Assembly: GCF_000442255.1 (NCBI RefSeq)
Contig: NZ_KE557274.1
Span: 66,467 to 130,466 of the forward strand
Reading direction: 5' to 3'
From: Salipiger mucosus DSM 16094
Lineage (GTDB): Bacteria; Pseudomonadota; Alphaproteobacteria; Rhodobacterales; Rhodobacteraceae
DNA length: 64,000 nt
Position numbers and translations under genes: made by a program. Positions 1-64,000 of this stretch are shown here, piece after piece. Numbering within the stretch: position 1 is the stretch's first letter; the number at the start of each line of letters is the position of its first letter. Below the pieces are notes generated by a model. It ran no database searches. It saw only the letters and a list, made by a program, of their open reading frames with translations, and was not told where the DNA came from.

Positions 1-388
1 GAACATGACGCGGTCAGCAAAGGGATCCGTCGAAAATCCTGGCAAGAACGTCAGGCAGAAGGCGGGAAACAATCGGGAGGCGCTGGATACCGCGCCTGCC
101 GATCTTCTGAAAATGATCCGTTACAAAGTGGAAGAGACTGGTGCGGATTACATCGAGATACCAACGCGCCAGGTAAAACCATCGCAACGATGTCCCGTTG
201 CATGGACCTGTGAGAAAAAGGGGCTGGGCGACCGGAAACACCGGCTCCCGGACGGGCGTGTCATCGGTCGCGATCACGCGTCCGGAGCCACGCAGCTGCG
301 TTGGATGCTAGCAAAATCGGGACAGTCAATCCCGTGGGTCGGGTGCAGGCCTCTGGATTCTCCAGGAAACTATCACCCAGAGCCGTAG
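1..388 (+). CDS. tnpB: TnpB-family RNA-guided nuclease, C-terminal fragment (partial at window edge)
   Basis: The reading frame is open from the window edge and shows the C-terminal part of an IS200/IS605 OrfB (TnpB) protein: the stretch SAKGSVENPGKNVRQKAG, then EIPTRQVKPSQRC, then the last RuvC aspartate in IGRDHASG. In active family members two CxxC pairs form a zinc ribbon between the last two motifs. Here the first pair is stretched to CPVAWTC and the second is replaced by HRLPDGR, so the ribbon has been lost and the protein is probably inactive. The N-terminal RuvC parts lie outside the window. It lies directly upstream of an interrupted host gene (remnant at 411-674), so it marks the right end of an inserted element. 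No TnpA is visible. Confidence 0.7.
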   Translation, partial: NMTRSAKGSVENPGKNVRQKAGNNREALDTAPADLLKMIRYKVEETGADYIEIPTRQVKPSQRCPVAWTCEKKGLGDRKHRLPDGRVIGRDHASGATQLRWMLAKSGQSIPWVGCRPLDSPGNYHPEP

Positions 389-412
389 GCTCGGGTGGAG
401 TAGTTCATGTAA
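280..412 (+). mobile_element. Right end of the TnpB element, possible reRNA scaffold
   Basis: In TnpB elements the guide RNA (reRNA) overlaps the 3' end of tnpB and runs to the right end of the element, with the guide read from flanking DNA. Here the 3' end of the frame passes through short inverted repeats (AGCCGTAGGCT at 381-391) and stops near 412, where a different, recognisable protein frame starts. The exact end and the RNA are inferred from position, not proven. Confidence 0.35.
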
Positions 413-674
413 GAACCGTCACATCCTCGGCTTACCCAGTCTGGGGAAATACTGGCATCCGACATTTCAGTTCGACGATGCGGGCCAGCCCTATCGAATG
501 ATGGAACGTATCCTGAATTCGCTCCCGGATGACCTGACACCCTGGCAGATCGCCTTCTGGATGGTCAGTCCGAAGCCTGAAATCGGTGGAGGCAGACCGA
601 TGGATGCCCTCGCCAGTGAGGATGACCGCGTGCTTCTGTCTGCCGAGCGGGCCGGACGCTTGCCAATGGGCTGA
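411..674 (+). pseudogene. 3' remnant of an Xre/MbcA/ParS-type antitoxin-like gene interrupted by the TnpB element
   Basis: From about 420 to the TGA at 672-674 one frame reads a compact domain with HILGLPS, then HPTFQFDDAGQP, then PWQIAFWMVSPKPE and DDRVLLSAERAG. This is the pattern of the toxin-binding (DUF2384/MbcA/ParS-like) half of Xre-type antitoxins, which normally carry an N-terminal helix-turn-helix. No start codon or N-terminal half is present: the frame begins where the TnpB element ends. I infer a gene cut by insertion. The family call rests on the WQ-AFW pattern and could be wrong in detail. Confidence 0.5.
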
Positions 675-754
675 GACGGACGGCCACTGAAGATGGGCCT
701 CTCGGACCCACCACCAGTCGACCTGAACGCGACCGACGCGATGCGTGAAAAGCT

Positions 755-785
755 GCCGGGCCGCCCAGTATCTGAGCGGCCCGGC
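755..785 (-). terminator. Terminator hairpin downstream of the exported protein gene
   Basis: GCCGGGCCGC and GCGGCCCGGC form a perfect 10-bp stem with an 11-nt loop. On the minus strand the stem is followed by AGCTTTT. It lies 28 bp beyond the stop of the 813-1517 gene. Confidence 0.7.
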
Positions 786-812
786 GTTTCGTGCTTGTTT
801 CAGAAAGCACGG

Positions 813-1517
813 TCACCCGTGCCCGAGCACCACCGCCTCGCGCACGTCCTCGGCGGCCTCTGCAAGGGCCTCGGCATCCTCACCCGTCACCGGTGTGCCC
901 AGGATCGTGGTCACGGCGATCACCGTGTCGGCGCTGATCGGCAACTCCTTGTCGGAGGCGACCCCGAGGAAGACGGCGAGCAGTGTATCGTTGTCCGTCG
1001 TCACCCCGTAGTTTTCGGCCAGTACCGAGGAGCCGTCGAGCGCGTCCTGCATCAGCGCGAGGTTCTGCAGGGGCGAGTCGATGAGGGAGATGGTATCCCA
1101 CTCGTTCGCAAGGTCGTCGAGGATCTCGGACAGGCTCTGGTTATAGAAGTCCAGCATGTCGGAGGACAGGGTCACCAAGGCCTCGTCGTAGGCCATCTCG
1201 ATCACCCGGTCCGGCGACCGCGCCACGCTGAGGCGTCCGAGCTCGACCTCCGGGATGCCCTCGTCCGACCAGACGGGTTGGCCGCCCGTGCTACCGCCAC
1301 CACCGGCATCTGCCTGCGGTCCACGACCATCGATATCGCCCTGAGGTCCACCCGAGCCACCGGCATTGACGTTGCCGCCAGCATTTTCTCCGGCTGCCTG
1401 GGCAGGCGCCACGAAGACATCACCCCCTCCGGCGAGGCCAACCATGCCCACCGCCAAGGCCAATGCCGAGGCGCTCAGGGCCAACTTGAACGTTGTATTT
1501 CTGAAAGTTGTACGCAT
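813..1517 (-). CDS. Exported protein of unknown function with a Gly-rich linker
   Basis: A 234-aa protein. The ATG at 1517 was chosen because it opens a clear Sec signal (MRTTFRN, then a long Ala/Leu/Val core ending in PAQAAG). Residues about 38-75 are Gly/Gln/Ser-rich and look like a flexible linker. The rest is acidic and helical, with no cysteine. I do not recognise a family. It is transcribed alone, away from the LysR gene, and ends at a strong hairpin. Confidence 0.7.
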   Translation of the reverse strand: MRTTFRNTTFKLALSASALALAVGMVGLAGGGDVFVAPAQAAGENAGGNVNAGGSGGPQGDIDGRGPQADAGGGGSTGGQPVWSDEGIPEVELGRLSVARSPDRVIEMAYDEALVTLSSDMLDFYNQSLSEILDDLANEWDTISLIDSPLQNLALMQDALDGSSVLAENYGVTTDNDTLLAVFLGVASDKELPISADTVIAVTTILGTPVTGEDAEALAEAAEDVREAVVLGHG

Positions 1518-1637
1518 GACTGTCAGCCCTCCTATGCTGATGTCCGCGATTTTATCGTCTTGCATTCAGAAATTCACTGATCTGCATCAATGATGACCTT
1601 TCCGCCGTACCTGCTCAGGTCGGCTTGGATGCGAGAA

Positions 1638-2549
1638 CTATTCCGCTGCCCGCGCATGAGGCTCCGGTAGGATGCCCTCCGCGTCGGCTTCCTGCCGGAG
1701 CCATTCGCGGAAGGCCGAGATCCGCGGGTCGTTCGCTCGCGTCTCCTGGCAGGCGACCGAGTAGATTGAGATCGGAAGGAGCTCGATGTCGAAAAGACGC
1801 TCGAGGCGCCCCGACGCAATCGTCCCACGTGCCACGGCGTCATAGGCCAACGATACCCCCTGCTGCTGTTCCACCATCGTGGTCGACAGTTCGCAATTCG
1901 GGAAGGTCGGCCCCGGCGGCAGGTCCGCGTCGATCAGGCCAGCCTCGGCGAACCACTCGGACCAGGCGTCGTCTGTCTCGTCATAGATGAGCGTGAGACG
2001 CAGCAGGTCTTCCGGACGTCTCACATCTTCGCGCGTCCTGAGCGCCGGAGAGATCACCGGATACCTCGCCGAGGCCATCAATGGTTCGACGATAAGGCCG
2101 GGAGACGGCCGGTCCGACCACTGGATCACCACATCCGCGTCGTTCGTCGCGAAATCCAGCGAGGGCGCCCCGTTCGAGACCCGCAATCGAATGTCCCGGG
2201 CGAAATCCAGGCGCGAAAGGCGCGGCACCAGCCAGCGCGCAGCGAAGCCCGGCGTCGACAACACGCGCAGAACGCGGGGCCCTTCACGCACGGCCTCCGT
2301 CTGGTCCTGGATGCTATCGAGAAGATTGGTCAGCTTGCCGGCGTAGGTTTCCCCCGTCAGCGTGAGCGCAAGCCGGTTTCCGGAGCGTTCAAAGAGCTGC
2401 GTATCAAGAAAGCTCTCCAATGCGCGGATCTGGTGACTGACGGCAGAGGGCGTCAGGCAAAGCTCGTCGGCCGCGGCCTTAATCGACATGCGCCGCGCTG
2501 TCGCCTCGAAGGCGCGAACCGCGGCGAAGGGAGGAAGCTTGCGTCCCAT
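1638..2549 (-). CDS. LysR-family transcriptional regulator (GcvA-like)
   Basis: A 303-aa protein of usual LysR length. The N-terminal winged helix reads PPFAAVRAFEATARRMSIKA, AADELCLTPSAVSHQIRALE, LFERSGNRL, which is the GcvA/AmpR-type signature. It is followed by a periplasmic-binding-like effector domain. Its ligand cannot be read from sequence. It is divergent from the 2665 gene with a 115-bp gap, the usual place for a LysR-controlled promoter, so that gene is a candidate target. Confidence 0.9.
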   Translation of the reverse strand: MGRKLPPFAAVRAFEATARRMSIKAAADELCLTPSAVSHQIRALESFLDTQLFERSGNRLALTLTGETYAGKLTNLLDSIQDQTEAVREGPRVLRVLSTPGFAARWLVPRLSRLDFARDIRLRVSNGAPSLDFATNDADVVIQWSDRPSPGLIVEPLMASARYPVISPALRTREDVRRPEDLLRLTLIYDETDDAWSEWFAEAGLIDADLPPGPTFPNCELSTTMVEQQQGVSLAYDAVARGTIASGRLERLFDIELLPISIYSVACQETRANDPRISAFREWLRQEADAEGILPEPHARAAE

Positions 2550-2664
2550 TTGGTCTCCCCCTGAATTGAGCTCTCGCGAGCCTGAAAAATGATCGTTCGG
2601 TGCAAATGCGGGATCACCGTAACATCCTTTCGTCAGATCACGAAATCAGTTCTCGGAGGGCCCC

Positions 2665-3204
2665 ATGTCCCGCATCCTCATCGCCGTGGCGCTCGCCACG
2701 GCCCTGGTCACCCTTTGCCCGACGCAGTCCCGAGCCGAGATCAAGATACACCTGGACCCCGCGCCACAGTGGCGCCAAGCCGAGGACCTCGACGCCCTGG
2801 TCGAGATCCTTGAAAGCTGGCTAGATGCGGAAAGTTCTTGGGAAAGGCGCGAAGAGAAACCAAAGATCCGCCTGTCGAGTTCGGCGGAGGCCTCCGCCCG
2901 GCTGGGCGCGACGGCGAGCTTTCAGCGCGGTCGGCTTCGTGGCCTTTACGATCCGGACGGATCCGTGATTGTGCTTGTCAGACCCTGGAACCCAAGTCGG
3001 GCCGAGGACGTGAGCGTCCTGCTTCACGAGCTGGTCCACCACCGCCAGGCGCCGCTACACTGGTATTGTCCCGCCGCGCAGGAATTGTCCGCCTATCGCC
3101 TGCAGGACGCCTGGCTGAATGAGCGTGGTCTCCGCGCCGACGTCAACTGGGTTGCCGTGGTTCTCGATGCCGGCTGCACCCCGCGCGACATCCATCCGGG
3201 TTAG
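2665..3204 (+). CDS. Exported DUF6647-like protein with a HExxH motif
   Basis: A 179-aa protein. The N-terminus (MSRILIAVALATALVTL, cleavage after SRA) is a Sec signal. The mature part holds LLHELVHHRQ near residue 120, which matches the zinc-protease HExxH pattern, followed by two cysteines (WYCPAAQ and AGCTPRD) that could form a disulfide. The AGGG-like site before the ATG supports this start. Proteins of this type are annotated only as a conserved exported family. Protease activity is inferred from the motif alone. Confidence 0.75.
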   Translation: MSRILIAVALATALVTLCPTQSRAEIKIHLDPAPQWRQAEDLDALVEILESWLDAESSWERREEKPKIRLSSSAEASARLGATASFQRGRLRGLYDPDGSVIVLVRPWNPSRAEDVSVLLHELVHHRQAPLHWYCPAAQELSAYRLQDAWLNERGLRADVNWVAVVLDAGCTPRDIHPG

Positions 3205-3339
3205 CATGAAGGCATTCCGAGCAGCATTGTGGAGTGCCTTGATACCCAGAGTGGAATCTTGAACTGACACATCCAGCTTGCAATGGTATCCTCCTTTTAG
3301 AAAATGATTTGAATTTTTTTGATCAAATGGAGATTATCA

Positions 3340-3675
3340 ATGCGTTACATATCGTTGTCTTGTGCCGCAATCGTAAGCGTCCTGGCCATGCCGGCATTCG
3401 CGTTCGAATGCCCGGAGCACCTAGCTGAAGCTCGTGCAATGATCGAAAAGGTGTCCGGCGACATGGAAGGCATGTCGGGCATGATGGCCTCCGAAGACAT
3501 GGCACGCGTTCAAGCGCTGGTCGATGACGCAAGGATGCTGCTCGCAGGTGGCGAGCATGACCACGAAATGTCCCGTAGCCCCTTTGATCATGCGAGGGCA
3601 ATAGCGAAGGCCGGTGCGGCACTTGGCCATGCGCGCGCCGCCGATGCACTGCACTTTTCATACATGGAGCAATAG
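3340..3675 (+). CDS. Small exported Met/His-rich protein of the copper module
   Basis: A 111-aa protein starting at the ATG preceded by TGGAG. A signal peptide ends at FAFECP. The mature protein is rich in Met and His (MEGMSGMMASEDM, GGEHDHEM, HFSYMEQ), as in periplasmic copper carriers, and is followed 62 bp later by a multicopper oxidase gene. Metal binding is inferred from composition and context. It shares the exit sequence AFECP and helical layout with the 79-aa protein at 39119-39358. Confidence 0.7.
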   Translation: MRYISLSCAAIVSVLAMPAFAFECPEHLAEARAMIEKVSGDMEGMSGMMASEDMARVQALVDDARMLLAGGEHDHEMSRSPFDHARAIAKAGAALGHARAADALHFSYMEQ

Positions 3676-3737
3676 ACGCAGACGCACTGAATTGATCGCG
3701 GCAGGGATTGCCCGCCGGATATCTGAAAGGTGAGCTC

Positions 3738-5731
3738 ATGAGCTTTTTCCTATCCGCGTTCCGCCGAGGCATTCAGGTCGCGATATTGGCATCTGCCGGT
3801 TTTCCCGCCGTCGCACAGGACCTTCAATCCATCCCGGGGCTGGCGCAGGACACGGTCACCTACGGTGCCGATCTTGACGGCGACGGTGACCCCGACGAGA
3901 TCGAGATGCGCCTCGAGATCATCGAGGTTGTCGAAGAAGTCTCTCCCGGCGAGGTTCTCGCTTTCTGGGTCTTCTCGCCCGCCGGCGCGGGCATGACGCC
4001 CGTCGCACGACTCCCAAGCCCGACCATTCGCGTCGAGCAGGGCGATCATGTACGGATCGTTCTCGAGAATACGCACTATTTTCCCCACACGATCCATTTC
4101 CACGGCACGGTCCATCCGAACGCCATGGATGGCGTGCCCGAGATCACTCAGCCGCCCGTCTTGCCGGGTGAAAGCTTCGTCTACGAGTTCGTTGCGCAGA
4201 ACCCGGGCACTCATTTCTACCACTGTCATGTGCAGGCCGACGTCCACGTCCGGATGGGACTTTCCGGCATGTTCATCATCGAACCGAACCGGCCGGACAA
4301 TACTGTCCAACCGCTCGTCATTGGCGCGGGAGAAATTTCGGACCTCTCGGCAGCTGTGTCTGCAGACTATGCGACCGAGCATTCGCTCGTCTATTCGGAC
4401 GTGGATAGCAACCTTCACCGGCTTCCGCTTCAGGTTGCCGATCCGCGCGAACTCGAGTGGCGGATGCACCGCGACTATGACAGCACCGCTGCACGTCCGG
4501 ACGTGTTTCTTCTGAACGGGCGCGCCTTCCCCTTCACATTGCTCGACACGCCGATCAACGTCACCGAGGACGGCAACGCGCTCTTCCGTGTGCTCAATGC
4601 CGGCGAGCGGATGATCAACCTTCACACGCACGGTCACCATCCCGTTCTCAAAGCCCGGGACGGCATGGCAGTGGCCAGTGACCCAGAGATTAGCCGGGAC
4701 ACATATTCGGTTGGCGCCGCACAGAGGCTGGACCTTGAGCTGCGGACCACTGCGGACCCGATATACTCGTCAGGTCCGGGCGTCTGGCTCATGCACGATC
4801 ACACCGAAAGGACTGTCTCGAACCGCGGGATCAACCCCGGCGGGGACATAACGACAATCGTCTACGACGGGTATCGAGACGAGGCGACTGGACTGCCCGA
4901 TGTGCCAGGCAGCCTGAGCAAGTTCTTCGATCCGGCATATTACCGGGGAGACGTGCCAGTCTTCCCCCCGAGATATTCGGTGCCACTGCCGAAACCTATC
5001 TTGATGGATGGTCTGACGGCGTCGACAGGGGCCTGCAGTATGCCCGGCGTCCGCGGCGCGATGAAATCGAACAAGTTCCGGATATCCTGGCCTCGCACCG
5101 TGTCGTCGCCGAAAGCTGCGAGGGCACGCCGAACGCCACCCGGCGTGTCCTGATCCGAGGCGGAACGGAGCACGCCGACGAGGGCGAGGTCTTCGGGTTC
5201 CATCCCCGGGAAATCGCGGTTGGCCGATGCGAGGAAGTGGAGCTCGTCTTCGCCAATTCGGACGATGTGCGTCACGCCCTGATGATACCCGGGCTCAATC
5301 CGATGGTCAGCGTCGAGTTCACCGGTCCAGGCTTGCAACGGACCACGTTCCTGACCCCGGATGAGGACATCACCTTGGAGTTTCATTGCCATGTCGAGAC
5401 GCACGAAAAGATGGGCATGGTAGGCCGGATCATCGTCGGCGGCGGTAGCCCCGAGGCACATGGGCCCGAACATGACGAAACAGCACCACACGGGCCTGCA
5501 CCGTCAGAACTCTTCGAGGGTGTCGGCACGCTTGTATCAGTGGATGCCCGACGCGGCCGTGTGGTGATCGATCACGAAGAGATTGAGGGGTTCATGGGTG
5601 CCATGACGATGAGCTTTTCAGTCGAACCGCGTGAGCAAATCATAGATTTGTCACCGGGCGCAAAAGTCCGGTTTGCCATCGATCCAGATGCGCGCGCCAT
5701 CGTCAGCATCGCTGAGGATAGTGCGGAGTAG
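3738..5731 (+). pseudogene. Multicopper oxidase fused to a CusF-like copper-binding domain, frameshifted
   Basis: The first frame (3738-5153) has a signal peptide and cupredoxin domains with the copper ligand motifs HTIHFHG, HFYHCHVQ, NLHTHGHHP and WLMHDH. After codon about 409 the family sequence jumps to the -1 frame and continues to 5731. That part gives a last cupredoxin region with EFHCHVETHEKMG (the fourth copper motif, HCH...H...M) and a C-terminal CusF-like domain (DHEEIEGFMGAMTMSF). The switch falls at a run of six C (4964-4969): one more C would restore a single protein of about 664 aa. So this is a one-base deletion in a homopolymer, or an assembly error. Function would be periplasmic copper (or phenolic) oxidation and copper detoxification. 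Confidence 0.8.
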
Positions 5732-5922
5732 CATGGCTGGAAAACCTGCCAACTTCGCACCTTTCTTGAGATCCGTGCCGGCAAACGACTGGGCCTCTTT
5801 TTCTTTTGCGCCCGCGGCCGATCCAGCGACTTTCGTCGCTGGATGCCGTGCCACTGGATCATCGCTTGCACGGCTCAAGGTGCCATACGGCGATGTCCGA
5901 CGGCCTCTCTATAGAACAGTCG

Positions 5923-6327
5923 TCACTCGACTCGGGTCATGAGCGGCACACCTTCCTGGCTCACCTGAATGAGCAGGATCGTTACCGGCTCCGAGTCGCT
6001 TTCGTTCATTGCGACCATGGGCGTGTCCATCGGTTCTTCGGTCAACTCGCCGCCCGAGACCATCTTTGGCTCCGATCCATCTGTCTCGACCTGCAGATTG
6101 CCGTCGAGAACGTACACGAAGACTTGGCCCCCATGGGTGTGCCGCGCGCCGGACCACCCGCCCGGGAAGGTCACCCGCTGGATCGCGATCTCTTTTCCGT
6201 CGCCGAGAGCTGCTCGTGCGAGTTCTTCGCGTTCACCAGGCGCATATTCCGCGCCCTGCTCCTGCGCAACCGCCAGAGTCGTTGTCAAAAATCCGGCGAC
6301 AGCTCCGATAAAAATGCTTTTCATCAT
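5923..6327 (-). CDS. Exported cupin-domain protein
   Basis: A 134-aa protein. The start is at the first of two adjacent ATG codons behind GGGAGGAAC. The signal peptide ends at LAVAQEQ. The cupin metal-site pattern is HTHGGQVFVYVLDG in motif 1, with PMVAMNESDSEP in the place of motif 2. It is convergent with the copper oxidase gene, so it may share that module's periplasmic location. Substrate unknown. Confidence 0.75.
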   Translation of the reverse strand: MMKSIFIGAVAGFLTTTLAVAQEQGAEYAPGEREELARAALGDGKEIAIQRVTFPGGWSGARHTHGGQVFVYVLDGNLQVETDGSEPKMVSGGELTEEPMDTPMVAMNESDSEPVTILLIQVSQEGVPLMTRVE

Positions 6328-6772
6328 AGTTCCTCCCACCCGGTCCAACCGGTGCTCTCTTAATGGCAGAAATCATACCACGAATCCGCATCACACGGAT
6401 CCTGACATTTTGCATACCTTGGGTAGATGCCCTGCTTACCGATAGCGGTTACGCTCATCCCCATGGCCTTCCTGCTTCTTGGTCGCTGAGACCAGGGAGC
6501 CTCAAGATCGACTGCGATGTGCTAGTGGCGAATCGCGTGCTCGGCCTGTGCTCGTGCAGGAATCGCGGCACCCATGTGCCGTCCCAGACCCCGCGAGGCA
6601 TGGCCAAAAAGCGAGAACTCGGCAAATACATGGCCGGTAGCCCCGGAACGAGCCGACTGTAGCCAGGCGCCGGACAATACCGTGTCGGCGGCCACTCATC
6701 TCACCCATTTACGCCCGCTTTTGGACGCATTCTTTTTCCAATTTAGTCTCAATTCAAGCATTGGAGATTGTC
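6328..6772. other. Intergenic region without a supported gene
   Basis: It separates the divergent cupin and tadE genes and must hold both promoters. The last 60 bp are AT-rich (CATTCTTTTTCCAATTTAGT) and are the likely tadE promoter. No ORF here looks coding. Confidence 0.4.
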
Positions 6773-7168
6773 ATGTTCCTGAAGTGGTTGAACAGGTTCC
6801 GGAAGGAACAGGACGGGTCCTATACCGTCGAAGCGGTGCTCTGGGTCCCGATTTTTGCCGTGATGCTGGCTGTCATCATCGACTTTTCGATGGTCTTCAA
6901 TCGCAAGGCCGAGATCTCGCGGATCGTGCATGACACCAACCGTGCCGTGGCCCTCAAGCTGTATCCCGACGCGGCGACCGCCGAGATCGACCTGAACAAG
7001 AAGCTCGACACCGTCGCGCCCGACGCGGTGGGGTCCGTGCTGATCGGCACTTCCGAGGTCGAGACCAGTATCAGCGTGCCCGCCAGCAGCCTGGCCGCGA
7101 TGGCGTCGATGCCGATGTTCAACAAGATGAACATCACCATGTCCTATGCACACCTGCTGGAGCCTTGA
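6773..7168 (+). CDS. TadE-like pilus assembly / pseudopilin protein
   Basis: A 131-aa protein. The ATG at 6773 follows TTGGAG. Residues 10-45 (EQDGSYTVEAVLWVPIFAVM) are the TadE signature: a short charged N-terminus, then a Glu five residues before the hydrophobic pilin-like helix. The remaining part is a short periplasmic domain. It overlaps the next gene by a few bases and forms a pair with it. TadE proteins are pseudopilins of Flp/Tad pilus machines. No tad ATPase or secretin is in the window. Confidence 0.8.
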   Translation: MFLKWLNRFRKEQDGSYTVEAVLWVPIFAVMLAVIIDFSMVFNRKAEISRIVHDTNRAVALKLYPDAATAEIDLNKKLDTVAPDAVGSVLIGTSEVETSISVPASSLAAMASMPMFNKMNITMSYAHLLEP

Positions 7169-7170
7169 TC

Positions 7171-8478
7171 ATGAGGAGCGCCCGCTTCTTCATCCGCAGA
7201 TTTTGCCGTGACGAAAGCGGCAACATGACCATCCTGGGTGTGTTCCTGACCCTCAGTTCGCTGACGGTCGGCAGCCTCGCTGTCGACTTCAGCCGTAAGG
7301 AAGCGTCGCACGTCGACCTTCAGGTGCTGGCCGACGCCACGGCCCATGCCGCGCTGGTGTCACGCCAGACCATGACGGCGCCCGAGGCCATCCAGGCGGC
7401 GCTGGCCTTCAGCCACAAGAACGCAACCGATGCCGCGGTCGCGATCCATGCCGGCGATCTCGAGTTCGGGCACTGGGACCCCGAGGCCCGGACCTTCACG
7501 GTCAACGCACTGTCCAAGCAGGCTGTCCGCGTGACCGCGCACCGCACGGACGCGCGGGGCAACTACGTCGAGGGGCTCCTGACGCACATGCTCGGGATCA
7601 GGGGGTTCGAGGTCGAGGCGGAGACGGTGCTGGCGGGGAACCCGACACTCTGCAGTCAAAACGGGCTGGTGGCAGAGGACTCCGTCGAGATGACCTCGGC
7701 CAACGCGTTCGGGATCAACTACTGCATCCATTCCGATCACACGATCAAGATGAGCATCGGGAACGACTTCGGTGCCGGCTCCATCGTGTCGCTGCCCGAC
7801 ACGGCCGATCTTCAGATCCCGAGCGGGGATGTCGGATCCAACCCGGGGCTGGCCGAGGCCCTGACCGAGATGCCGCCCCGGCTGAACATTAACCAGATCA
7901 TCGAGGACTTCGCCGTCGCGGTCGAGACGGGCGAGAGCGAATACATCCCGGCGGGCGTGCGGTATTCCTGGAACAATCGCACGACGGTCAACGGCCAGCT
8001 GAAGCTTTCGCCGGACATGATGATGGCGGGCGAGATGCATGTCTTCGACTGCGGTAGTGGAAACGGGACGCTCGACCTAGAAACCGGCACCTATGGCGAT
8101 CTCGTCCTATGGACCAACTGCAAGATGAAGTTCGGGCAAGGCACGGCCTTCGAGAATGCCGTCATCGTGCAGCGCAACGCCGCGTCGCAGGCGATCTCGG
8201 CGCCGAATGGTGTGCGCTTCGGCGCGGTCGACAACTGTGCGCCGAGCGGTGATGTGCTCCTCGTGACCGAGGGCGGAATGCAGGTCGCCTCCGACCTGGA
8301 AATGCACGGGGCGACGCTCGCGGCCAAGGGCCCGGTCTCCTTCGCGGCCAAGCCCGACGGCATGAACGGCGCCTCGGTGATTTCGGGCAGCGCGCTCAAG
8401 GTGACCAGCTCTGGGGCCTTCGGGTTCTGCGACGCCGAGCGTGCCTTCCCCTGGAAGGCGTTCCGCATGGTTCTATAG
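7171..8478 (+). CDS. TadG-like pilus assembly protein
   Basis: A 435-aa protein, starting 2 bp after the tadE stop. The N-terminus carries the Flp-pilus TadG_N helix (DESGNMTILGVFLTLSSLTVG, then AVDFSRKEASHVDLQVLADA). The large C-terminal part has four cysteines and a beta-rich repetitive pattern (NGTLDLETGTYGDLVLW) but no von Willebrand MIDAS that I can see. It probably acts with the TadE protein at the inner membrane. Confidence 0.75.
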   Translation: MRSARFFIRRFCRDESGNMTILGVFLTLSSLTVGSLAVDFSRKEASHVDLQVLADATAHAALVSRQTMTAPEAIQAALAFSHKNATDAAVAIHAGDLEFGHWDPEARTFTVNALSKQAVRVTAHRTDARGNYVEGLLTHMLGIRGFEVEAETVLAGNPTLCSQNGLVAEDSVEMTSANAFGINYCIHSDHTIKMSIGNDFGAGSIVSLPDTADLQIPSGDVGSNPGLAEALTEMPPRLNINQIIEDFAVAVETGESEYIPAGVRYSWNNRTTVNGQLKLSPDMMMAGEMHVFDCGSGNGTLDLETGTYGDLVLWTNCKMKFGQGTAFENAVIVQRNAASQAISAPNGVRFGAVDNCAPSGDVLLVTEGGMQVASDLEMHGATLAAKGPVSFAAKPDGMNGASVISGSALKVTSSGAFGFCDAERAFPWKAFRMVL

Positions 8479-8555
8479 GTGACCCGGGGAGTTCCGGGCG
8501 ACGAGACGGCGTCCCGCGCTCTCAAGTATCCCTGCAAGGCGGCATCCACCAGAAA

Positions 8556-9530
8556 TCACGGCCAGAGCATCCAGCCATAGGCGATGTATCCTGCGAGCAA
8601 GATGGCGCCCTCGCGCCGTCCAATGCGCAGCCCTGTCGTCGCGAAGAGCACAAGCAACAGGGTAACGGCAACCATCACCGGGGCGTCGAACCGCGCGATC
8701 TCCGAGGGGACGTTTGACGGAGCGATCAGCGCCGTGGTCCCGCCGATCCCGAGGACATTGTAGATGTTGGAGCCGACGACGTTTCCGAAGGCCACGTCTC
8801 CCTGTCTCTTCAGCGCCGCAATCACGGAGGTGACAAGTTCCGGCATCGACGTTCCGACCGCCACGATTGTCAGGCCGATGACCGTCTCCGAAACCCCGAA
8901 GCTTCGCGCGATGGCAACCGCTCCGCTGACCAGGAAGGACCCACCGGCCACGATAAGAACAAGGCCAACCAAGGCGATTAACAGCGGGATCAGGAGACCA
9001 TTCCGGACATGCGGAGGGGCGATGCCCGGGTCAGCCTCCGCCAGGGCGACGCTCTTGTCATGAATTGCGCCGCCATCCGCGGTGGATTTCTCCTGCTGGA
9101 TCACGAACCAGATGTAGCCGACCAGAAGAACGAGCATGCCGGACCCCACGGCCCGGCCCATGGGCACCACCAGCGCCAGAACCGCGAAGGAAATGGCAAC
9201 GAGGAGCATCACGACAGCATCTCTCCGCAGCGCCGACCGGGCAACGATGACCGGGCAGATCAATGCAGAGACGCCCGCGATCAAAAGAATGTTCGCGATG
9301 TTGGACCCCACGATATTCCCGAACGCGATCCCGGGAAATCCGCCCAGCCCGGCCTGAACAGATGTCACCAGCTCGGGCATCGAGGTGCCGAACCCCACCA
9401 GGGTCAGTCCGATGACCAAGGGTGAAATACCGATCCGCTCTGCGGCCTGCACGGCGCCGCGGACAAGCAGCTCTCCACCGATCACCAACAGGGCAAGCCC
9501 ACCCAAGAGCGAAAGCCAAGTTTCCATCAC
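8556..9530 (-). CDS. Calcium/sodium antiporter (CaxA/YrbG family)
   Basis: A 324-aa protein with ten hydrophobic segments in two inverted halves. Each half has the alpha-repeat GTSMPELVTSV (near residues 48 and 218) and a VGSNI(A/Y)N motif, the signature of K+-independent/dependent Na+/Ca2+ exchangers. Inner-membrane cation exchange is the family role. It is a single-gene unit. Confidence 0.9.
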   Translation of the reverse strand: MMETWLSLLGGLALLVIGGELLVRGAVQAAERIGISPLVIGLTLVGFGTSMPELVTSVQAGLGGFPGIAFGNIVGSNIANILLIAGVSALICPVIVARSALRRDAVVMLLVAISFAVLALVVPMGRAVGSGMLVLLVGYIWFVIQQEKSTADGGAIHDKSVALAEADPGIAPPHVRNGLLIPLLIALVGLVLIVAGGSFLVSGAVAIARSFGVSETVIGLTIVAVGTSMPELVTSVIAALKRQGDVAFGNVVGSNIYNVLGIGGTTALIAPSNVPSEIARFDAPVMVAVTLLLVLFATTGLRIGRREGAILLAGYIAYGWMLWP

Positions 9531-9955
9531 GACGCCTTCTCCGTGAGATCATTTACGAGACGACGTGGATTGCGATCCGGCTCTTGGCAAGCGCGCAGGA
9601 AACATTTTGTCGGGTCGGGCATGCAGGCTTCGGAAGGTGTTCCGAGCCTGAGACGCGAAGCGCCGGATCCCAAAACAATGCAGGTCCATTCCAAGAATTC
9701 AGGATGTGTTTCCGGAAATTTCGCTGAGGGCGTACGCCCGAGCTTTGCAGGACCTGTGTCCAAAATCATGAGCGAGGAGGCCCGAATTCGGGCCGTGTTG
9801 CGTATTCGGGCTCATGCTGTTGCGTGATGTTGCGCGCGCAACGCGGCTCATCTCCAGGTCCGAATTTCCCGTGCCTGACCACTTCCCACGATGGACCGTG
9901 CGCTTTGGCTTCGCGGATACTGGCCGCCAGCAAGACGCGCAGAGGAGGAGACGTG
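9531..9955. other. Intergenic region with a 14-bp palindrome
   Basis: No supported gene. It contains the perfect palindrome GTTGCGCGCGCAAC (9829-9842) and two copies of ATTCGGGC just before it. It sits upstream of the monooxygenase-dehydrogenase pair, so it is a candidate operator region. Confidence 0.35.
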
Positions 9956-11755
9956 ATGCTCGATTCAACCGTGACGACCCGCACCCAGGAGGTGCTGGAT
10001 CGGCTCAATGCCGCTCTGGAAGGCGGCGATGCTGAAAGCGCAGCGGCCCTGTTTGCCACCGACAGTTACTGGCGAGACCTCGTGGCCGTGACCTGGAACC
10101 TGAAAACGGTCGAGGGGTCCACCGGTGTTGCCGACATGCTAACGCAGCAGTTGGCGCAGACCCGGCCGGGACGTTTCCAGATCCAGGACGGCGAACTCCC
10201 TGAAGAGGCTGACGGTATCGTTACCGCATGGATCACCTTCGAGACCAAGGCGGGCCGCGGTTGGGGACTGATGCGCCTGAAGGACGACCGGATCTGGACC
10301 CTTTTGACCGCGCTGCAGGAGCTCAAGGGATACGAGGAACACCGCGGCAAGCGGCGCCCGCTGGGTGCCCAGCATGGTGCCCAGAAGAACCGCAGCAGCT
10401 GGAAAGAGCGGCTGGAAGCGGAAGAGGCCTCGCTCGGATACGACACCCAGCCCTACACAGTGATCGTTGGTGGCGGACAGGGCGGAATCGCACTCGGTGC
10501 TCGCCTGCGGCAGCTGGGCGTTCCGGCCATCGTGCTCGACATGCACGACCGCCCCGGCGACCAGTGGCGCAGCCGCTACAAGTCGCTCTGCCTGCACGAC
10601 CCCGTTTGGTACGATCATCTGCCCTACATCAAGTTCCCCGACAATTGGCCCGTGTTCACACCCAAGGACAAGGTGGGCGACTGGCTCGAGATGTACACCA
10701 AGGTCATGGAGCTGAATTACTGGACCCGCTCCGAGGTCAAGAAGGCCGAATACGACGAAGCCTCGGGAAACTGGACCGTCGAGGTGAACCGTGACGGCGA
10801 AACCGTGATCCTGAACCCGACCCAGCTGGTGCTTGCGACCGGCATGTCTGGCAAGCCGAACATGCCGCAGTTCCCGGGGATGGACAGCTTCAAGGGAACG
10901 ATTCAGCACTCCTCGCAGCACGAAGGACCGGACGCATGGACCGGCAAGAAGGTCGTCGTCGTGGGATCGAACAATTCGGCCCACGACATCTGCGCCGCTC
11001 TCTGGGAAGCCGATGCCGACGTGACCATGGTGCAGAGATCCTCGACCCATATCGTTCGGTCCGACACGCTGATGGAGATCGGGCTCGGCGCGCTCTATTC
11101 GGAAGAAGCTGTCGCCAACGGTGTCACCACAGAGAAGGCGGACATGATCTTTGCCTCGCTTCCCTACCGGATCATGCACGAGTTCCAGATCCCGCTCTAT
11201 GACCAGATGCGTGAACGCGATGCAGAGTTTTACGCCGGACTCGAAAAGGCCGGCTTCCAGTTGGACTGGGGTGACGACGGTTCGGGCCTTTTCATGAAAT
11301 ACCTGCGCCGTGGCTCTGGATACTACATCGATGTCGGCGCGAGCCAGCTGATCATCGATGGCGAGGTGAAGCTCGTGAACGGCCAGGTTGACCACTTTGA
11401 CGAAACCGCGGTGGTCCTGTCAGACGGCACGCGGCTCGAGGCCGACCTGGTGGTCATGGCAACCGGCTATGGCTCGATGAATGGATGGGCCGCGGATCTG
11501 ATCAGCCAGGAAGTGGCCGACAAGGTCGGTAAGGTCTGGGGCCTCGGCTCAGACACCACAAAGGACCCCGGCCCTTGGGAAGGCGAGCAGCGCAACATGT
11601 GGAAGCCCACCCAACAGGAGAACCTCTGGTTCCACGGCGGCAACCTGCATCAGTCGCGGCATTACTCGCTCTACCTAGCCCTGCAACTGAAGGCCCGGAT
11701 GGAGGGATTGGACACCCCCGTCTACGGCCTGCAGGAGGTGCATCACCTGTCGTGA
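9956..11755 (+). CDS. FAD/NAD(P)-dependent monooxygenase with an N-terminal SnoaL-like domain
   Basis: A 599-aa protein. The ATG at 9956 is preceded by GGAGGAG. Residues 1-140 look like a SnoaL/NTF2-type alpha+beta domain (TQEVLDRLNAALEGGDAESA). From about 165 there is a class B flavin monooxygenase: FAD Rossmann motif VGGGQGGIALGARL, linker ATGMSGKPNMP, NADP Rossmann VVGSNNSAHDICAALWE and the late LVVMATGY motif. Proteins of this layout oxygenate small carbonyl or sulfur substrates; the substrate is unknown. It is followed 72 bp later by an alcohol dehydrogenase, which suggests one catabolic pathway. Confidence 0.85.
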   Translation: MLDSTVTTRTQEVLDRLNAALEGGDAESAAALFATDSYWRDLVAVTWNLKTVEGSTGVADMLTQQLAQTRPGRFQIQDGELPEEADGIVTAWITFETKAGRGWGLMRLKDDRIWTLLTALQELKGYEEHRGKRRPLGAQHGAQKNRSSWKERLEAEEASLGYDTQPYTVIVGGGQGGIALGARLRQLGVPAIVLDMHDRPGDQWRSRYKSLCLHDPVWYDHLPYIKFPDNWPVFTPKDKVGDWLEMYTKVMELNYWTRSEVKKAEYDEASGNWTVEVNRDGETVILNPTQLVLATGMSGKPNMPQFPGMDSFKGTIQHSSQHEGPDAWTGKKVVVVGSNNSAHDICAALWEADADVTMVQRSSTHIVRSDTLMEIGLGALYSEEAVANGVTTEKADMIFASLPYRIMHEFQIPLYDQMRERDAEFYAGLEKAGFQLDWGDDGSGLFMKYLRRGSGYYIDVGASQLIIDGEVKLVNGQVDHFDETAVVLSDGTRLEADLVVMATGYGSMNGWAADLISQEVADKVGKVWGLGSDTTKDPGPWEGEQRNMWKPTQQENLWFHGGNLHQSRHYSLYLALQLKARMEGLDTPVYGLQEVHHLS

Positions 11756-11827
11756 TGCACTCGGCGCGCCCGGACCTCTCCCGCTCCCCGGCCGGGCGCG
11801 CCGCAATTTCAATACTTGGAGGAAAAT

Positions 11828-12880
11828 ATGAAAGCAGCACGTTGGCATGGCGTGAAGGACATCCGTGTCGAGGATGTATCCGAACCGTCTCCCGGCCCTG
11901 GAGAGGTGAAAGTCAAAGTTGCCTGGACCGGCATCTGCGGCAGTGACCTGCACGAATACCTTGCCGGCCCGATCTTTGTGCCGGTGGACACGGAACACCC
12001 TCTGAGCCACGACAAGGCGCCGATCACCATGGGCCATGAGTACTGCGGCACGGTCACCCAGCTGGGCGAAGGCGTCGAAGGCCTCGCCGAGGGGGACCGT
12101 GTGGCAATCGAGCCGATCTTTGCCTGCGGCACCTGCCCGGCCTGTCTCGAAGGAAAATACAATCTCTGCGAGTCGCTGGGATTCGTGGGCCTATCTGGAG
12201 GTCACGGAGGTTTCTCCGCCTCATCCGTGGTGCCGGCTCGCATGGTCCACAAGATGCCCCAGGGTTTGTCGATGGAACAGGGCGCCCTGGTGGAGCCAGC
12301 TGCAGTCGCGCTTCACGGCGTCCGCCTGTCCAAGATAAAGGCTGGCGACACCGCCGCGGTGTTCGGCGCCGGACCGATTGGCCTACTCGTCGTAGAGTCG
12401 CTGCGCGTGGCAGGCGCCTCTCAGATCCATGTCGTGGAGCCATCCGACGTGCGGCGAAAGAAAGCTCTTGAGCTCGGCGCGACCACGGCCATCGACCCGA
12501 CGTCCAGTGATGCCGTCTCCGCGATCCGTGAGGCCACTGGCGGTGTGCATGTTGCGTTCGAGGTGACAGGCGTCCCGCAAGTGCTACCGCAATGCATCGA
12601 CGCCACGCGGCACGAAGGGCAAACACTGATCGTATCGATCTGGGAGGGTGAGGCCTCCTTCAACCCCAACACCGCTGTTCTCAAGGAACGCCAGCTGAAA
12701 GGCACTATCGCCTATCGAAACGTCTATCCTGCGGTGATGGAACTGATGACACAGGGCTATTTCAGTGCCGACAAGCTTGTGACCAAGCGGATCTCCCTGG
12801 ATGACATCGTCGCCGAGGGCTTTGAGGCTCTGGTGGCCGAGAAATCACACGTGAAAATCCTCGTCGAAGCTCCTGCCTGA
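11828..12880 (+). CDS. Zinc-dependent 2,3-butanediol-type dehydrogenase
   Basis: A 350-aa medium-chain dehydrogenase. The start follows GGAGGAAAAT. Catalytic zinc ligands are in TGICGSDLHEY and MGHEYCG. The structural zinc loop is CGTCPACLEGKYNLC. The NAD Rossmann motif is FGAGPIGLLV. The long GPIFVPVDTEHPLSHDKAPI insert is typical of 2,3-butanediol dehydrogenases. It probably interconverts a vicinal diol and a hydroxyketone with NAD(P). It is co-directional with the monooxygenase and is followed by a stem-loop. Confidence 0.85.
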   Translation: MKAARWHGVKDIRVEDVSEPSPGPGEVKVKVAWTGICGSDLHEYLAGPIFVPVDTEHPLSHDKAPITMGHEYCGTVTQLGEGVEGLAEGDRVAIEPIFACGTCPACLEGKYNLCESLGFVGLSGGHGGFSASSVVPARMVHKMPQGLSMEQGALVEPAAVALHGVRLSKIKAGDTAAVFGAGPIGLLVVESLRVAGASQIHVVEPSDVRRKKALELGATTAIDPTSSDAVSAIREATGGVHVAFEVTGVPQVLPQCIDATRHEGQTLIVSIWEGEASFNPNTAVLKERQLKGTIAYRNVYPAVMELMTQGYFSADKLVTKRISLDDIVAEGFEALVAEKSHVKILVEAPA

Positions 12881-12885
12881 AGGAC

Positions 12886-12914
12886 GTTGGGCGCGGTCCT
12901 GATCCGCGCCCAAC
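12886..12914 (+). terminator. Stem-loop after the dehydrogenase gene
   Basis: GTTGGGCGCGG pairs perfectly with CCGCGCCCAAC around a 7-nt loop, 6 bp past the stop codon. There is no T-run after it, so it may act as an RNA end stabiliser rather than an intrinsic terminator. Confidence 0.5.
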
Positions 12915-13061
12915 CGCAAAGCATCCTAACCACAGTCGTCGCTGTGGCGTTCTTCCAAGGTATCGATTGCGTCGGAATGCAGACAGGCGCGATCTCGATG
13001 CCAAAAACGGGAAACCAACGATGATCAAGTTGTCCAACGAGAAGCACGCTTAGAACACGTC

Positions 13062-13274
13062 TCATGGTGGCCAGGATAGCCCATGGTTCCATTCCCGCAT
13101 TAGAACGGGTCCGAAGCGTGCCCACCTCGCACTCACATCGTGTGCAAGAAATATCCAGTTATCTTCGATTGAAAATCTTCCGAGCTCACCCAGCACCCCG
13201 TGGCGCTGGGCAAGAGCACGGACATGCGGGAAGGCCGCGACCTTGATCTCGCTGACCGTAACCTTTTCCACCAT
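13062..13274 (-). CDS. Possible small protein of unknown function
   Basis: A 70-aa frame starting MVEKVTVSEIKVAAFPHVRA with CGGAG upstream. Its composition is protein-like (balanced, with a plausible amphipathic N-terminus), but there is no recognisable domain. It is divergent from the luxR gene. It is the only credible coding candidate in the 570-bp gap 12881-13449; otherwise the gap holds no gene. Confidence 0.3.
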   Translation of the reverse strand: MVEKVTVSEIKVAAFPHVRALAQRHGVLGELGRFSIEDNWIFLAHDVSARWARFGPVLMREWNHGLSWPP

Positions 13275-13449
13275 TCACGTACGCTCCGCAGGAATTCAGA
13301 CCCCACCTTCGCGCGAAGGCCCGCCTTCGTTCAGGCCCGTCAGCGCTCCCCGAGCAGGGCCATGTAGGCATTCGTCTATCAGGGCTGCCTCACATCTGGA
13401 CACCGTCAACGTTCCTTTCCAATATCCCTGTCCGGGGGAAGGGAACGAC

Positions 13450-14202
13450 ATGCAAAACACGCGATTTGGAAATCTGGTCATCGACACCGCCGACATCCTG
13501 GCGCGGGCAGAGAACGGTGAAGATGCCTGGTGGGCCGTGAACCGAGTTGCTGCCAGTATCGGGGGCAATGCGGTGAATGCCGGAGCCTTCCAGACCAGCT
13601 CGCGCGAGATCGCCTGGATCCGCAGCTCCATGGATCCACTCTGGCTCGAGGAGTACTCGGACGACGGCCTGTTCGGTGTCGACCCCCTGCTGCAGGCTGC
13701 CATGTCCGCAGCTGCGCCGCCGTTGTACGACGTGGCCGGGATGGATCGCCACGCCCCACGAGCCGGAAAGCTCCGCGATCTCCACAACGGCATGATGGGA
13801 TACGACTACAACCACATGATCACACACAGCTGGTTCGAGGACGGCTCCGGGATGTGCCTCGCGCTGAGCTGCCGGGAAGACCCTCAGGATCTCTTCGGGC
13901 CGGGCACGGCGCGCGCCTTCTCCGCCATCTCGGCAATGATGGCCAGTCGCCTGGTCGCACCGGGTGACAACCTGCACGAGGGATGGGCCTACGGGGCCGG
14001 GTGGCAGGCCCTGCTGCCTCGCGAGTGCGACGTGCTGGCCTACCTCGCCAACGGAATGACCGAGGGCGAGATCGCCGAGCGCCTCGGGATCACACAGTTC
14101 GACGTCTGGCGGATCGTGGCCGCCACGTCGAAGAAAATGAAGGCCCGCACGCCCTACCAGGCGCTCGCCCTGGCCATCGCGAGAGGCCAAGTTCAGATCT
14201 GA
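13450..14202 (+). CDS. LuxR-family transcriptional regulator with autoinducer-binding-like domain
   Basis: A 250-aa protein. The ATG at 13450 follows GGGGGAAGGG. Residues 15-165 fit an autoinducer-binding fold (MDPLWLEEYSDDGLFGVDPL, DYNHMITHSWF). Residues 185-245 are the LuxR helix-turn-helix (LLPRECDVLAYLANGMTEGE, IAERLGITQFDVWR). The last recognition segment is atypical (TQFDVW instead of the usual S-x-x-T-V). No luxI is in the window, so it would be a solo regulator. Confidence 0.85.
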   Translation: MQNTRFGNLVIDTADILARAENGEDAWWAVNRVAASIGGNAVNAGAFQTSSREIAWIRSSMDPLWLEEYSDDGLFGVDPLLQAAMSAAAPPLYDVAGMDRHAPRAGKLRDLHNGMMGYDYNHMITHSWFEDGSGMCLALSCREDPQDLFGPGTARAFSAISAMMASRLVAPGDNLHEGWAYGAGWQALLPRECDVLAYLANGMTEGEIAERLGITQFDVWRIVAATSKKMKARTPYQALALAIARGQVQI

Positions 14203-14285
14203 TCGTCAAGGTCAAGGTCAGGGTCAGACTGGAGCCATTCAGACCGTTTGGCAGGCCCTTGTCTCGATCAGCCTCGAAAAAGAAA

Positions 14286-14307
14286 ACGGCCGCCCGAAGG
14301 CGACCGT
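14286..14307 (-). terminator. Rho-independent terminator of the PRC-barrel-like gene
   Basis: A 9-bp stem (one mismatch) with a TTCG tetraloop when read on the minus strand, followed by TTTTCTTTTTC. It lies 27 bp past the stop of the 14334 gene. Confidence 0.85.
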
Positions 14308-14333
14308 CTCCTGATTGAAGTATGTCCGGTCCC

Positions 14334-14846
14334 TCAACCGTCTGACCTCATCTCCACTTCGGCCGCCGTCTGCAGCGCCGCGGCGAATTCGGCCTTGCTC
14401 ATGTCGAGCACGACGCCATCCTCGGTCACGTCAAGTGAGCTCACCTGCACCGCCGCGTTCTCGATGGCACGCTCGTCGGCGCCCTCCATCTCCCCGTCGA
14501 GGTCAATGATCACGCGGTCTGCGTCCATGTCGGTCTCGTAGATGGTCCCGAGGACCTCCCCGTCACTCGAGTGTACCACCGCATCGCCGGTCACGGCCGC
14601 ATCCAGCTGGGCCGAGATGTTGGATGCACCCGCATAGGCGCCCTCGGCCGCGCCACCCACGGCCTCGACGCCTGCCTGGGCCGTGTCGGTTGCTGTCTCG
14701 CCGATGGCATAGACCGTGTCAGCGATCTCTCCGGCGGCATTGGAGGCCTGGGCCGTCACGCTGGCTTCGTTGTCGGACTGAGCGCTGGCGACGCCCGCGG
14801 CGATCATAGCGATTGCGGCAGTGGCGGTGAGAAACCGGTTGGTCAT
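14334..14846 (-). CDS. Exported PRC-barrel-like protein
   Basis: A 170-aa protein with a signal peptide (MTNRFLTATAAIAMIAAGV, cleaved after SAQS). Residues 30-80 are Ala/Gly/Thr-rich. The C-terminal half (DGEVLGTIYETDMDADRVII, VSSLDVTEDGVVLDM) matches the PRC-barrel pattern of small periplasmic proteins in this group. Expressed alone and ended by a strong terminator. Function unknown. Confidence 0.75.
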   Translation of the reverse strand: MTNRFLTATAAIAMIAAGVASAQSDNEASVTAQASNAAGEIADTVYAIGETATDTAQAGVEAVGGAAEGAYAGASNISAQLDAAVTGDAVVHSSDGEVLGTIYETDMDADRVIIDLDGEMEGADERAIENAAVQVSSLDVTEDGVVLDMSKAEFAAALQTAAEVEMRSDG

Positions 14847-15018
14847 GATTCAATTCTTCCTTTTTCCTTGTTCTCGTCCCCCCAATGCGGCCGGTCTCCT
14901 GCTCGTTCCATGAAAAACCTGCCGCAATACCTGACAATGGAGGTATTTCGTCGATGTCACCTTCTTGGTTCTGTCCTCGGGCCATGTCTGTGTCAGTGCC
15001 CGAAGGAAAAAAATTCAC

Positions 15019-15312
15019 ATGAGAGCAATCTCGATCTTCCTGAACGTCATCCTTCCCGGCACCGGCTCAATCCGGCTGGGTGAGCTCGCCACCGGCACCA
15101 CGCAGCTCATCCTCTTTTTCCTCGGGTGGATCATGATCCTGACCATGAAAGGCATCGGGCCCTATGCAGGTGCCGCGATGACATTCTGCGCCTGGTCCTG
15201 GGGATTGGTGTCCGCAGCACGTGCTGACGGTTTCTCGAAGGAGGCTGGTGGAGCCGACCGCCCGGTCGAAATCGAAACACATGTCATCCGGTCCGGTGAC
15301 GCCGAGATGTAG
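15019..15312 (+). CDS. Small TM2-like membrane protein
   Basis: A 97-aa protein. The ATG at 15019 follows GAAGG. Two or three hydrophobic segments (ISIFLNVILPGTGSIRLGEL, LILFFLGWIMIL, GAAMTFCAWSWGLVS) with the PGxGxxRLG pattern resemble TM2-type proteins, followed by a short cytoplasmic tail. Function unknown. Confidence 0.65.
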   Translation: MRAISIFLNVILPGTGSIRLGELATGTTQLILFFLGWIMILTMKGIGPYAGAAMTFCAWSWGLVSAARADGFSKEAGGADRPVEIETHVIRSGDAEM

Positions 15313-15441
15313 CTATGGCGGTTCGCATATGAGAGGCATAGGGTCTCAGCTCGACCGGTCCAAAACTCTGAAAATTCAGCGTCAACTCACGAAATGTTTC
15401 AGTTGTTACAGTACACCAAATCAGGGCCGATTTGGGCTCCA

Positions 15442-15500
15442 AAAAATGGTACGTAACTGTACCCAGGTCGGCAATCTGGGTACAGTTTGGTACCATTTTT
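15442..15500. repeat. 25-bp inverted repeat between convergent genes
   Basis: The left arm 15442-15466 (starts AAAAATGGTAC, ends CTGTACCCAG) pairs with 15476-15500 at 23 of 25 positions around a 9-nt loop. A-tract and T-tract edges make it a good bidirectional terminator between the genes ending at 15312 and 15594. The inner GGTACC and long arms would also fit an operator. The gap 15313-15593 holds no gene. Confidence 0.7.
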
Positions 15501-15593
15501 GAGGCCGTTTTTATGCCTCAGGCATCAACTCCAAAATGTTGCAATTGTGATCGAATACGCCCGATTGTAGGGCTTCCAACACCGGCCGCGTGG

Positions 15594-16244
15594 TCAATTG
15601 ACCCTGCACAGCGTGTGGATGACCCGGATGTCTTCACCGAAGTCGGCATTGCCAGGCAGGTAGTCTTTCGGATCCGTGATCTCCAGGATCGTCCAGAGCC
15701 CCTCCTGCTCAATTACTTCCACTGTCTTCCCGAACTCGAGCTGTTCCCAGCGGTCCGTGCGCTGCGTGAACGTGATGACGCCACCCGATTTCACGATCCG
15801 ACAGAGATCCCGGAGCAGAGCCGCGGAGTCCTCGATGTAGGTCAGGACCCCCACCGAGGCGGCCGCATCCATCGAGTTGTCTTTGATCGGCAGCGGGACA
15901 TCCTGCAGATCGACACCCATGAGACGCTGGTAGGCACCGTTCTCCTCGGCCAGTTTCAGGGACTCTTCCGAGATATCGATGCCATGGATCCTGAAATCGC
16001 CGGCCATCCGCATCGCGATGCTGAAGAGCCCCGTCCCGCATCCCACGTCGAGGATACGGGCCCCTGGCCTGAGATGCCCGGCGATCAGATCTGCCGCATC
16101 CATCGGTGCCGTGTAGTTCCAGGATTTCAGGGTCTCGTCGTAACTCTTGGCCCAGTCGTCATAGTAGTCCGATACGGCCCCGGAATCCGTCGCCCCTGAC
16201 TTGAGGTCGAACGCCTTGTCCTGGTCTCTGTCATCGTCAGCCAT
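15594..16244 (-). CDS. Class I SAM-dependent methyltransferase
   Basis: A 216-aa protein. The ATG at 16244 follows CAGGAGGGCCGG. Motif I is ILDVGCGTGLFSIAM, the acidic SAM ligand is HGIDISEESLKLA, and motif III is IVKSGGVITFTQR. The N-terminal YYDDWAKSYDETLKSWNY is typical of Methyltransf_11/25 proteins acting on small molecules. The substrate is not evident. Confidence 0.85.
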   Translation of the reverse strand: MADDDRDQDKAFDLKSGATDSGAVSDYYDDWAKSYDETLKSWNYTAPMDAADLIAGHLRPGARILDVGCGTGLFSIAMRMAGDFRIHGIDISEESLKLAEENGAYQRLMGVDLQDVPLPIKDNSMDAAASVGVLTYIEDSAALLRDLCRIVKSGGVITFTQRTDRWEQLEFGKTVEVIEQEGLWTILEITDPKDYLPGNADFGEDIRVIHTLCRVN

Positions 16245-16346
16245 CCGGCCCTCCTGAATTTCCCGGGCCGTGGCCATGCTAGCGGTTGCCCGGGGAACCG
16301 GTATCACCGATGTCGCCTGGCGGCCACTCCGACCGCTCCCAGATGA

Positions 16347-17414
16347 TCAGCTCGGGAACTCCGAGCTCGTATTGCCGTGATAAACGCCGGCCAGCTTCAG
16401 CTTCTCGATGCGATCCTCGTAGAAATCGGCGGACTGCCGGACGGTCGTCACCTCGTCGGGCACCGGTCGCGCGTGCGGACCGATGTCATCCAGGCTCCAG
16501 GCTGACTGGGACCGGCCGTAGGACTGGCGAGCTGTCTTGGTCACCACGTGTCCCGACAGGGCGGAAACCTCGGCCGGCTCGAGGACCGATTTCATGTTCG
16601 CTACGAACTGATGACGGCAACTGTAGAGGCTGAAGTGCTTCTTTCGCCGCGGGAAGATGTCTTCGCCGACCGTGTAAAGGAGCTTGCCGACCCGTGATTT
16701 CACGACATCGAAGCGCCCTTCCTCCTGCCACTGGAGACCCCGTTCCGACACCCGGTGGATCGCGTTCAGGGTCTGTGTCCGGAGGTCAGACAGGTCCAGG
16801 GTCCGGACCACTCCATTTCCCCGGGCATTGGTCGCCTTGGCATTGAGGACGTAAAGCCAGCTGTACCACCTCCTGGACTTGGGGTCCTGGTAGGTCTGGA
16901 AAGCAGTTGCCCGCCACTCGATGGGACGGAGGCCGGTGTGGATCGAGGCCTCGAGCCAGTCGCCCAGGATCGGCGCCAACTTGGATCTCGACTTGTACTG
17001 CAGGTAGGCGTGAACCATGTCCAGCTCCGCCTTCGGGAACTTCTTCTCCTTCATGGTCGAGGTCCTTTTTTCAAGGCGGTCCCCGCGCCCGGATCGTTTC
17101 CCGGCCGTCTCATCGCCTTCGACGATGTCGTTGTCCAGCATGTCCAGGGCCACGTCTATGTCGCTGTCCGGCTTGCCCATCAGGGTATGGTAGGCGGCCT
17201 GCCGGTAGACCCGCCAGGTCGAGGACCGCAGCTCCGGTTTGATGGAGATCAGCCAGGCCACGAATTCGACGGCCGCGAAGTCGTCGTAGTCCTGCGGGAT
17301 CCCCTGCTCGCGCTTGTAGCGATTGATCAGCATCCGGCCGCGGTTGAGGTACTGCGAAGAGGTCGCCTTGGAGACGGTCGTGTTCTCGCGTGCATAGGCG
17401 CTGGGCGACTGCAT
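16347..17414 (-). CDS. Tyrosine recombinase / phage-type integrase
   Basis: A 355-aa frame from the ATG at 17414. Catalytic residues of the family are visible: Arg163 in IHTGLRPIEW, Lys193 region in LNAKATN, Arg267 with His268 in LYSCRHQF, His289 in LSGHVVT, and nucleophile Tyr299 in ARQSYGRS. The N-terminal part has a SAM-like core-binding domain. The same frame stays open upstream for over 600 bp and reads coding-like sequence (a coiled coil, ILDRVKAARRKLQEANKDL), so the true protein is probably longer than this ATG allows. No att site was found. Confidence 0.75.
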   Translation of the reverse strand: MQSPSAYARENTTVSKATSSQYLNRGRMLINRYKREQGIPQDYDDFAAVEFVAWLISIKPELRSSTWRVYRQAAYHTLMGKPDSDIDVALDMLDNDIVEGDETAGKRSGRGDRLEKRTSTMKEKKFPKAELDMVHAYLQYKSRSKLAPILGDWLEASIHTGLRPIEWRATAFQTYQDPKSRRWYSWLYVLNAKATNARGNGVVRTLDLSDLRTQTLNAIHRVSERGLQWQEEGRFDVVKSRVGKLLYTVGEDIFPRRKKHFSLYSCRHQFVANMKSVLEPAEVSALSGHVVTKTARQSYGRSQSAWSLDDIGPHARPVPDEVTTVRQSADFYEDRIEKLKLAGVYHGNTSSEFPS

Positions 17415-18331
17415 TGATGGCGTGGCGCCCTCGGTCTGATCGAGATCCTTGTTGGCCTCCTGCAGCTTGCGGCGGGCGGCCTTGACCCGGTCGAGGATTT
17501 CGGGATCCGGCCCCGGGGGACGAGAGGGATCGATGGGTGTCTTGGGAGTTCCCCCCTCGGGTTCACCGCCCGGGAACCTCAGGTTCTTGAGGCTCGGCCG
17601 CGGTCCTCTGGCCTGGGCCGGGGATCCCGTTTGTTCGGCGGAGGAGGCCGCTGTTTTGTCAACATTGGAAGACGCCTGTCTGCGCCCAGCGCCTCGGGTG
17701 TCAACATTGGGGGTGTCGGGGCCCTGACCAGGGGAGCCTGTCGGGGAGCTGTTCCCGCGGGATGCTGCGGGTGCCTTGTCAACATTGGGAGAAGAGGTGG
17801 CCTGACCCCGTGAAGCGGTGTCGGTGTCAACATTGGCGGAGCGGTGTCGGGGCCCGGCACTGGTCGGGGGTTTTGTGTCAACATTGGAAGATGTTGGGGC
17901 GCCAGCTCCGGAGGAGGGGTGGGCCCTGCCCTTCGCGGACGGCGACGCCGGACGGATGTTGAGGCCGCCAAGCCGTGGCTTGGGCCGGGTGGCTGACGGC
18001 CAGCGGGCCGGGTCCCGGTGGAGCCGGGTGTGTCAGCGGCCTTGCCGGTGCCGGTTGGGGCGCCCGTGGTGCTCCTGGGGGTGTCGGGGCCCTGTGGGCC
18101 TTGGGGACGGGACGCTGGGCGGCCGGAGCCGGACGGGGTGCCGGTGGAGCCGGGATGGGATCCTGGATCCCCTGGGTGACCGGGGTCGGCTCCGGTTTCA
18201 GGGGATTGGTCCCCGTTTTTCCCCGGAGGGGTTTGGTGTCTTTTGTCCTGGTGATCAGGCATCGTCTGATCCTCCTGTGGGTCAGCCTGTGGGTCAGTAA
18301 TCGTTTTCGTTCTTTGAATGACTTCTGTCAT
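17415..18331 (-). pseudogene. Disordered, repeat-bearing 5' extension of the recombinase gene, apparently out of frame
   Basis: The recombinase frame is open from 18032 down to 17415 with no ATG, GTG or TTG. It reads a Pro/Ser-rich tail with five copies of NVD(T/K) and then a charged coiled coil joined to the recombinase. A start-bearing frame (18331-17579, MTEVIQRTKTITDPQADPQE, 250 aa, Pro/Gly/Thr-rich) overlaps it in another phase. The simplest reading is one gene of roughly 600 codons carrying a frameshift near 18035, where the recombinase frame meets a TGA. Alternatives are a programmed shift or an unrelated low-complexity ORF. Confidence 0.45.
17657..17887 (-). repeat. Five identical 12-bp direct repeats (CCAATGTTGACA)
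   Basis: Copies at 17657-17668, 17699-17710, 17777-17788, 17825-17836 and 17876-17887. Start-to-start distances are 42, 78, 48 and 51 bp, all multiples of three, so each encodes (P/S/A)NVD in the recombinase frame. Codons are identical in every copy (AAT GTT GAC), unusual for such GC-rich surroundings. A sixth copy lies at 30118-30129. Confidence 0.85.
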
Positions 18332-18433
18332 GAAATAGGGGCGTGCGAGGCACTGGAGCCCGATTTTCGAGATTGGAGAACGTATGTTTCTCGGAAAGGG
18401 TCCTGTTCTTGATCTTGAGAGCTCTCCCCCCAT

Positions 18434-19132
18434 TACTCGGCAAACAAGTATCGCTGATGTTTAAATGAGTAACAAAAATATCAAGCGGGCCGCGGCGGCT
18501 CCTTCAGGGGTAAGGATCCCACGCCCGAATTTGACATTTCTCTTACGAAACCGACCAAAAACCTTTCGCGACATCGCGAACGCCCTGTTTTTCAGGGCTG
18601 TAGACCACCCTGCCCTGACAGGGTCTCTGGCATGTCCCTGCAGGCTCCAACTTCGTCTTGCGATCCAGATGTGTCCTCCATCTCCGACTTGTCGACCGCC
18701 TCCCCGAGATCGATTTCCACAGGTCCGCACCGCTCAGTAACAGCCAGCGGATGGTTGCCCACAGTATTGCGTAACCTGGCTCAAGTGAGCTCTTGGCCGG
18801 CTGAATTCCGGCCCCGCCTCTACCTTGCAGTTCTCGCGGAGACTTCTGATTTTCAGGATCTCCAAAATCAGGTTCGGAGCGTCGTTCTGAGCGCCAGTGA
18901 AAAAATCACGTAAGGAAAATGTTCGGTTTCGTATCGCAAGACACAAGTTTTGTATCGTGGATAGTAAGTTAAGTATCGCGAAACGGCAAATTGAATTGAT
19001 GTCGCCACGATGTGCCTGCAAAGCATGTTGACCCGCGTACAGGTTGTCCTGATTTCACAGTAAATCAGGGAAGGTTGGTACACGTTTTCAGTAAATCAGG
19101 ACACCGTGAACCAACGGGCTATAGGAAAAGTA
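18434..19132. other. Gene-free AT-rich stretch with short repeats
   Basis: No supported ORF. It contains GTATCG at 18448, 18931, 18952 and 18973 (the last three within 50 bp), a CCTGATTT/AAATCAGG hairpin at 19048-19069 and a direct repeat CAGTAAATCAGG (19058-19069 and 19089-19100). Also a CTGATTTTCAGGATC palindrome at 18846. The repeat content would fit a replication or regulatory region, but no initiator gene is adjacent. Confidence 0.4.
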
Positions 19133-19177
19133 AGGGCCCCGAGACCCAGTGCAGTAAGCACCAGATCCCGGGGCCCT
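19133..19177 (-). terminator. Hairpin at the leader-distal end of CRISPR array 1
   Basis: AGGGCCCCG pairs perfectly with CGGGGCCCT around a 27-nt loop. On the minus strand it is followed by TACTTTTCC. It directly abuts the last repeat and would end the pre-crRNA. Confidence 0.65.
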
Positions 19178-19337
19178 TTTCAATCCACGCACCCACGAGG
19201 GGTGCGACCACGCCGACCGGCAAGATGTACGCCATGATGGCGGTTTCAATCCACGCACCCGCAAGGGGTGCGACACCTGACGCTGGCCTGCACCAAGTGC
19301 AACCAGTTTCAATCCACGCACCCGCAAGGGGTGCGAC
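19177..19337 (-). CRISPR. CRISPR array 1, type I-C repeat, two spacers
   Basis: Three 32-bp repeats (19177-19208, 19243-19274, 19306-19337) that on the plus strand begin GTTTCAATCC and end GGGGTGCGAC. Read on the minus strand they give the type I-C form GTCGCACC...GTGGATTGAAAC. The left one is degenerate (T for first G), as expected for the oldest repeat. Spacer 1 is 19209-19242 (34 nt) and spacer 2 is 19275-19305 (31 nt). Spacer 1 matches the gene at 32581-34341 (32/34, protospacer 33196-33229, PAM TTC). Spacer 2 matches iscB (30/31, protospacer 23214-23244). Confidence 0.95.
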
Positions 19338-19430
19338 TTACAGTCTGTAAGCCATTGCGATTGTTTAGTCAATCCTTTCAGCCCTGCGAACCTAGAATTC
19401 TTTCTTACGAGATCGATGACCTCTTCCGCC
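19338..19430 (-). promoter_or_regulatory. CRISPR leader of array 1
   Basis: The sequence next to the leader-proximal repeat begins with the palindrome TTACAGTCTGTAA and shares about three quarters of its first 60 bp with the sequence beside array 2 (36696 onward), including TCAATCCTTTC and CTGCGAACC. It lies between cas7 and the array. The end of the leader is not defined. Confidence 0.65.
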
Positions 19431-19530
19431 GTGATGGTGACCAAACACCTTTCCCGGCAGCATTTCTGCCATCTGCGAACCTCCCGGGGCCTGGGCTGGC
19501 GCTTGAGGTTCGCTCATCGCGAGCTGGATA

Positions 19531-20439
19531 TCAGAACGGTTCGAAGATCTGGATCCCTTGCGGCAGGTTGGTATCGTCGACCCGGATCTCGTAGTCCGAG
19601 AACGCGCGCGCCGGCGGAATGTCGAGCGCGCCACCTGCAAACGGGTTATCCGGTGCACGACGGTGCGTTGTGACCCGATCAAAGAGCTTGTGGGCCTGGG
19701 CATTGCCCAGCGGGCTATCGTGCCGGAAAACGATCAGGCGCCGTGCGGCCATCTCGCCGCGGCTGGCCGACCGGTCGAAGTCGAACATGTCGCGGAGGGC
19801 CGCCCACAGGAGCTCGAGATCATCTTCACCAAAGCCGGATTTCCGGGCGCAGTTCGCGTTGATATATCCGTGGAGGCGATAGAGCCCGTAGGGCACGATG
19901 TACTTGGAGCCCATCGTCCTTTGCTTGTCGCGATCCTTTTCGTTCGTAACGCTGCCGCGGGTGATGCTGATGTCGAACGGGGTCACTGGCTCGACGGAGC
20001 GCGCGAACGTGACCTGAACGGGTCCCCGCACCGAGCCGGCATTGATCTCGGTCGTCATGACGGCGCCGAAGGCACGCACGTCGTAGAAGGTATCGCACAT
20101 CCACCTGGTAATGGCATCCGCCGTCGCCTTATCCTTCGGTGGCTTCTTGGGCGTCGGCTTGACCTTTTCTGCATCGTAGGCGCGCTTGTGAGCTTCGTTG
20201 AGCACCGATCCATCGGTCTGATAGATCTCAAGTCCCTCGGTGTCTTCGAAGTTCTCCGCCACGTAGTTCCTGATTTTCCGTTTGATCGCCACGTCGGATA
20301 CCAGTCCATGCATGGTTTCCGGGTCCTGCCTTGGCATGCCGCCGATATCGGGATCACCATTGGGGTTCCCGTCGGCCACGTCGAAATAGAGAACGAATTC
20401 GTAGCGGTTGTTGATCGGATTTCTCCCTTGTTCAGCCAT
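19531..20439 (-). CDS. cas7c: Cas7 (Csd2), type I-C Cascade backbone
   Basis: A 302-aa protein of normal Csd2 length. Typical motifs are RYEFVLYFDVADGNPNGDPD near the start, FYDVRAFGAVMTTE, GPVQVTFARSVEPV and KYIVPYGLYRLHGYINA. Cas7 subunits coat the crRNA along the Cascade filament. The ATG overlaps the end of the upstream cas8c fusion gene by 8 bp, so the two are translationally coupled. It is the only intact cas gene here, and is followed directly by the leader and array: cas4, cas1 and cas2 are missing. Confidence 0.95.
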   Translation of the reverse strand: MAEQGRNPINNRYEFVLYFDVADGNPNGDPDIGGMPRQDPETMHGLVSDVAIKRKIRNYVAENFEDTEGLEIYQTDGSVLNEAHKRAYDAEKVKPTPKKPPKDKATADAITRWMCDTFYDVRAFGAVMTTEINAGSVRGPVQVTFARSVEPVTPFDISITRGSVTNEKDRDKQRTMGSKYIVPYGLYRLHGYINANCARKSGFGEDDLELLWAALRDMFDFDRSASRGEMAARRLIVFRHDSPLGNAQAHKLFDRVTTHRRAPDNPFAGGALDIPPARAFSDYEIRVDDTNLPQGIQIFEPF

Positions 20440-22624
20440 TGTTGGTCGTGTCCTTTTCTTTCCTGGAATTCCTGGTCGATTTCTGGTGGTAGTAGCCGAC
20501 GCTGAACCGCCCTTGATCCTCCGGCGCAAAGCTTCGCGGCATCCGGGGGGACAACCCGACCTTGATGTCGGTGATCTGCTTGTCGAGCCAGACCGCCAGA
20601 CCCTCATTGCCGTTGCGCCGGATAAGTTTGAGGTAATGGGCCAGGTGACGTTCGATCATCGGGAAGGTCCGCGCCGGCTGCGTGGATGCGGCCGCGAAAT
20701 ACTTGTCCCTGAGTGTTGACCCGACCTCGGGCATGGCGCCCCGCTGAGCGCTCTCGAGCACTGCGAACAGCCGCCCGAGCCTGTATGCGGAGTTTTCTGA
20801 TTGTATGTCGATGCCCACTGGCACGTCCTCCTTTCGGCTATCCTGGTTGATGATCGCCCTGCAGATCGCAGCCTGCTTCCCGGTCACCACCCGTTCCTTT
20901 TGAATGCGTTCCAGGACGCTGGTGAGAAGCGTTCGTGGAAGCTTCTGGCCGGTCAGGACCGCATTCAGGATCTGCTCCGCCATCCCGGGACGGGCGTTTT
21001 CGGATGTCCGCGCCCCATCAGCGTTCGGTCCGACCGTCTGCGCCAGAACCGCCCGGATGGATGGACGTCCATCCCAGACGTCCGGATCGAGGGCGATGTC
21101 GTTCCAGAATTTCAGAATGTTGTCCGCGAACTCACCAACCTGGCCCGGGTACCAGAACCGAATGGACAGCCGGCTGGCATTGGGGCCGAGGCCGAGCACG
21201 AATACCTTGGTGTCGGGATCCAGGCCGTTGAACTCGGAAGGCTTCCCGCGGGCAAGGCGTGACAGCGTGGAGCGAACCTTGGAGGCCTCGTCGGCGTCTT
21301 TCGGTGGATCCATCGCCATGCTCATGATCCAGTCCCCCTCTTCTGCCGCGGGGGCATCAGGCGCCTGGGCCCAGAACACGGTCGTCGTCCCCCCGATGAC
21401 CAGATTGCGTCGGGACGGCCCGCGTTCGGCGAGGATCGCATTGAGCGCCGAGGTGTAATTGTGCGCGGCAACTTCAGAGACGGGAGAGTTCGCACCCTGC
21501 GTCTTCCCGAGAGAACAGAAGGCGTCCTGATTGAAGGATACGATTGAGGTCCCGGACGGCTGGCCGCCCCGAACACCCTTGATGGCCGGGTGCGTTCGCG
21601 CCAGCGCGGCCCAGCGCCCCGTGATCAGGCATTGGATCTCCTCATCGCCCTCCGACGCCTGCGCCGCGGCCCGGATCGCAGGGTGCTCGTGGAGCAGGAT
21701 GGCGTCCTCGCCCTCCCCCAGTTGCACCAGGATCGTCTGGCCGAGGGCGGCGTGCGGCAGAGCCCGCTCAAGATAGGACTCCGGCCGCCAGGCCTCCAGG
21801 AAAGCCAGGAACGCAGACAGGTGAGGATCGCTCGTCCGGCCAATGAGATCTCGATGCTTGGTCGCGAAATTCTCGTGACGGTCAGCGGCACTCTTCGAGA
21901 GTTCCGGCACCAGGGTTTTCCTCCCGGCCTCTGTCGTCTCTTCCCGCGTTCCGACGCCAAGGAGGTATTCTGCGTTGTCGCAGCCCAGGCGGGCAATCAC
22001 CGAGTTCGCGATGTTGTGCAGTTTGCGGCACTTGGATGTCCGGTTCGCGAACAGGCTTTCGAACAGCTGGACCGCGGTCGTCACCACGACCGGGCTGTCC
22101 CAGTTCTGGGCGGCGTTCATGGCTTGGCGCCGCGCGAAATCGTTCTCCAGAGAGGAGGGATCGAAATTGGAGTGGTGCTCCAGGATCGCCCGCTCGCTTC
22201 CGAGGGATTTCCTGAATTCCCTCGCCGTCTGCTCGATGATCGCGTTGTAGGGCGCGACGTAGATCACCCGACGCATTCCATGATGCTCAGCATGCTTCAG
22301 GGCGAACTTCATGGACGCCAGGGTTTTGGCACCTCCCGTCGGCACCGTCATCGAAAACAGCCCTGGCGCCAGAGTCGCCGCATCGCCGGCTGCTCGTTGC
22401 ACGCGATCCCGGACACGATTGACATGGGTCTTCGGCTCGCCGAACCCGGCAATGGTTTTTTCCAGCCGCGCCAGTAGGGGATCCAGTTCCGGAGCTTCCG
22501 GGCGCTCTCGACCTTCCATGAAGGCCTCGGTCGCAAGGAAATCCGCATCGACCAGCGCCGAGAACAGCATCCGGATGAAGAAATGGATGTTGAAATGGCT
22601 CGGCCGTGCTCCCAGCATCGGCAC
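20432..22624 (-). CDS. Cas3-Cas8c in-frame fusion (cas5 lost)
   Basis: A 730-aa ORF from a GTG. Residues 10-210 are Cas3: HD-end segment FFIRMLFSALVDADFLATEA, Walker A VPTGGAKTLASM (Gly to Ala in the usual GGGKT), VIYVAPYNAIIEQTAREFRK, and SPVVVTTAVQLFESLFANRT. At NSVI/ARLG (about residue 210, base 21994) it switches to Cas8c (Csd1): CDNAEYLLGVG, SAADRHENF, SDPHLSAFLAFLE, SFNQDAFCSLGKTQGANSPV, FWYPGQVGEF. So Cas3 motifs II-VI and the C-terminal domain, all of cas5 and about 100 residues of Cas8c are deleted. The deletion kept the frame. As built, it cannot act as a helicase. Its 5' end is itself cut from the HD domain by the IscB element. Confidence 0.85.
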   Translation of the reverse strand: MPMLGARPSHFNIHFFIRMLFSALVDADFLATEAFMEGRERPEAPELDPLLARLEKTIAGFGEPKTHVNRVRDRVQRAAGDAATLAPGLFSMTVPTGGAKTLASMKFALKHAEHHGMRRVIYVAPYNAIIEQTAREFRKSLGSERAILEHHSNFDPSSLENDFARRQAMNAAQNWDSPVVVTTAVQLFESLFANRTSKCRKLHNIANSVIARLGCDNAEYLLGVGTREETTEAGRKTLVPELSKSAADRHENFATKHRDLIGRTSDPHLSAFLAFLEAWRPESYLERALPHAALGQTILVQLGEGEDAILLHEHPAIRAAAQASEGDEEIQCLITGRWAALARTHPAIKGVRGGQPSGTSIVSFNQDAFCSLGKTQGANSPVSEVAAHNYTSALNAILAERGPSRRNLVIGGTTTVFWAQAPDAPAAEEGDWIMSMAMDPPKDADEASKVRSTLSRLARGKPSEFNGLDPDTKVFVLGLGPNASRLSIRFWYPGQVGEFADNILKFWNDIALDPDVWDGRPSIRAVLAQTVGPNADGARTSENARPGMAEQILNAVLTGQKLPRTLLTSVLERIQKERVVTGKQAAICRAIINQDSRKEDVPVGIDIQSENSAYRLGRLFAVLESAQRGAMPEVGSTLRDKYFAAASTQPARTFPMIERHLAHYLKLIRRNGNEGLAVWLDKQITDIKVGLSPRMPRSFAPEDQGRFSVGYYHQKSTRNSRKEKDTTNNG

Positions 22625-22648
22625 GCATTTTCCGCAACGAACGCAACA

Positions 22649-23938
22649 TCATTGATACGCGTATCCGTCGTTGCGATGGATCGCCTTGAAATCACGAGGT
22701 GGGAACGAGCGGGGTTTCTGTCCCGCGGCGCGGAGTTCAAAATTGCCCCTGGTGCGCGGAGAGATGCGACCCTCTAGCCCGCGCGCCTTGGCGATGTCGC
22801 CGGAGCGCCAGCCGTGGATGGGCTTGAGCGGGCGGATCTGAGCGGCGCCCGCCTTGTTGCGGCGGGGCTGGCCGTGTTTGTCAAACACGCCCTTCTGGCG
22901 ACCACCCTGACCCTTGGCATAGATAACCAACGGCTTGTCGGTGCGAAGGGTCAGGGCATCCACGTTGCCGACGGCCGCGGCATCGAGCCAATGAGCCTTG
23001 GCCCAGCCCATCCGCTTGCGGTTGTACTTGGTCCTTCCCCCTGTTCCCGTCGTGACAGGCAGACCCGTCATCTTCAGTGCGGTGAACAGGGCCCAGCGTG
23101 TCGAGTTGACCGATGCCGCGTCTCTGAGAGGCTGTTTCGCCTGTTTCATGATGCGCGCCAGAAGGTCGGGCTTGCTCGACAAGAACGCCTCGACTGGCTT
23201 GTTGCCCTTGGCCTGGTTGCACTTGGTGCAAGCCAGCGTCAGGTTGCTGACCCTGTTCGAGCCGCCGCGCGACCTGGGTTGGATATGTTCAACCTCGAGC
23301 GGGCGGCCCTCAGCTCCGCAATAGGCGCATTTGCGCCCCCATTTGGCGAGTAGATACTCCTTCACTTCGAAGCCTGCCAGTTCGCCCTGCTGATACTCGA
23401 CGCCGCTGATTTCAGGGTTCTGCATCTGCTGCAGATCGAATCTCACCAGTTCCATCGCGATGGAGCTGGCAGGCGCGTAGCGGCGAAACCTGTCCATCCA
23501 GGTCATGATCGTTTCGACACGGTGCATCAGGCTCGGTGCGAGCCAACCCTTCTGACGCTTTCGGCCGGCGTTGTTGATCTGAGCCTTGGTCCTGTAACGT
23601 GGCTTGCGGTAGCGCAGCTTGTTCCGCCGTCCACGACGGCGCTCACGGCGCATCTGCAAGCGCTCCCTGATTTGGTGGCCACGATGGGTCAGCTCCCCGC
23701 CCCAGAGAACCTTGTCACCCTGCACCAGCGCCAGACCCGTGACCTTGGAGCCGGGGTCGATTTTCACTTCAACCGGGGCGGGCTCCGCATCCGGCACCTT
23801 TCGCTTGAGGATGATGGTGAAGGGATAACGACGAAACACCGCCGCCTTCCCGTTGCGCAGCAACTGCCGCGCTCGTGCTGGCGACGTCGGCGACAAGGGT
23901 CGCCGGGCGTCATCCAGTACAAAAACATAGTTGGACAT
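22649..23938 (-). CDS. iscB: IscB, RNA-guided RuvC-HNH nuclease
   Basis: A 429-aa protein, the usual IscB size. Order of parts: PLMP domain (VFVLDDARRPLSPTSPARAR, residues 5-24), RuvC-I with Asp61 (VKIDPGSKVTGLAL), Arg-rich bridge helix (about 97-116), RuvC-II with Glu163 (IAMELVRFD), an HNH domain with C204/C207, LEVEHIQPRSRGG (His218) and C238/C241, RuvC-III with HWLDAAAVGNVDA (Asp319), then the C-terminal target-recognition region. All catalytic residues are present. IscB uses an omega-RNA encoded upstream to cut double-stranded DNA. The stop codon abuts the left inverted repeat. An in-locus CRISPR spacer matches codons for LTLACTKCNQ. Confidence 0.95.
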   Translation of the reverse strand: MSNYVFVLDDARRPLSPTSPARARQLLRNGKAAVFRRYPFTIILKRKVPDAEPAPVEVKIDPGSKVTGLALVQGDKVLWGGELTHRGHQIRERLQMRRERRRGRRNKLRYRKPRYRTKAQINNAGRKRQKGWLAPSLMHRVETIMTWMDRFRRYAPASSIAMELVRFDLQQMQNPEISGVEYQQGELAGFEVKEYLLAKWGRKCAYCGAEGRPLEVEHIQPRSRGGSNRVSNLTLACTKCNQAKGNKPVEAFLSSKPDLLARIMKQAKQPLRDAASVNSTRWALFTALKMTGLPVTTGTGGRTKYNRKRMGWAKAHWLDAAAVGNVDALTLRTDKPLVIYAKGQGGRQKGVFDKHGQPRRNKAGAAQIRPLKPIHGWRSGDIAKARGLEGRISPRTRGNFELRAAGQKPRSFPPRDFKAIHRNDGYAYQ

Positions 23939-23940
23939 TT

Positions 23941-24164
23941 CTGTCCCTTTCTGGCCCGAAGGCCGTTAGGTTTGCCTCGACAAAGTTACTGGCGCTTTCG
24001 TGTGCCCAACTCACTGGACCTTTCAGTCCCTCCCGCTCGCGCGAGAGACTTAAAGCTGGGCGAAAGAGGCAATGGCTGGCGTTCACCAAAGCATTTCATC
24101 ACGCCACTAACGTAGATTGGATTGCTCCTTTCTTAGTCTGCACCTCACCCGGCACTCAGAACGC
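23941..24164 (-). ncRNA. Omega-RNA region upstream of iscB
   Basis: IscB guides are encoded just 5' of the gene. On the minus strand this gap contains stacked hairpins: CTCTCGCGCGAG, GGACTGAAAGGTCC and GGCCTTCGGGCC, the last about 15 nt before the iscB ATG. No ORF fits. In IscB elements the guide is at the RNA 5' end and read from DNA flanking the element, here the cas3 side near 24165-24200. The RNA ends were not defined. Confidence 0.65.
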
Positions 24165-24184
24165 GATGTTGCGTTCGTTGCGCG

Positions 24185-24631
24185 TTAGGGTGAGGGCTGC
24201 GGCGGTTCTGGGGTGCCGGGTTCCGTCCCGAGCGGGATGTCCACGGCTTCGGCGTCCTCGAGGCGGACATCCAGTGGTGTCGTCGGGCTCGCTCCCTCGA
24301 TGGCATCCCCGCGCCCGTTCGGAAGACCGGTGTGGTGCCCGGCAATCCCGTAGGCGAGCATCTGTGCCATGTTGGGATTGATGATTTCGAAGGCCTTCAG
24401 GGCGCCGTCCACCGCATGCGGCACCTGCTCACCACCCTCCAGGTAGGCCTGAAAAGATGGTTTTGCCTTCCCGAGATCATGGAGAAGCCCGCTGGCCTTC
24501 CCCATCCATCCGGCCCCGAAAGGATCCGCATTGATTTCGGCGCCAGTCGCCACATTCCACGCATGTTCTTGGTAACTTTCCCACTCGGACTTCGGTCGAC
24601 CCGGGATAGTGTGAGCATAGATCTTCGCCAT
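24185..24631 (-). pseudogene. cas3: Cas3 HD-nuclease fragment (type I-C), separated by the IscB insertion
   Basis: A 148-aa frame starting MAKIYAHTIPG with the HD metal-site motifs of Cas3'': QEHAWNVA (His23), SGLLHDLGK (His51-Asp52), PHAVDGALKAF (His71) and GIAGHHTG (His98-His99). The frame then ends in a Pro-rich linker at TAA, right where the IscB element begins. The rest of the HD domain (LVDAD) and a helicase stub continue at 22594 and below. So one cas3 gene is split into two ORFs. The fragment retains most HD ligands but lacks the final aspartate. Confidence 0.85.
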
Positions 24632-24721
24632 GCCCCCTTTTACCCCGTTAATTCTTTCTTAGCAAGGTGCATGCCCGACACAATTCTGCAGAAATGGGAA
24701 TCCGGGAGCTTCCAAAGACCG

Positions 24722-24754
24722 AACGGCCCCGGCGCATGAAACATCGGGGCCGTT
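24722..24754. terminator. Hairpin between the degenerate CRISPR unit and cas3
   Basis: AACGGCCCCG pairs perfectly with CGGGGCCGTT over a 13-nt loop. The better T-run (TTTGGAATTTTTG) is on the plus-strand side, so direction is unclear. Like the hairpins beside arrays 1 and 2, it stands at the left end of a repeat-spacer unit. Confidence 0.55.
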
Positions 24755-24766
24755 TGGAATTTTTGA

Positions 24767-24864
24767 ATTTCAATTCACGCACCAAGGAGAGGTGTGACAA
24801 GGCGCCATCAGTGGACGCGCCGGGTCAGGCACGTTTCGATCCATGACCCAAGGCTTTGCTTCCC
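24767..24864 (-). CRISPR. Degenerate repeat-spacer-repeat unit upstream of cas3
   Basis: A diverged 32-bp repeat (24767-24798: ATTTCAATTCACGCACC... GGTGTGAC), a 34-nt spacer-sized gap (24799-24832), and a second heavily decayed repeat (24833-24864, starting GTTTCGATCCATGACCC). Exact 32-34-32 spacing argues that it descends from a CRISPR unit. No leader palindrome is on its right side. It lies about 135 bp upstream of the cas3 start, in the cas promoter region. Confidence 0.65.
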
Positions 24865-24896
24865 CCTGAGCGACAGGAGACGCCCCTTTGGGAGTG

Positions 24897-25604
24897 TCAC
24901 ATCTTGAAAACGCCCTCGGGCGTCTCCTGAGGGTCCAGAAGTTGGCTGATGCGGGTTTCGGCCTCCCCCAGTACGTAGCACTCACTGCCGTCCATCAGCG
25001 GATCCTTATCGATTTCCTCTTCGTAATCAGACAGAGCGCTGCAAGCAGCCTGGATTCCTTTCGAGTATCCGTTGCTTTCGGCAACCTTCTGATCCTCGGC
25101 CCCCTGTTCCCAGGTGTCTTCGATTTCCTGCCGAAGCTCTCGAGCAGATGCTGGACGAACGTCTTCAGCGTCAGGGCACTCCCCGCTCTCGACAGGGTGA
25201 TTGGACGAGATCTCGGTTCCGGTATCGGGGTTCCGGAAAATCCAACCGGCCGTCCGGTCCTTCTGAATTCCCCGGATCGTCTCGTGGATGTCGCCCACAT
25301 TGCACCCGAGAGCATCCGCGTAAGACTGCCGGGCCGCGATCAGTTGGGCTTTCGCTTGCGATTCCGGCTTCTTCCCTCGCTCCCCTGTGGCTTCGATAAG
25401 AGCCGCCTGGATTTTCCGACGGGCCGCATTCGAGATCTGATCGACGTCCGTCCCGGCAAGGCATTCCCCGAGCTTTTGCCAGATGGCCTCCTTGAGCTCA
25501 TCCTCCCGAGTACATCCGGCCTCAACTCCCGACTTGAAACCACGTTCGAATCCGCTTTGGAAACCATCTTCGAACTTTTGCTTCTTATCCGTGGCGCTAG
25601 CCAT
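24897..25604 (-). CDS. Hypothetical acidic protein
   Basis: A 235-aa protein, lysine- and glutamate-rich. It starts with a short repeat of FEDGFQSGFERGFKSGVEAG, a helical pattern of every fourth-residue Phe/Gly. No signal peptide or membrane segment. It overlaps the upstream gene by 8 bp and is translationally coupled to it. I recognise no family. Confidence 0.6.
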   Translation of the reverse strand: MASATDKKQKFEDGFQSGFERGFKSGVEAGCTREDELKEAIWQKLGECLAGTDVDQISNAARRKIQAALIEATGERGKKPESQAKAQLIAARQSYADALGCNVGDIHETIRGIQKDRTAGWIFRNPDTGTEISSNHPVESGECPDAEDVRPASARELRQEIEDTWEQGAEDQKVAESNGYSKGIQAACSALSDYEEEIDKDPLMDGSECYVLGEAETRISQLLDPQETPEGVFKM

Positions 25605-26184
25605 TTCTTTTCTCCCTGCTTTCCGTATCTGTGCTTCGCGCGCAGGCCAATCTGTCGACGGACACCAGGTCGGACGACATGGTCTGCTCGAGATGTTGCT
25701 GGGCCCTGACGACAGCCGCCTCGAAGCTGCCTTCGCCTTGCCCCCGGCAGAAGCGGACCAGTCCGCGATCCTTGGTGACCAGTCGCAGGGTATGGTTGAG
25801 GTAGGGCATGATCATGAATTCCCCCAGGCAAGTCTCGGCGACGAAATCCATTTCGTTCTCGTGCAGCGCGAAATACAGGTCGCGGAACTGGTAGGGCGGC
25901 TTGGGCATCGGGCCGGCCAGGAACGCTTGTTGGGACGTGCCCAGCGCCCTGCTCAGACCGCACCGGCGGCAATCACCGTCGCAGGACTTGCAGCGCAACT
26001 CGCCATTTCGGAACTCGGCATCTCCTGATTTCAGGATCCCGTCGATCCAGGAATGCTCGATACCCGACAACGATGGCTCGGGCACCTCGGCAGACCGCCT
26101 GCCCCCTGGATGTGCCAGGCGATTGGTCTCACCATCACGGGCAAAAAGCTTCCGAATCCCACGGATCCCTCTCGCTACGACCAT
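25597..26184 (-). CDS. Hypothetical protein with a Cys-rich cluster
   Basis: About 195 aa from the ATG at 26184, which follows the stop of the upstream gene by 1 bp; a start at 26259 is also open. The mid-part has CKSCDGDCRRCG, a possible zinc knuckle, followed by FALHENEMDFVAE and AAVVRAQQHLEQTM. Family unknown. It sits in a three-gene minus-strand operon (26449 to 24897). A CTGATTTCAGGATCC palindrome lies inside it at 26025. Confidence 0.55.
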   Translation of the reverse strand: MVVARGIRGIRKLFARDGETNRLAHPGGRRSAEVPEPSLSGIEHSWIDGILKSGDAEFRNGELRCKSCDGDCRRCGLSRALGTSQQAFLAGPMPKPPYQFRDLYFALHENEMDFVAETCLGEFMIMPYLNHTLRLVTKDRGLVRFCRGQGEGSFEAAVVRAQQHLEQTMSSDLVSVDRLACARSTDTESREKRNG

Positions 26185-26185
26185 T

Positions 26186-26449
26186 TCACACCGGCGCCTT
26201 GTACTTCGCATGACCTCCGCGACCCCAACGCTGCCGGGCAACAGTCGCCGGATCTCCATGGACCGGTCCGAGCGCCAGACATTCCACCAGTTCGGCCGCC
26301 AGACGAAGCTCAGCCATGGCCGCCCGATCCGCTGCGTTCACGTCCTTGTCCTGTTGACCTTTGACGCGTTCGTACTCTTCTTGAAGACTTGCCAGCCGCC
26401 CACGCAGTACCGAGGACGCCATGTGCAGTGACTTTTGCTTTGCGCTCAT
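26186..26449 (-). CDS. Small hypothetical helical protein
   Basis: An 87-aa protein starting MSAKQKSLHMASSVLRGRLA behind AGGAAAT, with a helical, charged first half (LQEEYERVKGQQDKDVNAAD) and a basic tail. First gene of the operon reading toward 24897. A promoter fits upstream: TTGACG, 17 bp, AAGAAT (about 26500 to 26474). Confidence 0.6.
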   Translation of the reverse strand: MSAKQKSLHMASSVLRGRLASLQEEYERVKGQQDKDVNAADRAAMAELRLAAELVECLALGPVHGDPATVARQRWGRGGHAKYKAPV

Positions 26450-26471
26450 CGTGATTTCCTTACTACCCCCA

Positions 26472-26502
26472 TCTATTCTTACCAGCCACAAGATTGACGT
26501 CA
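26472..26502 (-). promoter_or_regulatory. Promoter with the recurring AAGAATAGA element
   Basis: On the minus strand TTGACG is followed 17 bp later by AAGAATAGA. The same -10-like nonamer (allowing one change) occurs before genes starting at 28124, 30023, 31594, 45570, 45695 and 49407. Confidence 0.55.
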
Positions 26503-26591
26503 ACAATTGAACGATGCCGGAGCCTCTGTGGAACCCGCGACTAAAATCTTTTAAACAGACACACCAACTCACGAACGTTTCGAGGCAGCGA

Positions 26592-26813
26592 ATGAGCAAG
26601 ACCGAACGGATTGAACAGCTCGAGGAAGAGGTGGCAGAGCTCGAAAATGAACTCAGCGAGTTGAATGCCGCCGTCAGCCAACAGAGGGAAGACCTCGCAG
26701 AACTGAAATTTGAAATCGAGGACGGCGCGAAAGGACTGCTCGTAAATCTCATCTTTGCGGTGCCCTTTTGGGGCTTGGTTGGCTACGCGGTCAGCTATTT
26801 CGAGCTCTTCTGA
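26592..26813 (+). CDS. Small coiled-coil protein with C-terminal membrane anchor
   Basis: A 73-aa protein. Residues 3-45 form a clear heptad coiled coil (IEQLEEEVAELENELSELNA), followed by one membrane helix (LLVNLIFAVPFWGLVGYAVS). This layout suits a tail-anchored inner-membrane protein. Isolated, in opposite direction to its neighbours. Function unknown. Confidence 0.6.
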   Translation: MSKTERIEQLEEEVAELENELSELNAAVSQQREDLAELKFEIEDGAKGLLVNLIFAVPFWGLVGYAVSYFELF

Positions 26814-26843
26814 GCGCATCACATGTGAACTTCGGTTGTCTGG

Positions 26844-27749
26844 TCAGGTAAGGGGCCCCTCCACGACATCCTTCAGCCGCACCAAATGCCCCTGGCGGAG
26901 GCACCTGTCTCGCAGCTTGCGCTCCCGCTTGCTCTGCGCATCTCGGACCTCGACCTGCCAGAGCCCGTTCGGCGTCGGATAGACACGCATGTCGTAGCGC
27001 TCGGTCTCGCCCAGCGCGGCGCGCACCAAGATCTCCTGGGCATTCGGGTGCGGACGCCGAACATGGTAGCCTGCGGCGCGCAGGCGGCTAATCCACTGTC
27101 GCGTTTCGCGCTCGGCTTCTCCGAAGATGCGGATGGCCTCGTCCTTGCGCCGCAGGCGGTCCTTGCGGGTCCAAGGGTCCAATTCGAAATCCACCGGCAG
27201 CGGGCGAACGGTCCCGATCCTGAAAACGCGGGGATCCCGGGTTTCATAGGGATGGAAGTCCCCGCCAAGGCGCGCCTTCGTCAGCACATAGGTGCGCTTG
27301 CGCTGGGCAAGCAATACTTGGTCGGCGACCTCGTCGAATTGCCGCCGGAGCTGCCCTTTGCGACCGTGGATGACGTGGTCGTCTTCCTCGCGATGGATCA
27401 TGAACGCGAGCGTCTCGAGTTGCTCGGCGAGCTCGAAGGGATCACGCGGCAGCTGCCGGAAAACCAGATCGCCGCGAGCCTCGGCTCGCTTGCGCTCGCT
27501 GTACTCGGCCGAGGTCTCCACGAGGCGCACTTGCGCTCGGCCGTCGTCGGGCAGGTCGACCACCGTCGGCATGCCGAGTTCGTTCCGGTGCGAGGTGGCC
27601 GCCACGAATTTCATGCCGGCGGCGACCGACACCTGTCCTTGCATGACCTCGACCGTCCCGGCGGTTCCGTCTTCCAGAGGTGGATCGAAGGTGACCTCGA
27701 CATGGTCACCGTGTGCAAGATCGTTCACCGCAATAAGCGACCTATTCAT
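26844..27749 (-). CDS. Hypothetical soluble protein
   Basis: A 301-aa protein from the ATG at 27749 behind AGGAGG. It begins MNRSLIAVNDLAHGDHVEVT with a small beta-rich part (to about residue 80). It then has a long charged helical region, EEDDHVIHGRKGQLRRQFDE and AERETRQWISRLRAAGYHVR, and ends with an (L)RDRCLRQGHLVRL basic tail. No family recognised. A TTGACG-17-GATAGT promoter fits at 27765-27795. Confidence 0.6.
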   Translation of the reverse strand: MNRSLIAVNDLAHGDHVEVTFDPPLEDGTAGTVEVMQGQVSVAAGMKFVAATSHRNELGMPTVVDLPDDGRAQVRLVETSAEYSERKRAEARGDLVFRQLPRDPFELAEQLETLAFMIHREEDDHVIHGRKGQLRRQFDEVADQVLLAQRKRTYVLTKARLGGDFHPYETRDPRVFRIGTVRPLPVDFELDPWTRKDRLRRKDEAIRIFGEAERETRQWISRLRAAGYHVRRPHPNAQEILVRAALGETERYDMRVYPTPNGLWQVEVRDAQSKRERKLRDRCLRQGHLVRLKDVVEGPLT

Positions 27750-27853
27750 ACGCGCCTCCTGAGCCTCGGGGACTATCCACGTTTTATGAACAGACGTCAA
27801 CTTTTGAACATCCCGTGGCCCCGTTCTCCTGGCGTCGCTCGCAGGGAAAACAA

Positions 27854-27879
27854 AAGGCCGCTCCTGCTCGGGCGGCCTT
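27854..27879 (-). terminator. Terminator of the DUF1127 gene
   Basis: AAGGCCGC/GCGGCCTT stem followed on the minus strand by TTGTTTTCC, 33 bp past the DUF1127 stop. Confidence 0.75.
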
Positions 27880-27911
27880 CATCAATTCTTCGCCGGATTG
27901 CGTCCGGTTGC

Positions 27912-28124
27912 TCAGCGTGCCCAGTCCGTGGCGGCCTGGTCGGCAATGCGCGCGATATCGCCACGGTTGACGCCGATGTCGTTCAGCTCCCGGTCGGTAA
28001 GAGAGCTGAGCTCTCGGGCGGTCCTCCTGTACGCGCGGCGCTGCGACACGCGCGCGGTCATGCGGAGGAGTGCGGGAACCAGTCGTGGCTCGGAACGGAT
28101 TGCGAAGTGGTCTGTGGTTGTCAT
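27912..28124 (-). CDS. DUF1127 small protein
   Basis: A 70-aa protein ending in the DUF1127 motif: RRAYRRTARELSSLTDREL followed by NDIGVNRGDIARIA. Proteins with this Arg-rich C-terminal motif in alphaproteobacteria bind RNA or affect RNA turnover and phosphate or stress responses. It has its own -10-like TAGAATAGA only about 15 bp upstream, so the transcript may be nearly leaderless. A GCTGCACTGCAGC box lies 40 bp upstream of the start, matching the one before the phasin gene. Confidence 0.85.
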   Translation of the reverse strand: MTTTDHFAIRSEPRLVPALLRMTARVSQRRAYRRTARELSSLTDRELNDIGVNRGDIARIADQAATDWAR

Positions 28125-28162
28125 GGCCCATGCCCTCTATTCTATGTGACAGAGGTCAACTA

Positions 28163-28176
28163 TGCTGCACTGCAGC
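28163..28176. promoter_or_regulatory. PhaR-type box (CTGC-N3-GCAG) upstream of the DUF1127 gene
   Basis: TGCTGCACTGCAGC fits the CTGCN3-4GCAG sites bound by PhaR regulators of polyhydroxyalkanoate genes. Its 13-bp core is identical (reverse complement) to the box at 49109-49121. Confidence 0.5.
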
Positions 28177-28272
28177 CCGCCGCAACGAAGAACAGTGCAT
28201 GATCGCTATGCACGCAAAACATCCCTGCCAAGGATACCAAACTCTTCCTCCGAAGAGGCGCCACTTCGGGCG

Positions 28273-28947
28273 TCAGAGAGGCTCGCTTTTCATGTCCTCT
28301 CCGTGGCCGACGATCTTCATCCTGGCAGCGGGAAACGGCTTGAGGAGATCGAAGGCCGTTTCCGGCTCACCCGTCAACCAGGTCTCGTAGCTGTCCCGCG
28401 GGAGGATCACCGGCATCCGGTCGGGGTGGATCGGCTTCACCACCTCGTTGGGCGTCGAGGTCACCATCGAGTAAGTCTCGATGTCCACCTTCTCGTCCTT
28501 GTAGTAGCCTTTGAACCGCCGCCAGATGCCCGCGAAAACATACGGGACCGGCTGCCCTTCGTCGTCGATCACGGAGAACCAATGATAGTCCGCCGGCGCC
28601 CTGCCCTTGGCCTCGCAGAAGCTGGTGGCCGGGATGAGACATCGGCGTTCCTCGAAGCTCGACCGCCAGAATCCGGAGTTGCGTAGCTTGTCGTCTCGAG
28701 CGTTGTTGACGGCCTTCGGCTGGATCGGCCTGTTCGTTTTCTTGCTCTTCTGCGGCATGACGAAGCCCCAGTGCATTTCCAGGAGTTCTCGGTTACCGCC
28801 CTCGCCGATCCTGACTACCGCTCCATCGTACTTCGGAAAGATTGCTGCCTTAGGCTCGGCGTTGCCCAGCCGGTCATTAGCGGCCGCCACACCGAACAGG
28901 CTGCGCATGGCATCCTGTGGCATTGTGTTCGCATAGAGGTTGCACAT
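28273..28947 (-). CDS. yedK: SOS response-associated peptidase (YedK/HMCES, SRAP)
   Basis: A 224-aa protein. The ATG at 28947 places the catalytic Cys at position 2 (MCNLYANT), exposed after Met removal. Other SRAP features: KPKAVNNARDDKL-type segment (QPKAVNNARDDKLRNSGFWR), RRCLIPATSFCEAKG with the conserved Glu, and the late HPDRMPVILP motif with the active His. The family forms a thiazolidine crosslink with abasic sites in single-stranded DNA, protecting them. Often seen on plasmids and phages. Confidence 0.92.
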   Translation of the reverse strand: MCNLYANTMPQDAMRSLFGVAAANDRLGNAEPKAAIFPKYDGAVVRIGEGGNRELLEMHWGFVMPQKSKKTNRPIQPKAVNNARDDKLRNSGFWRSSFEERRCLIPATSFCEAKGRAPADYHWFSVIDDEGQPVPYVFAGIWRRFKGYYKDEKVDIETYSMVTSTPNEVVKPIHPDRMPVILPRDSYETWLTGEPETAFDLLKPFPAARMKIVGHGEDMKSEPL

Positions 28948-29031
28948 CGGCGAGATCCTGATTTTCGTCCACCCACAGGATGCTGCATTTTCAGGATCTA
29001 GCAAGGGCCTCGGCCAGCAGTGGGTGCGCCG

Positions 29032-29307
29032 TCAGGCGCCGGCCACTGGCTTCTTTGCTTCGAGGCGCCTTTGCAGACTTCTCCAGGCGCGCACGGCACG
29101 GGTCTTGCTCCACGAGCGTACGAAGGTCGGGAGCGGGGAACGGCCGTCCTCGTCCTCCTGATCCGGGTCGCGGCCGCAGTAGCACTTGATGATGAAGGGC
29201 CCGTCGCCAGGATCCATGCCATGGTAGCAGGTGGCGATCTCCGGGCGTCGCCCGCAAATGCAGCGGCGCACGTGATCCATCCTGATGCCGTCGACCATTA
29301 TTGACAT
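29032..29307 (-). CDS. Small two-CxCG zinc-finger-like protein
   Basis: A 91-aa protein with RRCICGRRPEIATCY and, 25 residues on, IIKCYCGRDPDQEDE: two CxCG knuckles as in Lar-like restriction-alleviation proteins. The tail is basic and Trp-containing (WSKTRAVRAWRSLQRRLE). Its start lies 3 bp past the stop of the gene at 29311. Relation to Lar is a guess from spacing of cysteines only. Confidence 0.5.
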   Translation of the reverse strand: MSIMVDGIRMDHVRRCICGRRPEIATCYHGMDPGDGPFIIKCYCGRDPDQEDEDGRSPLPTFVRSWSKTRAVRAWRSLQRRLEAKKPVAGA

Positions 29308-29310
29308 GGG

Positions 29311-29712
29311 TCAGGTGACTTTCCGGATTTCGACGACGTAGTCGTCTGGATCGGTCGAATGCGCGTTCTCCGGCTGCACATTTCCCGAAGTGATGCTGTC
29401 GAGATGCGCGAACGCCTCGTCAGGGTGGAAGAAGAAGCCTTCCTCGATTTGGTATCCCCAGGCATCCTCGCGGTCTTCGATCTGCACAACGACATACAGA
29501 TAGGGATGGTCAGCCGAGATCTCCGGAAAGAAGGTTTGCCCTTGGTAGCTCGACCAATCCGATCTGCCGTTCAGACGGTCGAACTCCATGACTTCTTCCT
29601 TGAGGTAGGTGTGGTAGTCGAACCCCGTGACCGTGATCAGGATGGGGATGTTTCCCGACAGAGAAACGAAGATTTTTTCTCCAATCGCCGGGCGGTAGTC
29701 TGCGCTTGGCAT
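29311..29712 (-). CDS. Hypothetical acidic protein
   Basis: A 133-aa protein rich in aromatic and acidic residues (EFDRLNGRSDWSSYQGQTFF, DAWGYQIEEGFFFHPDEAFA). No signal or membrane segment. Part of a run of small minus-strand genes (30023, 29712, 29307). Function unknown. Confidence 0.6.
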   Translation of the reverse strand: MPSADYRPAIGEKIFVSLSGNIPILITVTGFDYHTYLKEEVMEFDRLNGRSDWSSYQGQTFFPEISADHPYLYVVVQIEDREDAWGYQIEEGFFFHPDEAFAHLDSITSGNVQPENAHSTDPDDYVVEIRKVT

Positions 29713-29729
29713 GCTAGCTCTCCTCGAGC

Positions 29730-30023
29730 TCAGGCCGAGATCATTTTCATGAAATACTCGGCCGACTGAGCATTGGGGCCCTGCGCGCGGTAGGTGATCA
29801 CGCCGGCCAGGGCCGCGTCGAGCGACGCCCAGGATTGGCAGACGTCAGTGCCATCGACATAACCATGGAACATCGCCTTGTCGGTATCGATCTCGCGCAA
29901 CATCTGACCGTGTTCGGTTTCCTTGCGCGGATGGTACTCCCGGATCGTATACGGGCCGATCTCGTGGTCCTCGATCACACGGCCCCACGGGAACTTGTGC
30001 GGCGCTTCGACTTCTTTGGTCAT
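29730..30023 (-). CDS. Small hypothetical protein
   Basis: A 97-aa soluble protein (IEDHEIGPYTIREYHPRKET, AALAGVITYRAQGPNAQSAE). The ending suggests a small alpha/beta fold. It has an upstream AAGAATAGA element (30104-30112) with TTGCGC 17 bp before it, giving an approx. 75-nt leader. First gene of the 30023-29032 run. Confidence 0.6.
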   Translation of the reverse strand: MTKEVEAPHKFPWGRVIEDHEIGPYTIREYHPRKETEHGQMLREIDTDKAMFHGYVDGTDVCQSWASLDAALAGVITYRAQGPNAQSAEYFMKMISA

Positions 30024-30215
30024 CTCAGGTGTCCTTCTGTTGTCTGGGTGCGTGCTCGAAGGAGCATCGATCTCCGCTCAAGGACGCACCTCGCGATGGA
30101 TGCTCTATTCTTGCACGCCAATGTTGACAGCGCAAGAACTGATTCCGCCACTCTGGAAGTCACTGTGCAAGTCGGGCTCAGGTATTGAAAAGACGGCTTT
30201 GCGGCCGTGCTCAAC

Positions 30216-30530
30216 CTACTCGGAGCGCTCCTCGATGACCCTCGCAGCCTCTTCTTCGCCAACCATCTCCACGAGTGTCTCCCGCGACCGGTAGTAGCGG
30301 TCCATGGCACACATGCACCGATAGCCGTTCGCCAAGGCAGCAATGTAAGCGATTGAGAAGATACTCAACAGGACCCCGACACCCCACCAGGCGGGATTGC
30401 TTGGCTCCGCGAAGTACCACATCGGAGGAATCCCCCCGCCCAGGCAGACCATCACCAGACAAGCCGTGTGGGTCTGCTCTGTGGCCACCTTGTGGCGAGT
30501 CATTTTGTATTCCGTGCGCCAGTCAAGCAT
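30216..30530 (-). CDS. Small membrane protein
   Basis: A 104-aa protein starting at an ATG that overlaps the upstream stop by 8 bp (ATGCTTGA). Two membrane segments: THTACLVMVCLGGGIPP and WGVGVLLSIFSIAYIAALA, then a cytoplasmic tail with EMVGEEEAARVIEERSE. Coupled to the 30523-30819 gene. Function unknown. Confidence 0.55.
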   Translation of the reverse strand: MLDWRTEYKMTRHKVATEQTHTACLVMVCLGGGIPPMWYFAEPSNPAWWGVGVLLSIFSIAYIAALANGYRCMCAMDRYYRSRETLVEMVGEEEAARVIEERSE

Positions 30531-30819
30531 CCGTGGCCTCGAGCCATTCGGGACGATCCTCGGGCACCAGGACTTCGCGTCCGTCCGCATCCTCGATGAA
30601 GCGCCACTCGGGGTTGTCCCAACAGAAGTGGGTGATCGAGGAGCTCTGAAGGATCAGAAGCCCATTCTCCTTCGCGTGCGCGAGGTAGCTTGCCCAGTCC
30701 GACTGGGGATCACCGGTCGCCCAGCGCTGGGTTTCCTTGCCATCCGCGGTCAGGACAACTCCCCGGTAGCTCCCGGGCACGCCCTCGTCATAGTCGATAT
30801 GGAGATGGTTCGGCGTCAT
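30523..30819 (-). CDS. Small hypothetical protein
   Basis: A 98-aa protein from the ATG behind GAGGAAATCGAGT. It starts MTPNHLHIDYDEGVPGSYRG, with SDWASYLAHAKENGLLILQ inside. It overlaps the upstream gene by 32 bp and the downstream one by 8 bp, so the three form a tight operon. No family recognised. Confidence 0.55.
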   Translation of the reverse strand: MTPNHLHIDYDEGVPGSYRGVVLTADGKETQRWATGDPQSDWASYLAHAKENGLLILQSSSITHFCWDNPEWRFIEDADGREVLVPEDRPEWLEATDA

Positions 30820-31594
30820 ACTCGATTTCCTCATCTGCTGTGCATTCTTCGGTGTCTCCGGGCAGTCGGAGGGCAAACTGCCGGCCACCGACGAGATCCG
30901 TGATCTCGCTCGACGTAAGTCGCGTCAGCGGCTTGTTGCGGTAGCCGAAGACCCCGCCTTCTGGGGTCGCATCAAAGCGCTCCTGAGCCGTTCCGGTCAG
31001 CCCGCCACTCCAGACAGCATCGTCGTCGCTGATTTCGTGCAGGATTTCGGTGGCACGGCCCCGTTCATCAAGCCGGTCTCCCACGGTGACGAAGTGGATG
31101 AAGACCCGCCCGTCCCGGTCGCGATAGCCACTGGTCGCAAGTTTGTCGACAACCTCATCGAGGTGCGCGTTGTGGACCGTCAGCTCGGCTGTGTGGGCAT
31201 AGAAAGCGGCTTCGACCTCCTGCTGCGGAGCATAGAAATCCACGATTTCCGGCGGCACAGCCTCCCGCGGCGTCAGAGGAGCCAAGCCATTGCCATCGCC
31301 GGGCGACAGAGGTGCGATGGACGACCGGCGCCCCCAGGTCGCGCTCAAATTGACGATACAGGTATCTAGTGCGTCCCGTGATGGCTCTTCGGGCACATCC
31401 GGCCCCAGTCCGATAACTTCGTCCGGACTGGCCAATGGGACCGCGACGCTCCAGTCGTAGCTCCAGGACAAATCATCCGGGCCAGGAGCGACCCCACCGG
31501 CACGGCGGGTTTTCCGCGCCATGTCCCTTGTCAGCTTCGTAACGAGGTCCGGATGGCGATTCTTGGCGCGTTCGTAGTCGATTTCGACCTTCAT
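30788..31594 (-). CDS. Hypothetical protein
   Basis: A 268-aa soluble protein. It begins MKVEIDYERAKNRHPDLVTK; later IVDFYAPQQEVEAAFYAHTA, DRDGRVFIHFVTVGDRLDER. First gene of the three-gene operon ending at 30216. The AAGAATAGA element at 31616-31624 lies about 20 bp upstream of the start. Function unknown. Confidence 0.6.
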   Translation of the reverse strand: MKVEIDYERAKNRHPDLVTKLTRDMARKTRRAGGVAPGPDDLSWSYDWSVAVPLASPDEVIGLGPDVPEEPSRDALDTCIVNLSATWGRRSSIAPLSPGDGNGLAPLTPREAVPPEIVDFYAPQQEVEAAFYAHTAELTVHNAHLDEVVDKLATSGYRDRDGRVFIHFVTVGDRLDERGRATEILHEISDDDAVWSGGLTGTAQERFDATPEGGVFGYRNKPLTRLTSSEITDLVGGRQFALRLPGDTEECTADEEIEYDAEPSPYRL

Positions 31595-31675
31595 GAGCAG
31601 TCATCTCCGCTTACATCTATTCTTTCACGGGAAGGTGCGCAGCAAGAACAGAATCCAACCCCACGGGATCGGAGC

Positions 31676-31960
31676 TCAAGGACACATTTCATTCGAGATC
31701 GCGCGGCCTGCATTGAACACGGGAGACCAATCGATTGAGATCTCGTGCCGCGTGATATCGCCGGCTTCGACGTTTTTCACGTAAAGTTCGTCGCCATCCT
31801 TCACGGCTTCAAAACCGTTCTCTCCCTCGAACATCTTGGTGGCCGCGTCCTCGGCTGCAAGTTGGCGCGAATAATCGTCATCACCCTCGTGGCCAACGAC
31901 GTCCACGTCGACGGCATCACCCCAATCACTTTCGTCCGCCGACACAAGAAACTGCGCCAT
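31676..31960 (-). CDS. Small acidic hypothetical protein
   Basis: A 94-aa protein, very acidic (SADESDWGDAVDVDVVGHEG), with no membrane or signal segment. Such acidic small proteins on phages and plasmids sometimes mimic DNA, but nothing here proves it. Confidence 0.5.
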   Translation of the reverse strand: MAQFLVSADESDWGDAVDVDVVGHEGDDDYSRQLAAEDAATKMFEGENGFEAVKDGDELYVKNVEAGDITRHEISIDWSPVFNAGRAISNEMCP

Positions 31961-32061
31961 GTCGATCTCCCTTCAAAGAATTACTCTCCATCGTCAGCTT
32001 GCAGGAAACATGCCGAATGCAAGCATGGCGCCCAGCGCCTTTAGGGGCCCAGAATTTTGGA

Positions 32062-32310
32062 TTACGGCTTCTGTTCAGACAGCCAGGATTTCCGAAAGGT
32101 CATCTCGGGGAAGTGCTTTTCCTCGAACCGGTCCAGAAGCCACTCGACTTTTTCTTCGACGGTGCCTTCCTCGCGCAGCTTCCGAAAAGGCTCCTTCGCA
32201 TTCCTGCGGGAAAGCTTTCTTCTTGCCTCGTGGAGACCTGCGCCAGTCCTATCTCGGTAATCGCGTACCTCCTCGCTGGAGACCGGTTCCGGTTCGAAAC
32301 GTGTGGGCAT
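32062..32310 (-). CDS. Small protein with an EF-Ts/UBA-like N-terminus
   Basis: An 82-aa protein from the ATG at 32310. Residues 11-33 (VRDYRDRTGAGLHEARRKL) closely follow the N-terminal UBA-like helix pattern of elongation factor Ts (RxRTGAG). The rest is a charged helix (EEKVEWLLDRFEEKHFPEM). A free TS-N module of this kind has no known plasmid role that I can name. Confidence 0.55.
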   Translation of the reverse strand: MPTRFEPEPVSSEEVRDYRDRTGAGLHEARRKLSRRNAKEPFRKLREEGTVEEKVEWLLDRFEEKHFPEMTFRKSWLSEQKP

Positions 32311-32580
32311 CCTGCCTATCCTTATATTCAGGCGCCACCATAAGGTCTCCGCCCGCACGAACGCAAGGATAAACATGTCTCCCCTTTTGTGCGGGCAACC
32401 TACTTGCTCAAGTTCGAACGGCCATCACCAAGCCCTCTCCCAGGCCGGAGTGATGCCCGGCCGATGAATTCCGCCATGGATCTGTTCTCCACAAGTTGCC
32501 GGAAGGCTAGCTCTTTGCACTCTGCGAAGCAATGATCTCCTCCGCCATGCCCAGAGACGCATGATTGCCGTACGGATTCC

Positions 32581-34341
32581 TCATGCCGCCCCCATCAGCA
32601 CCAGCAACGGCAGCAGGGCGGCCGCCAGACCGAGGCCTTCCAGGCCAGCCATGAAGCCACCCTCCTCCTCGCTGTCCTCGTCCTCATCCTGATTTTCAGG
32701 ATCCTCTTCCGCCGGCGGGTCGGGCTCGGGATTTTCAGAATCTTCGGCCTCTTCATCCTCCGGAGGGGTATCGCCGCCCTCATCTCCCTGTCCGGCGCCA
32801 TCGATCTCATCCATGGCGGCCTGCATGGCTTCTGTCGGCTCGAAGTCCGATACCTTGACCTGCATGATCTCGTAGGGTTCCAGGTCTGCCGAGATGTAGC
32901 CCTCGTTATAGACCTCCTCGGGATCCAGCTGGCGAACGGTTGGCGTGGATGCCTGGTCGCCGGGATTTTGCCCCTCCTCGACGCCCAACACAGTGATCTC
33001 GAGGGTGCCGGCGTCCTTTAACAGCCCGGAGACATCCACCTCCTGGCTGATAGCCTGATCACTATTTGAGGCGAGATAGAACACGGCCTCGCCGTCTCCG
33101 TAGAAGCCATGAACGTCCATGTCCGGGAAGGATGCGTTGTCGGCCATCTCGCCATCCCCGCGCATGTCCAGGACGCTTTTCCCGGGGAGATTTTCGGACA
33201 TCATGGCGTACATCTTGCCGGTCGGCGTGAGCTCCTGGTACTCGCGCCCGAGGCTGAGAGAGGCGGATGAGTTCTGCAGCAGCGGCCAGACCTGGGCCTC
33301 GTCGACCCCGTGATCGGCGAACTCCTCGATCATGTTCAGCAGCTCGTGGCTGTTCTTGAGCCCGTAGTCCTCGTGGTCTTCGTGCGCGCCGGTGTTGCTG
33401 TGCTGGTTCCACTCGCTGACATAGGTCTCCTTGTCGGCGAACCGCGGATCCTGTCCCCAGGTCTCGTCGATGGCGTCGAGCATGTAACTCCGCTGCCAGT
33501 CGCCCGTGTCGTCCCCCACCTTGGAGTAGACGTGGCCGACGACCGCATCCATCGCGTCCACCTCCTCCGGGGTGTCGAAGTGGGACATGATGATTTCGTT
33601 GTTGATCCCGGTGAAGCCGTTCGAAGGGAGCTCTTCGAGATCGAGGTCATAGCGGTCGTTGACCGCATCGAGGATCTCGGCGTGGCTCATCCCCTCGTAG
33701 TCCTCGTCGAGGCTCGAGTGATTGAAGTTGGTCCCCATCTGAACGATGACCTCGGTGTCGGCCGCCTGCGCATAGTCTCCCTCGAGGCTGCGGAGCTCGT
33801 CGTCGATGATTGTCGCCATCTCGCTGGCGACCCGGCCGTACTCGGTGGCGCTCATGCGCCCGGATCCCCAGTACTCGTTGCCGATCTCGAACCCGGCGAT
33901 GTCCACGTCTCCCCATTTCCCGGTGACCGCATCGTTCACGAACTGCCGGAGGCCCTCCTCATCGATGTCCGCGTACCGGTCACCGTTGGCATCCGTCTCG
34001 TCGGAGAGCTGATCCCGGGTGTTGAGCACCAGGACCGCAGAGAGATCCTCGTCTTCCGCGAATTGCATGAATTCAGAGATCTGGATGAAGTCGCTCTGTT
34101 CCCCCGTCTCGCGGTCGAAGACGACCTCCCGGTCGGGGTTCGCGAAGTCGAAGTAGTCCTCGGTCACCGAGCCGCCGGGATAGCGCAGCGTGTGCACGCG
34201 GACATCGTCGACCAGCTCGTCGTAGTTGACCGCCTCATCGAGCGAGTTGCGGTGGGCAAGGATGTTCGCGCCAAAGAGGCCTTCGGCAACCTCTTCCCCG
34301 GCGCCCGAGAGTTCCAGCTTGGGCATGGCAATCCTGTGCAT
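32581..34341 (-). CDS. Putative clan-A glycoside hydrolase with acidic linker and C-terminal membrane tail
   Basis: A 586-aa protein. Residues 15-360 look like a (beta/alpha)8 hydrolase: VHTLRYPGGSVTEDYFDF, the acid/base-like FEIGNEYWGSGRM and the nucleophile-like TYVSEWNQHS, as in GH51/GH39/GH79. A beta domain follows. Residues about 505-555 are Asp/Glu/Pro-rich, then GLGLAAALLPLLVLMGAA ends the protein as a tail anchor. No N-terminal signal is seen, so a type I-like export route is possible but not shown. CRISPR spacer 1 matches codons for TPTGKMYAMM with a TTC PAM. A start at 34326 is equally possible. Confidence 0.65.
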   Translation of the reverse strand: MHRIAMPKLELSGAGEEVAEGLFGANILAHRNSLDEAVNYDELVDDVRVHTLRYPGGSVTEDYFDFANPDREVVFDRETGEQSDFIQISEFMQFAEDEDLSAVLVLNTRDQLSDETDANGDRYADIDEEGLRQFVNDAVTGKWGDVDIAGFEIGNEYWGSGRMSATEYGRVASEMATIIDDELRSLEGDYAQAADTEVIVQMGTNFNHSSLDEDYEGMSHAEILDAVNDRYDLDLEELPSNGFTGINNEIIMSHFDTPEEVDAMDAVVGHVYSKVGDDTGDWQRSYMLDAIDETWGQDPRFADKETYVSEWNQHSNTGAHEDHEDYGLKNSHELLNMIEEFADHGVDEAQVWPLLQNSSASLSLGREYQELTPTGKMYAMMSENLPGKSVLDMRGDGEMADNASFPDMDVHGFYGDGEAVFYLASNSDQAISQEVDVSGLLKDAGTLEITVLGVEEGQNPGDQASTPTVRQLDPEEVYNEGYISADLEPYEIMQVKVSDFEPTEAMQAAMDEIDGAGQGDEGGDTPPEDEEAEDSENPEPDPPAEEDPENQDEDEDSEEEGGFMAGLEGLGLAAALLPLLVLMGAA

Positions 34342-34561
34342 TCAGATTGTTCACAGGATTATCCGGGGGCGATTAATTCTTGATTTATCTGGCTTCGAGC
34401 CCTATTTTATGTGCCTCAACAAAAAACAGGGAGACAACAAAATGTCACCATCCATCGGATACCAGATTCTGTCCTCGCATTCCGGCCAAACGAAGGAGGG
34501 TGGCGACCCCCGACCTTCTTCCGGGCAGTGACCCGAGAGCCTCGAGGACTCCGGGAACGAA

Positions 34562-34589
34562 GAAGGGCCGCCCGAGGGCAGCCCTTCTG
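34562..34589 (-). terminator. Terminator of the DotP-like gene
   Basis: AGAAGGGC/GCCCTTCT stem with an inner GCCC/GGGC pair; on the minus strand it is followed by TCGTTCCC, so the T-run is weak. Confidence 0.55.
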
Positions 34590-34612
34590 ATCTCGAGGTC
34601 AGTTTCGGAGCC

Positions 34613-34996
34613 TCACTCGAAACCACTGGTGAAATTGATCGTGTCGCTGTTGTCGACGCCCATGGTGTTCCCCATCACGGTGATGACGGCCGGCACGGCC
34701 ACGAGTGCGGATCCCAGCGCGATCCGCCAGACGCCCTCGCCATATTTCACCTGCTGGCCCTGGCTGTCCACGGCCGCCTTGAGACGCGCAAGGCCAAGCC
34801 CCACGAAGGCCACGCCGGCCACGAAGGCTGCGGAAAGCGCAAGCGAACCGAAGTTATCCATCATGCCGTTGATGTTGTCGGCAATGGATCCGAGGTCCGA
34901 GTCCTGCGCTGCGGCCTGCCCCGCGTAGAACGAGGCCATGACGCCAGTCGTGGCCGCCAGCGGCGCGTTCCTGATTTTCGAAAAGATGCCCTTCAT
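34613..34996 (-). CDS. DotP/IcmD-like type IV secretion (conjugation) protein
   Basis: A 127-aa protein from the ATG at 34996 (AAGGAG upstream). It has a signal-like N-terminus ending GQAAAQDSD, then SIADNINGMMDNFGSLALSA, a first membrane helix (FVAGVAFVGLGLARLKAAV) and a second (ALVAVPAVITVMGNTMG). This order (signal, helix ending in a Lys-containing turn, second helix, Gly-rich tail) is that of DotP/IcmD and TraQ-like proteins of IncI-type conjugation systems. No other dot/icm genes lie in the window. Confidence 0.5.
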   Translation of the reverse strand: MKGIFSKIRNAPLAATTGVMASFYAGQAAAQDSDLGSIADNINGMMDNFGSLALSAAFVAGVAFVGLGLARLKAAVDSQGQQVKYGEGVWRIALGSALVAVPAVITVMGNTMGVDNSDTINFTSGFE

Positions 34997-35150
34997 TTGC
35001 TCCAAACTCCTTGTGTGATCAATCCATGGCACCTGGCCATCGGGCTACGTCGGTGACTTTTGCGCCGGTTACTTAAATCGCATTAAGAAGGGCGCCCGAC
35101 CTCATTTTTCCTCGTCGTTAGGATTTCGCTGATAATCCTGTAGGCAGCAA

Positions 35151-36173
35151 ATGTATGGACCGATGATGTTTACAAGGACAATTCTTTCGATCAGTACCGC
35201 CGCCATGCTGACCACCGGTCTGGCACAGGCCGACCCTGCCCCGAAGGTCGACTACGTGTTCGCGGTCAAAGACGGCGTCATGCAGCGGTGTATCGGTGAC
35301 GTGGACATCGTCTTCGGGCTGGCGAATGCCGCGCTGGACGATCAGCGTGGTCTCGGCCGGCGGGACGTCCACCGCATCGTCAACACCTGTGCCCTTCGCT
35401 ACCGCCTGGCGCGCCGGAACGGGCTCTCCTACGTGGCCCTCGAAGCATTCCAGGACGACAGCTGCCTCGATGACTCCTGCCGGATGCGCTACCGGGAACC
35501 GCTGGCCAAGCAGATTTACGCATTGAGCGCCACCTACACGGCGGCCTACGCGGAGGTCCTGCACGGCAACCTGGTCGACGCCTGCTCCCAGACCCATGAG
35601 CTCGACTGCGTCCCGCACGCGGTGGACATCACGGCCGAGCAGCCGATTGCTGCGGGATTTGGCTGGCTGCAGCTTGACCAGGACGGCCGCCTTGACCGTC
35701 TCGCCAAGGTGGACCCGGCCCGCTACGGCACGATCCCGGATATTTCAGGCACCGGTGCCGCGGGCCCTCCCGAGGGATCATCGGTCGCAGAAGACACCGC
35801 CGCCATCGACGGCGCCGAAACCACGGACGCCATTCTGGCCATCCGGGACGCCGCCACGGAGACCTTTGGAGACGACATCCCGTCAGGGGACCTGGTCGCC
35901 GGCATGCAGGAGGCTCTCTCCGAGGTGGATCTCGCGGTGCAGCAGGAGCGCGTCCTGATTTCTGACACCATCGACCCCGTGTCGGTCGATGGTGTCAACG
36001 GGCTCATCCGGATCACCGTCCCTGCGCCACGTGGGGTCTGCCTGGCGCTCCTGTCGGACGCCGCTTCGTTCGACGCCACCGAAATCACCGTCGACAGGGA
36101 TCTCTGGGTCACCGGATCGGATCCGGAAGCTGTTTGCTCGCATAGCAACACCAACGTGAGGATCGTCTATTGA
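35151..36173 (+). CDS. Exported protein of unknown function
   Basis: A 340-aa protein with a signal peptide (FTRTILSISTAAMLTTGLAQ, cleaved before DPAPK). The mature part has six or so cysteines, two in DDSCLDDSCRMRYR and one in QTHELDCVPH. The C-terminal part is acidic. Start may also be at the internal ATGs at 35163 or 35166. It overlaps the next gene by 1 bp (TGATG) and so forms an operon with it. Confidence 0.6.
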   Translation: MYGPMMFTRTILSISTAAMLTTGLAQADPAPKVDYVFAVKDGVMQRCIGDVDIVFGLANAALDDQRGLGRRDVHRIVNTCALRYRLARRNGLSYVALEAFQDDSCLDDSCRMRYREPLAKQIYALSATYTAAYAEVLHGNLVDACSQTHELDCVPHAVDITAEQPIAAGFGWLQLDQDGRLDRLAKVDPARYGTIPDISGTGAAGPPEGSSVAEDTAAIDGAETTDAILAIRDAATETFGDDIPSGDLVAGMQEALSEVDLAVQQERVLISDTIDPVSVDGVNGLIRITVPAPRGVCLALLSDAASFDATEITVDRDLWVTGSDPEAVCSHSNTNVRIVY

Positions 36174-36484
36174 TGTCCCAGAGCACCTACAATCTGACTA
36201 TGCGACTGCGCGCTCCCAAACTCGCCCAAGCGAGGGTGACGGGCGCGCATGCCCAGGCCGAAGAGCTCGAGATCGATCTTTGCGACCGGATCTATTCCAA
36301 CGTCGTCGGCGGCCCCATCGATGACGGCCTCCTGGTTGGTCTGTCGGCGGGCGGCCACATTACCCTCGATGTCGATTGCCATGCGGAGACCGAGAGGGCA
36401 GCCGTGCATGTGGTGCTGGAGGCCCTGATGACCGCAGTCCCGGAGGCAGAGCTGCTGGAGATCGTGACCGAACCGGACACCTGA
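36173..36484 (+). CDS. Hypothetical protein
   Basis: A 103-aa soluble protein with an alternating beta pattern (YNLTMRLRAPKLAQARVTGA, GGHITLDVDCHAETERAAVH). Translationally coupled to the exported 340-aa protein. Function unknown. A hairpin follows the stop, which also ends CRISPR array 2 from the other side. Confidence 0.6.
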   Translation: MSQSTYNLTMRLRAPKLAQARVTGAHAQAEELEIDLCDRIYSNVVGGPIDDGLLVGLSAGGHITLDVDCHAETERAAVHVVLEALMTAVPEAELLEIVTEPDT

Positions 36485-36490
36485 AAGACG

Positions 36491-36525
36491 AGTGCCGGAT
36501 CCCCCACGAAAGGGAACCCGGCACT
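36491..36525. terminator. Hairpin shared by the end of array 2 and the 36173 gene
   Basis: AGTGCCGG pairs perfectly with CCGGCACT. On the minus strand it is followed by CGTCTTTCAGG. Confidence 0.5.
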
Positions 36526-36531
36526 GCCAGT

Positions 36532-36695
36532 TCTGCGATCCACGCACCCGCGAGGGGTGCGACAGAGCGTGCTCCCGCCGAGCCACCCGGGCATCTGGTT
36601 TCAATCCACGCACCCGCAAGGGGTGCGACGTCCTTTCTCGGCCTGGTCTTTTCCACATCAGCCGTTTCAATCCACGCACCCACAAGAGGTGCGAC
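36532..36695 (-). CRISPR. CRISPR array 2, type I-C repeat, two spacers
   Basis: Three 32-bp repeats: 36532-36563 (first nine bases decayed to TCTGCGATC), 36598-36629 (identical to the canonical repeat of array 1) and 36664-36695 (variant CACAAGAGGTGCGAC end). Spacers 36564-36597 and 36630-36663, both 34 nt; I find no match to them in this window. No cas gene is nearby, so it depends on Cas proteins from elsewhere. Confidence 0.92.
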
Positions 36696-36790
36696 TTACA
36701 GTCTGTAAGCTATTGAGATAGGCTCGTCAATCCTTTCGGCTCTGCGAACCCTTCATTTTTTAAGAAATCGCGGATTCCCCTGCAGAGAAC
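36696..36790 (-). promoter_or_regulatory. CRISPR leader of array 2
   Basis: Begins with TTACAGTCTGTAAGC, identical to the first 15 bases of leader 1, and keeps GTCAATCCTTTC and CTGCGAACC. So array 2 is a copy of the array 1 type, including leader. Confidence 0.6.
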
Positions 36791-36952
36791 ACAATGGATA
36801 GAGCCCTACGGACGCAGGACAAACGCGATCTGGGAACGTCCCCGGGTACATGCGGTCACTTGGGGTTCGCAACTCAGACTGATCCCACCACCATCATTTA
36901 CCCGGCAGAAGCCTGCACCGGATATGTTGCGCTCACGAACGGGAGAGCAAGA

Positions 36953-38323
36953 ATGCTGGGACGCAGGGTGCGCAGAATGCTGATTTTGGGAACGACGGCC
37001 GCGGCTGTCGCATTTTCCGGATCCTCGGCCACTGCTGCACCCAAGAGCCTTGCCTGGATCTCGGTGGACGCCAAGACCGGCGAAGTCCTGGCGGAGCACG
37101 ATGCCTACGATCTGCGTCACCCGGCATCCCTGACAAAGATGATGACGGTCTACATGGCCCTCGATGCCATCGAGCAGGGCCGATGGACGATGGACATGCC
37201 TCTTAAGGTCTCGTCCAATGCGGCCGGCAAGCCCGCGTCCAAGCTCTACGTCAAGGCCGGCTCGACGATCAGCGTAAGGGACGCGATCCATGCCCTGGCG
37301 ATCAAGTCGGCCAACGACGTGGCCACGGTGGTCGCGGAGAACCATTCCGGGTCTGAGCGCGCCTTTGCGGAGGCCATGACCCGGGCGGCCCACCAGCTCG
37401 GCATGCAGGACACGACTTTCACGAACGCGTCCGGCCTGCACAACGAGGCCCAGGTGACCACCGCCTACGACATGTACCGGCTGGGGCTGGCCCTGCAGGA
37501 CCGCTTCCCGAAAGGCTACGAGATCTTCGGCAAGACCGGGTTCGACTACCACGGACGCTGGATCGGCGGTCATAACCCTTTACTGGGGCAGCACGGCGTC
37601 GACGGGATCAAGACGGGCTACACCAGCGCCTCCGGCTTCAATCTGGTCACCAACTTGGAGAAATCCAACCGTCACCTGATCGCGGTGGTTGTCGGGGCCA
37701 GCACATCCGGGCAGCGGAATGCCAAAATGCGACACCTGATGTCGACGACCTTTGCACAGACCACGACGGGCGCCCGCACGCTGGCGCGTCTCGACCGCAA
37801 GATCTGGGTGGAGCCGGTCCGGATCACCTGGAGCTCGAACATGCGCCCCAAGCCTCGCCCGCGGGATCCGATTGGTGGAGACATCGATCCGCCGGCCAAG
37901 CCGAGGCTCCTGGCGCGGCTGCCGGACAACTTTTTTGCGCGGGACCCGAGTGCCTTGCAGCGCATGCTCACAGACCTCGCACGATTGGAGGGCCAGGAAG
38001 ACCCTGAAAACGGGCAGGCCGTCGCAAGCGTATCTACGGATACGGCATCCCTTACCAGTGCGGATCCTGAAAATTCACCGACGATCTCGAGCAAGGGGAC
38101 CACCAAGGCGCAGGACTGGGATCTCTTCGAGGGCGGGGTGAACGAGAGCGTCCGGGCATCGACGACATCCAACCTCACCGTCCACGACGGGCGCAATAGC
38201 CTGGATGACTGTCTCAAGGGGCAGGACTGCTACATCGCCGACGCCGAGATCGATGACCGCGGGCATGTCACCGTGGGCAACCCCTCGATCTATGGTGCGA
38301 TGGCCGACAGGGCCGCGCGGTGA
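36953..38323 (+). CDS. Serine-type D-Ala-D-Ala carboxypeptidase (S11, DacC-like)
   Basis: A 456-aa protein; the ATG at 36953 follows GGGAG and opens a signal peptide (LILGTTAAAVAFSGSSATAA). Active-site motifs are SLTK (Ser59-Lys62), SAN (119-121) and KTG (220-222). The domain ends near residue 260. Then there is a basic Pro-rich stretch and an acidic Asn/Asp/Thr tail with no domain that I recognise. Acts on periplasmic peptidoglycan. It is followed 131 bp later by an L,D-transpeptidase gene. In Roseobacters such enzymes usually lack this long tail. Confidence 0.85.
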   Translation: MLGRRVRRMLILGTTAAAVAFSGSSATAAPKSLAWISVDAKTGEVLAEHDAYDLRHPASLTKMMTVYMALDAIEQGRWTMDMPLKVSSNAAGKPASKLYVKAGSTISVRDAIHALAIKSANDVATVVAENHSGSERAFAEAMTRAAHQLGMQDTTFTNASGLHNEAQVTTAYDMYRLGLALQDRFPKGYEIFGKTGFDYHGRWIGGHNPLLGQHGVDGIKTGYTSASGFNLVTNLEKSNRHLIAVVVGASTSGQRNAKMRHLMSTTFAQTTTGARTLARLDRKIWVEPVRITWSSNMRPKPRPRDPIGGDIDPPAKPRLLARLPDNFFARDPSALQRMLTDLARLEGQEDPENGQAVASVSTDTASLTSADPENSPTISSKGTTKAQDWDLFEGGVNESVRASTTSNLTVHDGRNSLDDCLKGQDCYIADAEIDDRGHVTVGNPSIYGAMADRAAR

Positions 38324-38454
38324 GGCTGGAAAGGATCGCCAGGGCGCGGAACAGCGTGGAAGAGCCCAGAGCGTGAATCCGCCTATCGCATGCAGGAACG
38401 AGAATTTAAATCGGGCGTTCTCCCTCAGTCGCAACAGGAACGGGACCTGCAAAC

Positions 38455-39057
38455 ATGACTTCACGCAAGACACGTCGAGGCGTGCTTAAGCTTGGTGGCG
38501 CCGCTGTCGTCGGTGTCGCAAGCCCAGCCATTCTTCCTGCGCAAGAGCCGCAAGAAAAAACACAGGTGTCAGACCTGATGGCGCCGCACGTCGAACATCT
38601 GGGCAGTCCCCTGCCACCTTATGAAGTGCATGTTTTTCCGGACTCCTTTCGCCTCTACTGGACGCTCCCCGACAGCTTTGCGTGGACCTACCCGATCCGG
38701 GTCGGACGCGATGACCTATACGAGTCCGGTCAATACTACGTTGGCGCGAAAAAGGAGTGGCCGTCCTGGACGCCTACGCCGGGCATGATCGAACGAGAGC
38801 CCGAGAAATACGAGAAGTATGCGGACGAGGGAATGCCCGGCGGGCCCGGCAATCCGCTCGGGGCGCGCGCGCTCTATCTCTTCACCGAAGACCGCGGAGA
38901 CACATTTCTGCGTATTCACGGCACCGACGACCCCGACACAATCGGACGCGCCGTCTCAAACGGCTGCGCGGGCCTGGTTAACGACCACATGGTGAGCCTC
39001 TATAAGCAGGTCCCGATGGATACGCGGGTCGTGCTCTACCCCAAGCGCCCGAGTTGA
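38455..39057 (+). CDS. L,D-transpeptidase (YkuD family) with Tat-like signal
   Basis: A 200-aa protein. The N-terminus SRKTRRGVLKLGGAAVVGVA is a twin-arginine-like signal (TRRGVLK). The YkuD catalytic signature is IHGTDDPDTIGRAVSNGCAG with His155 and Cys171. YkuD enzymes form 3-3 crosslinks or attach proteins to peptidoglycan. It stands in tandem with a D,D-carboxypeptidase, which makes its tetrapeptide substrate, so the pair could remodel the wall together. Confidence 0.85.
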   Translation: MTSRKTRRGVLKLGGAAVVGVASPAILPAQEPQEKTQVSDLMAPHVEHLGSPLPPYEVHVFPDSFRLYWTLPDSFAWTYPIRVGRDDLYESGQYYVGAKKEWPSWTPTPGMIEREPEKYEKYADEGMPGGPGNPLGARALYLFTEDRGDTFLRIHGTDDPDTIGRAVSNGCAGLVNDHMVSLYKQVPMDTRVVLYPKRPS

Positions 39058-39118
39058 GCGTCAGGCTGAATTCGTCTCCCGCAGAACCGCGTCCGGTCTG
39101 TCACGCGGCGCGCGACAG

Positions 39119-39358
39119 TCAGATTCCGAGTGCCGCCTTGGCCTCATTGAGCTTGGCCACAGAGGCATCGTGATCGCCAGCGGCGTGCAGCTCCTCGCCC
39201 TCGGCGCGAAGAGCTTCGATCTCCGCCCTCTGCGCATCGGTGAGGCTGGCTTCGGCGAGCGCGCTGTCCACCTCCGCCATCAGGCTCGGGCACTCGAAGG
39301 CAAAGGCAGGCGTGGCGAGGACAAGTATCGTGGCGGCGAGAATGGGACGCATCAGCAT
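39119..39358 (-). CDS. Small exported helical protein
   Basis: A 79-aa protein with a signal peptide ending FAFECP and a helix-turn-helix mature part (DAQRAEIEALRAEGEELHAA). Its AFECP exit and helical shape are like the copper-module protein at 3340-3675, but the Met/His-rich part is missing. Single cysteine. Function unknown. Confidence 0.65.
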   Translation of the reverse strand: MLMRPILAATILVLATPAFAFECPSLMAEVDSALAEASLTDAQRAEIEALRAEGEELHAAGDHDASVAKLNEAKAALGI

Positions 39359-40117
39359 TGGTCTTCTCCCTTGCTATGCCCGACCTCTCCCGACGCTTTC
39401 TTGAGTCGGTGGCGCGGGCCACACCAGTTTACCACGCGCCAGCACAGCGAGCCGCAAATTGTGGTGATCGGCTCCCTCCCGGAAGGGCTGATCGAGAGTG
39501 CTTGGCGCCTACTTCCCGAGACTTTCAGGCTACGTTGACGAGGACCGCGAACAGATCATCCTCAAGGACGCCCGTGTGCTCTCCGAGCAGGGATACGGAC
39601 GCGACCACCTCCAGGTTTGGGCCCCCTTCGCGCGGCGACAGCCCGCAGTCCGTATGAGAATCCGGAAAATTTGCTCCGGGATCGAGAGCATGACTAGCGC
39701 CTTTCCCGGCGCACTCTGTCTTTCGGTCCATGAGGCCACTCCATCTGCCTCGGGCATGTGTGCGCAATTGGATCCGATGCAAGCGCTCCCACGGCCACCC
39801 GACACATGCCGACCCTGCCTGCTCCGGGCATGCACACACTGCAAAACGGGTCTGCATAGCTGACCATTGCGCTGCATCGCAGCATTAGCTAGCTATGGGG
39901 CAACGACGCGGCAACGTGTCATTGAGTTTCTTGGGGTCCTCTCCTCCTCCCTGGACCCTGGGAATTGGCGGCGGCCCTCTCTCCTCCTCCCTGAGGGTCG
40001 CCGCACCCTCAACCTCCCAAGACGACAGTCCAGCTCTAGTCACTGCTCCTGAAAAATCAGGATCGGTGACCTGTGCCTTGCGTATCTGATGCCGCTCCGA
40101 AGCCCTGATCGAGAAAT
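39359..40117. other. Intergenic stretch with possible gene remnants and a PhaR-like box
   Basis: Protein-like fragments are readable in different frames: PQIVVIGSLPEGLIESAWRL (around 39450) and YFPRLSGYVDEDREQIILKD (39507-39567), which suggests a decayed gene. A CTGC-ATC-GCAG box is at 39872-39882 and a CTGAAAAATCAGGATC palindrome at 40049. No intact gene. Confidence 0.35.
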
Positions 40118-40255
40118 CTAGCGCGTGCGGCGGGTCGCAGTCCTCAGAAGTCGTTTTGGATTGGGAACCACATCCGTTGAGAGGGCCGCGATGCACCCGA
40201 GGAAAAGAAAGGGTCCCGACACGATGACGGTTGCAAGGAAGATGCCAGCGTCCAT
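40118..40255 (-). CDS. Possible 45-aa membrane protein
   Basis: ATG at 40255; the product starts MDAGIFLATVIVSGPFLFLG, one membrane helix with a Cys, followed by a basic tail (NPKRLLRTATRRTR). The Shine-Dalgarno is weak. The hydrophobic-then-basic layout is typical of genuine micro-membrane proteins, but the support is modest. Confidence 0.3.
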   Translation of the reverse strand: MDAGIFLATVIVSGPFLFLGCIAALSTDVVPNPKRLLRTATRRTR

Positions 40256-40407
40256 GAAATTGCTTTCTGTCTAGTGGCCGGTCACGGAATTCGCGACGTC
40301 ACCGAAAACGCATGCCGGCCGGCCGTTGTTCCCTCTTGTGCAAAGACCGGCGGAAACCCTGCTTTGCATCTCGGCGCCCATTTTCCCCTCAAAGCAGGAG
40401 ATTTTTC

Positions 40408-41877
40408 ATGGACGCCGATTACGACAAGAAAGCCCGCATGTTCCTCGAGGAGGACCCGGACACGCAAGACGCCCGCGACCAGGCGGCCGAAGCGATGGAG
40501 CGACGCAGGCCAGAAACGGATGGCCACTACTTCGATGCTTCGAAGATCTGGGAGTCTTGTGGGGCCGAGGTGGATCCGGCGCATCAGCGTTACCTGGGCC
40601 TCGAGGAGGTCACAGGGTTCCTGGCCGCCTCCGGCAAGATGTACCTGGTATCGGGAGACGGCATGATCGACCGCCTGAAGCTCTCCGCGGATGGGGACCT
40701 CACTCTGATCCGGGACTACGCGGACCAGAAGAACCGCCAGGCGGTCCTAGACCCAGAAGGACACAATCCTCAAGACATCACCGCGCGCCGGTACCTGCGG
40801 GACACTATCGCGGATGCCATCGACGCATCGGAAACGCTGACGCCCGACGAGATCGTGGAAGCCGGCCTTCGTGCCGACAAGCTTTCCGCCATGTTGACAG
40901 AGGGGTTCGCGGCCGCCCACTACGGCAGCCGCGAGAACGCGCCAACCGTCCGGATGACCGCGAAACACGGCGACGAGAAGGTCGCCATCGTCAAGCGTGC
41001 CGAGGACAACGCGCCGCACGCGGCCTCCAACATGTCCGGGCCGATGGCGGCCATCACCAATGCCGTCAAAGGCGCCATGACGAATATTTCGGCCTCCGTG
41101 GACCGGCTGAAGTCGAAGCCTGCAGTGATGGCCGCTGCAGGCGCCACGACGGCCGTCGCAGTAATCGGCGCGGGCATGATGGCAACGACCCTGGCCGACA
41201 TGGGACAGCCTGCCGAAAAATCAGAACCTCGGGCGCAGGTCCTGTACAATTCGGCCACTGGTCATGTCGATTTCGCAGTCGTCGATGGCAATGAAATCTC
41301 CATCATGCGCGACCTCGGCACCAGAAATTCGTTTGAGACGATGCGGGCGACCACCAAGAACTCCTATTTAACCAACATTGCGTCCAATGTCGCGGCACGG
41401 GTTGACGGCCTGGACCCGGACCACGTGGTGATGGGACTACAAGATGTCATGGAAGTGCAGGCGGAATGGCGTGAGAAGCAAGGCCGGCCCGCAAGGGTCG
41501 AACTCACATTGCTCGCTGCCGACGACGCCATCACAGTCACTCACACCGGCAACCAACTCTTGGCCGATCCTGTTTCCCAAGCCGACTACCTCGCCGAGCA
41601 GGCTCCCGTGCAGATGGCTGGGAAAGGCGACCTCGAAGATTACACTTTCGACAACAGCGACGACGATCTGCAAGACGTCCTGGAAAGAAAGATGCGGATC
41701 GCCTTGGAGTTGGTCGAGATGCAGTGGTCACACCAATCTTACATAGACAAGCAGACCAGTGACTACCCGCGTGGCCGATACATCGAATTGCCTTCGGTCG
41801 AGCTGGACCTCGACCGCAAGTACTATGACGCGAACAAGCCGGAAACACCGGACGCATCACCTGGTCTCGGCCGCTGA
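40408..41877 (+). CDS. Large hypothetical protein with a central membrane helix
   Basis: A 489-aa protein from the ATG at 40408 behind AGGAG. N-terminal 220 residues are soluble and charged. One membrane helix, AAGATTAVAVIGAGMMATTL, lies near residue 250, followed by a 230-residue C-terminal domain with DGNEISIMRDLGTRNSFETM. Topology suggests one domain on each side of the inner membrane. I recognise no family; being next to IHF and DotP-like genes, a transfer role is possible but unsupported. Confidence 0.6.
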   Translation: MDADYDKKARMFLEEDPDTQDARDQAAEAMERRRPETDGHYFDASKIWESCGAEVDPAHQRYLGLEEVTGFLAASGKMYLVSGDGMIDRLKLSADGDLTLIRDYADQKNRQAVLDPEGHNPQDITARRYLRDTIADAIDASETLTPDEIVEAGLRADKLSAMLTEGFAAAHYGSRENAPTVRMTAKHGDEKVAIVKRAEDNAPHAASNMSGPMAAITNAVKGAMTNISASVDRLKSKPAVMAAAGATTAVAVIGAGMMATTLADMGQPAEKSEPRAQVLYNSATGHVDFAVVDGNEISIMRDLGTRNSFETMRATTKNSYLTNIASNVAARVDGLDPDHVVMGLQDVMEVQAEWREKQGRPARVELTLLAADDAITVTHTGNQLLADPVSQADYLAEQAPVQMAGKGDLEDYTFDNSDDDLQDVLERKMRIALELVEMQWSHQSYIDKQTSDYPRGRYIELPSVELDLDRKYYDANKPETPDASPGLGR

Positions 41878-41898
41878 AGTTCCTCCAGTTCCACCCGC

Positions 41899-42129
41899 GT
41901 GTCAGACGCCATGGTGGAGCTGGCAATCCGCCGCAGCTATTCGCCCCAGAACCTGCGAAACCTCATCAGGCATCATGATTTTCACGGGAAGCCGCCGGAG
42001 CAGAAGCAGGTGATCGACGCCCTGAACAACAAGCCCGGAGTCGTCGAACGGAAAACAATCTATGAGCGTTTGAACCAGTGGCTGGTGGATTACCGGGATC
42101 TGCGCGACATGGCGGAGGCGTTCGCCTGA
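41899..42129 (+). CDS. Small hypothetical protein
   Basis: A 76-aa protein from a GTG, 21 bp after the previous stop. Helical, with RRSYSPQNLRNLIRHHDFHG. No domain assigned. Confidence 0.5.
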   Translation: MSDAMVELAIRRSYSPQNLRNLIRHHDFHGKPPEQKQVIDALNNKPGVVERKTIYERLNQWLVDYRDLRDMAEAFA

Positions 42130-42189
42130 CCGTCCGCGCTCACTGTAGCCCTGAAAAATCAGGATCCGGCAGTCTCGACCGGGTCCTGA

Positions 42190-42486
42190 TCAGCCTTGTG
42201 GCTTGTGGCTCTCGTCGACCCTCTCCCGCAGGCCCTTCCCGGCCTTGAAGAAGGGCACGAATTTTTCCTCGACGTTCACTGCTTCACCGGTGCGGGGGTT
42301 CCGGCCCTCCCGAGCGGGTCGATGCCGAACCGAGAAGGCTCCGAAGCCTCTCAGTTCGACCCGGTCTCCCCGGGCGAGGGTTTCCGTGATCTCTTCGAAA
42401 ATCGTGTCGACGATCACATCGGCCTCTCTCAACGTGAGATGAGGGTTCTCGTCGCAGATTTTCTGGATGAGTTCCGACTTGATCAT
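42190..42486 (-). CDS. ihfB: Integration host factor beta-like DNA-binding protein
   Basis: A 98-aa HU/IHF protein with [58 protein letters not shown] and the [13 protein letters not shown] end. The conserved Pro of the intercalating beta-arm is in RNPRTG. HU/IHF proteins bend DNA in recombination, replication and transcription. A copy on an accessory segment may serve its own integrase or transfer system. Confidence 0.93.
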
Positions 42487-42835
42487 GTTGTCGCCCTACA
42501 GCTGGTTATTCGGCGTTTAGCCTACATGCAAAATTCAGATTTTGCCAGCATTGACGGGCCCTTGGCGCGTTGTTGTTTCCGGAGGTCTCCCCCCGAGGGA
42601 CGCGGAATCCTCGGACCTGGGTAACTCGTCGTGCGGCATTCGCCGAAGAACACAACCACCACGGTACTCAGACGAGGAGCAACAATACTTTTAGGCGACA
42701 TACACAACCTTCGCGATCCTCAAGAACAGATGCCTTATACTTATTGTTGAATCTTCGATAATCCATTGCGTGGAAAGATATCGGCTGATAGGACCCCGCG
42801 GAGTCACGTGAATAGTAAACGTTTTGAGGTGTTCA

Positions 42836-42979
42836 ATGGAGCCGTTTTGGGGGTTGGTAGGGTTTCTGGCAGGTGTTGCCGGCCTCTGCGAGATCATGGA
42901 ATCTTGGTTCAAGCGCAGGCGACATAAGAAGCTCAATAGATACTACAAGCACCCCAACACCAGGCCGAGCCAAGGCTAG
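42836..42979 (+). CDS. Small membrane protein of 47 aa
   Basis: Starts at an ATG behind GAGGTG. The product begins with one membrane helix (EPFWGLVGFLAGVAGLCEI) and continues with a strongly basic tail (WFKRRRHKKLNRYYKH). It is too short for common gene callers. GTGAATAG, a relative of the shared -10 element, lies 28 bp upstream. Confidence 0.5.
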   Translation: MEPFWGLVGFLAGVAGLCEIMESWFKRRRHKKLNRYYKHPNTRPSQG

Positions 42980-43524
42980 AGACGGCGCTTCACTGGAGCG
43001 GTCGCATGGCGCCGCTCCCGGTGTCTTCCGTCACGCTATCGATCCCGGCTGTCTCCTGCGCTCTATCTACGGCCGGGATCGTTACGCTCAAGCTTCGCGA
43101 GGCTGGGAACCGCCGCGGTGAGAACGCCGGCCCCTGTGTCTCCGAAGAGTTCATAGACACCGGCGCCACCCTCGATCACATCATTTCCACCTAGGCCGGC
43201 ACGGTGTCGTTAGAAGGCCGCGCGCCGACCGTCGAAAAATGCAAAGGCGAGCCTACAAGAACAGAACCATCTTCGTGGCATTTTCTTGCGCGCAGACCGG
43301 TCTAACGATAAATTTTCGCCCCATTTGACTGAATAGAATCGAACCTGAAGCTTATCTGTTGTGATGCATTTTTATGCAGAAAAGCGGAGATCCGCTCAAA
43401 TCAATCCGGTCGCCGGTGATTTTTCGCCTGAGTCAACCCGTGAAAAAGTGCGGGGTAACATGCCTGTCACTTACATGTTATCTTATACTCAAAGGTGGGG
43501 GCGCCTATATCGAGAGCGGGACGA
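42980..43524. other. Gene-poor stretch
   Basis: A 62-aa ORF (43006-43194, LKLREAGNRRGENAGPCVSE) is open but unsupported. From 43200 on it is AT-rich, with no coding signal, and leads into the 43525 gene. Confidence 0.3.
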
Positions 43525-44037
43525 ATGCGAAGCGACACACTTTCAATTAAATGCCCAAAATGTGGCGGATGCGCTGATTTCCTGGAGCCTTTCAAGTTCA
43601 CGAACGGAATTCGGGCAGATGATCTCCCTGAAAACTTCAAACGATGGGGGCGCCTGATCGTCGAGGAGTTGTTCCCTGATCACTTCGCCTGGGTAGATCC
43701 GGAGATCTCCAAGCCCAGATTTCTGCAGTCAACGGATGATGATGGGCCGGGGTATCGCTTGAACCACCGTGGTATGCTTGACTGCAAGAAATGTGACAGC
43801 TTTGAGAAAGTGGCTATCGACTGGCCTCTCGATGCATACTGGCGATGGAATATCAAAGGGTTTGAACTTCTGGCGCGCAATCGAGAACATGCACTGGAGA
43901 TACTGTCATACCTTCGAGAGCGACCTCGCCCGCCACTCAGGACACCGGGACTGAAACATATCCCGACGCCACTTCTACAGGAAAAGCATGCGGTGGAGGT
44001 AAGTGCCCAAATGGCGCAGGACTTGATGGCTGCCTGA
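43525..44037 (+). CDS. Hypothetical protein with two zinc-ribbon Cys pairs
   Basis: A 170-aa protein from the ATG at 43525, with IKCPKCGGCADFLEP at the N-terminus and MLDCKKCDSFEKVAIDW near residue 85: two CxxC pairs that could share one zinc. Trp-rich central part (PLDAYWRWNIKGFELLARN). Function unknown. Confidence 0.55.
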   Translation: MRSDTLSIKCPKCGGCADFLEPFKFTNGIRADDLPENFKRWGRLIVEELFPDHFAWVDPEISKPRFLQSTDDDGPGYRLNHRGMLDCKKCDSFEKVAIDWPLDAYWRWNIKGFELLARNREHALEILSYLRERPRPPLRTPGLKHIPTPLLQEKHAVEVSAQMAQDLMAA

Positions 44038-44319
44038 TCTAGGCGCGTGATCTAGCAATAGAGACCTTGCTGCCAAGACCGACGCCAGCGCTCTGGATGG
44101 AGCAATTCATGAGATCGTTTTTACCTCTCAACAAAGCGTTCATCCCGCCACTGTACCAACAATGCAATGCAAAGACCCCCGGGCCCGCGTTCGGGGTTTC
44201 ATGGGTCGTTGTGGCCACGGCGTCCTGCCAACACGAACGTCAACGGCTTCCTATCTCCCGTTAACGACTTTCTATCCTTCGCTGGAATATGAAGAGGAGA
44301 CCATTTGAGCGAAGCATAG

Positions 44320-44940
44320 ATGTTGTCTTACACAGAGGAGATCGAAGCCATCGTGGCGCGCCATCGGAACGCGCTACAGGCTCGTATCCAGTCTCGCAAG
44401 ACGGAGCTCCTGGAGGAAAGCACCGGCCATCACATGGCCTTCGCGGCGCTGGGCGTCTCGGCCGAGGATGCGACGAACATTGATCTCCACCAGAGTATCA
44501 GTCGCCTCGTCTATCGCCACACGGGAACGATGATGGAGGAGGTCGCTCGGCATTGCCTTCAGCGGGCCTTCCCGGGGGCAGGCCGTGCCCTGATCCCCAA
44601 CACGGTCGGCGACAGCCCCAAGAAATTCGAGATCGATTGCCTGGTCGAGGACACCGATGCCATCGAGATCAAGTGGCGGGATGCTACCACCGACGGGGAT
44701 CACGTCCGCAAGGAGGCCCAGCGCGTCGAGGCCACCCGGGATGCCGGCTACACGCCGGTCCGCCTGATGTTCTTCGAGCCAAAGCGCCCGAGCGCGATCC
44801 GGATCCAGAAGAACCTCGCGGCCCACTACCGCGGCGTGGGCGGGTCCTACCACAAGGGAGATGACGCTTTCAGGTTCATCCGCGAGCAAACCGGGATCGA
44901 CCTTCGGACGATCCTTCAGGAGCAGCCCACCGTGCATTGA
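44320..44940 (+). CDS. ApaLI-like type II restriction endonuclease
   Basis: A 206-aa protein. SRLVYRHTGTMMEEVARHCL, then ALIPNTVGDSPKKFEIDCLV and DAIEIKWRDATTDGDHVRKE give a PD-(D/E)xK site (Asp106, Glu116, Lys118) and resemble ApaLI (GTGCAC cutter). No methyltransferase gene lies beside it. GTGCAC occurs in the window (for example at 34193 and 46610), so a methylase must exist elsewhere, or the enzyme is inactive or has another site. Family call is from memory of its motifs and not certain. Confidence 0.55.
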   Translation: MLSYTEEIEAIVARHRNALQARIQSRKTELLEESTGHHMAFAALGVSAEDATNIDLHQSISRLVYRHTGTMMEEVARHCLQRAFPGAGRALIPNTVGDSPKKFEIDCLVEDTDAIEIKWRDATTDGDHVRKEAQRVEATRDAGYTPVRLMFFEPKRPSAIRIQKNLAAHYRGVGGSYHKGDDAFRFIREQTGIDLRTILQEQPTVH

Positions 44941-44997
44941 GGCTGGAGTGTCGACATCCTGATTTCGGTGCTCTCTCACTTGCGCCGCGTCGCGGGC

Positions 44998-45570
44998 CTA
45001 TTCGAGATCGTCGAAAGCCGGGAAATCATGCTCGAATCCATGCACCTCGAGATAGCCGACAGGCACGCTTTCGGTCAGCCAGACACCGTTGTCGGCTTTG
45101 TAAAAGACGTGGCCATCCTGGGCCATGCGTTGGGCGGCCACACGGAGAATGACCGGGCTGCCATGCCGGCGTCCGACACTGAGCGCCGTGGATGCATGGT
45201 CATGTAGGTGAACGAAAATACGCTTCCTGCCGTCCAGACCGGTTCTGAAAATGGAATCCAGTCTCTTCGTGGCGGTCCCGTGAAGGAGGCTGACGGGCGG
45301 CTGACGTGGCTCGAGACCGAGATCGACCTGGAAGGAGTGACCCTGCGCGGCACGGATCCTGAATTTGTTGCGTGTGAAGCGGGCCTTTTCGTCGGACTGG
45401 ACGATCTCGTGCAGCTCGGAGCGGGTCATCGACACTCCCACCCCACGGCAGCCGTTCAGGATGTCGGATTCGGCCGCCCAACCGCCTCGGTCGAGCTCTA
45501 TGCCGATCAGGCCTGGCTCATGGCGCAGTACGCGCGCAAGCAGGCGGGATTTCTTCTCGAGGTCTGGCAT
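44998..45570 (-). CDS. kptA: RNA 2'-phosphotransferase (KptA/Tpt1)
   Basis: A 190-aa protein, full length for KptA. Motifs: SRLLARVLRHEPGLIGIELD (Arg-His of the active site), IVQSDEKARF, IRAAQGHSFQVDLGLEP, LLHGTATKRLDSIF, VHLHDHASTALSVGRRHG and YKADNGVWLTESVP. The enzyme removes a splice-junction 2'-phosphate from RNA using NAD+; in bacteria without tRNA splicing its job is unknown. It is convergent with the ApaLI-like gene. The start was set at MPDLEKKS. Confidence 0.9.
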   Translation of the reverse strand: MPDLEKKSRLLARVLRHEPGLIGIELDRGGWAAESDILNGCRGVGVSMTRSELHEIVQSDEKARFTRNKFRIRAAQGHSFQVDLGLEPRQPPVSLLHGTATKRLDSIFRTGLDGRKRIFVHLHDHASTALSVGRRHGSPVILRVAAQRMAQDGHVFYKADNGVWLTESVPVGYLEVHGFEHDFPAFDDLE

Positions 45571-45694
45571 GACGCACTCTCTGTTCTCCTGCCGAAATCC
45601 GTGCCCGAACACGCAGACCCGGTCAACACTATTCTTATGACTTGCACGAAATCTTCGCATGTGACACATGAATAGATTAGAAAAGGGAGACCCC

Positions 45695-46336
45695 ATGTCC
45701 ATGCACCCCAAGTCGCCCGTCTCGGCATACGATGCCAACGGGGAACTGACATCATTTGCCCGCGAGAGTGTCATCCGGATGGCCTCGAATTTCGAGATCA
45801 GCTCCATGTTGATCGCCGCCAACGACGACATGGAATACGACGGACTGCTGGACCTGGTCGAGAACCGCGGCCTGGGCCTGGCCCGTTGGGACAACGCGAA
45901 ACTTTCCGATCACTGGGACAACATTAAGGACGACTACTTCGCGCTCCTCGACGCCGGGAAGCTGGTCTTCGACCACGAAGACCCGGAGATCGTGCCCCTT
46001 GAATGCCCGACAACGATGCTCAAGATCGAGGGCAAGGACGGCGCCGAGCTGCAGATCGAACGCAACGATCTCATCGAGCGCCTCGTCATCACCGCGGCGG
46101 CCCAAGCGATCAACAGCTGGGAAGACTTCGGCGACACCGATTTCATCGACAACGCGCAGCTCGAGGGCACCACCGGTCTGCACAACTTGACCGACAAGGA
46201 ACTCCTCCGCGAGTGGCGCGAGGCCCGCAACAGCTTTTACTTCAAAGCTTTCGCCGGCACGCTGAAGCACGACATCCCCGCGGCGGATCCGGAGCACGAC
46301 CTGCTCACGGCCGATGTCTTCCCGGGGCCGGCGTGA
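45695..46336 (+). CDS. Hypothetical soluble protein
   Basis: A 213-aa protein from the ATG behind AAGGGAGA. Acidic, helical, with ENRGLGLARWDNAKLSDHWD and NSWEDFGDTDFIDNAQLEG. It shares a divergent promoter region with kptA; an ATGAATAGA element is 20 bp upstream. Function unknown. Confidence 0.6.
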   Translation: MSMHPKSPVSAYDANGELTSFARESVIRMASNFEISSMLIAANDDMEYDGLLDLVENRGLGLARWDNAKLSDHWDNIKDDYFALLDAGKLVFDHEDPEIVPLECPTTMLKIEGKDGAELQIERNDLIERLVITAAAQAINSWEDFGDTDFIDNAQLEGTTGLHNLTDKELLREWREARNSFYFKAFAGTLKHDIPAADPEHDLLTADVFPGPA

Positions 46337-46438
46337 TCATGGGCCCGGCGCCGATGGCGTCCTGACCAAGACAATCCATGTCTTTCACTTTCACGAAGGC
46401 CGGCACATCAGATTTTAAGAAAAAAAGAGGAGAGACCA

Positions 46439-46741
46439 ATGACAACCGAAGCACGCCTGCGACTCGAGGACCACCAGCCGGACGAGGCGCGCGACTCTCG
46501 TGCGCCGGCCAGCATCGATGCCAAGCTGTCGCTGAAGGACGACGCGGTCGAGCTGCACACTGACGACGGCCGCTCGGTCTGGATCGAGCTCGAGAACGAT
46601 CACGTCCGCGTGCACACCTACAACCGGTCGCACGAGGCGCCCATGAACCTCACCATTCCGGTCGAGGGCGAGATCGAAGTGGATGACCACGACTACAACC
46701 AGGAGCTCTCCAGCGACCGTCACGACACGCCTCTCTGGTAA
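46439..46741 (+). CDS. Small acidic hypothetical protein
   Basis: A 100-aa protein with a strong Shine-Dalgarno (AGAGGAGAG). Beta-rich middle (VELHTDDGRSVWIELENDHV, RVHTYNRS). No family known. Followed 25 bp later by another small gene. Confidence 0.55.
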   Translation: MTTEARLRLEDHQPDEARDSRAPASIDAKLSLKDDAVELHTDDGRSVWIELENDHVRVHTYNRSHEAPMNLTIPVEGEIEVDDHDYNQELSSDRHDTPLW

Positions 46742-46766
46742 AGGCCGCGCCGGAAAGATCCTGAAA

Positions 46767-47315
46767 ATGCTGAGATCGATTTTCAGACTGTTCCGCGACC
46801 CCGCGAAACGGAACCTGGTGGGCCAGCACATCATCGTGCAGCCCGCCGGTCTCGCATGCCCGAAGGCGGCCGAGGCCCTACGCCGCGCGGTCGCGAGGTC
46901 CCATAAGGCGGATGACTTGCCCTGGGTCCTTCATGATCTGCGAAGCGCGCACTATCCGAGCCACACTCTGAATTCGATCTCCGGGCGCCACCAACGCGCC
47001 ACCCCGGACAGGCACCCGCTGGTCGTCATCAATCGCGACTGCTCCGTTCAGGGCGCCATCGATGCCGGACGCGCCCGGGACGCCGGCGTGACCGTCGTGA
47101 TGGCCGCCAGGACGCCGTCCGACTACGCGCTGGTCAACAGCATGTTGTTCTCGCGCATGGCCGTTGACTTCCCGCTGCGCGCCCACCGCACCCGGACCGG
47201 AAAATTCAGGATCTCGGTCTCGGAGACACCCGACCCGCTTCGACCGACCAAACAGGGCCCTGCCCCGCGTCGGCGCATGAAACGAGGAGAACTCATCCAT
47301 GACCACAGATATTGA
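46767..47315 (+). CDS. Hypothetical basic protein
   Basis: A 182-aa Arg-rich protein (pI high), MLRSIFRLFRDPAKRNLVGQ at the start, ADDLPWVLHDLRSAHYPSHT in the middle. No domain recognised. Its 3' end overlaps the start of the next gene by 17 bp. Confidence 0.55.
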   Translation: MLRSIFRLFRDPAKRNLVGQHIIVQPAGLACPKAAEALRRAVARSHKADDLPWVLHDLRSAHYPSHTLNSISGRHQRATPDRHPLVVINRDCSVQGAIDAGRARDAGVTVVMAARTPSDYALVNSMLFSRMAVDFPLRAHRTRTGKFRISVSETPDPLRPTKQGPAPRRRMKRGELIHDHRY

Positions 47316-47673
47316 AATCAGCGAACCGGAACTGGAACGTGCCCAGTACGTCATCGAGATCGATCAGGCGGACCTGCAGGCGATCTCGGAGGCCGAGGCC
47401 GAGGAAAAAATCGATCCGGCAGATCACCTGGAAAGCCGCATCGTCCAGAGACCACGCTGGATCCAGGGACGACGCTGGGTCCCGGATAATTCCGAAGTCG
47501 AAGGGGTCGAGAGCCTGTTTTTCGATTCCGAGTGCGACGGCCTCATCCAATACGAGGTCCGCGGAGAGGACGACACGCCCGAGCTGCACGAGCGGATCCG
47601 GGACATCGTGCGGGAACAGGTCAAGGTGGCCCGCGAAATCGCGCAACAGGAAGACCTCTCTCCCGCGCCATGA
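47299..47673 (+). CDS. Hypothetical acidic protein, copy 1 of a tandem pair
   Basis: A 124-aa protein. AQYVIEIDQADLQAISEAEA at the N-terminus and GEDDTPELHERIRDIVREQV at the C-terminus recur in the next gene (AYCIEVDTESFRILCKAEKW; AEDDTPELHARVREIVRDQI), so the two are tandem paralogues. Function unknown. Confidence 0.6.
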   Translation: MTTDIEISEPELERAQYVIEIDQADLQAISEAEAEEKIDPADHLESRIVQRPRWIQGRRWVPDNSEVEGVESLFFDSECDGLIQYEVRGEDDTPELHERIRDIVREQVKVAREIAQQEDLSPAP

Positions 47674-47691
47674 CCCCAAAGGACACGCACC

Positions 47692-48076
47692 ATGCAGACA
47701 GACATCACCATCGGAGCGCCTGAGGCCCAGCGCACGGCTTACTGCATCGAGGTCGACACCGAGTCCTTCCGGATCCTCTGCAAGGCGGAGAAATGGGGGG
47801 AGCTGATCGACTACGACGACCACCTTCTCGTACGCCTCGGGGATCCGCCGGCCGGTACGCGGCGCGAGCCAGAGGTCGATGGCATCTCGAACGTTGAGTA
47901 CGATGGCCACTTCGGCGCCGCGATCCACTATGATCCACTATACGGTCGATGCGGAGGACGACACGCCGGAGCTGCACGCGCGCGTTCGGGAGATTGTCCG
48001 GGACCAAATCGAGACGGCCCGCCGGCTGACCGCTGAGCCGGTATCCGCGCCAGGACCATGGGGCGGCTCGCCTTGA
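47692..48076 (+). pseudogene. Copy 2 of the tandem pair, frameshifted by a 10-bp duplication
   Basis: Reads as the paralogue of the previous gene up to GAAIHYD, then switches frame. The break is a direct duplication GATCCACTAT GATCCACTAT (47922-47941). Removing one copy restores GAAIHYTVDAEDDTPELHAR and a full-length ORF ending at 48076. The current ORF instead ends at 48036 with an unrelated tail. Confidence 0.85.
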
Positions 48077-48175
48077 AATGGATCGAGCCGACTTGACGTA
48101 CCTCGGCACCGAACTCTGTAATTCAATTGAGCAGGCGTGCTCTCGGTGCATAGTGAAACGAATGCGAGACATCAG

Positions 48176-48562
48176 ATGAGATCCACCTCCGCAATCCTGC
48201 TTCTGATCGCGCTGGGCGCATGCGCTTCCCCACAGGAGAAATGCGCCGCCGAAGCACGGACCCGTCTGAGCGAGCTGGAAGCACGTATCGAGATCGTGGA
48301 GGGCAACATCGAGCGCGGCTACGCCATCTACGTGTCCCGCGAGCCTCGCACATCGGTTGGCATCTGCACCGGCAGCGGTCGCGGCAGGATCGGCGTCTCT
48401 ACCTGCATCGGGACGGACAACGGCCCGCGCGAACAACCCGTCGCCATCGATGTCTCCGAGGAGCGCAAGAAGCTCGAGCGACTGCGCGGGCAGCTGGCCG
48501 AGCGGCAAGTCGCCTACCAATCGCGCGTCTCCCAGTGCCGGCAGACCTACCCCGACACATAA
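48176..48562 (+). CDS. Exported lipoprotein
   Basis: A 128-aa protein with a lipobox (LLLIALGACASPQ). The mature part is helical with cysteines (EKCAAEARTRLSELEARIEI; VGICTGSGRGRIG), and a long EERKKLERLRGQLAERQVA coiled segment. Function unknown. Confidence 0.65.
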   Translation: MRSTSAILLLIALGACASPQEKCAAEARTRLSELEARIEIVEGNIERGYAIYVSREPRTSVGICTGSGRGRIGVSTCIGTDNGPREQPVAIDVSEERKKLERLRGQLAERQVAYQSRVSQCRQTYPDT

Positions 48563-48566
48563 AAAA

Positions 48567-48591
48567 CGGCGGGCTCGATCCGAACCCGCCG
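48567..48591. terminator. Bidirectional terminator between lipoprotein and phasin genes
   Basis: CGGCGGG/CCCGCCG stem with an 11-nt loop and an A6 tract on its left; serves the phasin gene on the minus strand (TTTTTT follows). Confidence 0.75.
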
Positions 48592-48638
48592 CAGTTGCCT
48601 TGCTAAGGCTGTCTGTCCTGTCCCCGATACCGAGCCTG

Positions 48639-49046
48639 TCAGGCTGCCTTGGTGGCAGTCTTGGCAGCGGTTGCCGCCTTCCCCGCGGTCTCCTCGCCGG
48701 CCTTCTGCGCGATCCCGGTGAACTCGCCACCGGCGGACTGCGCGATCTCGGCAAGTGCCTCGGTGGTGCGCTGGCCGACCTGCATCTGCGCCTGCACGAA
48801 GTCGCTGAAAACTTGGCCATAGGCCGTCGGTTCGCTGCGCGCGGCGGTCAGCGTCCGCACGTTCCCGAAGGCCTCCTTCGCGGATCCGGCCACGACGTCC
48901 GTTGCCTTCGAGGCGCTGTCGAACATGACGCCCGCGAGCTTCTCGTTGAATTCGGCCGCAGTCTTGAAGCCGTCTTCAAACGCCTTGGTGTCCATCATGT
49001 TCGGCATGTCGGCGAACATCTTCGTGAAATCGGTCTGGTTTGCCAT
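48639..49046 (-). CDS. phaP: Phasin (PHA granule-associated protein)
   Basis: A 135-aa protein; start at the ATG behind GGAGACACGAC. ADMPNMMDTKAFEDGFKTAA then FSDFVQAQMQVGQRTTEALA fit phasin-family helices that coat polyhydroxyalkanoate granules. The last 20 residues are Ala/Lys/Thr-rich, as in DNA-binding phasin tails. A CTGC-AGT-GCAG box lies 65 bp upstream of the start, matching the PhaR operator type. Confidence 0.85.
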   Translation of the reverse strand: MANQTDFTKMFADMPNMMDTKAFEDGFKTAAEFNEKLAGVMFDSASKATDVVAGSAKEAFGNVRTLTAARSEPTAYGQVFSDFVQAQMQVGQRTTEALAEIAQSAGGEFTGIAQKAGEETAGKAATAAKTATKAA

Positions 49047-49108
49047 GTCGTGTCTCCTTTCGGGGCCCCGTTCCGGGCTGTGTTCCTGAGTTCTCATCAT
49101 ACATGATT

Positions 49109-49121
49109 GCTGCAGTGCAGC
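49109..49121. promoter_or_regulatory. PhaR-type operator upstream of the phasin gene
   Basis: GCTGCAGTGCAGC, a CTGCN3GCAG palindrome, 63-75 bp upstream of the phasin ATG. PhaR sites of this form control phasin genes in related bacteria. Confidence 0.6.
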
Positions 49122-49406
49122 ATTTCAACCCCCAGGTCGCGCATCAGGCCTCCAAAACTCCGCACCGGCACCAAAGCCGCAGCTCCAAGTGTAGGGTCTC
49201 GTTCCTGAACGTCGCGGTCTCGCCAGCAGCCCAGTGACCGGTCTTCCCGCATGGGTACCATAGCGGGCTCCAATCTTTTCTCCCGCGCAGGACGGGACGG
49301 AAGGCGAACCCTGACCCACGTCGCCGCGTGCTATCTCCGGTTGGTCTTCAAGGGACCTGACGACCTCTGCGAAGCCTCCACAAGTCATGAATAGAACTGA
49401 ACAGCA

Positions 49407-51512
49407 TTGAGCGAAAACCGCGGGCTGAGCGATACTTTATTCTTGCTGCGCCAACCGTCATGTTTTAACCTTTTCGAAACTGCCAGAAGACGGAAGGGCA
49501 CTCCCATCTCAACTGACCAGAAAGAACTCCCGCCGCACCTGAGACACACTCCTGAAGGAGAAACCATCCTCAAGGTTGCTCACGAGCTCGGGTGGACGCC
49601 AAACCAAAAAGCAATTCTAAATATTTGGAACAAGCACAAACCTAGCCGTTCCGAAAACCGGATCCGGGAGTCCATCCAGAAGTACATCGATAGGCGCAGC
49701 CGTCCTCTTCTCACAGCAAGTCAAGTACGTCATCGACTAGGGATTTCGCACGAGGAGTTTGTGAAGTGGTGGCGCGCTGGGCGCATCCATACCAGTAATG
49801 GCATCAGCGGGCGTAACATCAGCGGGCGCCCCAACCGTCCCAACCCCCCAAAAAATAAGCCAAGGTTCTCGGAGGCCGATGTCAATTCCTGGATGCCTCT
49901 CGTCTCGGCATGGGAAGAAGATGAGCGCGCCCAAAGGAAAGCCGACAAAAAACGGCGCAAGAAAGTCCGGGAAGATCTTTGCATGGACGCACCTGGGCAG
50001 GCCTATCCGGTTGCTCGCAACATGGAGCGTCGGATCGTCTTTCATTCTGGCCCAACGAACTCCGGCAAGACCCACGAGGCCTTGAAGCAGCTCGCCGCCG
50101 CGCAGACCGGGATCTATGCAGCTCCGCTGCGACTGCTGGCCATGGAGGGATACGACCGCCTCAACGAACTCGGTGTGGATACCGGCCTCCGAACCGGAGA
50201 GGAAGAAATCGGCGTCCAACACTCAACGCACCTCTCATGCACCATCGAGTCATTGTCTCCGGATCGGGAAGTGGATGTCGTCGTCATCGATGAGGTGCAG
50301 ATGTTGTCTGATCCTGATCGCGGTGCCGCATGGACCAGGGCGCTACTGGCAGCACCAGCAAAGGAAATCCATCTGGCCGGGGCGGCCGATGCCCTGCCCT
50401 GGATTGAAGCGGTCCTCGAACAAACTGGTGAAACCGTCGAAATCATCGAGTACGAGCGCAAGTCCGAACTCCATGCTCTCAGCCAACCTGTCAAAAAATG
50501 CAAGCCCGGTGATGCAGTGGTCGTCTTCTCTCGCCGACAAATCATGGCCACCCGCGCGAAACTGCGCGGGAAAGGAAGGAGCGTCGCCGTGATCTTCGGT
50601 GCCCTCCCACCGGAGGTCCGCCGCCGGGAAGCCGAACGATTTGCGACCGGAGAAGCAGAGGTCCTTGTCGCGACGGATGCTATCGGCATGGGCCTCAACC
50701 TGCCGATCAAACGTGTGATCTTCGGCGCAGTGGTGAAGTTCGACGGCTACACTAACCGTTTTCTCGAGCCTCACGAGATCCGCCAGATTGCGGGTCGTGC
50801 CGGGCGTGGCCACGACAACCCCGGCTACGCCGGAGTTTTGTCAGGCCTCGACGAGACCATTGTTCAAGATGCACTGGACGCAGACTTCGAAGACGATGAT
50901 CTGGACTACGACTGGGAGAACCCTGGCGTGAGGTTTCGCCCTGAGTTCTTGTCCAAACTCCCGGAGCCGGCAGGCTGGAGCACGTACATTCACGACATCC
51001 GCTCGTATCGCAATGTCCTCCCGCCAGGATGGCGACTGGACACTGGTCCCGATCTCGATCTGGCAGCAGAGATCGCGGACAAACACGAAGCAGCCACTGA
51101 TGAGCGTGCGCCCTTCTGCTTCACGGCGCCCATCGGGGACGATTCCCTCGATCCGGCGACAAAAGCACTTTCCGCCGGCATGGCCTCGCTTCGGAAAAAG
51201 GGGACCTGGCCCGTTCCGAAAACGCCCTCTTCGAAACCGGGTACAGATGCAAAACTGTCCCGATGGACGGAGATCGGACGCTGCCTGACCGTTGCGCGCT
51301 GGTTCTGCCGCCAGGACCGAGGACAGCGGATCAATCAGGCAGAAGTCGAGACGCAGTGGGAAAAGTACACGGCCGGCCTCATGGAAGCCATGGCATCGCG
51401 GGACCTCTTCCAGAGAACCTGTCCGGATTGCGACAAGCCACTTCCATGGTCGCACCCCCACAGGTTCTGCGACGCCTGCTTTTTCACCGATCATTTCGAT
51501 GACTATCTCTGA
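49407..51512 (+). CDS. SUV3-like RNA helicase with N-terminal HTH-like and C-terminal zinc regions
   Basis: A 701-aa protein from a TTG. SUV3 hallmark GPTNSGKTHEAL (215-226), DEVQML (295-300), TDAIGMGLNLP, QIAGRAGRG. Residues 100-165 read as a MerR/excisionase-like helix-turn-helix (LTASQVRHRLGISHEEFVKW). The C-terminus has CPDCDKPLPWSHPHRFCDAC, a possible zinc ribbon that I do not know from mitochondrial SUV3. Helicases of this family unwind RNA with the degradosome. The gene is transcribed from an ATGAATAGA element only 12-20 bp upstream, so the mRNA may be leaderless. Confidence 0.85.
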   Translation: MSENRGLSDTLFLLRQPSCFNLFETARRRKGTPISTDQKELPPHLRHTPEGETILKVAHELGWTPNQKAILNIWNKHKPSRSENRIRESIQKYIDRRSRPLLTASQVRHRLGISHEEFVKWWRAGRIHTSNGISGRNISGRPNRPNPPKNKPRFSEADVNSWMPLVSAWEEDERAQRKADKKRRKKVREDLCMDAPGQAYPVARNMERRIVFHSGPTNSGKTHEALKQLAAAQTGIYAAPLRLLAMEGYDRLNELGVDTGLRTGEEEIGVQHSTHLSCTIESLSPDREVDVVVIDEVQMLSDPDRGAAWTRALLAAPAKEIHLAGAADALPWIEAVLEQTGETVEIIEYERKSELHALSQPVKKCKPGDAVVVFSRRQIMATRAKLRGKGRSVAVIFGALPPEVRRREAERFATGEAEVLVATDAIGMGLNLPIKRVIFGAVVKFDGYTNRFLEPHEIRQIAGRAGRGHDNPGYAGVLSGLDETIVQDALDADFEDDDLDYDWENPGVRFRPEFLSKLPEPAGWSTYIHDIRSYRNVLPPGWRLDTGPDLDLAAEIADKHEAATDERAPFCFTAPIGDDSLDPATKALSAGMASLRKKGTWPVPKTPSSKPGTDAKLSRWTEIGRCLTVARWFCRQDRGQRINQAEVETQWEKYTAGLMEAMASRDLFQRTCPDCDKPLPWSHPHRFCDACFFTDHFDDYL

Positions 51513-51611
51513 AAACAGGACTGAAGAGCATTCTCCGCTGGACGGTAGCGGAAGTCTGCCACCGTCCAGCGCGTTGAGAGACATTGAACAGAAAGAAGGA
51601 CCAAAGATCTC

Positions 51612-51860
51612 TTGAAACACCCCAATCGCTACCCCAAACACTCAGGTGACAAAGGCACCGTGTTCGGCGGCATCTGCAACACCACGCGATGTAACCAAAA
51701 CGATGCCCAGTTCTTCAATGTCGGCACTCATGGCTACTACTGCGTCGGCTGTGCGCGCGGCATCAACCGGTTCACGCCCGGCCTGTGCGCACGTGTTGAT
51801 CACGACCTGGATCTGGAAGAAATGGATGCCCAAGCGGCTCAGATTCGGCCGGCCTCATGA
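51612..51860 (+). CDS. Small zinc-finger-like protein
   Basis: An 82-aa frame from a TTG. CNTTRCNQNDAQFF then YYCVGCARGINRF resembles a C-x5-C plus CxxC zinc site. Overlaps the next ORF by 4 bp (ATGA), which supports coding. Downstream of the helicase gene, possibly one transcript. Confidence 0.5.
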   Translation: MKHPNRYPKHSGDKGTVFGGICNTTRCNQNDAQFFNVGTHGYYCVGCARGINRFTPGLCARVDHDLDLEEMDAQAAQIRPAS

Positions 51861-52051
51861 GCTGCCCGGGATCCGCCCGCGCTTTCTCGGCAGCCGAGCC
51901 CGACTGGCTCGAGCAGGCCAGCGACCAGCTCTCCCAGCTCCACAGCACTCTCGAAGAACTGGGAGACACGAGTCTTCTGGACGCCTTTGAGGCTTTCGAC
52001 GATGCACTTCGAAACGCGGAGAGGCGACGATCCCTCGAAGCCTCGGACTGA
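51857..52051 (+). CDS. Small helical protein
   Basis: A 64-aa protein with AEPDWLEQASDQLSQLHSTL and LLDAFEAFDDALRNAERRRS, two amphipathic helices. Translationally coupled to the previous gene by an ATGA overlap. Confidence 0.5.
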   Translation: MSCPGSARAFSAAEPDWLEQASDQLSQLHSTLEELGDTSLLDAFEAFDDALRNAERRRSLEASD

Positions 52052-52075
52052 TCTTTCCGGCATCACCACAAAAAA

Positions 52076-52096
52076 GACCAGGCGCTGGGCCTGGTC
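52076..52096 (-). terminator. Intrinsic terminator of the 52122 gene
   Basis: GACCAGGC/GCCTGGTC stem with a short loop; on the minus strand it is followed by TTTTTTGTG. Confidence 0.8.
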
Positions 52097-52121
52097 CTCG
52101 ATGCATCGCAATGACCCCCAA

Positions 52122-52559
52122 TCAGGGCGCCGGCGCCGCGGGCTCCGGCCGCTCGATGGGCTGCATTTCCAGCGTCCGGGTGTTCAACTCGCTGACGTTC
52201 AGGCCCTTCCAGGAACCCTCGTTATAGTTCTCCGCGATCTCGTCCCAGAACTCCGCGGAATTCAGGTCCGCATCACCATCGTACCCGAGTTCCGTCGCGA
52301 CCTGGGCAACCGCGTCCCGGCGATTTGGGAATGTCATCGCGGTCTCACGGAAGTCGTTATTGAAGTTCACGACGAAAAGGGTGTCGGGGTCGAGGTCTTT
52401 CTCAGCCTCCGGTGCCATTTCCGGCATCTCCAGCAGGCGCTGGATATCGTCCTCCTTCTCTCCGAGCGGGCCCAGCGCCTGCAGGCACGGGTTGTCCCAC
52501 TCGCCTTGCATCCGGGCCCGAATGCCTTCCAAGGCTTGCTCTGCGGTCATCTTGGTCAT
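52122..52559 (-). CDS. Hypothetical protein
   Basis: A 145-aa protein from the ATG at 52559 (AAGGATAT upstream). TAEQALEGIRARMQGEWDNP at the start; FVVNFNNDFRETAMTFPNRR and AELNTRTLEMQPIERPEPAA-like Pro-rich tail at the end. No family known. Confidence 0.55.
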   Translation of the reverse strand: MTKMTAEQALEGIRARMQGEWDNPCLQALGPLGEKEDDIQRLLEMPEMAPEAEKDLDPDTLFVVNFNNDFRETAMTFPNRRDAVAQVATELGYDGDADLNSAEFWDEIAENYNEGSWKGLNVSELNTRTLEMQPIERPEPAAPAP

Positions 52560-52748
52560 GGTGGATATCCTTGTCTGTTGCTGACGGAGATGGTCGCCCG
52601 CATGCAATTCTCTAGTGGACCTCAGTGCTGTTTTCCGACTTGGCACTCAGGCTCCAGACCTCCGTTCAGAGAGGGTGTGCGGTCAACAAGCGGTTGACTA
52701 GAGCACCTCCATGCACCATATTCCCAATATGGGAACAGTGGAGCAGGA

Positions 52749-53045
52749 ATGCAGGTCATTGCCAAGTCGACCCTTCGGGCATTTTGGTTGCGCGAGCCCA
52801 GGGCCGAAGCTCCTTTGCAGGCATGGTATGCAATCGCTGACAAGGCCGATTGGGCTGGCCCGGCGGACGTGAAGAGGGCCTTCGGAACGTCCGTCGACTT
52901 CGTGGGAGATAACCGGGTTATCTTTGACATCGGAGGCAACAAATACCGCCTGATCGTCCACTTCGCTTACCCGTATCGCCGGGCGCTGATCAAGTTTATC
53001 GGCACCCACAAAGAGTACGACAAGATCAACCCGGAGACGATCTGA
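52749..53045 (+). CDS. higB: HigB-family toxin (mRNA interferase)
   Basis: A 98-aa RelE-superfamily toxin of the HigB type: PLQAWYAIADKADWAGPADV, DFVGDNRVIFDIGGNKYRLI, LIKFIGTHKEYDKI, with the conserved C-terminal KFIGTHKEYD. Toxins of this group cleave translated mRNA at the ribosome. It precedes its antitoxin, the usual order for higBA, with a TGATG overlap. Confidence 0.92.
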   Translation: MQVIAKSTLRAFWLREPRAEAPLQAWYAIADKADWAGPADVKRAFGTSVDFVGDNRVIFDIGGNKYRLIVHFAYPYRRALIKFIGTHKEYDKINPETI

Positions 53046-53464
53046 TGGACATTCGACCGATCCGCACCCAAGACGATCTGGATTGGGCTCTGGCTGAAAT
53101 CACCCCCTACTTCGACAATCAACCCACGCCGGGAACGCCAGAAGCTGACCGTTTTGACGTGCTTGCAGAGCTCATCGAGTCCTATGAGGATCGCCATTTC
53201 CCCATGCCGGAACTCGAGCCCGTGGATTTGCTTAGGGCCCATATGGAAGCCACGGGACGTACCCAGAAAGATTTGGCCGACCTGCTCGGGTCTCGTCCTC
53301 GTGCCTCAGAAGTACTGAACCGCAAGCGCGCGCTGACTGTAGAGATGATCTATAAAATCAGTAACGAATGGCACGTCCCGGCTGAATGCCTTGTGAAGCC
53401 GTACCAACTAGACCTCGAGCCTGCTCACCGCGGTGTTCGATCCCGCCCTTCCAGTCGATTCTGA
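53045..53464 (+). CDS. higA: HigA-family antitoxin
   Basis: A 139-aa protein. The N-terminal part (DLDWALAEITPYFDNQPTPG, FDVLAELIESYEDRHFPM) is that of the HigA/DUF type-II antitoxins. The C-terminal Xre helix-turn-helix reads MEATGRTQKDLADLLGSRPR then ASEVLNRKRALTVEMIYK. It neutralises HigB and represses the operon. Confidence 0.92.
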   Translation: MDIRPIRTQDDLDWALAEITPYFDNQPTPGTPEADRFDVLAELIESYEDRHFPMPELEPVDLLRAHMEATGRTQKDLADLLGSRPRASEVLNRKRALTVEMIYKISNEWHVPAECLVKPYQLDLEPAHRGVRSRPSSRF

Positions 53465-53480
53465 AGCGGGGAGTTGGAAG

Positions 53481-53762
53481 TTACTCAGCGCCGTCGCGGA
53501 CCGAATGCCGGTCGGTTACTTCTCGGCTTCCCGTGCATTTGCCGCCAGCTGTCAGTAGCCATGCCACGGCCATCAGCCCGAAAAGAGCCATGACTAGAAC
53601 ATAGACTGGCAACACAAATTCCAGCCGGCCGGCCTCTTCGGTGGAGACCTCGAGAACCAGGGCGACGATGGCGAACGCCAGATGCAGACCCGCGAGACAC
53701 GTCCCGAGATATGCTCGCGTCTCGCGAAATGACTTTCGGGGATCTGTCGCGTCAGGCGTCAT
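53481..53762 (-). CDS. Small membrane protein
   Basis: A 93-aa protein with two or three membrane segments (TCLAGLHLAFAIVALVLEV, LPVYVLVMALFGLMAVAWLL). Its start overlaps the upstream stop by 4 bp, so it is last in a phasin-like operon. Function unknown. Confidence 0.6.
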   Translation of the reverse strand: MTPDATDPRKSFRETRAYLGTCLAGLHLAFAIVALVLEVSTEEAGRLEFVLPVYVLVMALFGLMAVAWLLTAGGKCTGSREVTDRHSVRDGAE

Positions 53763-54034
53763 CGGACTCCAACCGACATGATCCCGGCCATGAACTGCAG
53801 CTGGAAGCCGATAGCTGTGCGAACTCCCCGGGTGGCTTCCCGAGCGAAGCGCTGCGCTGCTCGATCCTGAATTTTCAGGAAGTCGACCGGGTTGCGGGCG
53901 TCGGGCAGCGCCTCGATGGCCTCGATGCCGATCTCCACGAAATTCAGGAAGCGCGACCGGGCACCGGCCGCCATGTCGAACGGAAGGGTCGCCAAGCGGC
54001 TGGCGGAATGGGCGTCATCGTTGTGGTCAGGCAT
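53759..54034 (-). CDS. Phasin-like small protein
   Basis: A 91-aa protein, FLNFVEIGIEAIEALPDARN then DFLKIQDRAAQRFAREATRG. The helix pattern resembles phasin-family and related granule proteins. Between two other small genes in one operon (54372, 54034, 53762). Assignment is from pattern only. Confidence 0.5.
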   Translation of the reverse strand: MPDHNDDAHSASRLATLPFDMAAGARSRFLNFVEIGIEAIEALPDARNPVDFLKIQDRAAQRFAREATRGVRTAIGFQLQFMAGIMSVGVR

Positions 54035-54090
54035 TCTGAAATCCTCTGTCTGGAATGCCGATGTGGTACCCGGCCCGGGTTGCCGCCGAT

Positions 54091-54372
54091 TTAAGACCGG
54101 TCGCCAGCCTGTTCCTCGGGAGAGGGCGTCGTCTGCTGCCCGGCCGCCGCGGCCCAGAAGGCGGTCATGAAATGCATGGTGCTGCGGGCGAACTCGGACT
54201 GCATTTTCATGATGTCCGAGACGCTGCGCGCGGTTCCCCAGGCATAGAGCGCATCCGCTCCGACCTGGAACTGGTCGCCGGCCGACTTCTGGGCTGATCG
54301 CATCCTGTCACCACCGGCATCGGACAGGCTTCGAAGGTGCGCATGGATGGCGGGCGTCGTTGGATCAGGCAT
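54091..54372 (-). CDS. Phasin-like protein
   Basis: A 93-aa protein from the ATG at 54372. The core QVGADALYAWGTARSVSDIM followed by KMQSEFARSTMHFMTAFW is a phasin-type amphipathic segment (QSEF...). First gene of the three-gene operon. The start overlaps the region of the divergent phosphoesterase start. Confidence 0.6.
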   Translation of the reverse strand: MPDPTTPAIHAHLRSLSDAGGDRMRSAQKSAGDQFQVGADALYAWGTARSVSDIMKMQSEFARSTMHFMTAFWAAAAGQQTTPSPEEQAGDRS

Positions 54373-55204
54373 GTGGAAACTCCTCCTCCACACAGGATAC
54401 GGTCGCGCGATTTCCGGAGGGTTTCGGAGTCACTTCTACAAAGAAATCGGGTGTTTACCCGGATCTGTCATCTGCGGGTCACTGATAAAGGCCCGACAAC
54501 ATGAAGAACAAGAAACACGACTCCTGGTCTACGGAGACCCGCACGGAAACTACGCACCGCTGATCGATGCCTGCAGTGCGAAACGTCCCGACGCGATGCT
54601 CATCGCCGGCGACATGACGGCCCCGAAGGATGAGCCCGAACGCATCCGTCCGATCCGCTCGGAGCTGGCCGAGCTCCTGGAGGAAGACATCGAGATCATC
54701 TGGACCCACGGGAACCACGACACGGACTCCCCCGAGATCCATGACGCTACCTTCGAGAGCTTTCCCGAGGGGCACCTGCACGGCGGGGTCCGTACACTGA
54801 AAAGCAGCGGGCTTCGGGTCGCGGCGCTGGGCGGCGTCTTTCGCGGGCAGATCTGGTACCCGGAGATGCACTACGAGGACCCGGCACGTTACCAATGCCC
54901 GGAGACCTTCCTGCAGGAGAAGGACTGCGCCTGGCGCGGCGGCCTTCCCTTGCGTCATCGCAGCTCGATCTTTCCGTCCGACGCCGAGCGCATCAAGCAG
55001 ATCGGCGCGGATATCCTCCTCACTCACGAGGCGCCCAGCGCCGTGTCACCGCACGGCTTTCTTGCCCTGGATCAGCTTGCTGACGACATGGGGGCCAAAG
55101 TGATCTTTCACGGCCACCACCACATCAGCTACGCGGACGAGCTCATGAACGGCATCCAGGTGCGCGGTCTTGGTCTCGCGGAGCCTGTGCGGGTGTACGT
55201 GTGA
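54371..55204 (+). CDS. Metallophosphoesterase (start uncertain)
   Basis: A calcineurin-type phosphoesterase: LLVYGDPHGNYAPLID (metal motif DxH), AMLIAGDMTAPKDE (GDx), IIWTHGNHDTD (GNHD), DILLTHEAPS and KVIFHGHHH. In-frame starts exist at 54371 and 54347, which overlap a divergent gene and read no natural N-terminus. An ATG at 54501 (MKNKKHDS) lies where the family normally starts, but one base out of frame with LLVYGD. So a frameshift near 54515 is likely, or an unusual start. Confidence 0.75.
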   Translation: MWKLLLHTGYGRAISGGFRSHFYKEIGCLPGSVICGSLIKARQHEEQETRLLVYGDPHGNYAPLIDACSAKRPDAMLIAGDMTAPKDEPERIRPIRSELAELLEEDIEIIWTHGNHDTDSPEIHDATFESFPEGHLHGGVRTLKSSGLRVAALGGVFRGQIWYPEMHYEDPARYQCPETFLQEKDCAWRGGLPLRHRSSIFPSDAERIKQIGADILLTHEAPSAVSPHGFLALDQLADDMGAKVIFHGHHHISYADELMNGIQVRGLGLAEPVRVYV

Positions 55205-55276
55205 CGAGAGCCAAGGAAGCTGACCGACATCATTTCTTGCCAAGGTCACACCGAATCGAGTTTCATTTTTCATATT

Positions 55277-56808
55277 ATTTTGTTGAAAAACTCGCGCTTG
55301 ATCGAGGGGCATCTTGCTGATTCAATTCCGCCAACGGGCGGGAGGAATGGCGATGATGGGATCCAAGCAGGAGGCGCAGCCAGCGCTGTTCTACGAGTTC
55401 TCGCTGGAAGATCACGTCCCCCGGGATCATCTGCTTCGATCCATTGATCGGTTCGTCGATCTCAGCAGCATCCGCGCCTACCTTGCCGATTTCTACAGTC
55501 ACACAGGGCGCCCCTCCGTCGATCCCGAATTGCTGATCCGCATGCTCCTGGTCGGATACTGCTTTGGTATCCGGTCCGAGCGGCGGCTCTGCGAGGAGGT
55601 CCATCTGAACCTGGCGTATCGCTGGTTTTGCCGCTTGGACCTCAGCGATCGGGTTCCGGACCATTCCACCTTCTCGAAGAACCGCCATGGTCGTTTCCGC
55701 GAGAGCGAACTGCTCCGCCACCTGTTTGAGACGACCGTCGCGCGGTGCATCGAAGAGGGCCTGGTCAGCGGACAGCGCATGGCCATCGACGCGAGCCTGA
55801 TCGAAGCCGATGCCAACAAGCAGAACTCGACTCCGAAGGAGGAGTGGGATCCGGCGCAGGTCGATCCTGCTGATGCCCCGCGGGCCGTTCGCGAGTATCT
55901 TGAGACTCTGGACGAGGCAGCGTTCGGTGCTGCCAGCGAGGTGCAGCCGAAGTTCACGTCGCATTCCGACCCGGCCAGCCAGTGGACGGCCGCACGTAAG
56001 GGTCCGGCTTTCTTCAGCTATTCTGACAACTACCTGATCGACACCGACCATGGCGTAATCGTAGATGTCGAAGCCACCAGGTCCATTCGGCAGGCCGAGG
56101 TCGGTGCGACCAAGACCATGCTGGAGCGTGTGAAGACCAAGTTCGCCCTCCATCCCGAACGCCTGATCGCGGACACGGCCTATGGCAGCGGGCCGATGCT
56201 GGGCTGGTTGGTCGAGCGCAAGATTGCCCCGCATATCCCCGTTTTCGACAAATCCGGACGATCCGATGGGACTTGGACACGCGTCGACTTTGAATGGGAT
56301 GCGGAGAACGACCAATACATCTGCCCCGAGGGGCATGAGCTGAAGCAGTTCCGCCGGAACTATTCCGATCCGAACCGCGGGCCAACCGGCAAGGGCACAG
56401 CCCGCTATCGGGCGCTGAAAGAGGTCTGTCAGGCATGCCCATCAAAAGCGAAGTGCTGCCCGAATGCGGATGCCCGCAAGATCACTCGCGAAGAACATGA
56501 AGATGCCCGGGAGGTCGCTCGCGAGATCGCCAAAACCGAGCAGTATGTGATCTCGATGAAGCTGAGGAAGAAGGTCGAGATGCTCTTTGCCCACCTCAAA
56601 CGGATCCTTGGCCTGAACAGGCTGCGATTACGTGGTCCACGCGGCGCAAATGACGAATTCCTTCTTGCCGCAACCGCCCAAAACCTCCGCAAACTGGCCA
56701 AGATCCTTCCTGCACCGCAGCAACCGCGAAAAGCCTGACAGGAAAGGCGCACGCCCCGTGTTCTGCAATCGATATTCTGCGCTTGCGAACGGGTGTTTTT
56801 CCACAGAA
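55277..56808 (+). mobile_element. IS1182-family insertion sequence
   Basis: Ends share TxTGTxGAAAAACxCxCG at 55279-55296 and its reverse complement at 56790-56807. Direct TCATATT copies flank both sides (55270-55276 and 56809-56815). Carries one DDE transposase. Confidence 0.7.
55353..56738 (+). CDS. IS1182-type DDE transposase
   Basis: A 461-aa protein from the ATG behind GGGAGGA. Typical pieces: N-terminal DUF772 region (VDPELLIRMLLVGYCFGIRS ERRL), first Asp in GQRMAIDASLIEAD, second in PERLIADTAYGSG, Cys-rich stretch VCQACPSKAKCCPN, and the C-terminal Glu in LRKKVEMLFAHLKRIL. Full length and apparently active. It separates the phosphoesterase from the sugar operon. Confidence 0.92.
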   Translation: MMGSKQEAQPALFYEFSLEDHVPRDHLLRSIDRFVDLSSIRAYLADFYSHTGRPSVDPELLIRMLLVGYCFGIRSERRLCEEVHLNLAYRWFCRLDLSDRVPDHSTFSKNRHGRFRESELLRHLFETTVARCIEEGLVSGQRMAIDASLIEADANKQNSTPKEEWDPAQVDPADAPRAVREYLETLDEAAFGAASEVQPKFTSHSDPASQWTAARKGPAFFSYSDNYLIDTDHGVIVDVEATRSIRQAEVGATKTMLERVKTKFALHPERLIADTAYGSGPMLGWLVERKIAPHIPVFDKSGRSDGTWTRVDFEWDAENDQYICPEGHELKQFRRNYSDPNRGPTGKGTARYRALKEVCQACPSKAKCCPNADARKITREEHEDAREVAREIAKTEQYVISMKLRKKVEMLFAHLKRILGLNRLRLRGPRGANDEFLLAATAQNLRKLAKILPAPQQPRKA

Positions 56809-56835
56809 TCATATTGTTGAAGATTTTGGGAGGGA

Positions 56836-57207
56836 ATGATGAAGCGCATTGTATTTTTGGCCCTGGTTGGCCTGGGCGTGGCAGCGTGCCAGGCCACGCC
56901 GGAAAACATGGGCAGCCAAACCATGGAGACAGCCACGGTCGTCGACACGTTCATCGGTAAGCGTCTGGTGACCGAAAATGGCGGAGTGTTCCTGTTCAAC
57001 CCTGATGGAACGGTTGGCGGGAGCCTCCGCGGAGAGGAAATCGTCGGCACCTACACCGCCGATACTCAGGAAGTCTGCAGCACCTATTCTGCGCCGGAGT
57101 TCCTGACCGGCCGCGAATTCTGCAGCGTGCCCGTGATTTCCGACAACACCGTCGTTTTCGAGCGGCGTGATGGCAGCAGCTCTCCGGTCTACATGATCGA
57201 GGGCTAG
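56836..57207 (+). CDS. Exported lipoprotein
   Basis: A 123-aa protein with lipobox VGLGVAACQATP. The mature part is a small beta-domain (GVFLFNPDGTVGGSLRGEEI, two cysteines at VCSTYS and EFCSVP). It starts 28 bp beyond the IS. Function unknown. Confidence 0.7.
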   Translation: MMKRIVFLALVGLGVAACQATPENMGSQTMETATVVDTFIGKRLVTENGGVFLFNPDGTVGGSLRGEEIVGTYTADTQEVCSTYSAPEFLTGREFCSVPVISDNTVVFERRDGSSSPVYMIEG

Positions 57208-57300
57208 GCTTGGATTTGTAGCCAACGGATGACGGTGGCCTCGGTCCGTCCTGCTCGAAGGCCGATTGACCTGCAGGTGCAAATCCATACATATGGGAAT

Positions 57301-58080
57301 ATGTCGGACAAAACATCATTCCCTGCCGTGTCTTATGATACGGACGCAAGGCCGGAGAAACGCAAGAACGAGTCCATTGCAGACTGGCTGGGACGCCAGA
57401 TCGTCTCGGGCACCTATGCCTGCGGCGAGGCAATTCCCAAGGAGATGGACTTCCTGGCCGAGACCGGCATCTCACGGGGCGCCTATAGAGAGGCTGTGCG
57501 TCGCCTGGTTGGCAAGGGTATGCTGGTGACCCGGACGCGCAGCGGCACCCGTGTCACGCCTCGCGAGAAATGGTCCCTGCTCGATCCCGACGTCGTGCGC
57601 TGGAGCTTCGAGACCGGAAAGCCGCCCGACTGGTATATCCGGGCCCTCTACGAGATGCGGGCAATGATCGAACCTCCGGCGGCTGCTTTTGCCGCCGAGC
57701 GGCGCACCGAAGAGGACTTGCAGCTGTTCCGCGATGCGCTGCACGCGATGCGTTACTGCGACATGACCGAGGACAGTTGGCATGCAGCCGACGCGAGCTT
57801 TCATCGCGCGATCTTGGTTGGCTCGCACAACCCGGTGCTGCATTCGCTGGAAGCGGGGATCTGTGCGGCGGTTGCCCACACGACGGCGTTTCGCTACCGC
57901 GACATGTCCAACCCGCACACGCGCAACCCCGTGGATGAGCATGCGGCGGTCTTCGAGCGGATCGAGGCCCGCGACCCGGTGGGCGCACGTCGGCTGATGA
58001 CCGAACTCGTGGACACCGCGCTTCTGGATTCTCGGGGCACCACGGTTTTTGATCTGGGCCTCCCGACACTCAAGGGCTGA
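57301..58080 (+). CDS. GntR/FadR-family regulator of the arabinoside operon
   Basis: A 259-aa protein. The winged helix reads SIADWLGRQIVSGTYACGEA, IPKEMDFLAETGISRGAYRE, AVRRLVGKGMLVTRTRSGTR. The C-terminal FCD domain has the metal-ligand pattern with ADASFHRAILVGSHNPVLH and NPVDEHAAVFERIEARD. It is convergent with the sugar operon. A TTGTCCTACAA box (T-GT-N3-AC-A) in front of the operon at 63925 fits this family's operator type. Confidence 0.85.
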   Translation: MSDKTSFPAVSYDTDARPEKRKNESIADWLGRQIVSGTYACGEAIPKEMDFLAETGISRGAYREAVRRLVGKGMLVTRTRSGTRVTPREKWSLLDPDVVRWSFETGKPPDWYIRALYEMRAMIEPPAAAFAAERRTEEDLQLFRDALHAMRYCDMTEDSWHAADASFHRAILVGSHNPVLHSLEAGICAAVAHTTAFRYRDMSNPHTRNPVDEHAAVFERIEARDPVGARRLMTELVDTALLDSRGTTVFDLGLPTLKG

Positions 58081-58124
58081 GCCGGCGCTCCATACGTCGT
58101 CATGTCCGGGAACTCCGATAAAAA

Positions 58125-58153
58125 ATCACCCCGGCCGCAAAAGCCGGGGCGAT
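58125..58153 (-). terminator. Terminator between the regulator and sugar operon
   Basis: ATCACCCCGGC pairs with GCCGGGGCGAT. On the minus strand it is followed by TTTTTTATC, ending the five-gene operon. Confidence 0.8.
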
Positions 58154-58183
58154 ACTTGCATGCGCGGCGTCGTGTAAGGCGGG

Positions 58184-59014
58184 TCAGCCCTTCACGCCGG
58201 AAGAGATCATCACTGCCTCGGTCACCCGTTTCTGGAAAATCAGGTAAGCGATCACCACCGGTGCCGCGGCCAGAAGTGCAACCGACATGATCCGCGCGTA
58301 GGCTACGCCGAAGGCATCGTTGACCTGCGTGATACCGACCGGAATGGTCATCATGTCTTCTGTCGTGATGACCAGGAACGGCCAGAGAAACGCGTTCCAA
58401 GTCATAATGAAGGTGATGATGCCCAGCGCCGTGGTGATGCCCCAGTTGAGCGGCAGGTAGACCCGGAACAGGAGTGTGTAGTCACCACCGCCATCCAGAA
58501 CCACGGCTTCCTTCATCTCCTTGGGCACCGCGTCGAAGAATTGCTTGTAGACGATGATGACCACCGGCACGACGAGCTGCGGCAGGATGATCCCGCCCCA
58601 GCGATTGATGAGCCCCATGTCATTCATCAAAACAAACTGGGGCACGACCAGCGCCTGTGCCGGCACCATGAAGCTGCCCAGGACCACGAGGTAGAGCAAC
58701 TTCCGCCCGGGGAACCGCATCTGGCTGAGAGCATAGGCGCACATCATACCTGTCACCAGCACGATGGCCGTGACGATGACCGAGGTGCCGATGGAGTTGA
58801 TGTACCAGTCGATCAGGCTCGAGTTGAACAGCGCATCGATGTAGGAACTCAGGTTGAACTCGTCTGGAAGCAGTCCCGCTTCATCGGAAACCACACGGTT
58901 CTCGGACCGGATCGAGGTCACGAAGGCCCAGTAGAGCGGAAAGACCCAGATCAGCCCGCCGACCATCGTGAGGCCTGTGAGCGCAGCGTTCTCGATACGT
59001 CGTTGACGTGTCAT
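58184..59014 (-). CDS. Sugar ABC transporter permease (MalG-like)
   Basis: A 276-aa inner-membrane protein with six membrane helices. The EAA loop reads EAVVLDGGGDYTLLFRVYLPL. Second permease of a CUT1 importer; overlaps the first by 4 bp. N-terminus RRIENAALTGLTMVGGLIWV is as usual. Confidence 0.92.
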   Translation of the reverse strand: MTRQRRIENAALTGLTMVGGLIWVFPLYWAFVTSIRSENRVVSDEAGLLPDEFNLSSYIDALFNSSLIDWYINSIGTSVIVTAIVLVTGMMCAYALSQMRFPGRKLLYLVVLGSFMVPAQALVVPQFVLMNDMGLINRWGGIILPQLVVPVVIIVYKQFFDAVPKEMKEAVVLDGGGDYTLLFRVYLPLNWGITTALGIITFIMTWNAFLWPFLVITTEDMMTIPVGITQVNDAFGVAYARIMSVALLAAAPVVIAYLIFQKRVTEAVMISSGVKG

Positions 59015-59898
59015 TTATCTTTCCCTCCGACCCGCAGAAGCTGGAATTGGAGCACCGAGATCACGACGATCAGCAGGAAGAGAACCAGCGAGACCGCCGC
59101 GGCGTAACCACCGTTGTTGAGCTGGAAGGCCTCACGATAGACCATCAGCAGGAGCACGTAGCTCGAGTTGAAGGGACCGCCCTCGGACAGCAGGTAGACC
59201 TGATCGAAAATCTTGAGCTGCAGGATCAACTGCAGGGTCAGCACCAGCGCTGTCACGGGCCAGAGCAGCGGCCAGGTCACCCGGAAGAAGAGCTGCCGTC
59301 GCGTGGCGCCATCCAGCTTGGCCGCCTCGTAGAGCTCTTCGGGGATGTTCCGGAGGCCGGCGATGAAGAGCAGCACGTTGAAGCCGTTGGTCCACCAGAT
59401 CGTCACCAAGGCCACGGCCGGCATCACCCAGAAGGGGTTCTTGAAAACCGGAACCGGCTTGCCGGTGAAGAACTCCAGCACCGGTTGCAAGATGCCGAAC
59501 TGGAAATCCAGCATCCAGGCCCAGATCTGCGTGACCACCGATACCGGCAGAACGTAGGGCGTGAAGAAAAACACCAGCGCGAGTGCCTGCATTCGCCCCG
59601 ACAGACGATTGACCGCCAAAGAGATCATCAGCGCGATGACCGTGGTCGGAACAACGGTCAGCAGGACAAAGTAGCCATTGTTGATGACGGATGTGTAGAA
59701 CAGCCGGTCCGAGAACAGCCGTTTGTAATTGTCCCAACCGACCCATTCGCCCTCGCCGATCAGTGGCGCATCCGTAAAGCTCATCCGGATCACCTCGATC
59801 ACCGGGTAGCCGAATACCAACGCGAAGATGGCCACGAAGGGAAGGATCAGCGAATACGCCGTCAGCCTGTGCCGCGACCTGTTGTGGATCATGGCCAT
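59011..59898 (-). CDS. Sugar ABC transporter permease (MalF-like)
   Basis: A 295-aa inner-membrane protein with six helices; EAA loop EAAKLDGATRRQLFFRVTWP. First permease of the CUT1 importer. Confidence 0.92.
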   Translation of the reverse strand: MAMIHNRSRHRLTAYSLILPFVAIFALVFGYPVIEVIRMSFTDAPLIGEGEWVGWDNYKRLFSDRLFYTSVINNGYFVLLTVVPTTVIALMISLAVNRLSGRMQALALVFFFTPYVLPVSVVTQIWAWMLDFQFGILQPVLEFFTGKPVPVFKNPFWVMPAVALVTIWWTNGFNVLLFIAGLRNIPEELYEAAKLDGATRRQLFFRVTWPLLWPVTALVLTLQLILQLKIFDQVYLLSEGGPFNSSYVLLLMVYREAFQLNNGGYAAAVSLVLFLLIVVISVLQFQLLRVGGKDK

Positions 59899-59926
59899 GT
59901 TCTCAATTCTCCTCCCGAAGTCAGGA

Positions 59927-59957
59927 GCATCCCACTCGGTAGCCCCGAGCGGGATGC
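59927..59957 (-). other. Stem-loop between binding protein and permease genes
   Basis: A 13-bp stem (one G-T wobble) with a 5-nt loop, GCATCCCACTCGG / CCGAGCGGGATGC. Such hairpins commonly protect the binding-protein mRNA and set its excess over the membrane parts. Confidence 0.6.
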
Positions 59958-59965
59958 GATCCGTC

Positions 59966-61252
59966 TCAGTTCATGCGGCTTTGCAGTTCAGCCTTCATCT
60001 GGGCGACGGCGTCCTCGGGCGAGAGGTAACCGTGGATCGCCGGCGAGATGATGTTGACGGCCGCATCATAGGCCGGCGAGGCCACGCCCGCGACTTCGCT
60101 ACGCGGGTCGTAGGTGGCATTCTCGGCGAGCGAAGAATAGGTCGCGTTCGGCTCCATGGCCGCAAACTCCTCGCTCTCGGCCACGGGCTTGTAGGCCGGG
60201 ATGTGCCCTGCATCTGCCCACTGAATAGCGTGTTCTTCCATCCAGCCGATGACCGTCATGACCGCTTCGCGCTTTTCGGGGTCCATCTCCTCCTCGCCCT
60301 GGACCGGGATCGCCCAGGCATGGCTGTCCGCCCAGGTGGTCTGCTCGTCCATCAGCTTGGGAACCTCGACGGCGCCCCACTCGAAGCCCAGTTCACCGCT
60401 GTCCTGAAGGTCGGTCATCGTGGGGACTTCCCAGACGCCGTTGATCTGGAAGGCCGACTTGCCCGATGTGAAGAGGGCGACCGAGGCCTCGTAGAGCGCC
60501 TGCTCTGGCTGCCAGCCCTCGCTCTGCCACTTGGTCATGATTTCGACGGCCCGCTCGGCCATCTCGGTGCTCTCGCCGGGCAGGATCTCTCCGGAGTCGG
60601 AGATCAGCGTTCCGCCTTGCTGAGACAGCAAGGTGTAGAAGACCCGGTAAACCCCACCGTCATCGCCCGTGGCATAGGTCAGCGGTGTCTCGGAGCCGTT
60701 TTCGGCGGCAACCTGCATGGCCTCCTCGAAGTCGGAGACGCTTTCGATGCCGGTGAGATTGCCGTCGTCGTCGAGAAAACGAGAGCCCTCAAGATAGGAC
60801 TTGTTGTAGTAGAGCACGACCGAATGGATGTCGAAAGGCACCGCGTAGAGCGTGCCGTCCGGCCCCTTGGCCGCCTCCACGGAGCCTTCGAAGAAGTCGC
60901 TTTCGCTCAGCCCGGCGGCCTCGAGATCTGCCTCGGTGATCGGTGTGAGGACCCCCTCCTCGAGGCCAAGCGGCATGCGGGAAAGGTGGTAGGTCATCAG
61001 GTCGGGGCCCTGCCCGACGGCGGCGGACGTCCGGATCTTGGTATAGAACGGCACACCCCATTCAAGGGTGGTCGCCTCGATCTGGATGTCGGAATGCTCC
61101 TCGTTGAACTGGCTGATCAGTGCCTTCATGCGCACGCCGTCACCGCCGGCGAAAAAATCCCACCAGGTGATGGTCTGTTGTGCCAGAGCCGGCGTTGCCG
61201 ATCCGACCAGCGCCGCGAGCGCGGACGCTCGTGCAAGTGTCTTGAATGTCAT
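59966..61252 (-). CDS. Sugar-binding protein of the ABC importer
   Basis: A 428-aa periplasmic protein from the ATG behind CAGGAGGAGGACAAC, with signal MTFKTLARASALAALVGSAT. Family-1 solute-binding features: TITWWDFFAGGDGVRMKALI, GPDLMTYHLSRM, DGTLYAVPFDIHSVVLYYNK. Cargo inferred as L-arabinosides from the neighbouring GH51 gene. Confidence 0.92.
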   Translation of the reverse strand: MTFKTLARASALAALVGSATPALAQQTITWWDFFAGGDGVRMKALISQFNEEHSDIQIEATTLEWGVPFYTKIRTSAAVGQGPDLMTYHLSRMPLGLEEGVLTPITEADLEAAGLSESDFFEGSVEAAKGPDGTLYAVPFDIHSVVLYYNKSYLEGSRFLDDDGNLTGIESVSDFEEAMQVAAENGSETPLTYATGDDGGVYRVFYTLLSQQGGTLISDSGEILPGESTEMAERAVEIMTKWQSEGWQPEQALYEASVALFTSGKSAFQINGVWEVPTMTDLQDSGELGFEWGAVEVPKLMDEQTTWADSHAWAIPVQGEEEMDPEKREAVMTVIGWMEEHAIQWADAGHIPAYKPVAESEEFAAMEPNATYSSLAENATYDPRSEVAGVASPAYDAAVNIISPAIHGYLSPEDAVAQMKAELQSRMN

Positions 61253-61322
61253 GTTGTCCTCCTCCTGAATTTCGAGACGCAGGCGCGCCTCCCTCCTGTT
61301 ACGGCCGCCCGGGCAGGCCGGC

Positions 61323-62396
<1,074 letters not shown>

Positions 62397-62399
62397 GGC

Positions 62400-63905
62400 T
62401 CAGACCCTCAGCCGCACGACATGGTAGGACAACGGCGCAAGGCTGCCGCCCAGGGTTCCATCCTCCACGGCGACGCCATTTCCCTTGGCGGGCGCGATTG
62501 CTTCGCTGCCGGGTCCGTTCGTGGCACGTAGGTTGTGGCCTGCCATCACCCGGTGATCGAGTAGCGTAGCGCCCTCGAAACCGGTCAGAGATACGCGCAG
62601 ATCCGCGACTTCGGTCAGGTGCCGGTTCACGATGAAAAGCGTCACAGTGCCGCCGGCAGTGTCGTGGGTTGCAGCCACGTCGAGGTAGGGCACGTCGTCG
62701 GCAACCGCACAGTCATAGGTCGGACTGTCGACAGAGACTCTCAGAGCCGTGCCGCGGCCGTAGAGGCTGGCCAACTGGTAGGGCCAATAGATCGACTGTC
62801 GCCAGGCCGGTCCGCCGGGCTCGGCCCGGATCGGCGCAATCACGTTCACGAGCTGCGCGATGCAGGCGATCTTGACCCGGTCGGAGCGACGAATGAACTC
62901 GTTGAGCAGGCAGGCGACGAAGAGCGCGTCCTCGAAGTTGTAGTCCTCTTCCAGCAGGTCGGGAGCCTCCGGCCAGTCCCAGGACTTCCAGCGCCGATGA
63001 TCCTCCTCGCGGATATGATACCAGACGTTCCACTCGTCGAAGCAGATGTGCACGTCGTTCGTCGCGCGCTTCTTGGCCTTCACGAAGTCGATCACGCCAG
63101 CGATGGACTGGATGTAGCGGCCCGTCTCCTCGACCTTGCCGAAGAAATTGAGCGTATCGTTGGACGAGTTGCCGAAATACTTGTGCAGCGAGATGTAGTC
63201 GACGTTCTCGTAGCATTCCTCGAGAACGCCGCGCTCCCAGTCGGGGTAGGTCGGCATTTCGTCGTTGGACGAGCCGCAAACCACCATCTCGGCGCCGGGA
63301 GTAAGCTGGCGCAGCGCCTTGGCGGTCTCGTCGGCGAGCCGGCCGTATTCCTTGGCTTCCTTGTGGCCGATCTGCCAGGGGCCGTCCATCTCGTTGCCAA
63401 GGCACCACATCTTCACGCCGTAGGGATTTTCCACGCCATGGCTGCGTCGGAGGTCTGACCAGTAAGTGCCCGAGGGATGGTTGACGTATTCCATGAAGTT
63501 TCGCGCGTCCGTGATCCCGCGAGACCCAAGGTTTACGGCAAGCATCATCTCGATGCCCTGCTCCTCGGCCCAGACCGCGAACTCGTTGATGCCGACCTGG
63601 TTCGTCTCCTTGCTTCGCCAGGCCAGGTCGAGCCTCACGGGGCGATCCTCCTTGGGACCAACACCGTCTTCCCAGTTGTAGGCCGAGACGAAATTGCCGC
63701 CCGGGTAGCGAATGGCGGGGATGTTCAGGTCCCGCACCATCTGCGCCACGTCACGACGAAAACCATGCGCATCGGCCTCCGGATGACCCGGCTCGTAGAT
63801 CCCCGAATAGATCGCACGTCCCATGTGTTCGATGAACGCGGCGTAGAGCCTGTCATCGATCTTCGCGATTTCGAACGCGCGATGTATGTCGGCATTCACC
63901 CGCAT
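62400..63905 (-). CDS. abfA: GH51 alpha-L-arabinofuranosidase
   Basis: A 501-aa cytosolic glycosidase, normal length for AbfA. NIPAIRYPGGNFVSAYNWED, acid/base Glu in WCLGNEMDGPWQIGH, nucleophile Glu in HICFDEWNVWY. No signal peptide, so it acts on imported arabinosides. First gene of the five-gene operon. Confidence 0.95.
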   Translation of the reverse strand: MRVNADIHRAFEIAKIDDRLYAAFIEHMGRAIYSGIYEPGHPEADAHGFRRDVAQMVRDLNIPAIRYPGGNFVSAYNWEDGVGPKEDRPVRLDLAWRSKETNQVGINEFAVWAEEQGIEMMLAVNLGSRGITDARNFMEYVNHPSGTYWSDLRRSHGVENPYGVKMWCLGNEMDGPWQIGHKEAKEYGRLADETAKALRQLTPGAEMVVCGSSNDEMPTYPDWERGVLEECYENVDYISLHKYFGNSSNDTLNFFGKVEETGRYIQSIAGVIDFVKAKKRATNDVHICFDEWNVWYHIREEDHRRWKSWDWPEAPDLLEEDYNFEDALFVACLLNEFIRRSDRVKIACIAQLVNVIAPIRAEPGGPAWRQSIYWPYQLASLYGRGTALRVSVDSPTYDCAVADDVPYLDVAATHDTAGGTVTLFIVNRHLTEVADLRVSLTGFEGATLLDHRVMAGHNLRATNGPGSEAIAPAKGNGVAVEDGTLGGSLAPLSYHVVRLRV

Positions 63906-63924
63906 CTTGACCCCTCCTCACTTA

Positions 63925-63937
63925 TTTGTCCTACAAA
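63925..63937. promoter_or_regulatory. Candidate GntR operator before the arabinoside operon
   Basis: TTTGTCCTACAAA is a near-perfect palindrome that fits the T-GT-N3-AC-A pattern of FadR-type GntR regulators, 20-30 bp upstream of the GH51 start. Confidence 0.5.
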
Positions 63938-64000
63938 CTGGTCGCAAAGAGGTGCGCCTGTCAACCGCCTCAATGACAACAGCCAAAGCGCCTTCCCTGA

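What the first reader, a model, noticed from the sequence alone, without database searches (positions are those of the whole stretch)
19275..23244. CRISPR spacer in array 1 targets the iscB gene that sits inside the same cas operon
Spacer 2 (19275-19305) equals 23214-23244 in 30 of 31 bases (one difference at 23231), in the HNH-coding part of iscB. The two elements are 4 kb apart: the nuclease that broke cas3 is a listed target of the array served by that cas3. With Cas3 split and Cas5 lost, self-targeting is tolerable, so the conflict looks frozen in place. The base triplet beside the protospacer is GCC, not TTC, so the spacer may have been acquired from a relative of this iscB.
Basis: seen in the sequence. 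Interest (0 to 1): 0.92.

Follow-up and report, generated by a model that had tools for sequence, protein, structure and literature searches.

The report
Dead CRISPR keeps spacer against IscB
A broken CRISPR immune locus in a marine-type bacterium still stores a short sequence matching the mobile RNA-guided nuclease gene (iscB) that sits inside its own cas3 gene, which looks like the inactive trace of a clash between two RNA-guided systems.

Summary
Observation confirmed: spacer 2 (19275-19305) matches iscB 23214-23244 in 30 of 31 bases, far above chance. The iscB lies on a ~1.58-kb ISC element splitting cas3 between its HD and helicase parts. The system is a type I-C relic: the second half of cas3 and the start of cas8c are missing, and no Cas1 or Cas5 match was found in the held assembly (97.5% complete). 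In a published type I-C system cas5d is needed for crRNA processing, so interference is almost certainly dead. The predicted donor (exact match plus TTC) was not found. Two sibling iscB copies have TTC there but differ at six adjacent bases; of the own copies examined only the one inside cas3 shares those six. So the spacer most likely came from this iscB lineage; whether before or after cas3 was split is open. A HEARO/omega-RNA match starts 2 nt inside the element, so its guide would be cas3 sequence: the two systems' guides would point at each other.

The parts
19177..19337 (-). CRISPR array 1: three 32-nt repeats (19177-19208 degenerate, 19243-19274, 19306-19337), two spacers; crRNA strand is minus
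   Evidence: orientation from the repeat ending ATTGAAAC on the minus strand and the leader-like sequence shared with array 2 on the right side
19209..19242 (-). spacer 1, 34 nt, leader-distal (older)
   Evidence: 32/34 to 33196-33229
19275..19305 (-). spacer 2, 31 nt, leader-proximal (newer), matches iscB
   Evidence: 30/31 to 23214-23244
19338..19415 (-). leader-like sequence shared with array 2
   Evidence: local alignment of the two flanks
19531..20607 (-). cas7 (Csd2)
   Evidence: PF05107 1e-96; TIGR02589 9e-101
20432..22624 (-). fusion ORF: Cas3 helicase fragment (residues about 9-210) joined to Cas8c/Csd1 lacking its start
   Evidence: DEAD and Csd1 hits; alignment to the congener Cas3 158-364 and Cas8c 80-590
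22619..24196 (-). ISC element (iscB plus upstream non-coding region), inserted in cas3; its right end is uncertain by about 9 nt
   Evidence: three other full copies at 95-97% DNA identity with unrelated flanks
22649..23938 (-). iscB, 429 aa, RRXRR and HNH
   Evidence: PF14239, PF01844; NF040563 guided_IscB 1.1e-135, 451.9 bits against cut-off 175
23214..23244 (+). protospacer of spacer 2 (crRNA sense), HNH second CxxC knuckle
23211..23213 (+). PAM position of protospacer 2: GCC, not TTC
23965..24194 (-). HEARO/omega-RNA-like scaffold
   Evidence: RF02033, E 2.1e-10, model 1-211 of 211, 56.9 bits, below the gathering score of 83
24197..24212 (-). predicted omega-RNA guide: cas3 sequence just outside the element
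   Evidence: inference from the 5' guide architecture of IscB (PMC9640706 passages) and the element edge
24185..24631 (-). cas3 HD part; the ORF ends just inside the element
   Evidence: PF01966 2e-6; TIGR01596 6.5e-16; aligns to congener Cas3 10-129
24767..24798 (-). orphan degenerate repeat, 24 of 32 to the repeat
32581..34341 (-). gene hit by spacer 1; homologues annotated as type I secretion or calcium-binding proteins
33196..33229 (+). protospacer of spacer 1 (crRNA sense); TTC PAM at 33193-33195
   Evidence: mismatches at crRNA positions 1 and 3
36532..36695 (-). CRISPR array 2: three repeats, spacers 36564-36597 and 36630-36663
   Evidence: no own-genome target with up to 3 mismatches

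Best explanation
This is a dead type I-C CRISPR-Cas relic whose newest array-1 spacer was copied from the iscB lineage now sitting in its cas3. Shown by sequence: the 30/31 match, the ISC insertion splitting cas3, the missing Cas1, Cas5 and second half of cas3, and the six bases shared only with the local copy among the own copies examined. Inferred: when Cas1-Cas2 was still present the locus captured a piece of this iscB (this copy or a near-identical one); the ISC element also broke cas3; later deletions removed cas5 and the adaptation genes. With no Cas5 for crRNA processing, no complete Cas3 and no TTC PAM at the target, the crRNA cannot direct cutting today, so spacer and target persist side by side. 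In the other direction the omega-RNA guide of this copy would be cas3 sequence, so IscB would aim at uninterrupted cas3 alleles while the spacer aims at iscB.
For: Match 30/31 and chance control; no other match with up to 3 mismatches in the own genome or in the other 393 family genomes; ACCAAG core shared by spacer and local copy, GAGCCC in three sibling copies and in the distant fifth copy, CTKC in 0 of 10 plasmid IscBs fetched, 0 pattern matches in genome contigs; the one mismatch is synonymous (GCC/GCT, Ala; and the frame). ISC insertion. No Cas1 and no Cas5, with the controls ringing in 9 and 6 of 14 genomes. Cas5d, Csd1 and Csd2 needed for crRNA processing and TTC as the PAM in Xanthomonas type I-C (PMC8406640, passages). 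HEARO match ending 2 nt inside the element edge.
Against: The assembly is in 30 contigs and 97.5% complete, so cas genes could lie in an unassembled part. The HEARO match is below Rfam's gathering score. The local protospacer lacks TTC while two sibling copies have it, which leaves room for a different, unseen donor. No expression data.
Confidence: 0.8

Rival explanations
1. Immunity first: an incoming plasmid or phage carried a related iscB with CTKC and a TTC-side KKGN sequence; the intact I-C system took a normal spacer from it; the element later jumped into cas3 and ended the immunity.
For: The PAM position reads TTC (crRNA sense) in sibling copies L007 and L009. The ISC element is a recent arrival: of 20 genus genomes searched only this one has full-length copies, the other 19 having only 34-41% matches over at most 58 residues. 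Sibling copies show recombination tracts in this very stretch (L007 and L009 differ at 2 sites within 23133-23315 but 65 outside), so a CTKC plus TTC mosaic is possible.
Against: No such donor was found. Outside that stretch the local copy is nearest L007 (31 differences), inside it nearest L008 (9 against 21), and the distant fifth copy also has the non-TTC state, so the local lineage probably never had TTC.
Confidence: 0.35
2. Insertion first: the ISC element broke cas3, which removed the penalty for self-spacers; the remaining adaptation proteins, perhaps already without Cas4, then sampled nearby DNA, including the iscB beside the array. Breaks made by the element could have fed this.
For: Both array-1 spacers match DNA within 14 kb of the array (4 kb and 14 kb; if the two sites were random in 5.69 Mb, about 2e-5, post hoc); spacer 2 is 31 nt, against 34, 34 and 34 for the others here and 32-38 in 35 of 35 congener spacers; no PAM; only one synonymous change. 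Loss of cas4 is reported to give spacers from regions lacking a correct PAM (PMC6519985, passage).
Against: Spacer 1 does have TTC. Array 2 spacers (2 of 2) do not match the genome. The order of events cannot be read from one genome, and whether Cas4 was lost before Cas1-Cas2 is unknown.
Confidence: 0.35
3. Primed adaptation: older spacer 1, imperfectly matching 33196, primed Cas3-driven uptake from neighbouring DNA and yielded spacer 2 from iscB 10 kb away.
For: Spacer 1 is leader-distal (older), has a TTC PAM and two seed mismatches. Primed uptake near a pre-existing match, including self DNA outside mobile elements, is reviewed in PMC6990116 (passages).
Against: Needs working Cas3 with the ISC already somewhere near; the local target lacks a PAM.
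Confidence: 0.12
4. Antisense control: transcript of array 1 pairs with iscB mRNA (30 of 31 bases) and damps iscB without any Cas protein.
For: The array would be transcribed from the minus strand, giving RNA complementary to iscB mRNA (orientation).
Against: No transcript data; three sibling iscB copies mismatch at six or seven bases; no precedent searched.
Confidence: 0.04
5. The match is a coincidence of a conserved HNH/zinc-knuckle coding motif.
For: A 21-of-21 match exists in Rhodobacterales IS91 transposase genes, showing that part of the motif can recur.
Against: IS91 reaches only 23 of 31 overall; Cupriavidus iscB 24 of 31; 30 of 31 only here.
Confidence: 0.01

Closest known systems
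Self-targeting CRISPR spacers matching integrated mobile elements, in systems with mutated cas genes (review PMC6990116, passages and sections 6-7 seen)
   Same: A host array holds spacers matching DNA of the same genome, one of them in a transposon; the Cas machinery is broken.
   Different: The target is an RNA-guided transposon nuclease, and it is the very insertion that splits the system's own cas3; its predicted guide in turn is cas3 sequence. I found no paper on this in listings.
Type I-C CRISPR-Cas (congener locus L029 with full cas3, cas8c, cas7 and 36 repeats)
   Same: Same gene order, Csd1/Csd2 proteins, 32-nt repeat ending in GAAAC, spacers mostly 33-35 nt.
   Different: Here cas3 is split and halved, cas8c lacks its start, no Cas1 or Cas5 is found, and two very short arrays remain.
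IscB/OMEGA elements (ISC group) with HEARO/omega-RNA
   Same: RRXRR and HNH protein, HEARO-like RNA upstream, several copies with unrelated flanks.
   Different: Inserted in a cas3 gene and matched by a spacer of that locus; HEARO score below the gathering cut-off.

Membership tests
Type I-C CRISPR-Cas | Cas7/Csd2 and Cas8c/Csd1 | tested here: met
   TIGR02589 and TIGR01863 over cut-off
Type I-C CRISPR-Cas | Cas5 (crRNA processing) | tested here: not met
   PF09704: 0 matches in the held genome; control rings in 6 of 14
Type I-C CRISPR-Cas | complete Cas3 | tested here: not met
   HD part and residues 158-364 only, split by ISC; TIGR01587 gives 6 own-genome matches, none over cut-off (this model also rings weakly in all 14 controls)
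Type I-C CRISPR-Cas | Cas1 (adaptation) | tested here: not met
   PF01867: 0 matches; control rings in 9 of 14. Cas2 and Cas4 not searched
IscB (OMEGA) | RRXRR/RuvC and HNH protein over the IscB model cut-off | tested here: met
   NF040563 451.9 bits against 175
IscB (OMEGA) | omega-RNA/HEARO upstream | tested here: inconclusive
   RF02033 full-length, E 2.1e-10, but 56.9 bits against gathering 83; nothing at gathering threshold
IscB (OMEGA) | RNA-guided cleavage | not testable with these tools
   needs protein and RNA assay
Self-targeting spacer (spacer 2) | near-identical match in own genome | tested here: met
   30/31
Self-targeting spacer (spacer 2) | functional PAM (TTC) | tested here: not met
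   GCC
Self-targeting spacer (spacer 1) | near-identical match with TTC PAM | tested here: met
   32/34, TTC; mismatches at positions 1 and 3

The most novel reading that the evidence does not exclude
Post-mortem memory: the IscB element disabled interference by entering cas3, and the surviving adaptation machinery then recorded DNA around the wound, including the nuclease gene itself, as PAM-less and mis-sized spacers. The array would then be a record made after immunity had died, and the omega-RNA guide (cas3) and the crRNA guide (iscB) would form a reciprocal pair between two RNA-guided systems at one locus.
Probability: 0.25. Interest if true: 0.7.

Novelty: new variant of a known kind. 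Interest (0 to 1): 0.5.

Why it matters
Self-targeting spacers against integrated transposons are known, but here the target is itself an RNA-guided nuclease (a relative of the ancestors of Cas9), it is the insertion that split the system's cas3, and its predicted guide is cas3 sequence. If more such loci exist they would show OMEGA elements acting as de facto anti-CRISPR agents, and whether arrays keep recording after interference is lost becomes a testable question by comparing strains.

Tried and rejected
Searching for the spacer donor: relaxed exact patterns in viral contigs and genome contigs, close-relative searches (pattern matches but no confirmed relatives), megablast of the element in plasmids (none), tblastn in plasmids (81 records, best listed 57%), short blastn in plasmids and phages (10 rows of each listing seen). 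None gave a donor.

A variation peak among the four own ISC copies falls on the protospacer and PAM (14 variable sites per 34 nt against a mean of 2.5; 10 in the PAM plus protospacer window, reached by 2.1% of windows). I first took this as possible escape from CRISPR and dropped it: the two residues inside CxxC vary freely in the IscB family (10 of 10 plasmid genes fetched differ from CTKC) and a recombination tract explains the rest.

IS91 as an alternative source of spacer 2: 21 of 21 bases but 23 of 31 overall; rejected. Targets for array-2 spacers: none in the own genome with up to 3 mismatches and no exact viral match; the inner 31 nt of spacer 1 has no exact viral match either. The 35 spacers of congener G397 gave no match above 0.70 identity to the ISC element, the window or its own locus. 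Rfam at gathering threshold: none. Structure prediction was not used.

Full report
Observation. Spacer 2 of array 1 (19275-19305, 31 nt) is the reverse complement of 23214-23244 in 30 of 31 bases, with the difference at 23231. For 400 random 31-mers from the reversed window, the best window match was 17-23. With up to 3 mismatches the spacer occurs twice in this genome, in the array and in this iscB, and in none of the other 393 family genomes searched.

A second self-match. Spacer 1 (19209-19242, 34 nt) matches 33196-33229 in 32 of 34 bases. The triplet before it in crRNA sense is TTC, the PAM shown for type I-C in Xanthomonas (PMC8406640, passages; also used in PMC10810201, passages). The two mismatches are at crRNA positions 1 and 3. 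The target gene (32581-34341) has homologues on Salipiger and Alloyangia plasmids annotated hypothetical or type I secretion protein. In the three homologues examined, of ten records with a match, the residue at those positions is Ala (GCC); the spacer also codes Ala (GCG) while the local gene now has Ser (TCC). Two of the three homologues come from one species, so they are not fully independent. Among 394 family genomes the only matches with up to 3 mismatches are in this genome. Array 2 (36532-36695) has two spacers, neither matching this genome with up to 3 mismatches. So two of the four spacers, both of array 1, match own DNA, 4 and 14 kb from the array.

The locus. Cas7, a Cas3-helicase/Cas8c fusion ORF, iscB and a Cas3 HD part follow one another on the minus strand. 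In congener G397 (locus L029) the same genes are intact: Cas3 760 aa, Cas8c 604 aa, Cas7 304 aa, and an array of 36 repeats. Aligned to these, the window keeps Cas3 10-129, is interrupted by the ISC element, resumes at Cas3 158-364 and then joins Cas8c at about residue 80 (against the CCB-MM3 protein the alignment begins at Cas8c residue 38, so the junction is approximate). The lost stretch is where cas5 lies in the usual gene order (recalled; I did not identify cas5 in L029). No Cas5 and no Cas1 match was found in the held assembly (30 contigs, 97.5% complete). Cas2 and Cas4 were not searched. The TIGR01587 search gave six weak own-genome matches, none over cut-off, one being the fragment here; that model rings weakly in all 14 controls, so it says little. 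Xanthomonas type I-C needs cas5d, csd1 and csd2 for crRNA processing and cas3 for interference (PMC8406640, passages). I therefore read the locus as dead. A plasmid of Salipiger sp. CCB-MM3 shows another relic with only cas8c and cas7 listed, beside IS3 transposases (that gene table is incomplete). The genus name Salipiger is an inference: genome G406 has its Cas8c match at the same coordinates as that plasmid.

The element. Four full copies of a ~1.58-kb ISC element occur in this genome (window, L007, L008, L009; 95-97% DNA identity to the window copy) with unrelated flanks, one copy is broken (L011/L012) and one more IscB is 55% identical. Of 20 genus genomes, the 19 others have only short 34-41% matches to the HNH part. 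Joining the cas3 flanks gives an open frame through the site. A HEARO RNA match covers 24194-23965 on the minus strand over the full model, E 2.1e-10, but 56.9 bits is below Rfam's gathering score of 83 and nothing reaches that threshold. It begins 2 nt inside the element. In IscB the guide is the ~17-nt 5' segment of the omega-RNA (PMC9640706, passages); that it comes from the host flank is recalled (the 2021 paper is not held). The predicted guide is thus cas3 sequence (24212-24197), so IscB would aim at uninterrupted cas3 while the spacer matches iscB. This reciprocity is inferred from anatomy, not shown.

Where spacer 2 came from. The spacer's ACCAAG (Thr-Lys in the CxxC knuckle) is shared with the window copy only; L007, L008, L009 and the distant L010 all have GAGCCC. 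Ten plasmid IscBs fetched, of 81 records with a match, all have other residues there. A pattern allowing third-base changes has no match in genome contigs (a similar one has none in viral contigs). The single mismatch is synonymous. So the source was this iscB lineage. The PAM is a puzzle: the window copy has GCC, L007 and L009 have TTC. Outside 23133-23315 the window copy is nearest L007 (31 differences), inside it nearest L008 (9, against 21 to L007), and L007 and L009 differ at only 2 sites there against 65 outside; it looks as if L007 received the L009 tract, and the window copy kept the non-TTC state that L010 also has.

Timing. Insertion first fits the missing PAM, the 31-nt length (others here 34, 34, 34; 35 of 35 congener spacers are 32-38) and the closeness of both targets (about 2e-5 if random, post hoc). 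Cas4 loss is reported to give spacers lacking a correct PAM (PMC6519985, passage). Immunity first fits TTC in the siblings and the recent arrival of the element. Priming from spacer 1 is possible (PMC6990116, passages). I cannot separate these with one genome.

Novelty. Self-targeting spacers against transposons are known (PMC6990116, section 7). I found no report of a spacer against the IscB that splits its own system's cas3; this rests on three listings over an open-access library, so it is not proof of absence. It is a new variant of a known kind, not a new system.

Noticed in passing
window 33196-33229: Spacer 1 of array 1 also matches own DNA (32/34) with a TTC PAM; the spacer codes Ala where the gene now has Ser, and three of three homologues examined have Ala.
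   Followed up: yes
window 36532-36695: A second I-C array with the same repeat and a shared leader-like sequence; its two spacers have no own-genome target with up to 3 mismatches.
   Followed up: partly
window 24767-24798: An orphan degenerate repeat next to a hairpin-like sequence, perhaps the last remnant of a third array.
   Followed up: no
L007, L008, L009 (own-genome ISC copies): L007 and L009 are nearly identical over 23133-23315 (2 differences) but differ at 65 sites elsewhere: a recombination tract between ISC copies.
   Followed up: partly
L011/L012 (G000:C2:350280-351009): A broken ISC copy whose middle part is missing.
   Followed up: no
L028 8890-11636 (Salipiger sp. CCB-MM3 plasmid): Another type I-C relic with only cas8c and cas7 listed, beside IS3 transposases.
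   Followed up: partly
window 17657-17888: Several copies of TGTCAACATTGG within about 230 bases inside an ORF (17579-18433).
   Followed up: no
L057 1501-1521: A 21-of-21 match of spacer 2 to Rhodobacterales IS91 transposase genes; only 23 of 31 overall.
   Followed up: yes
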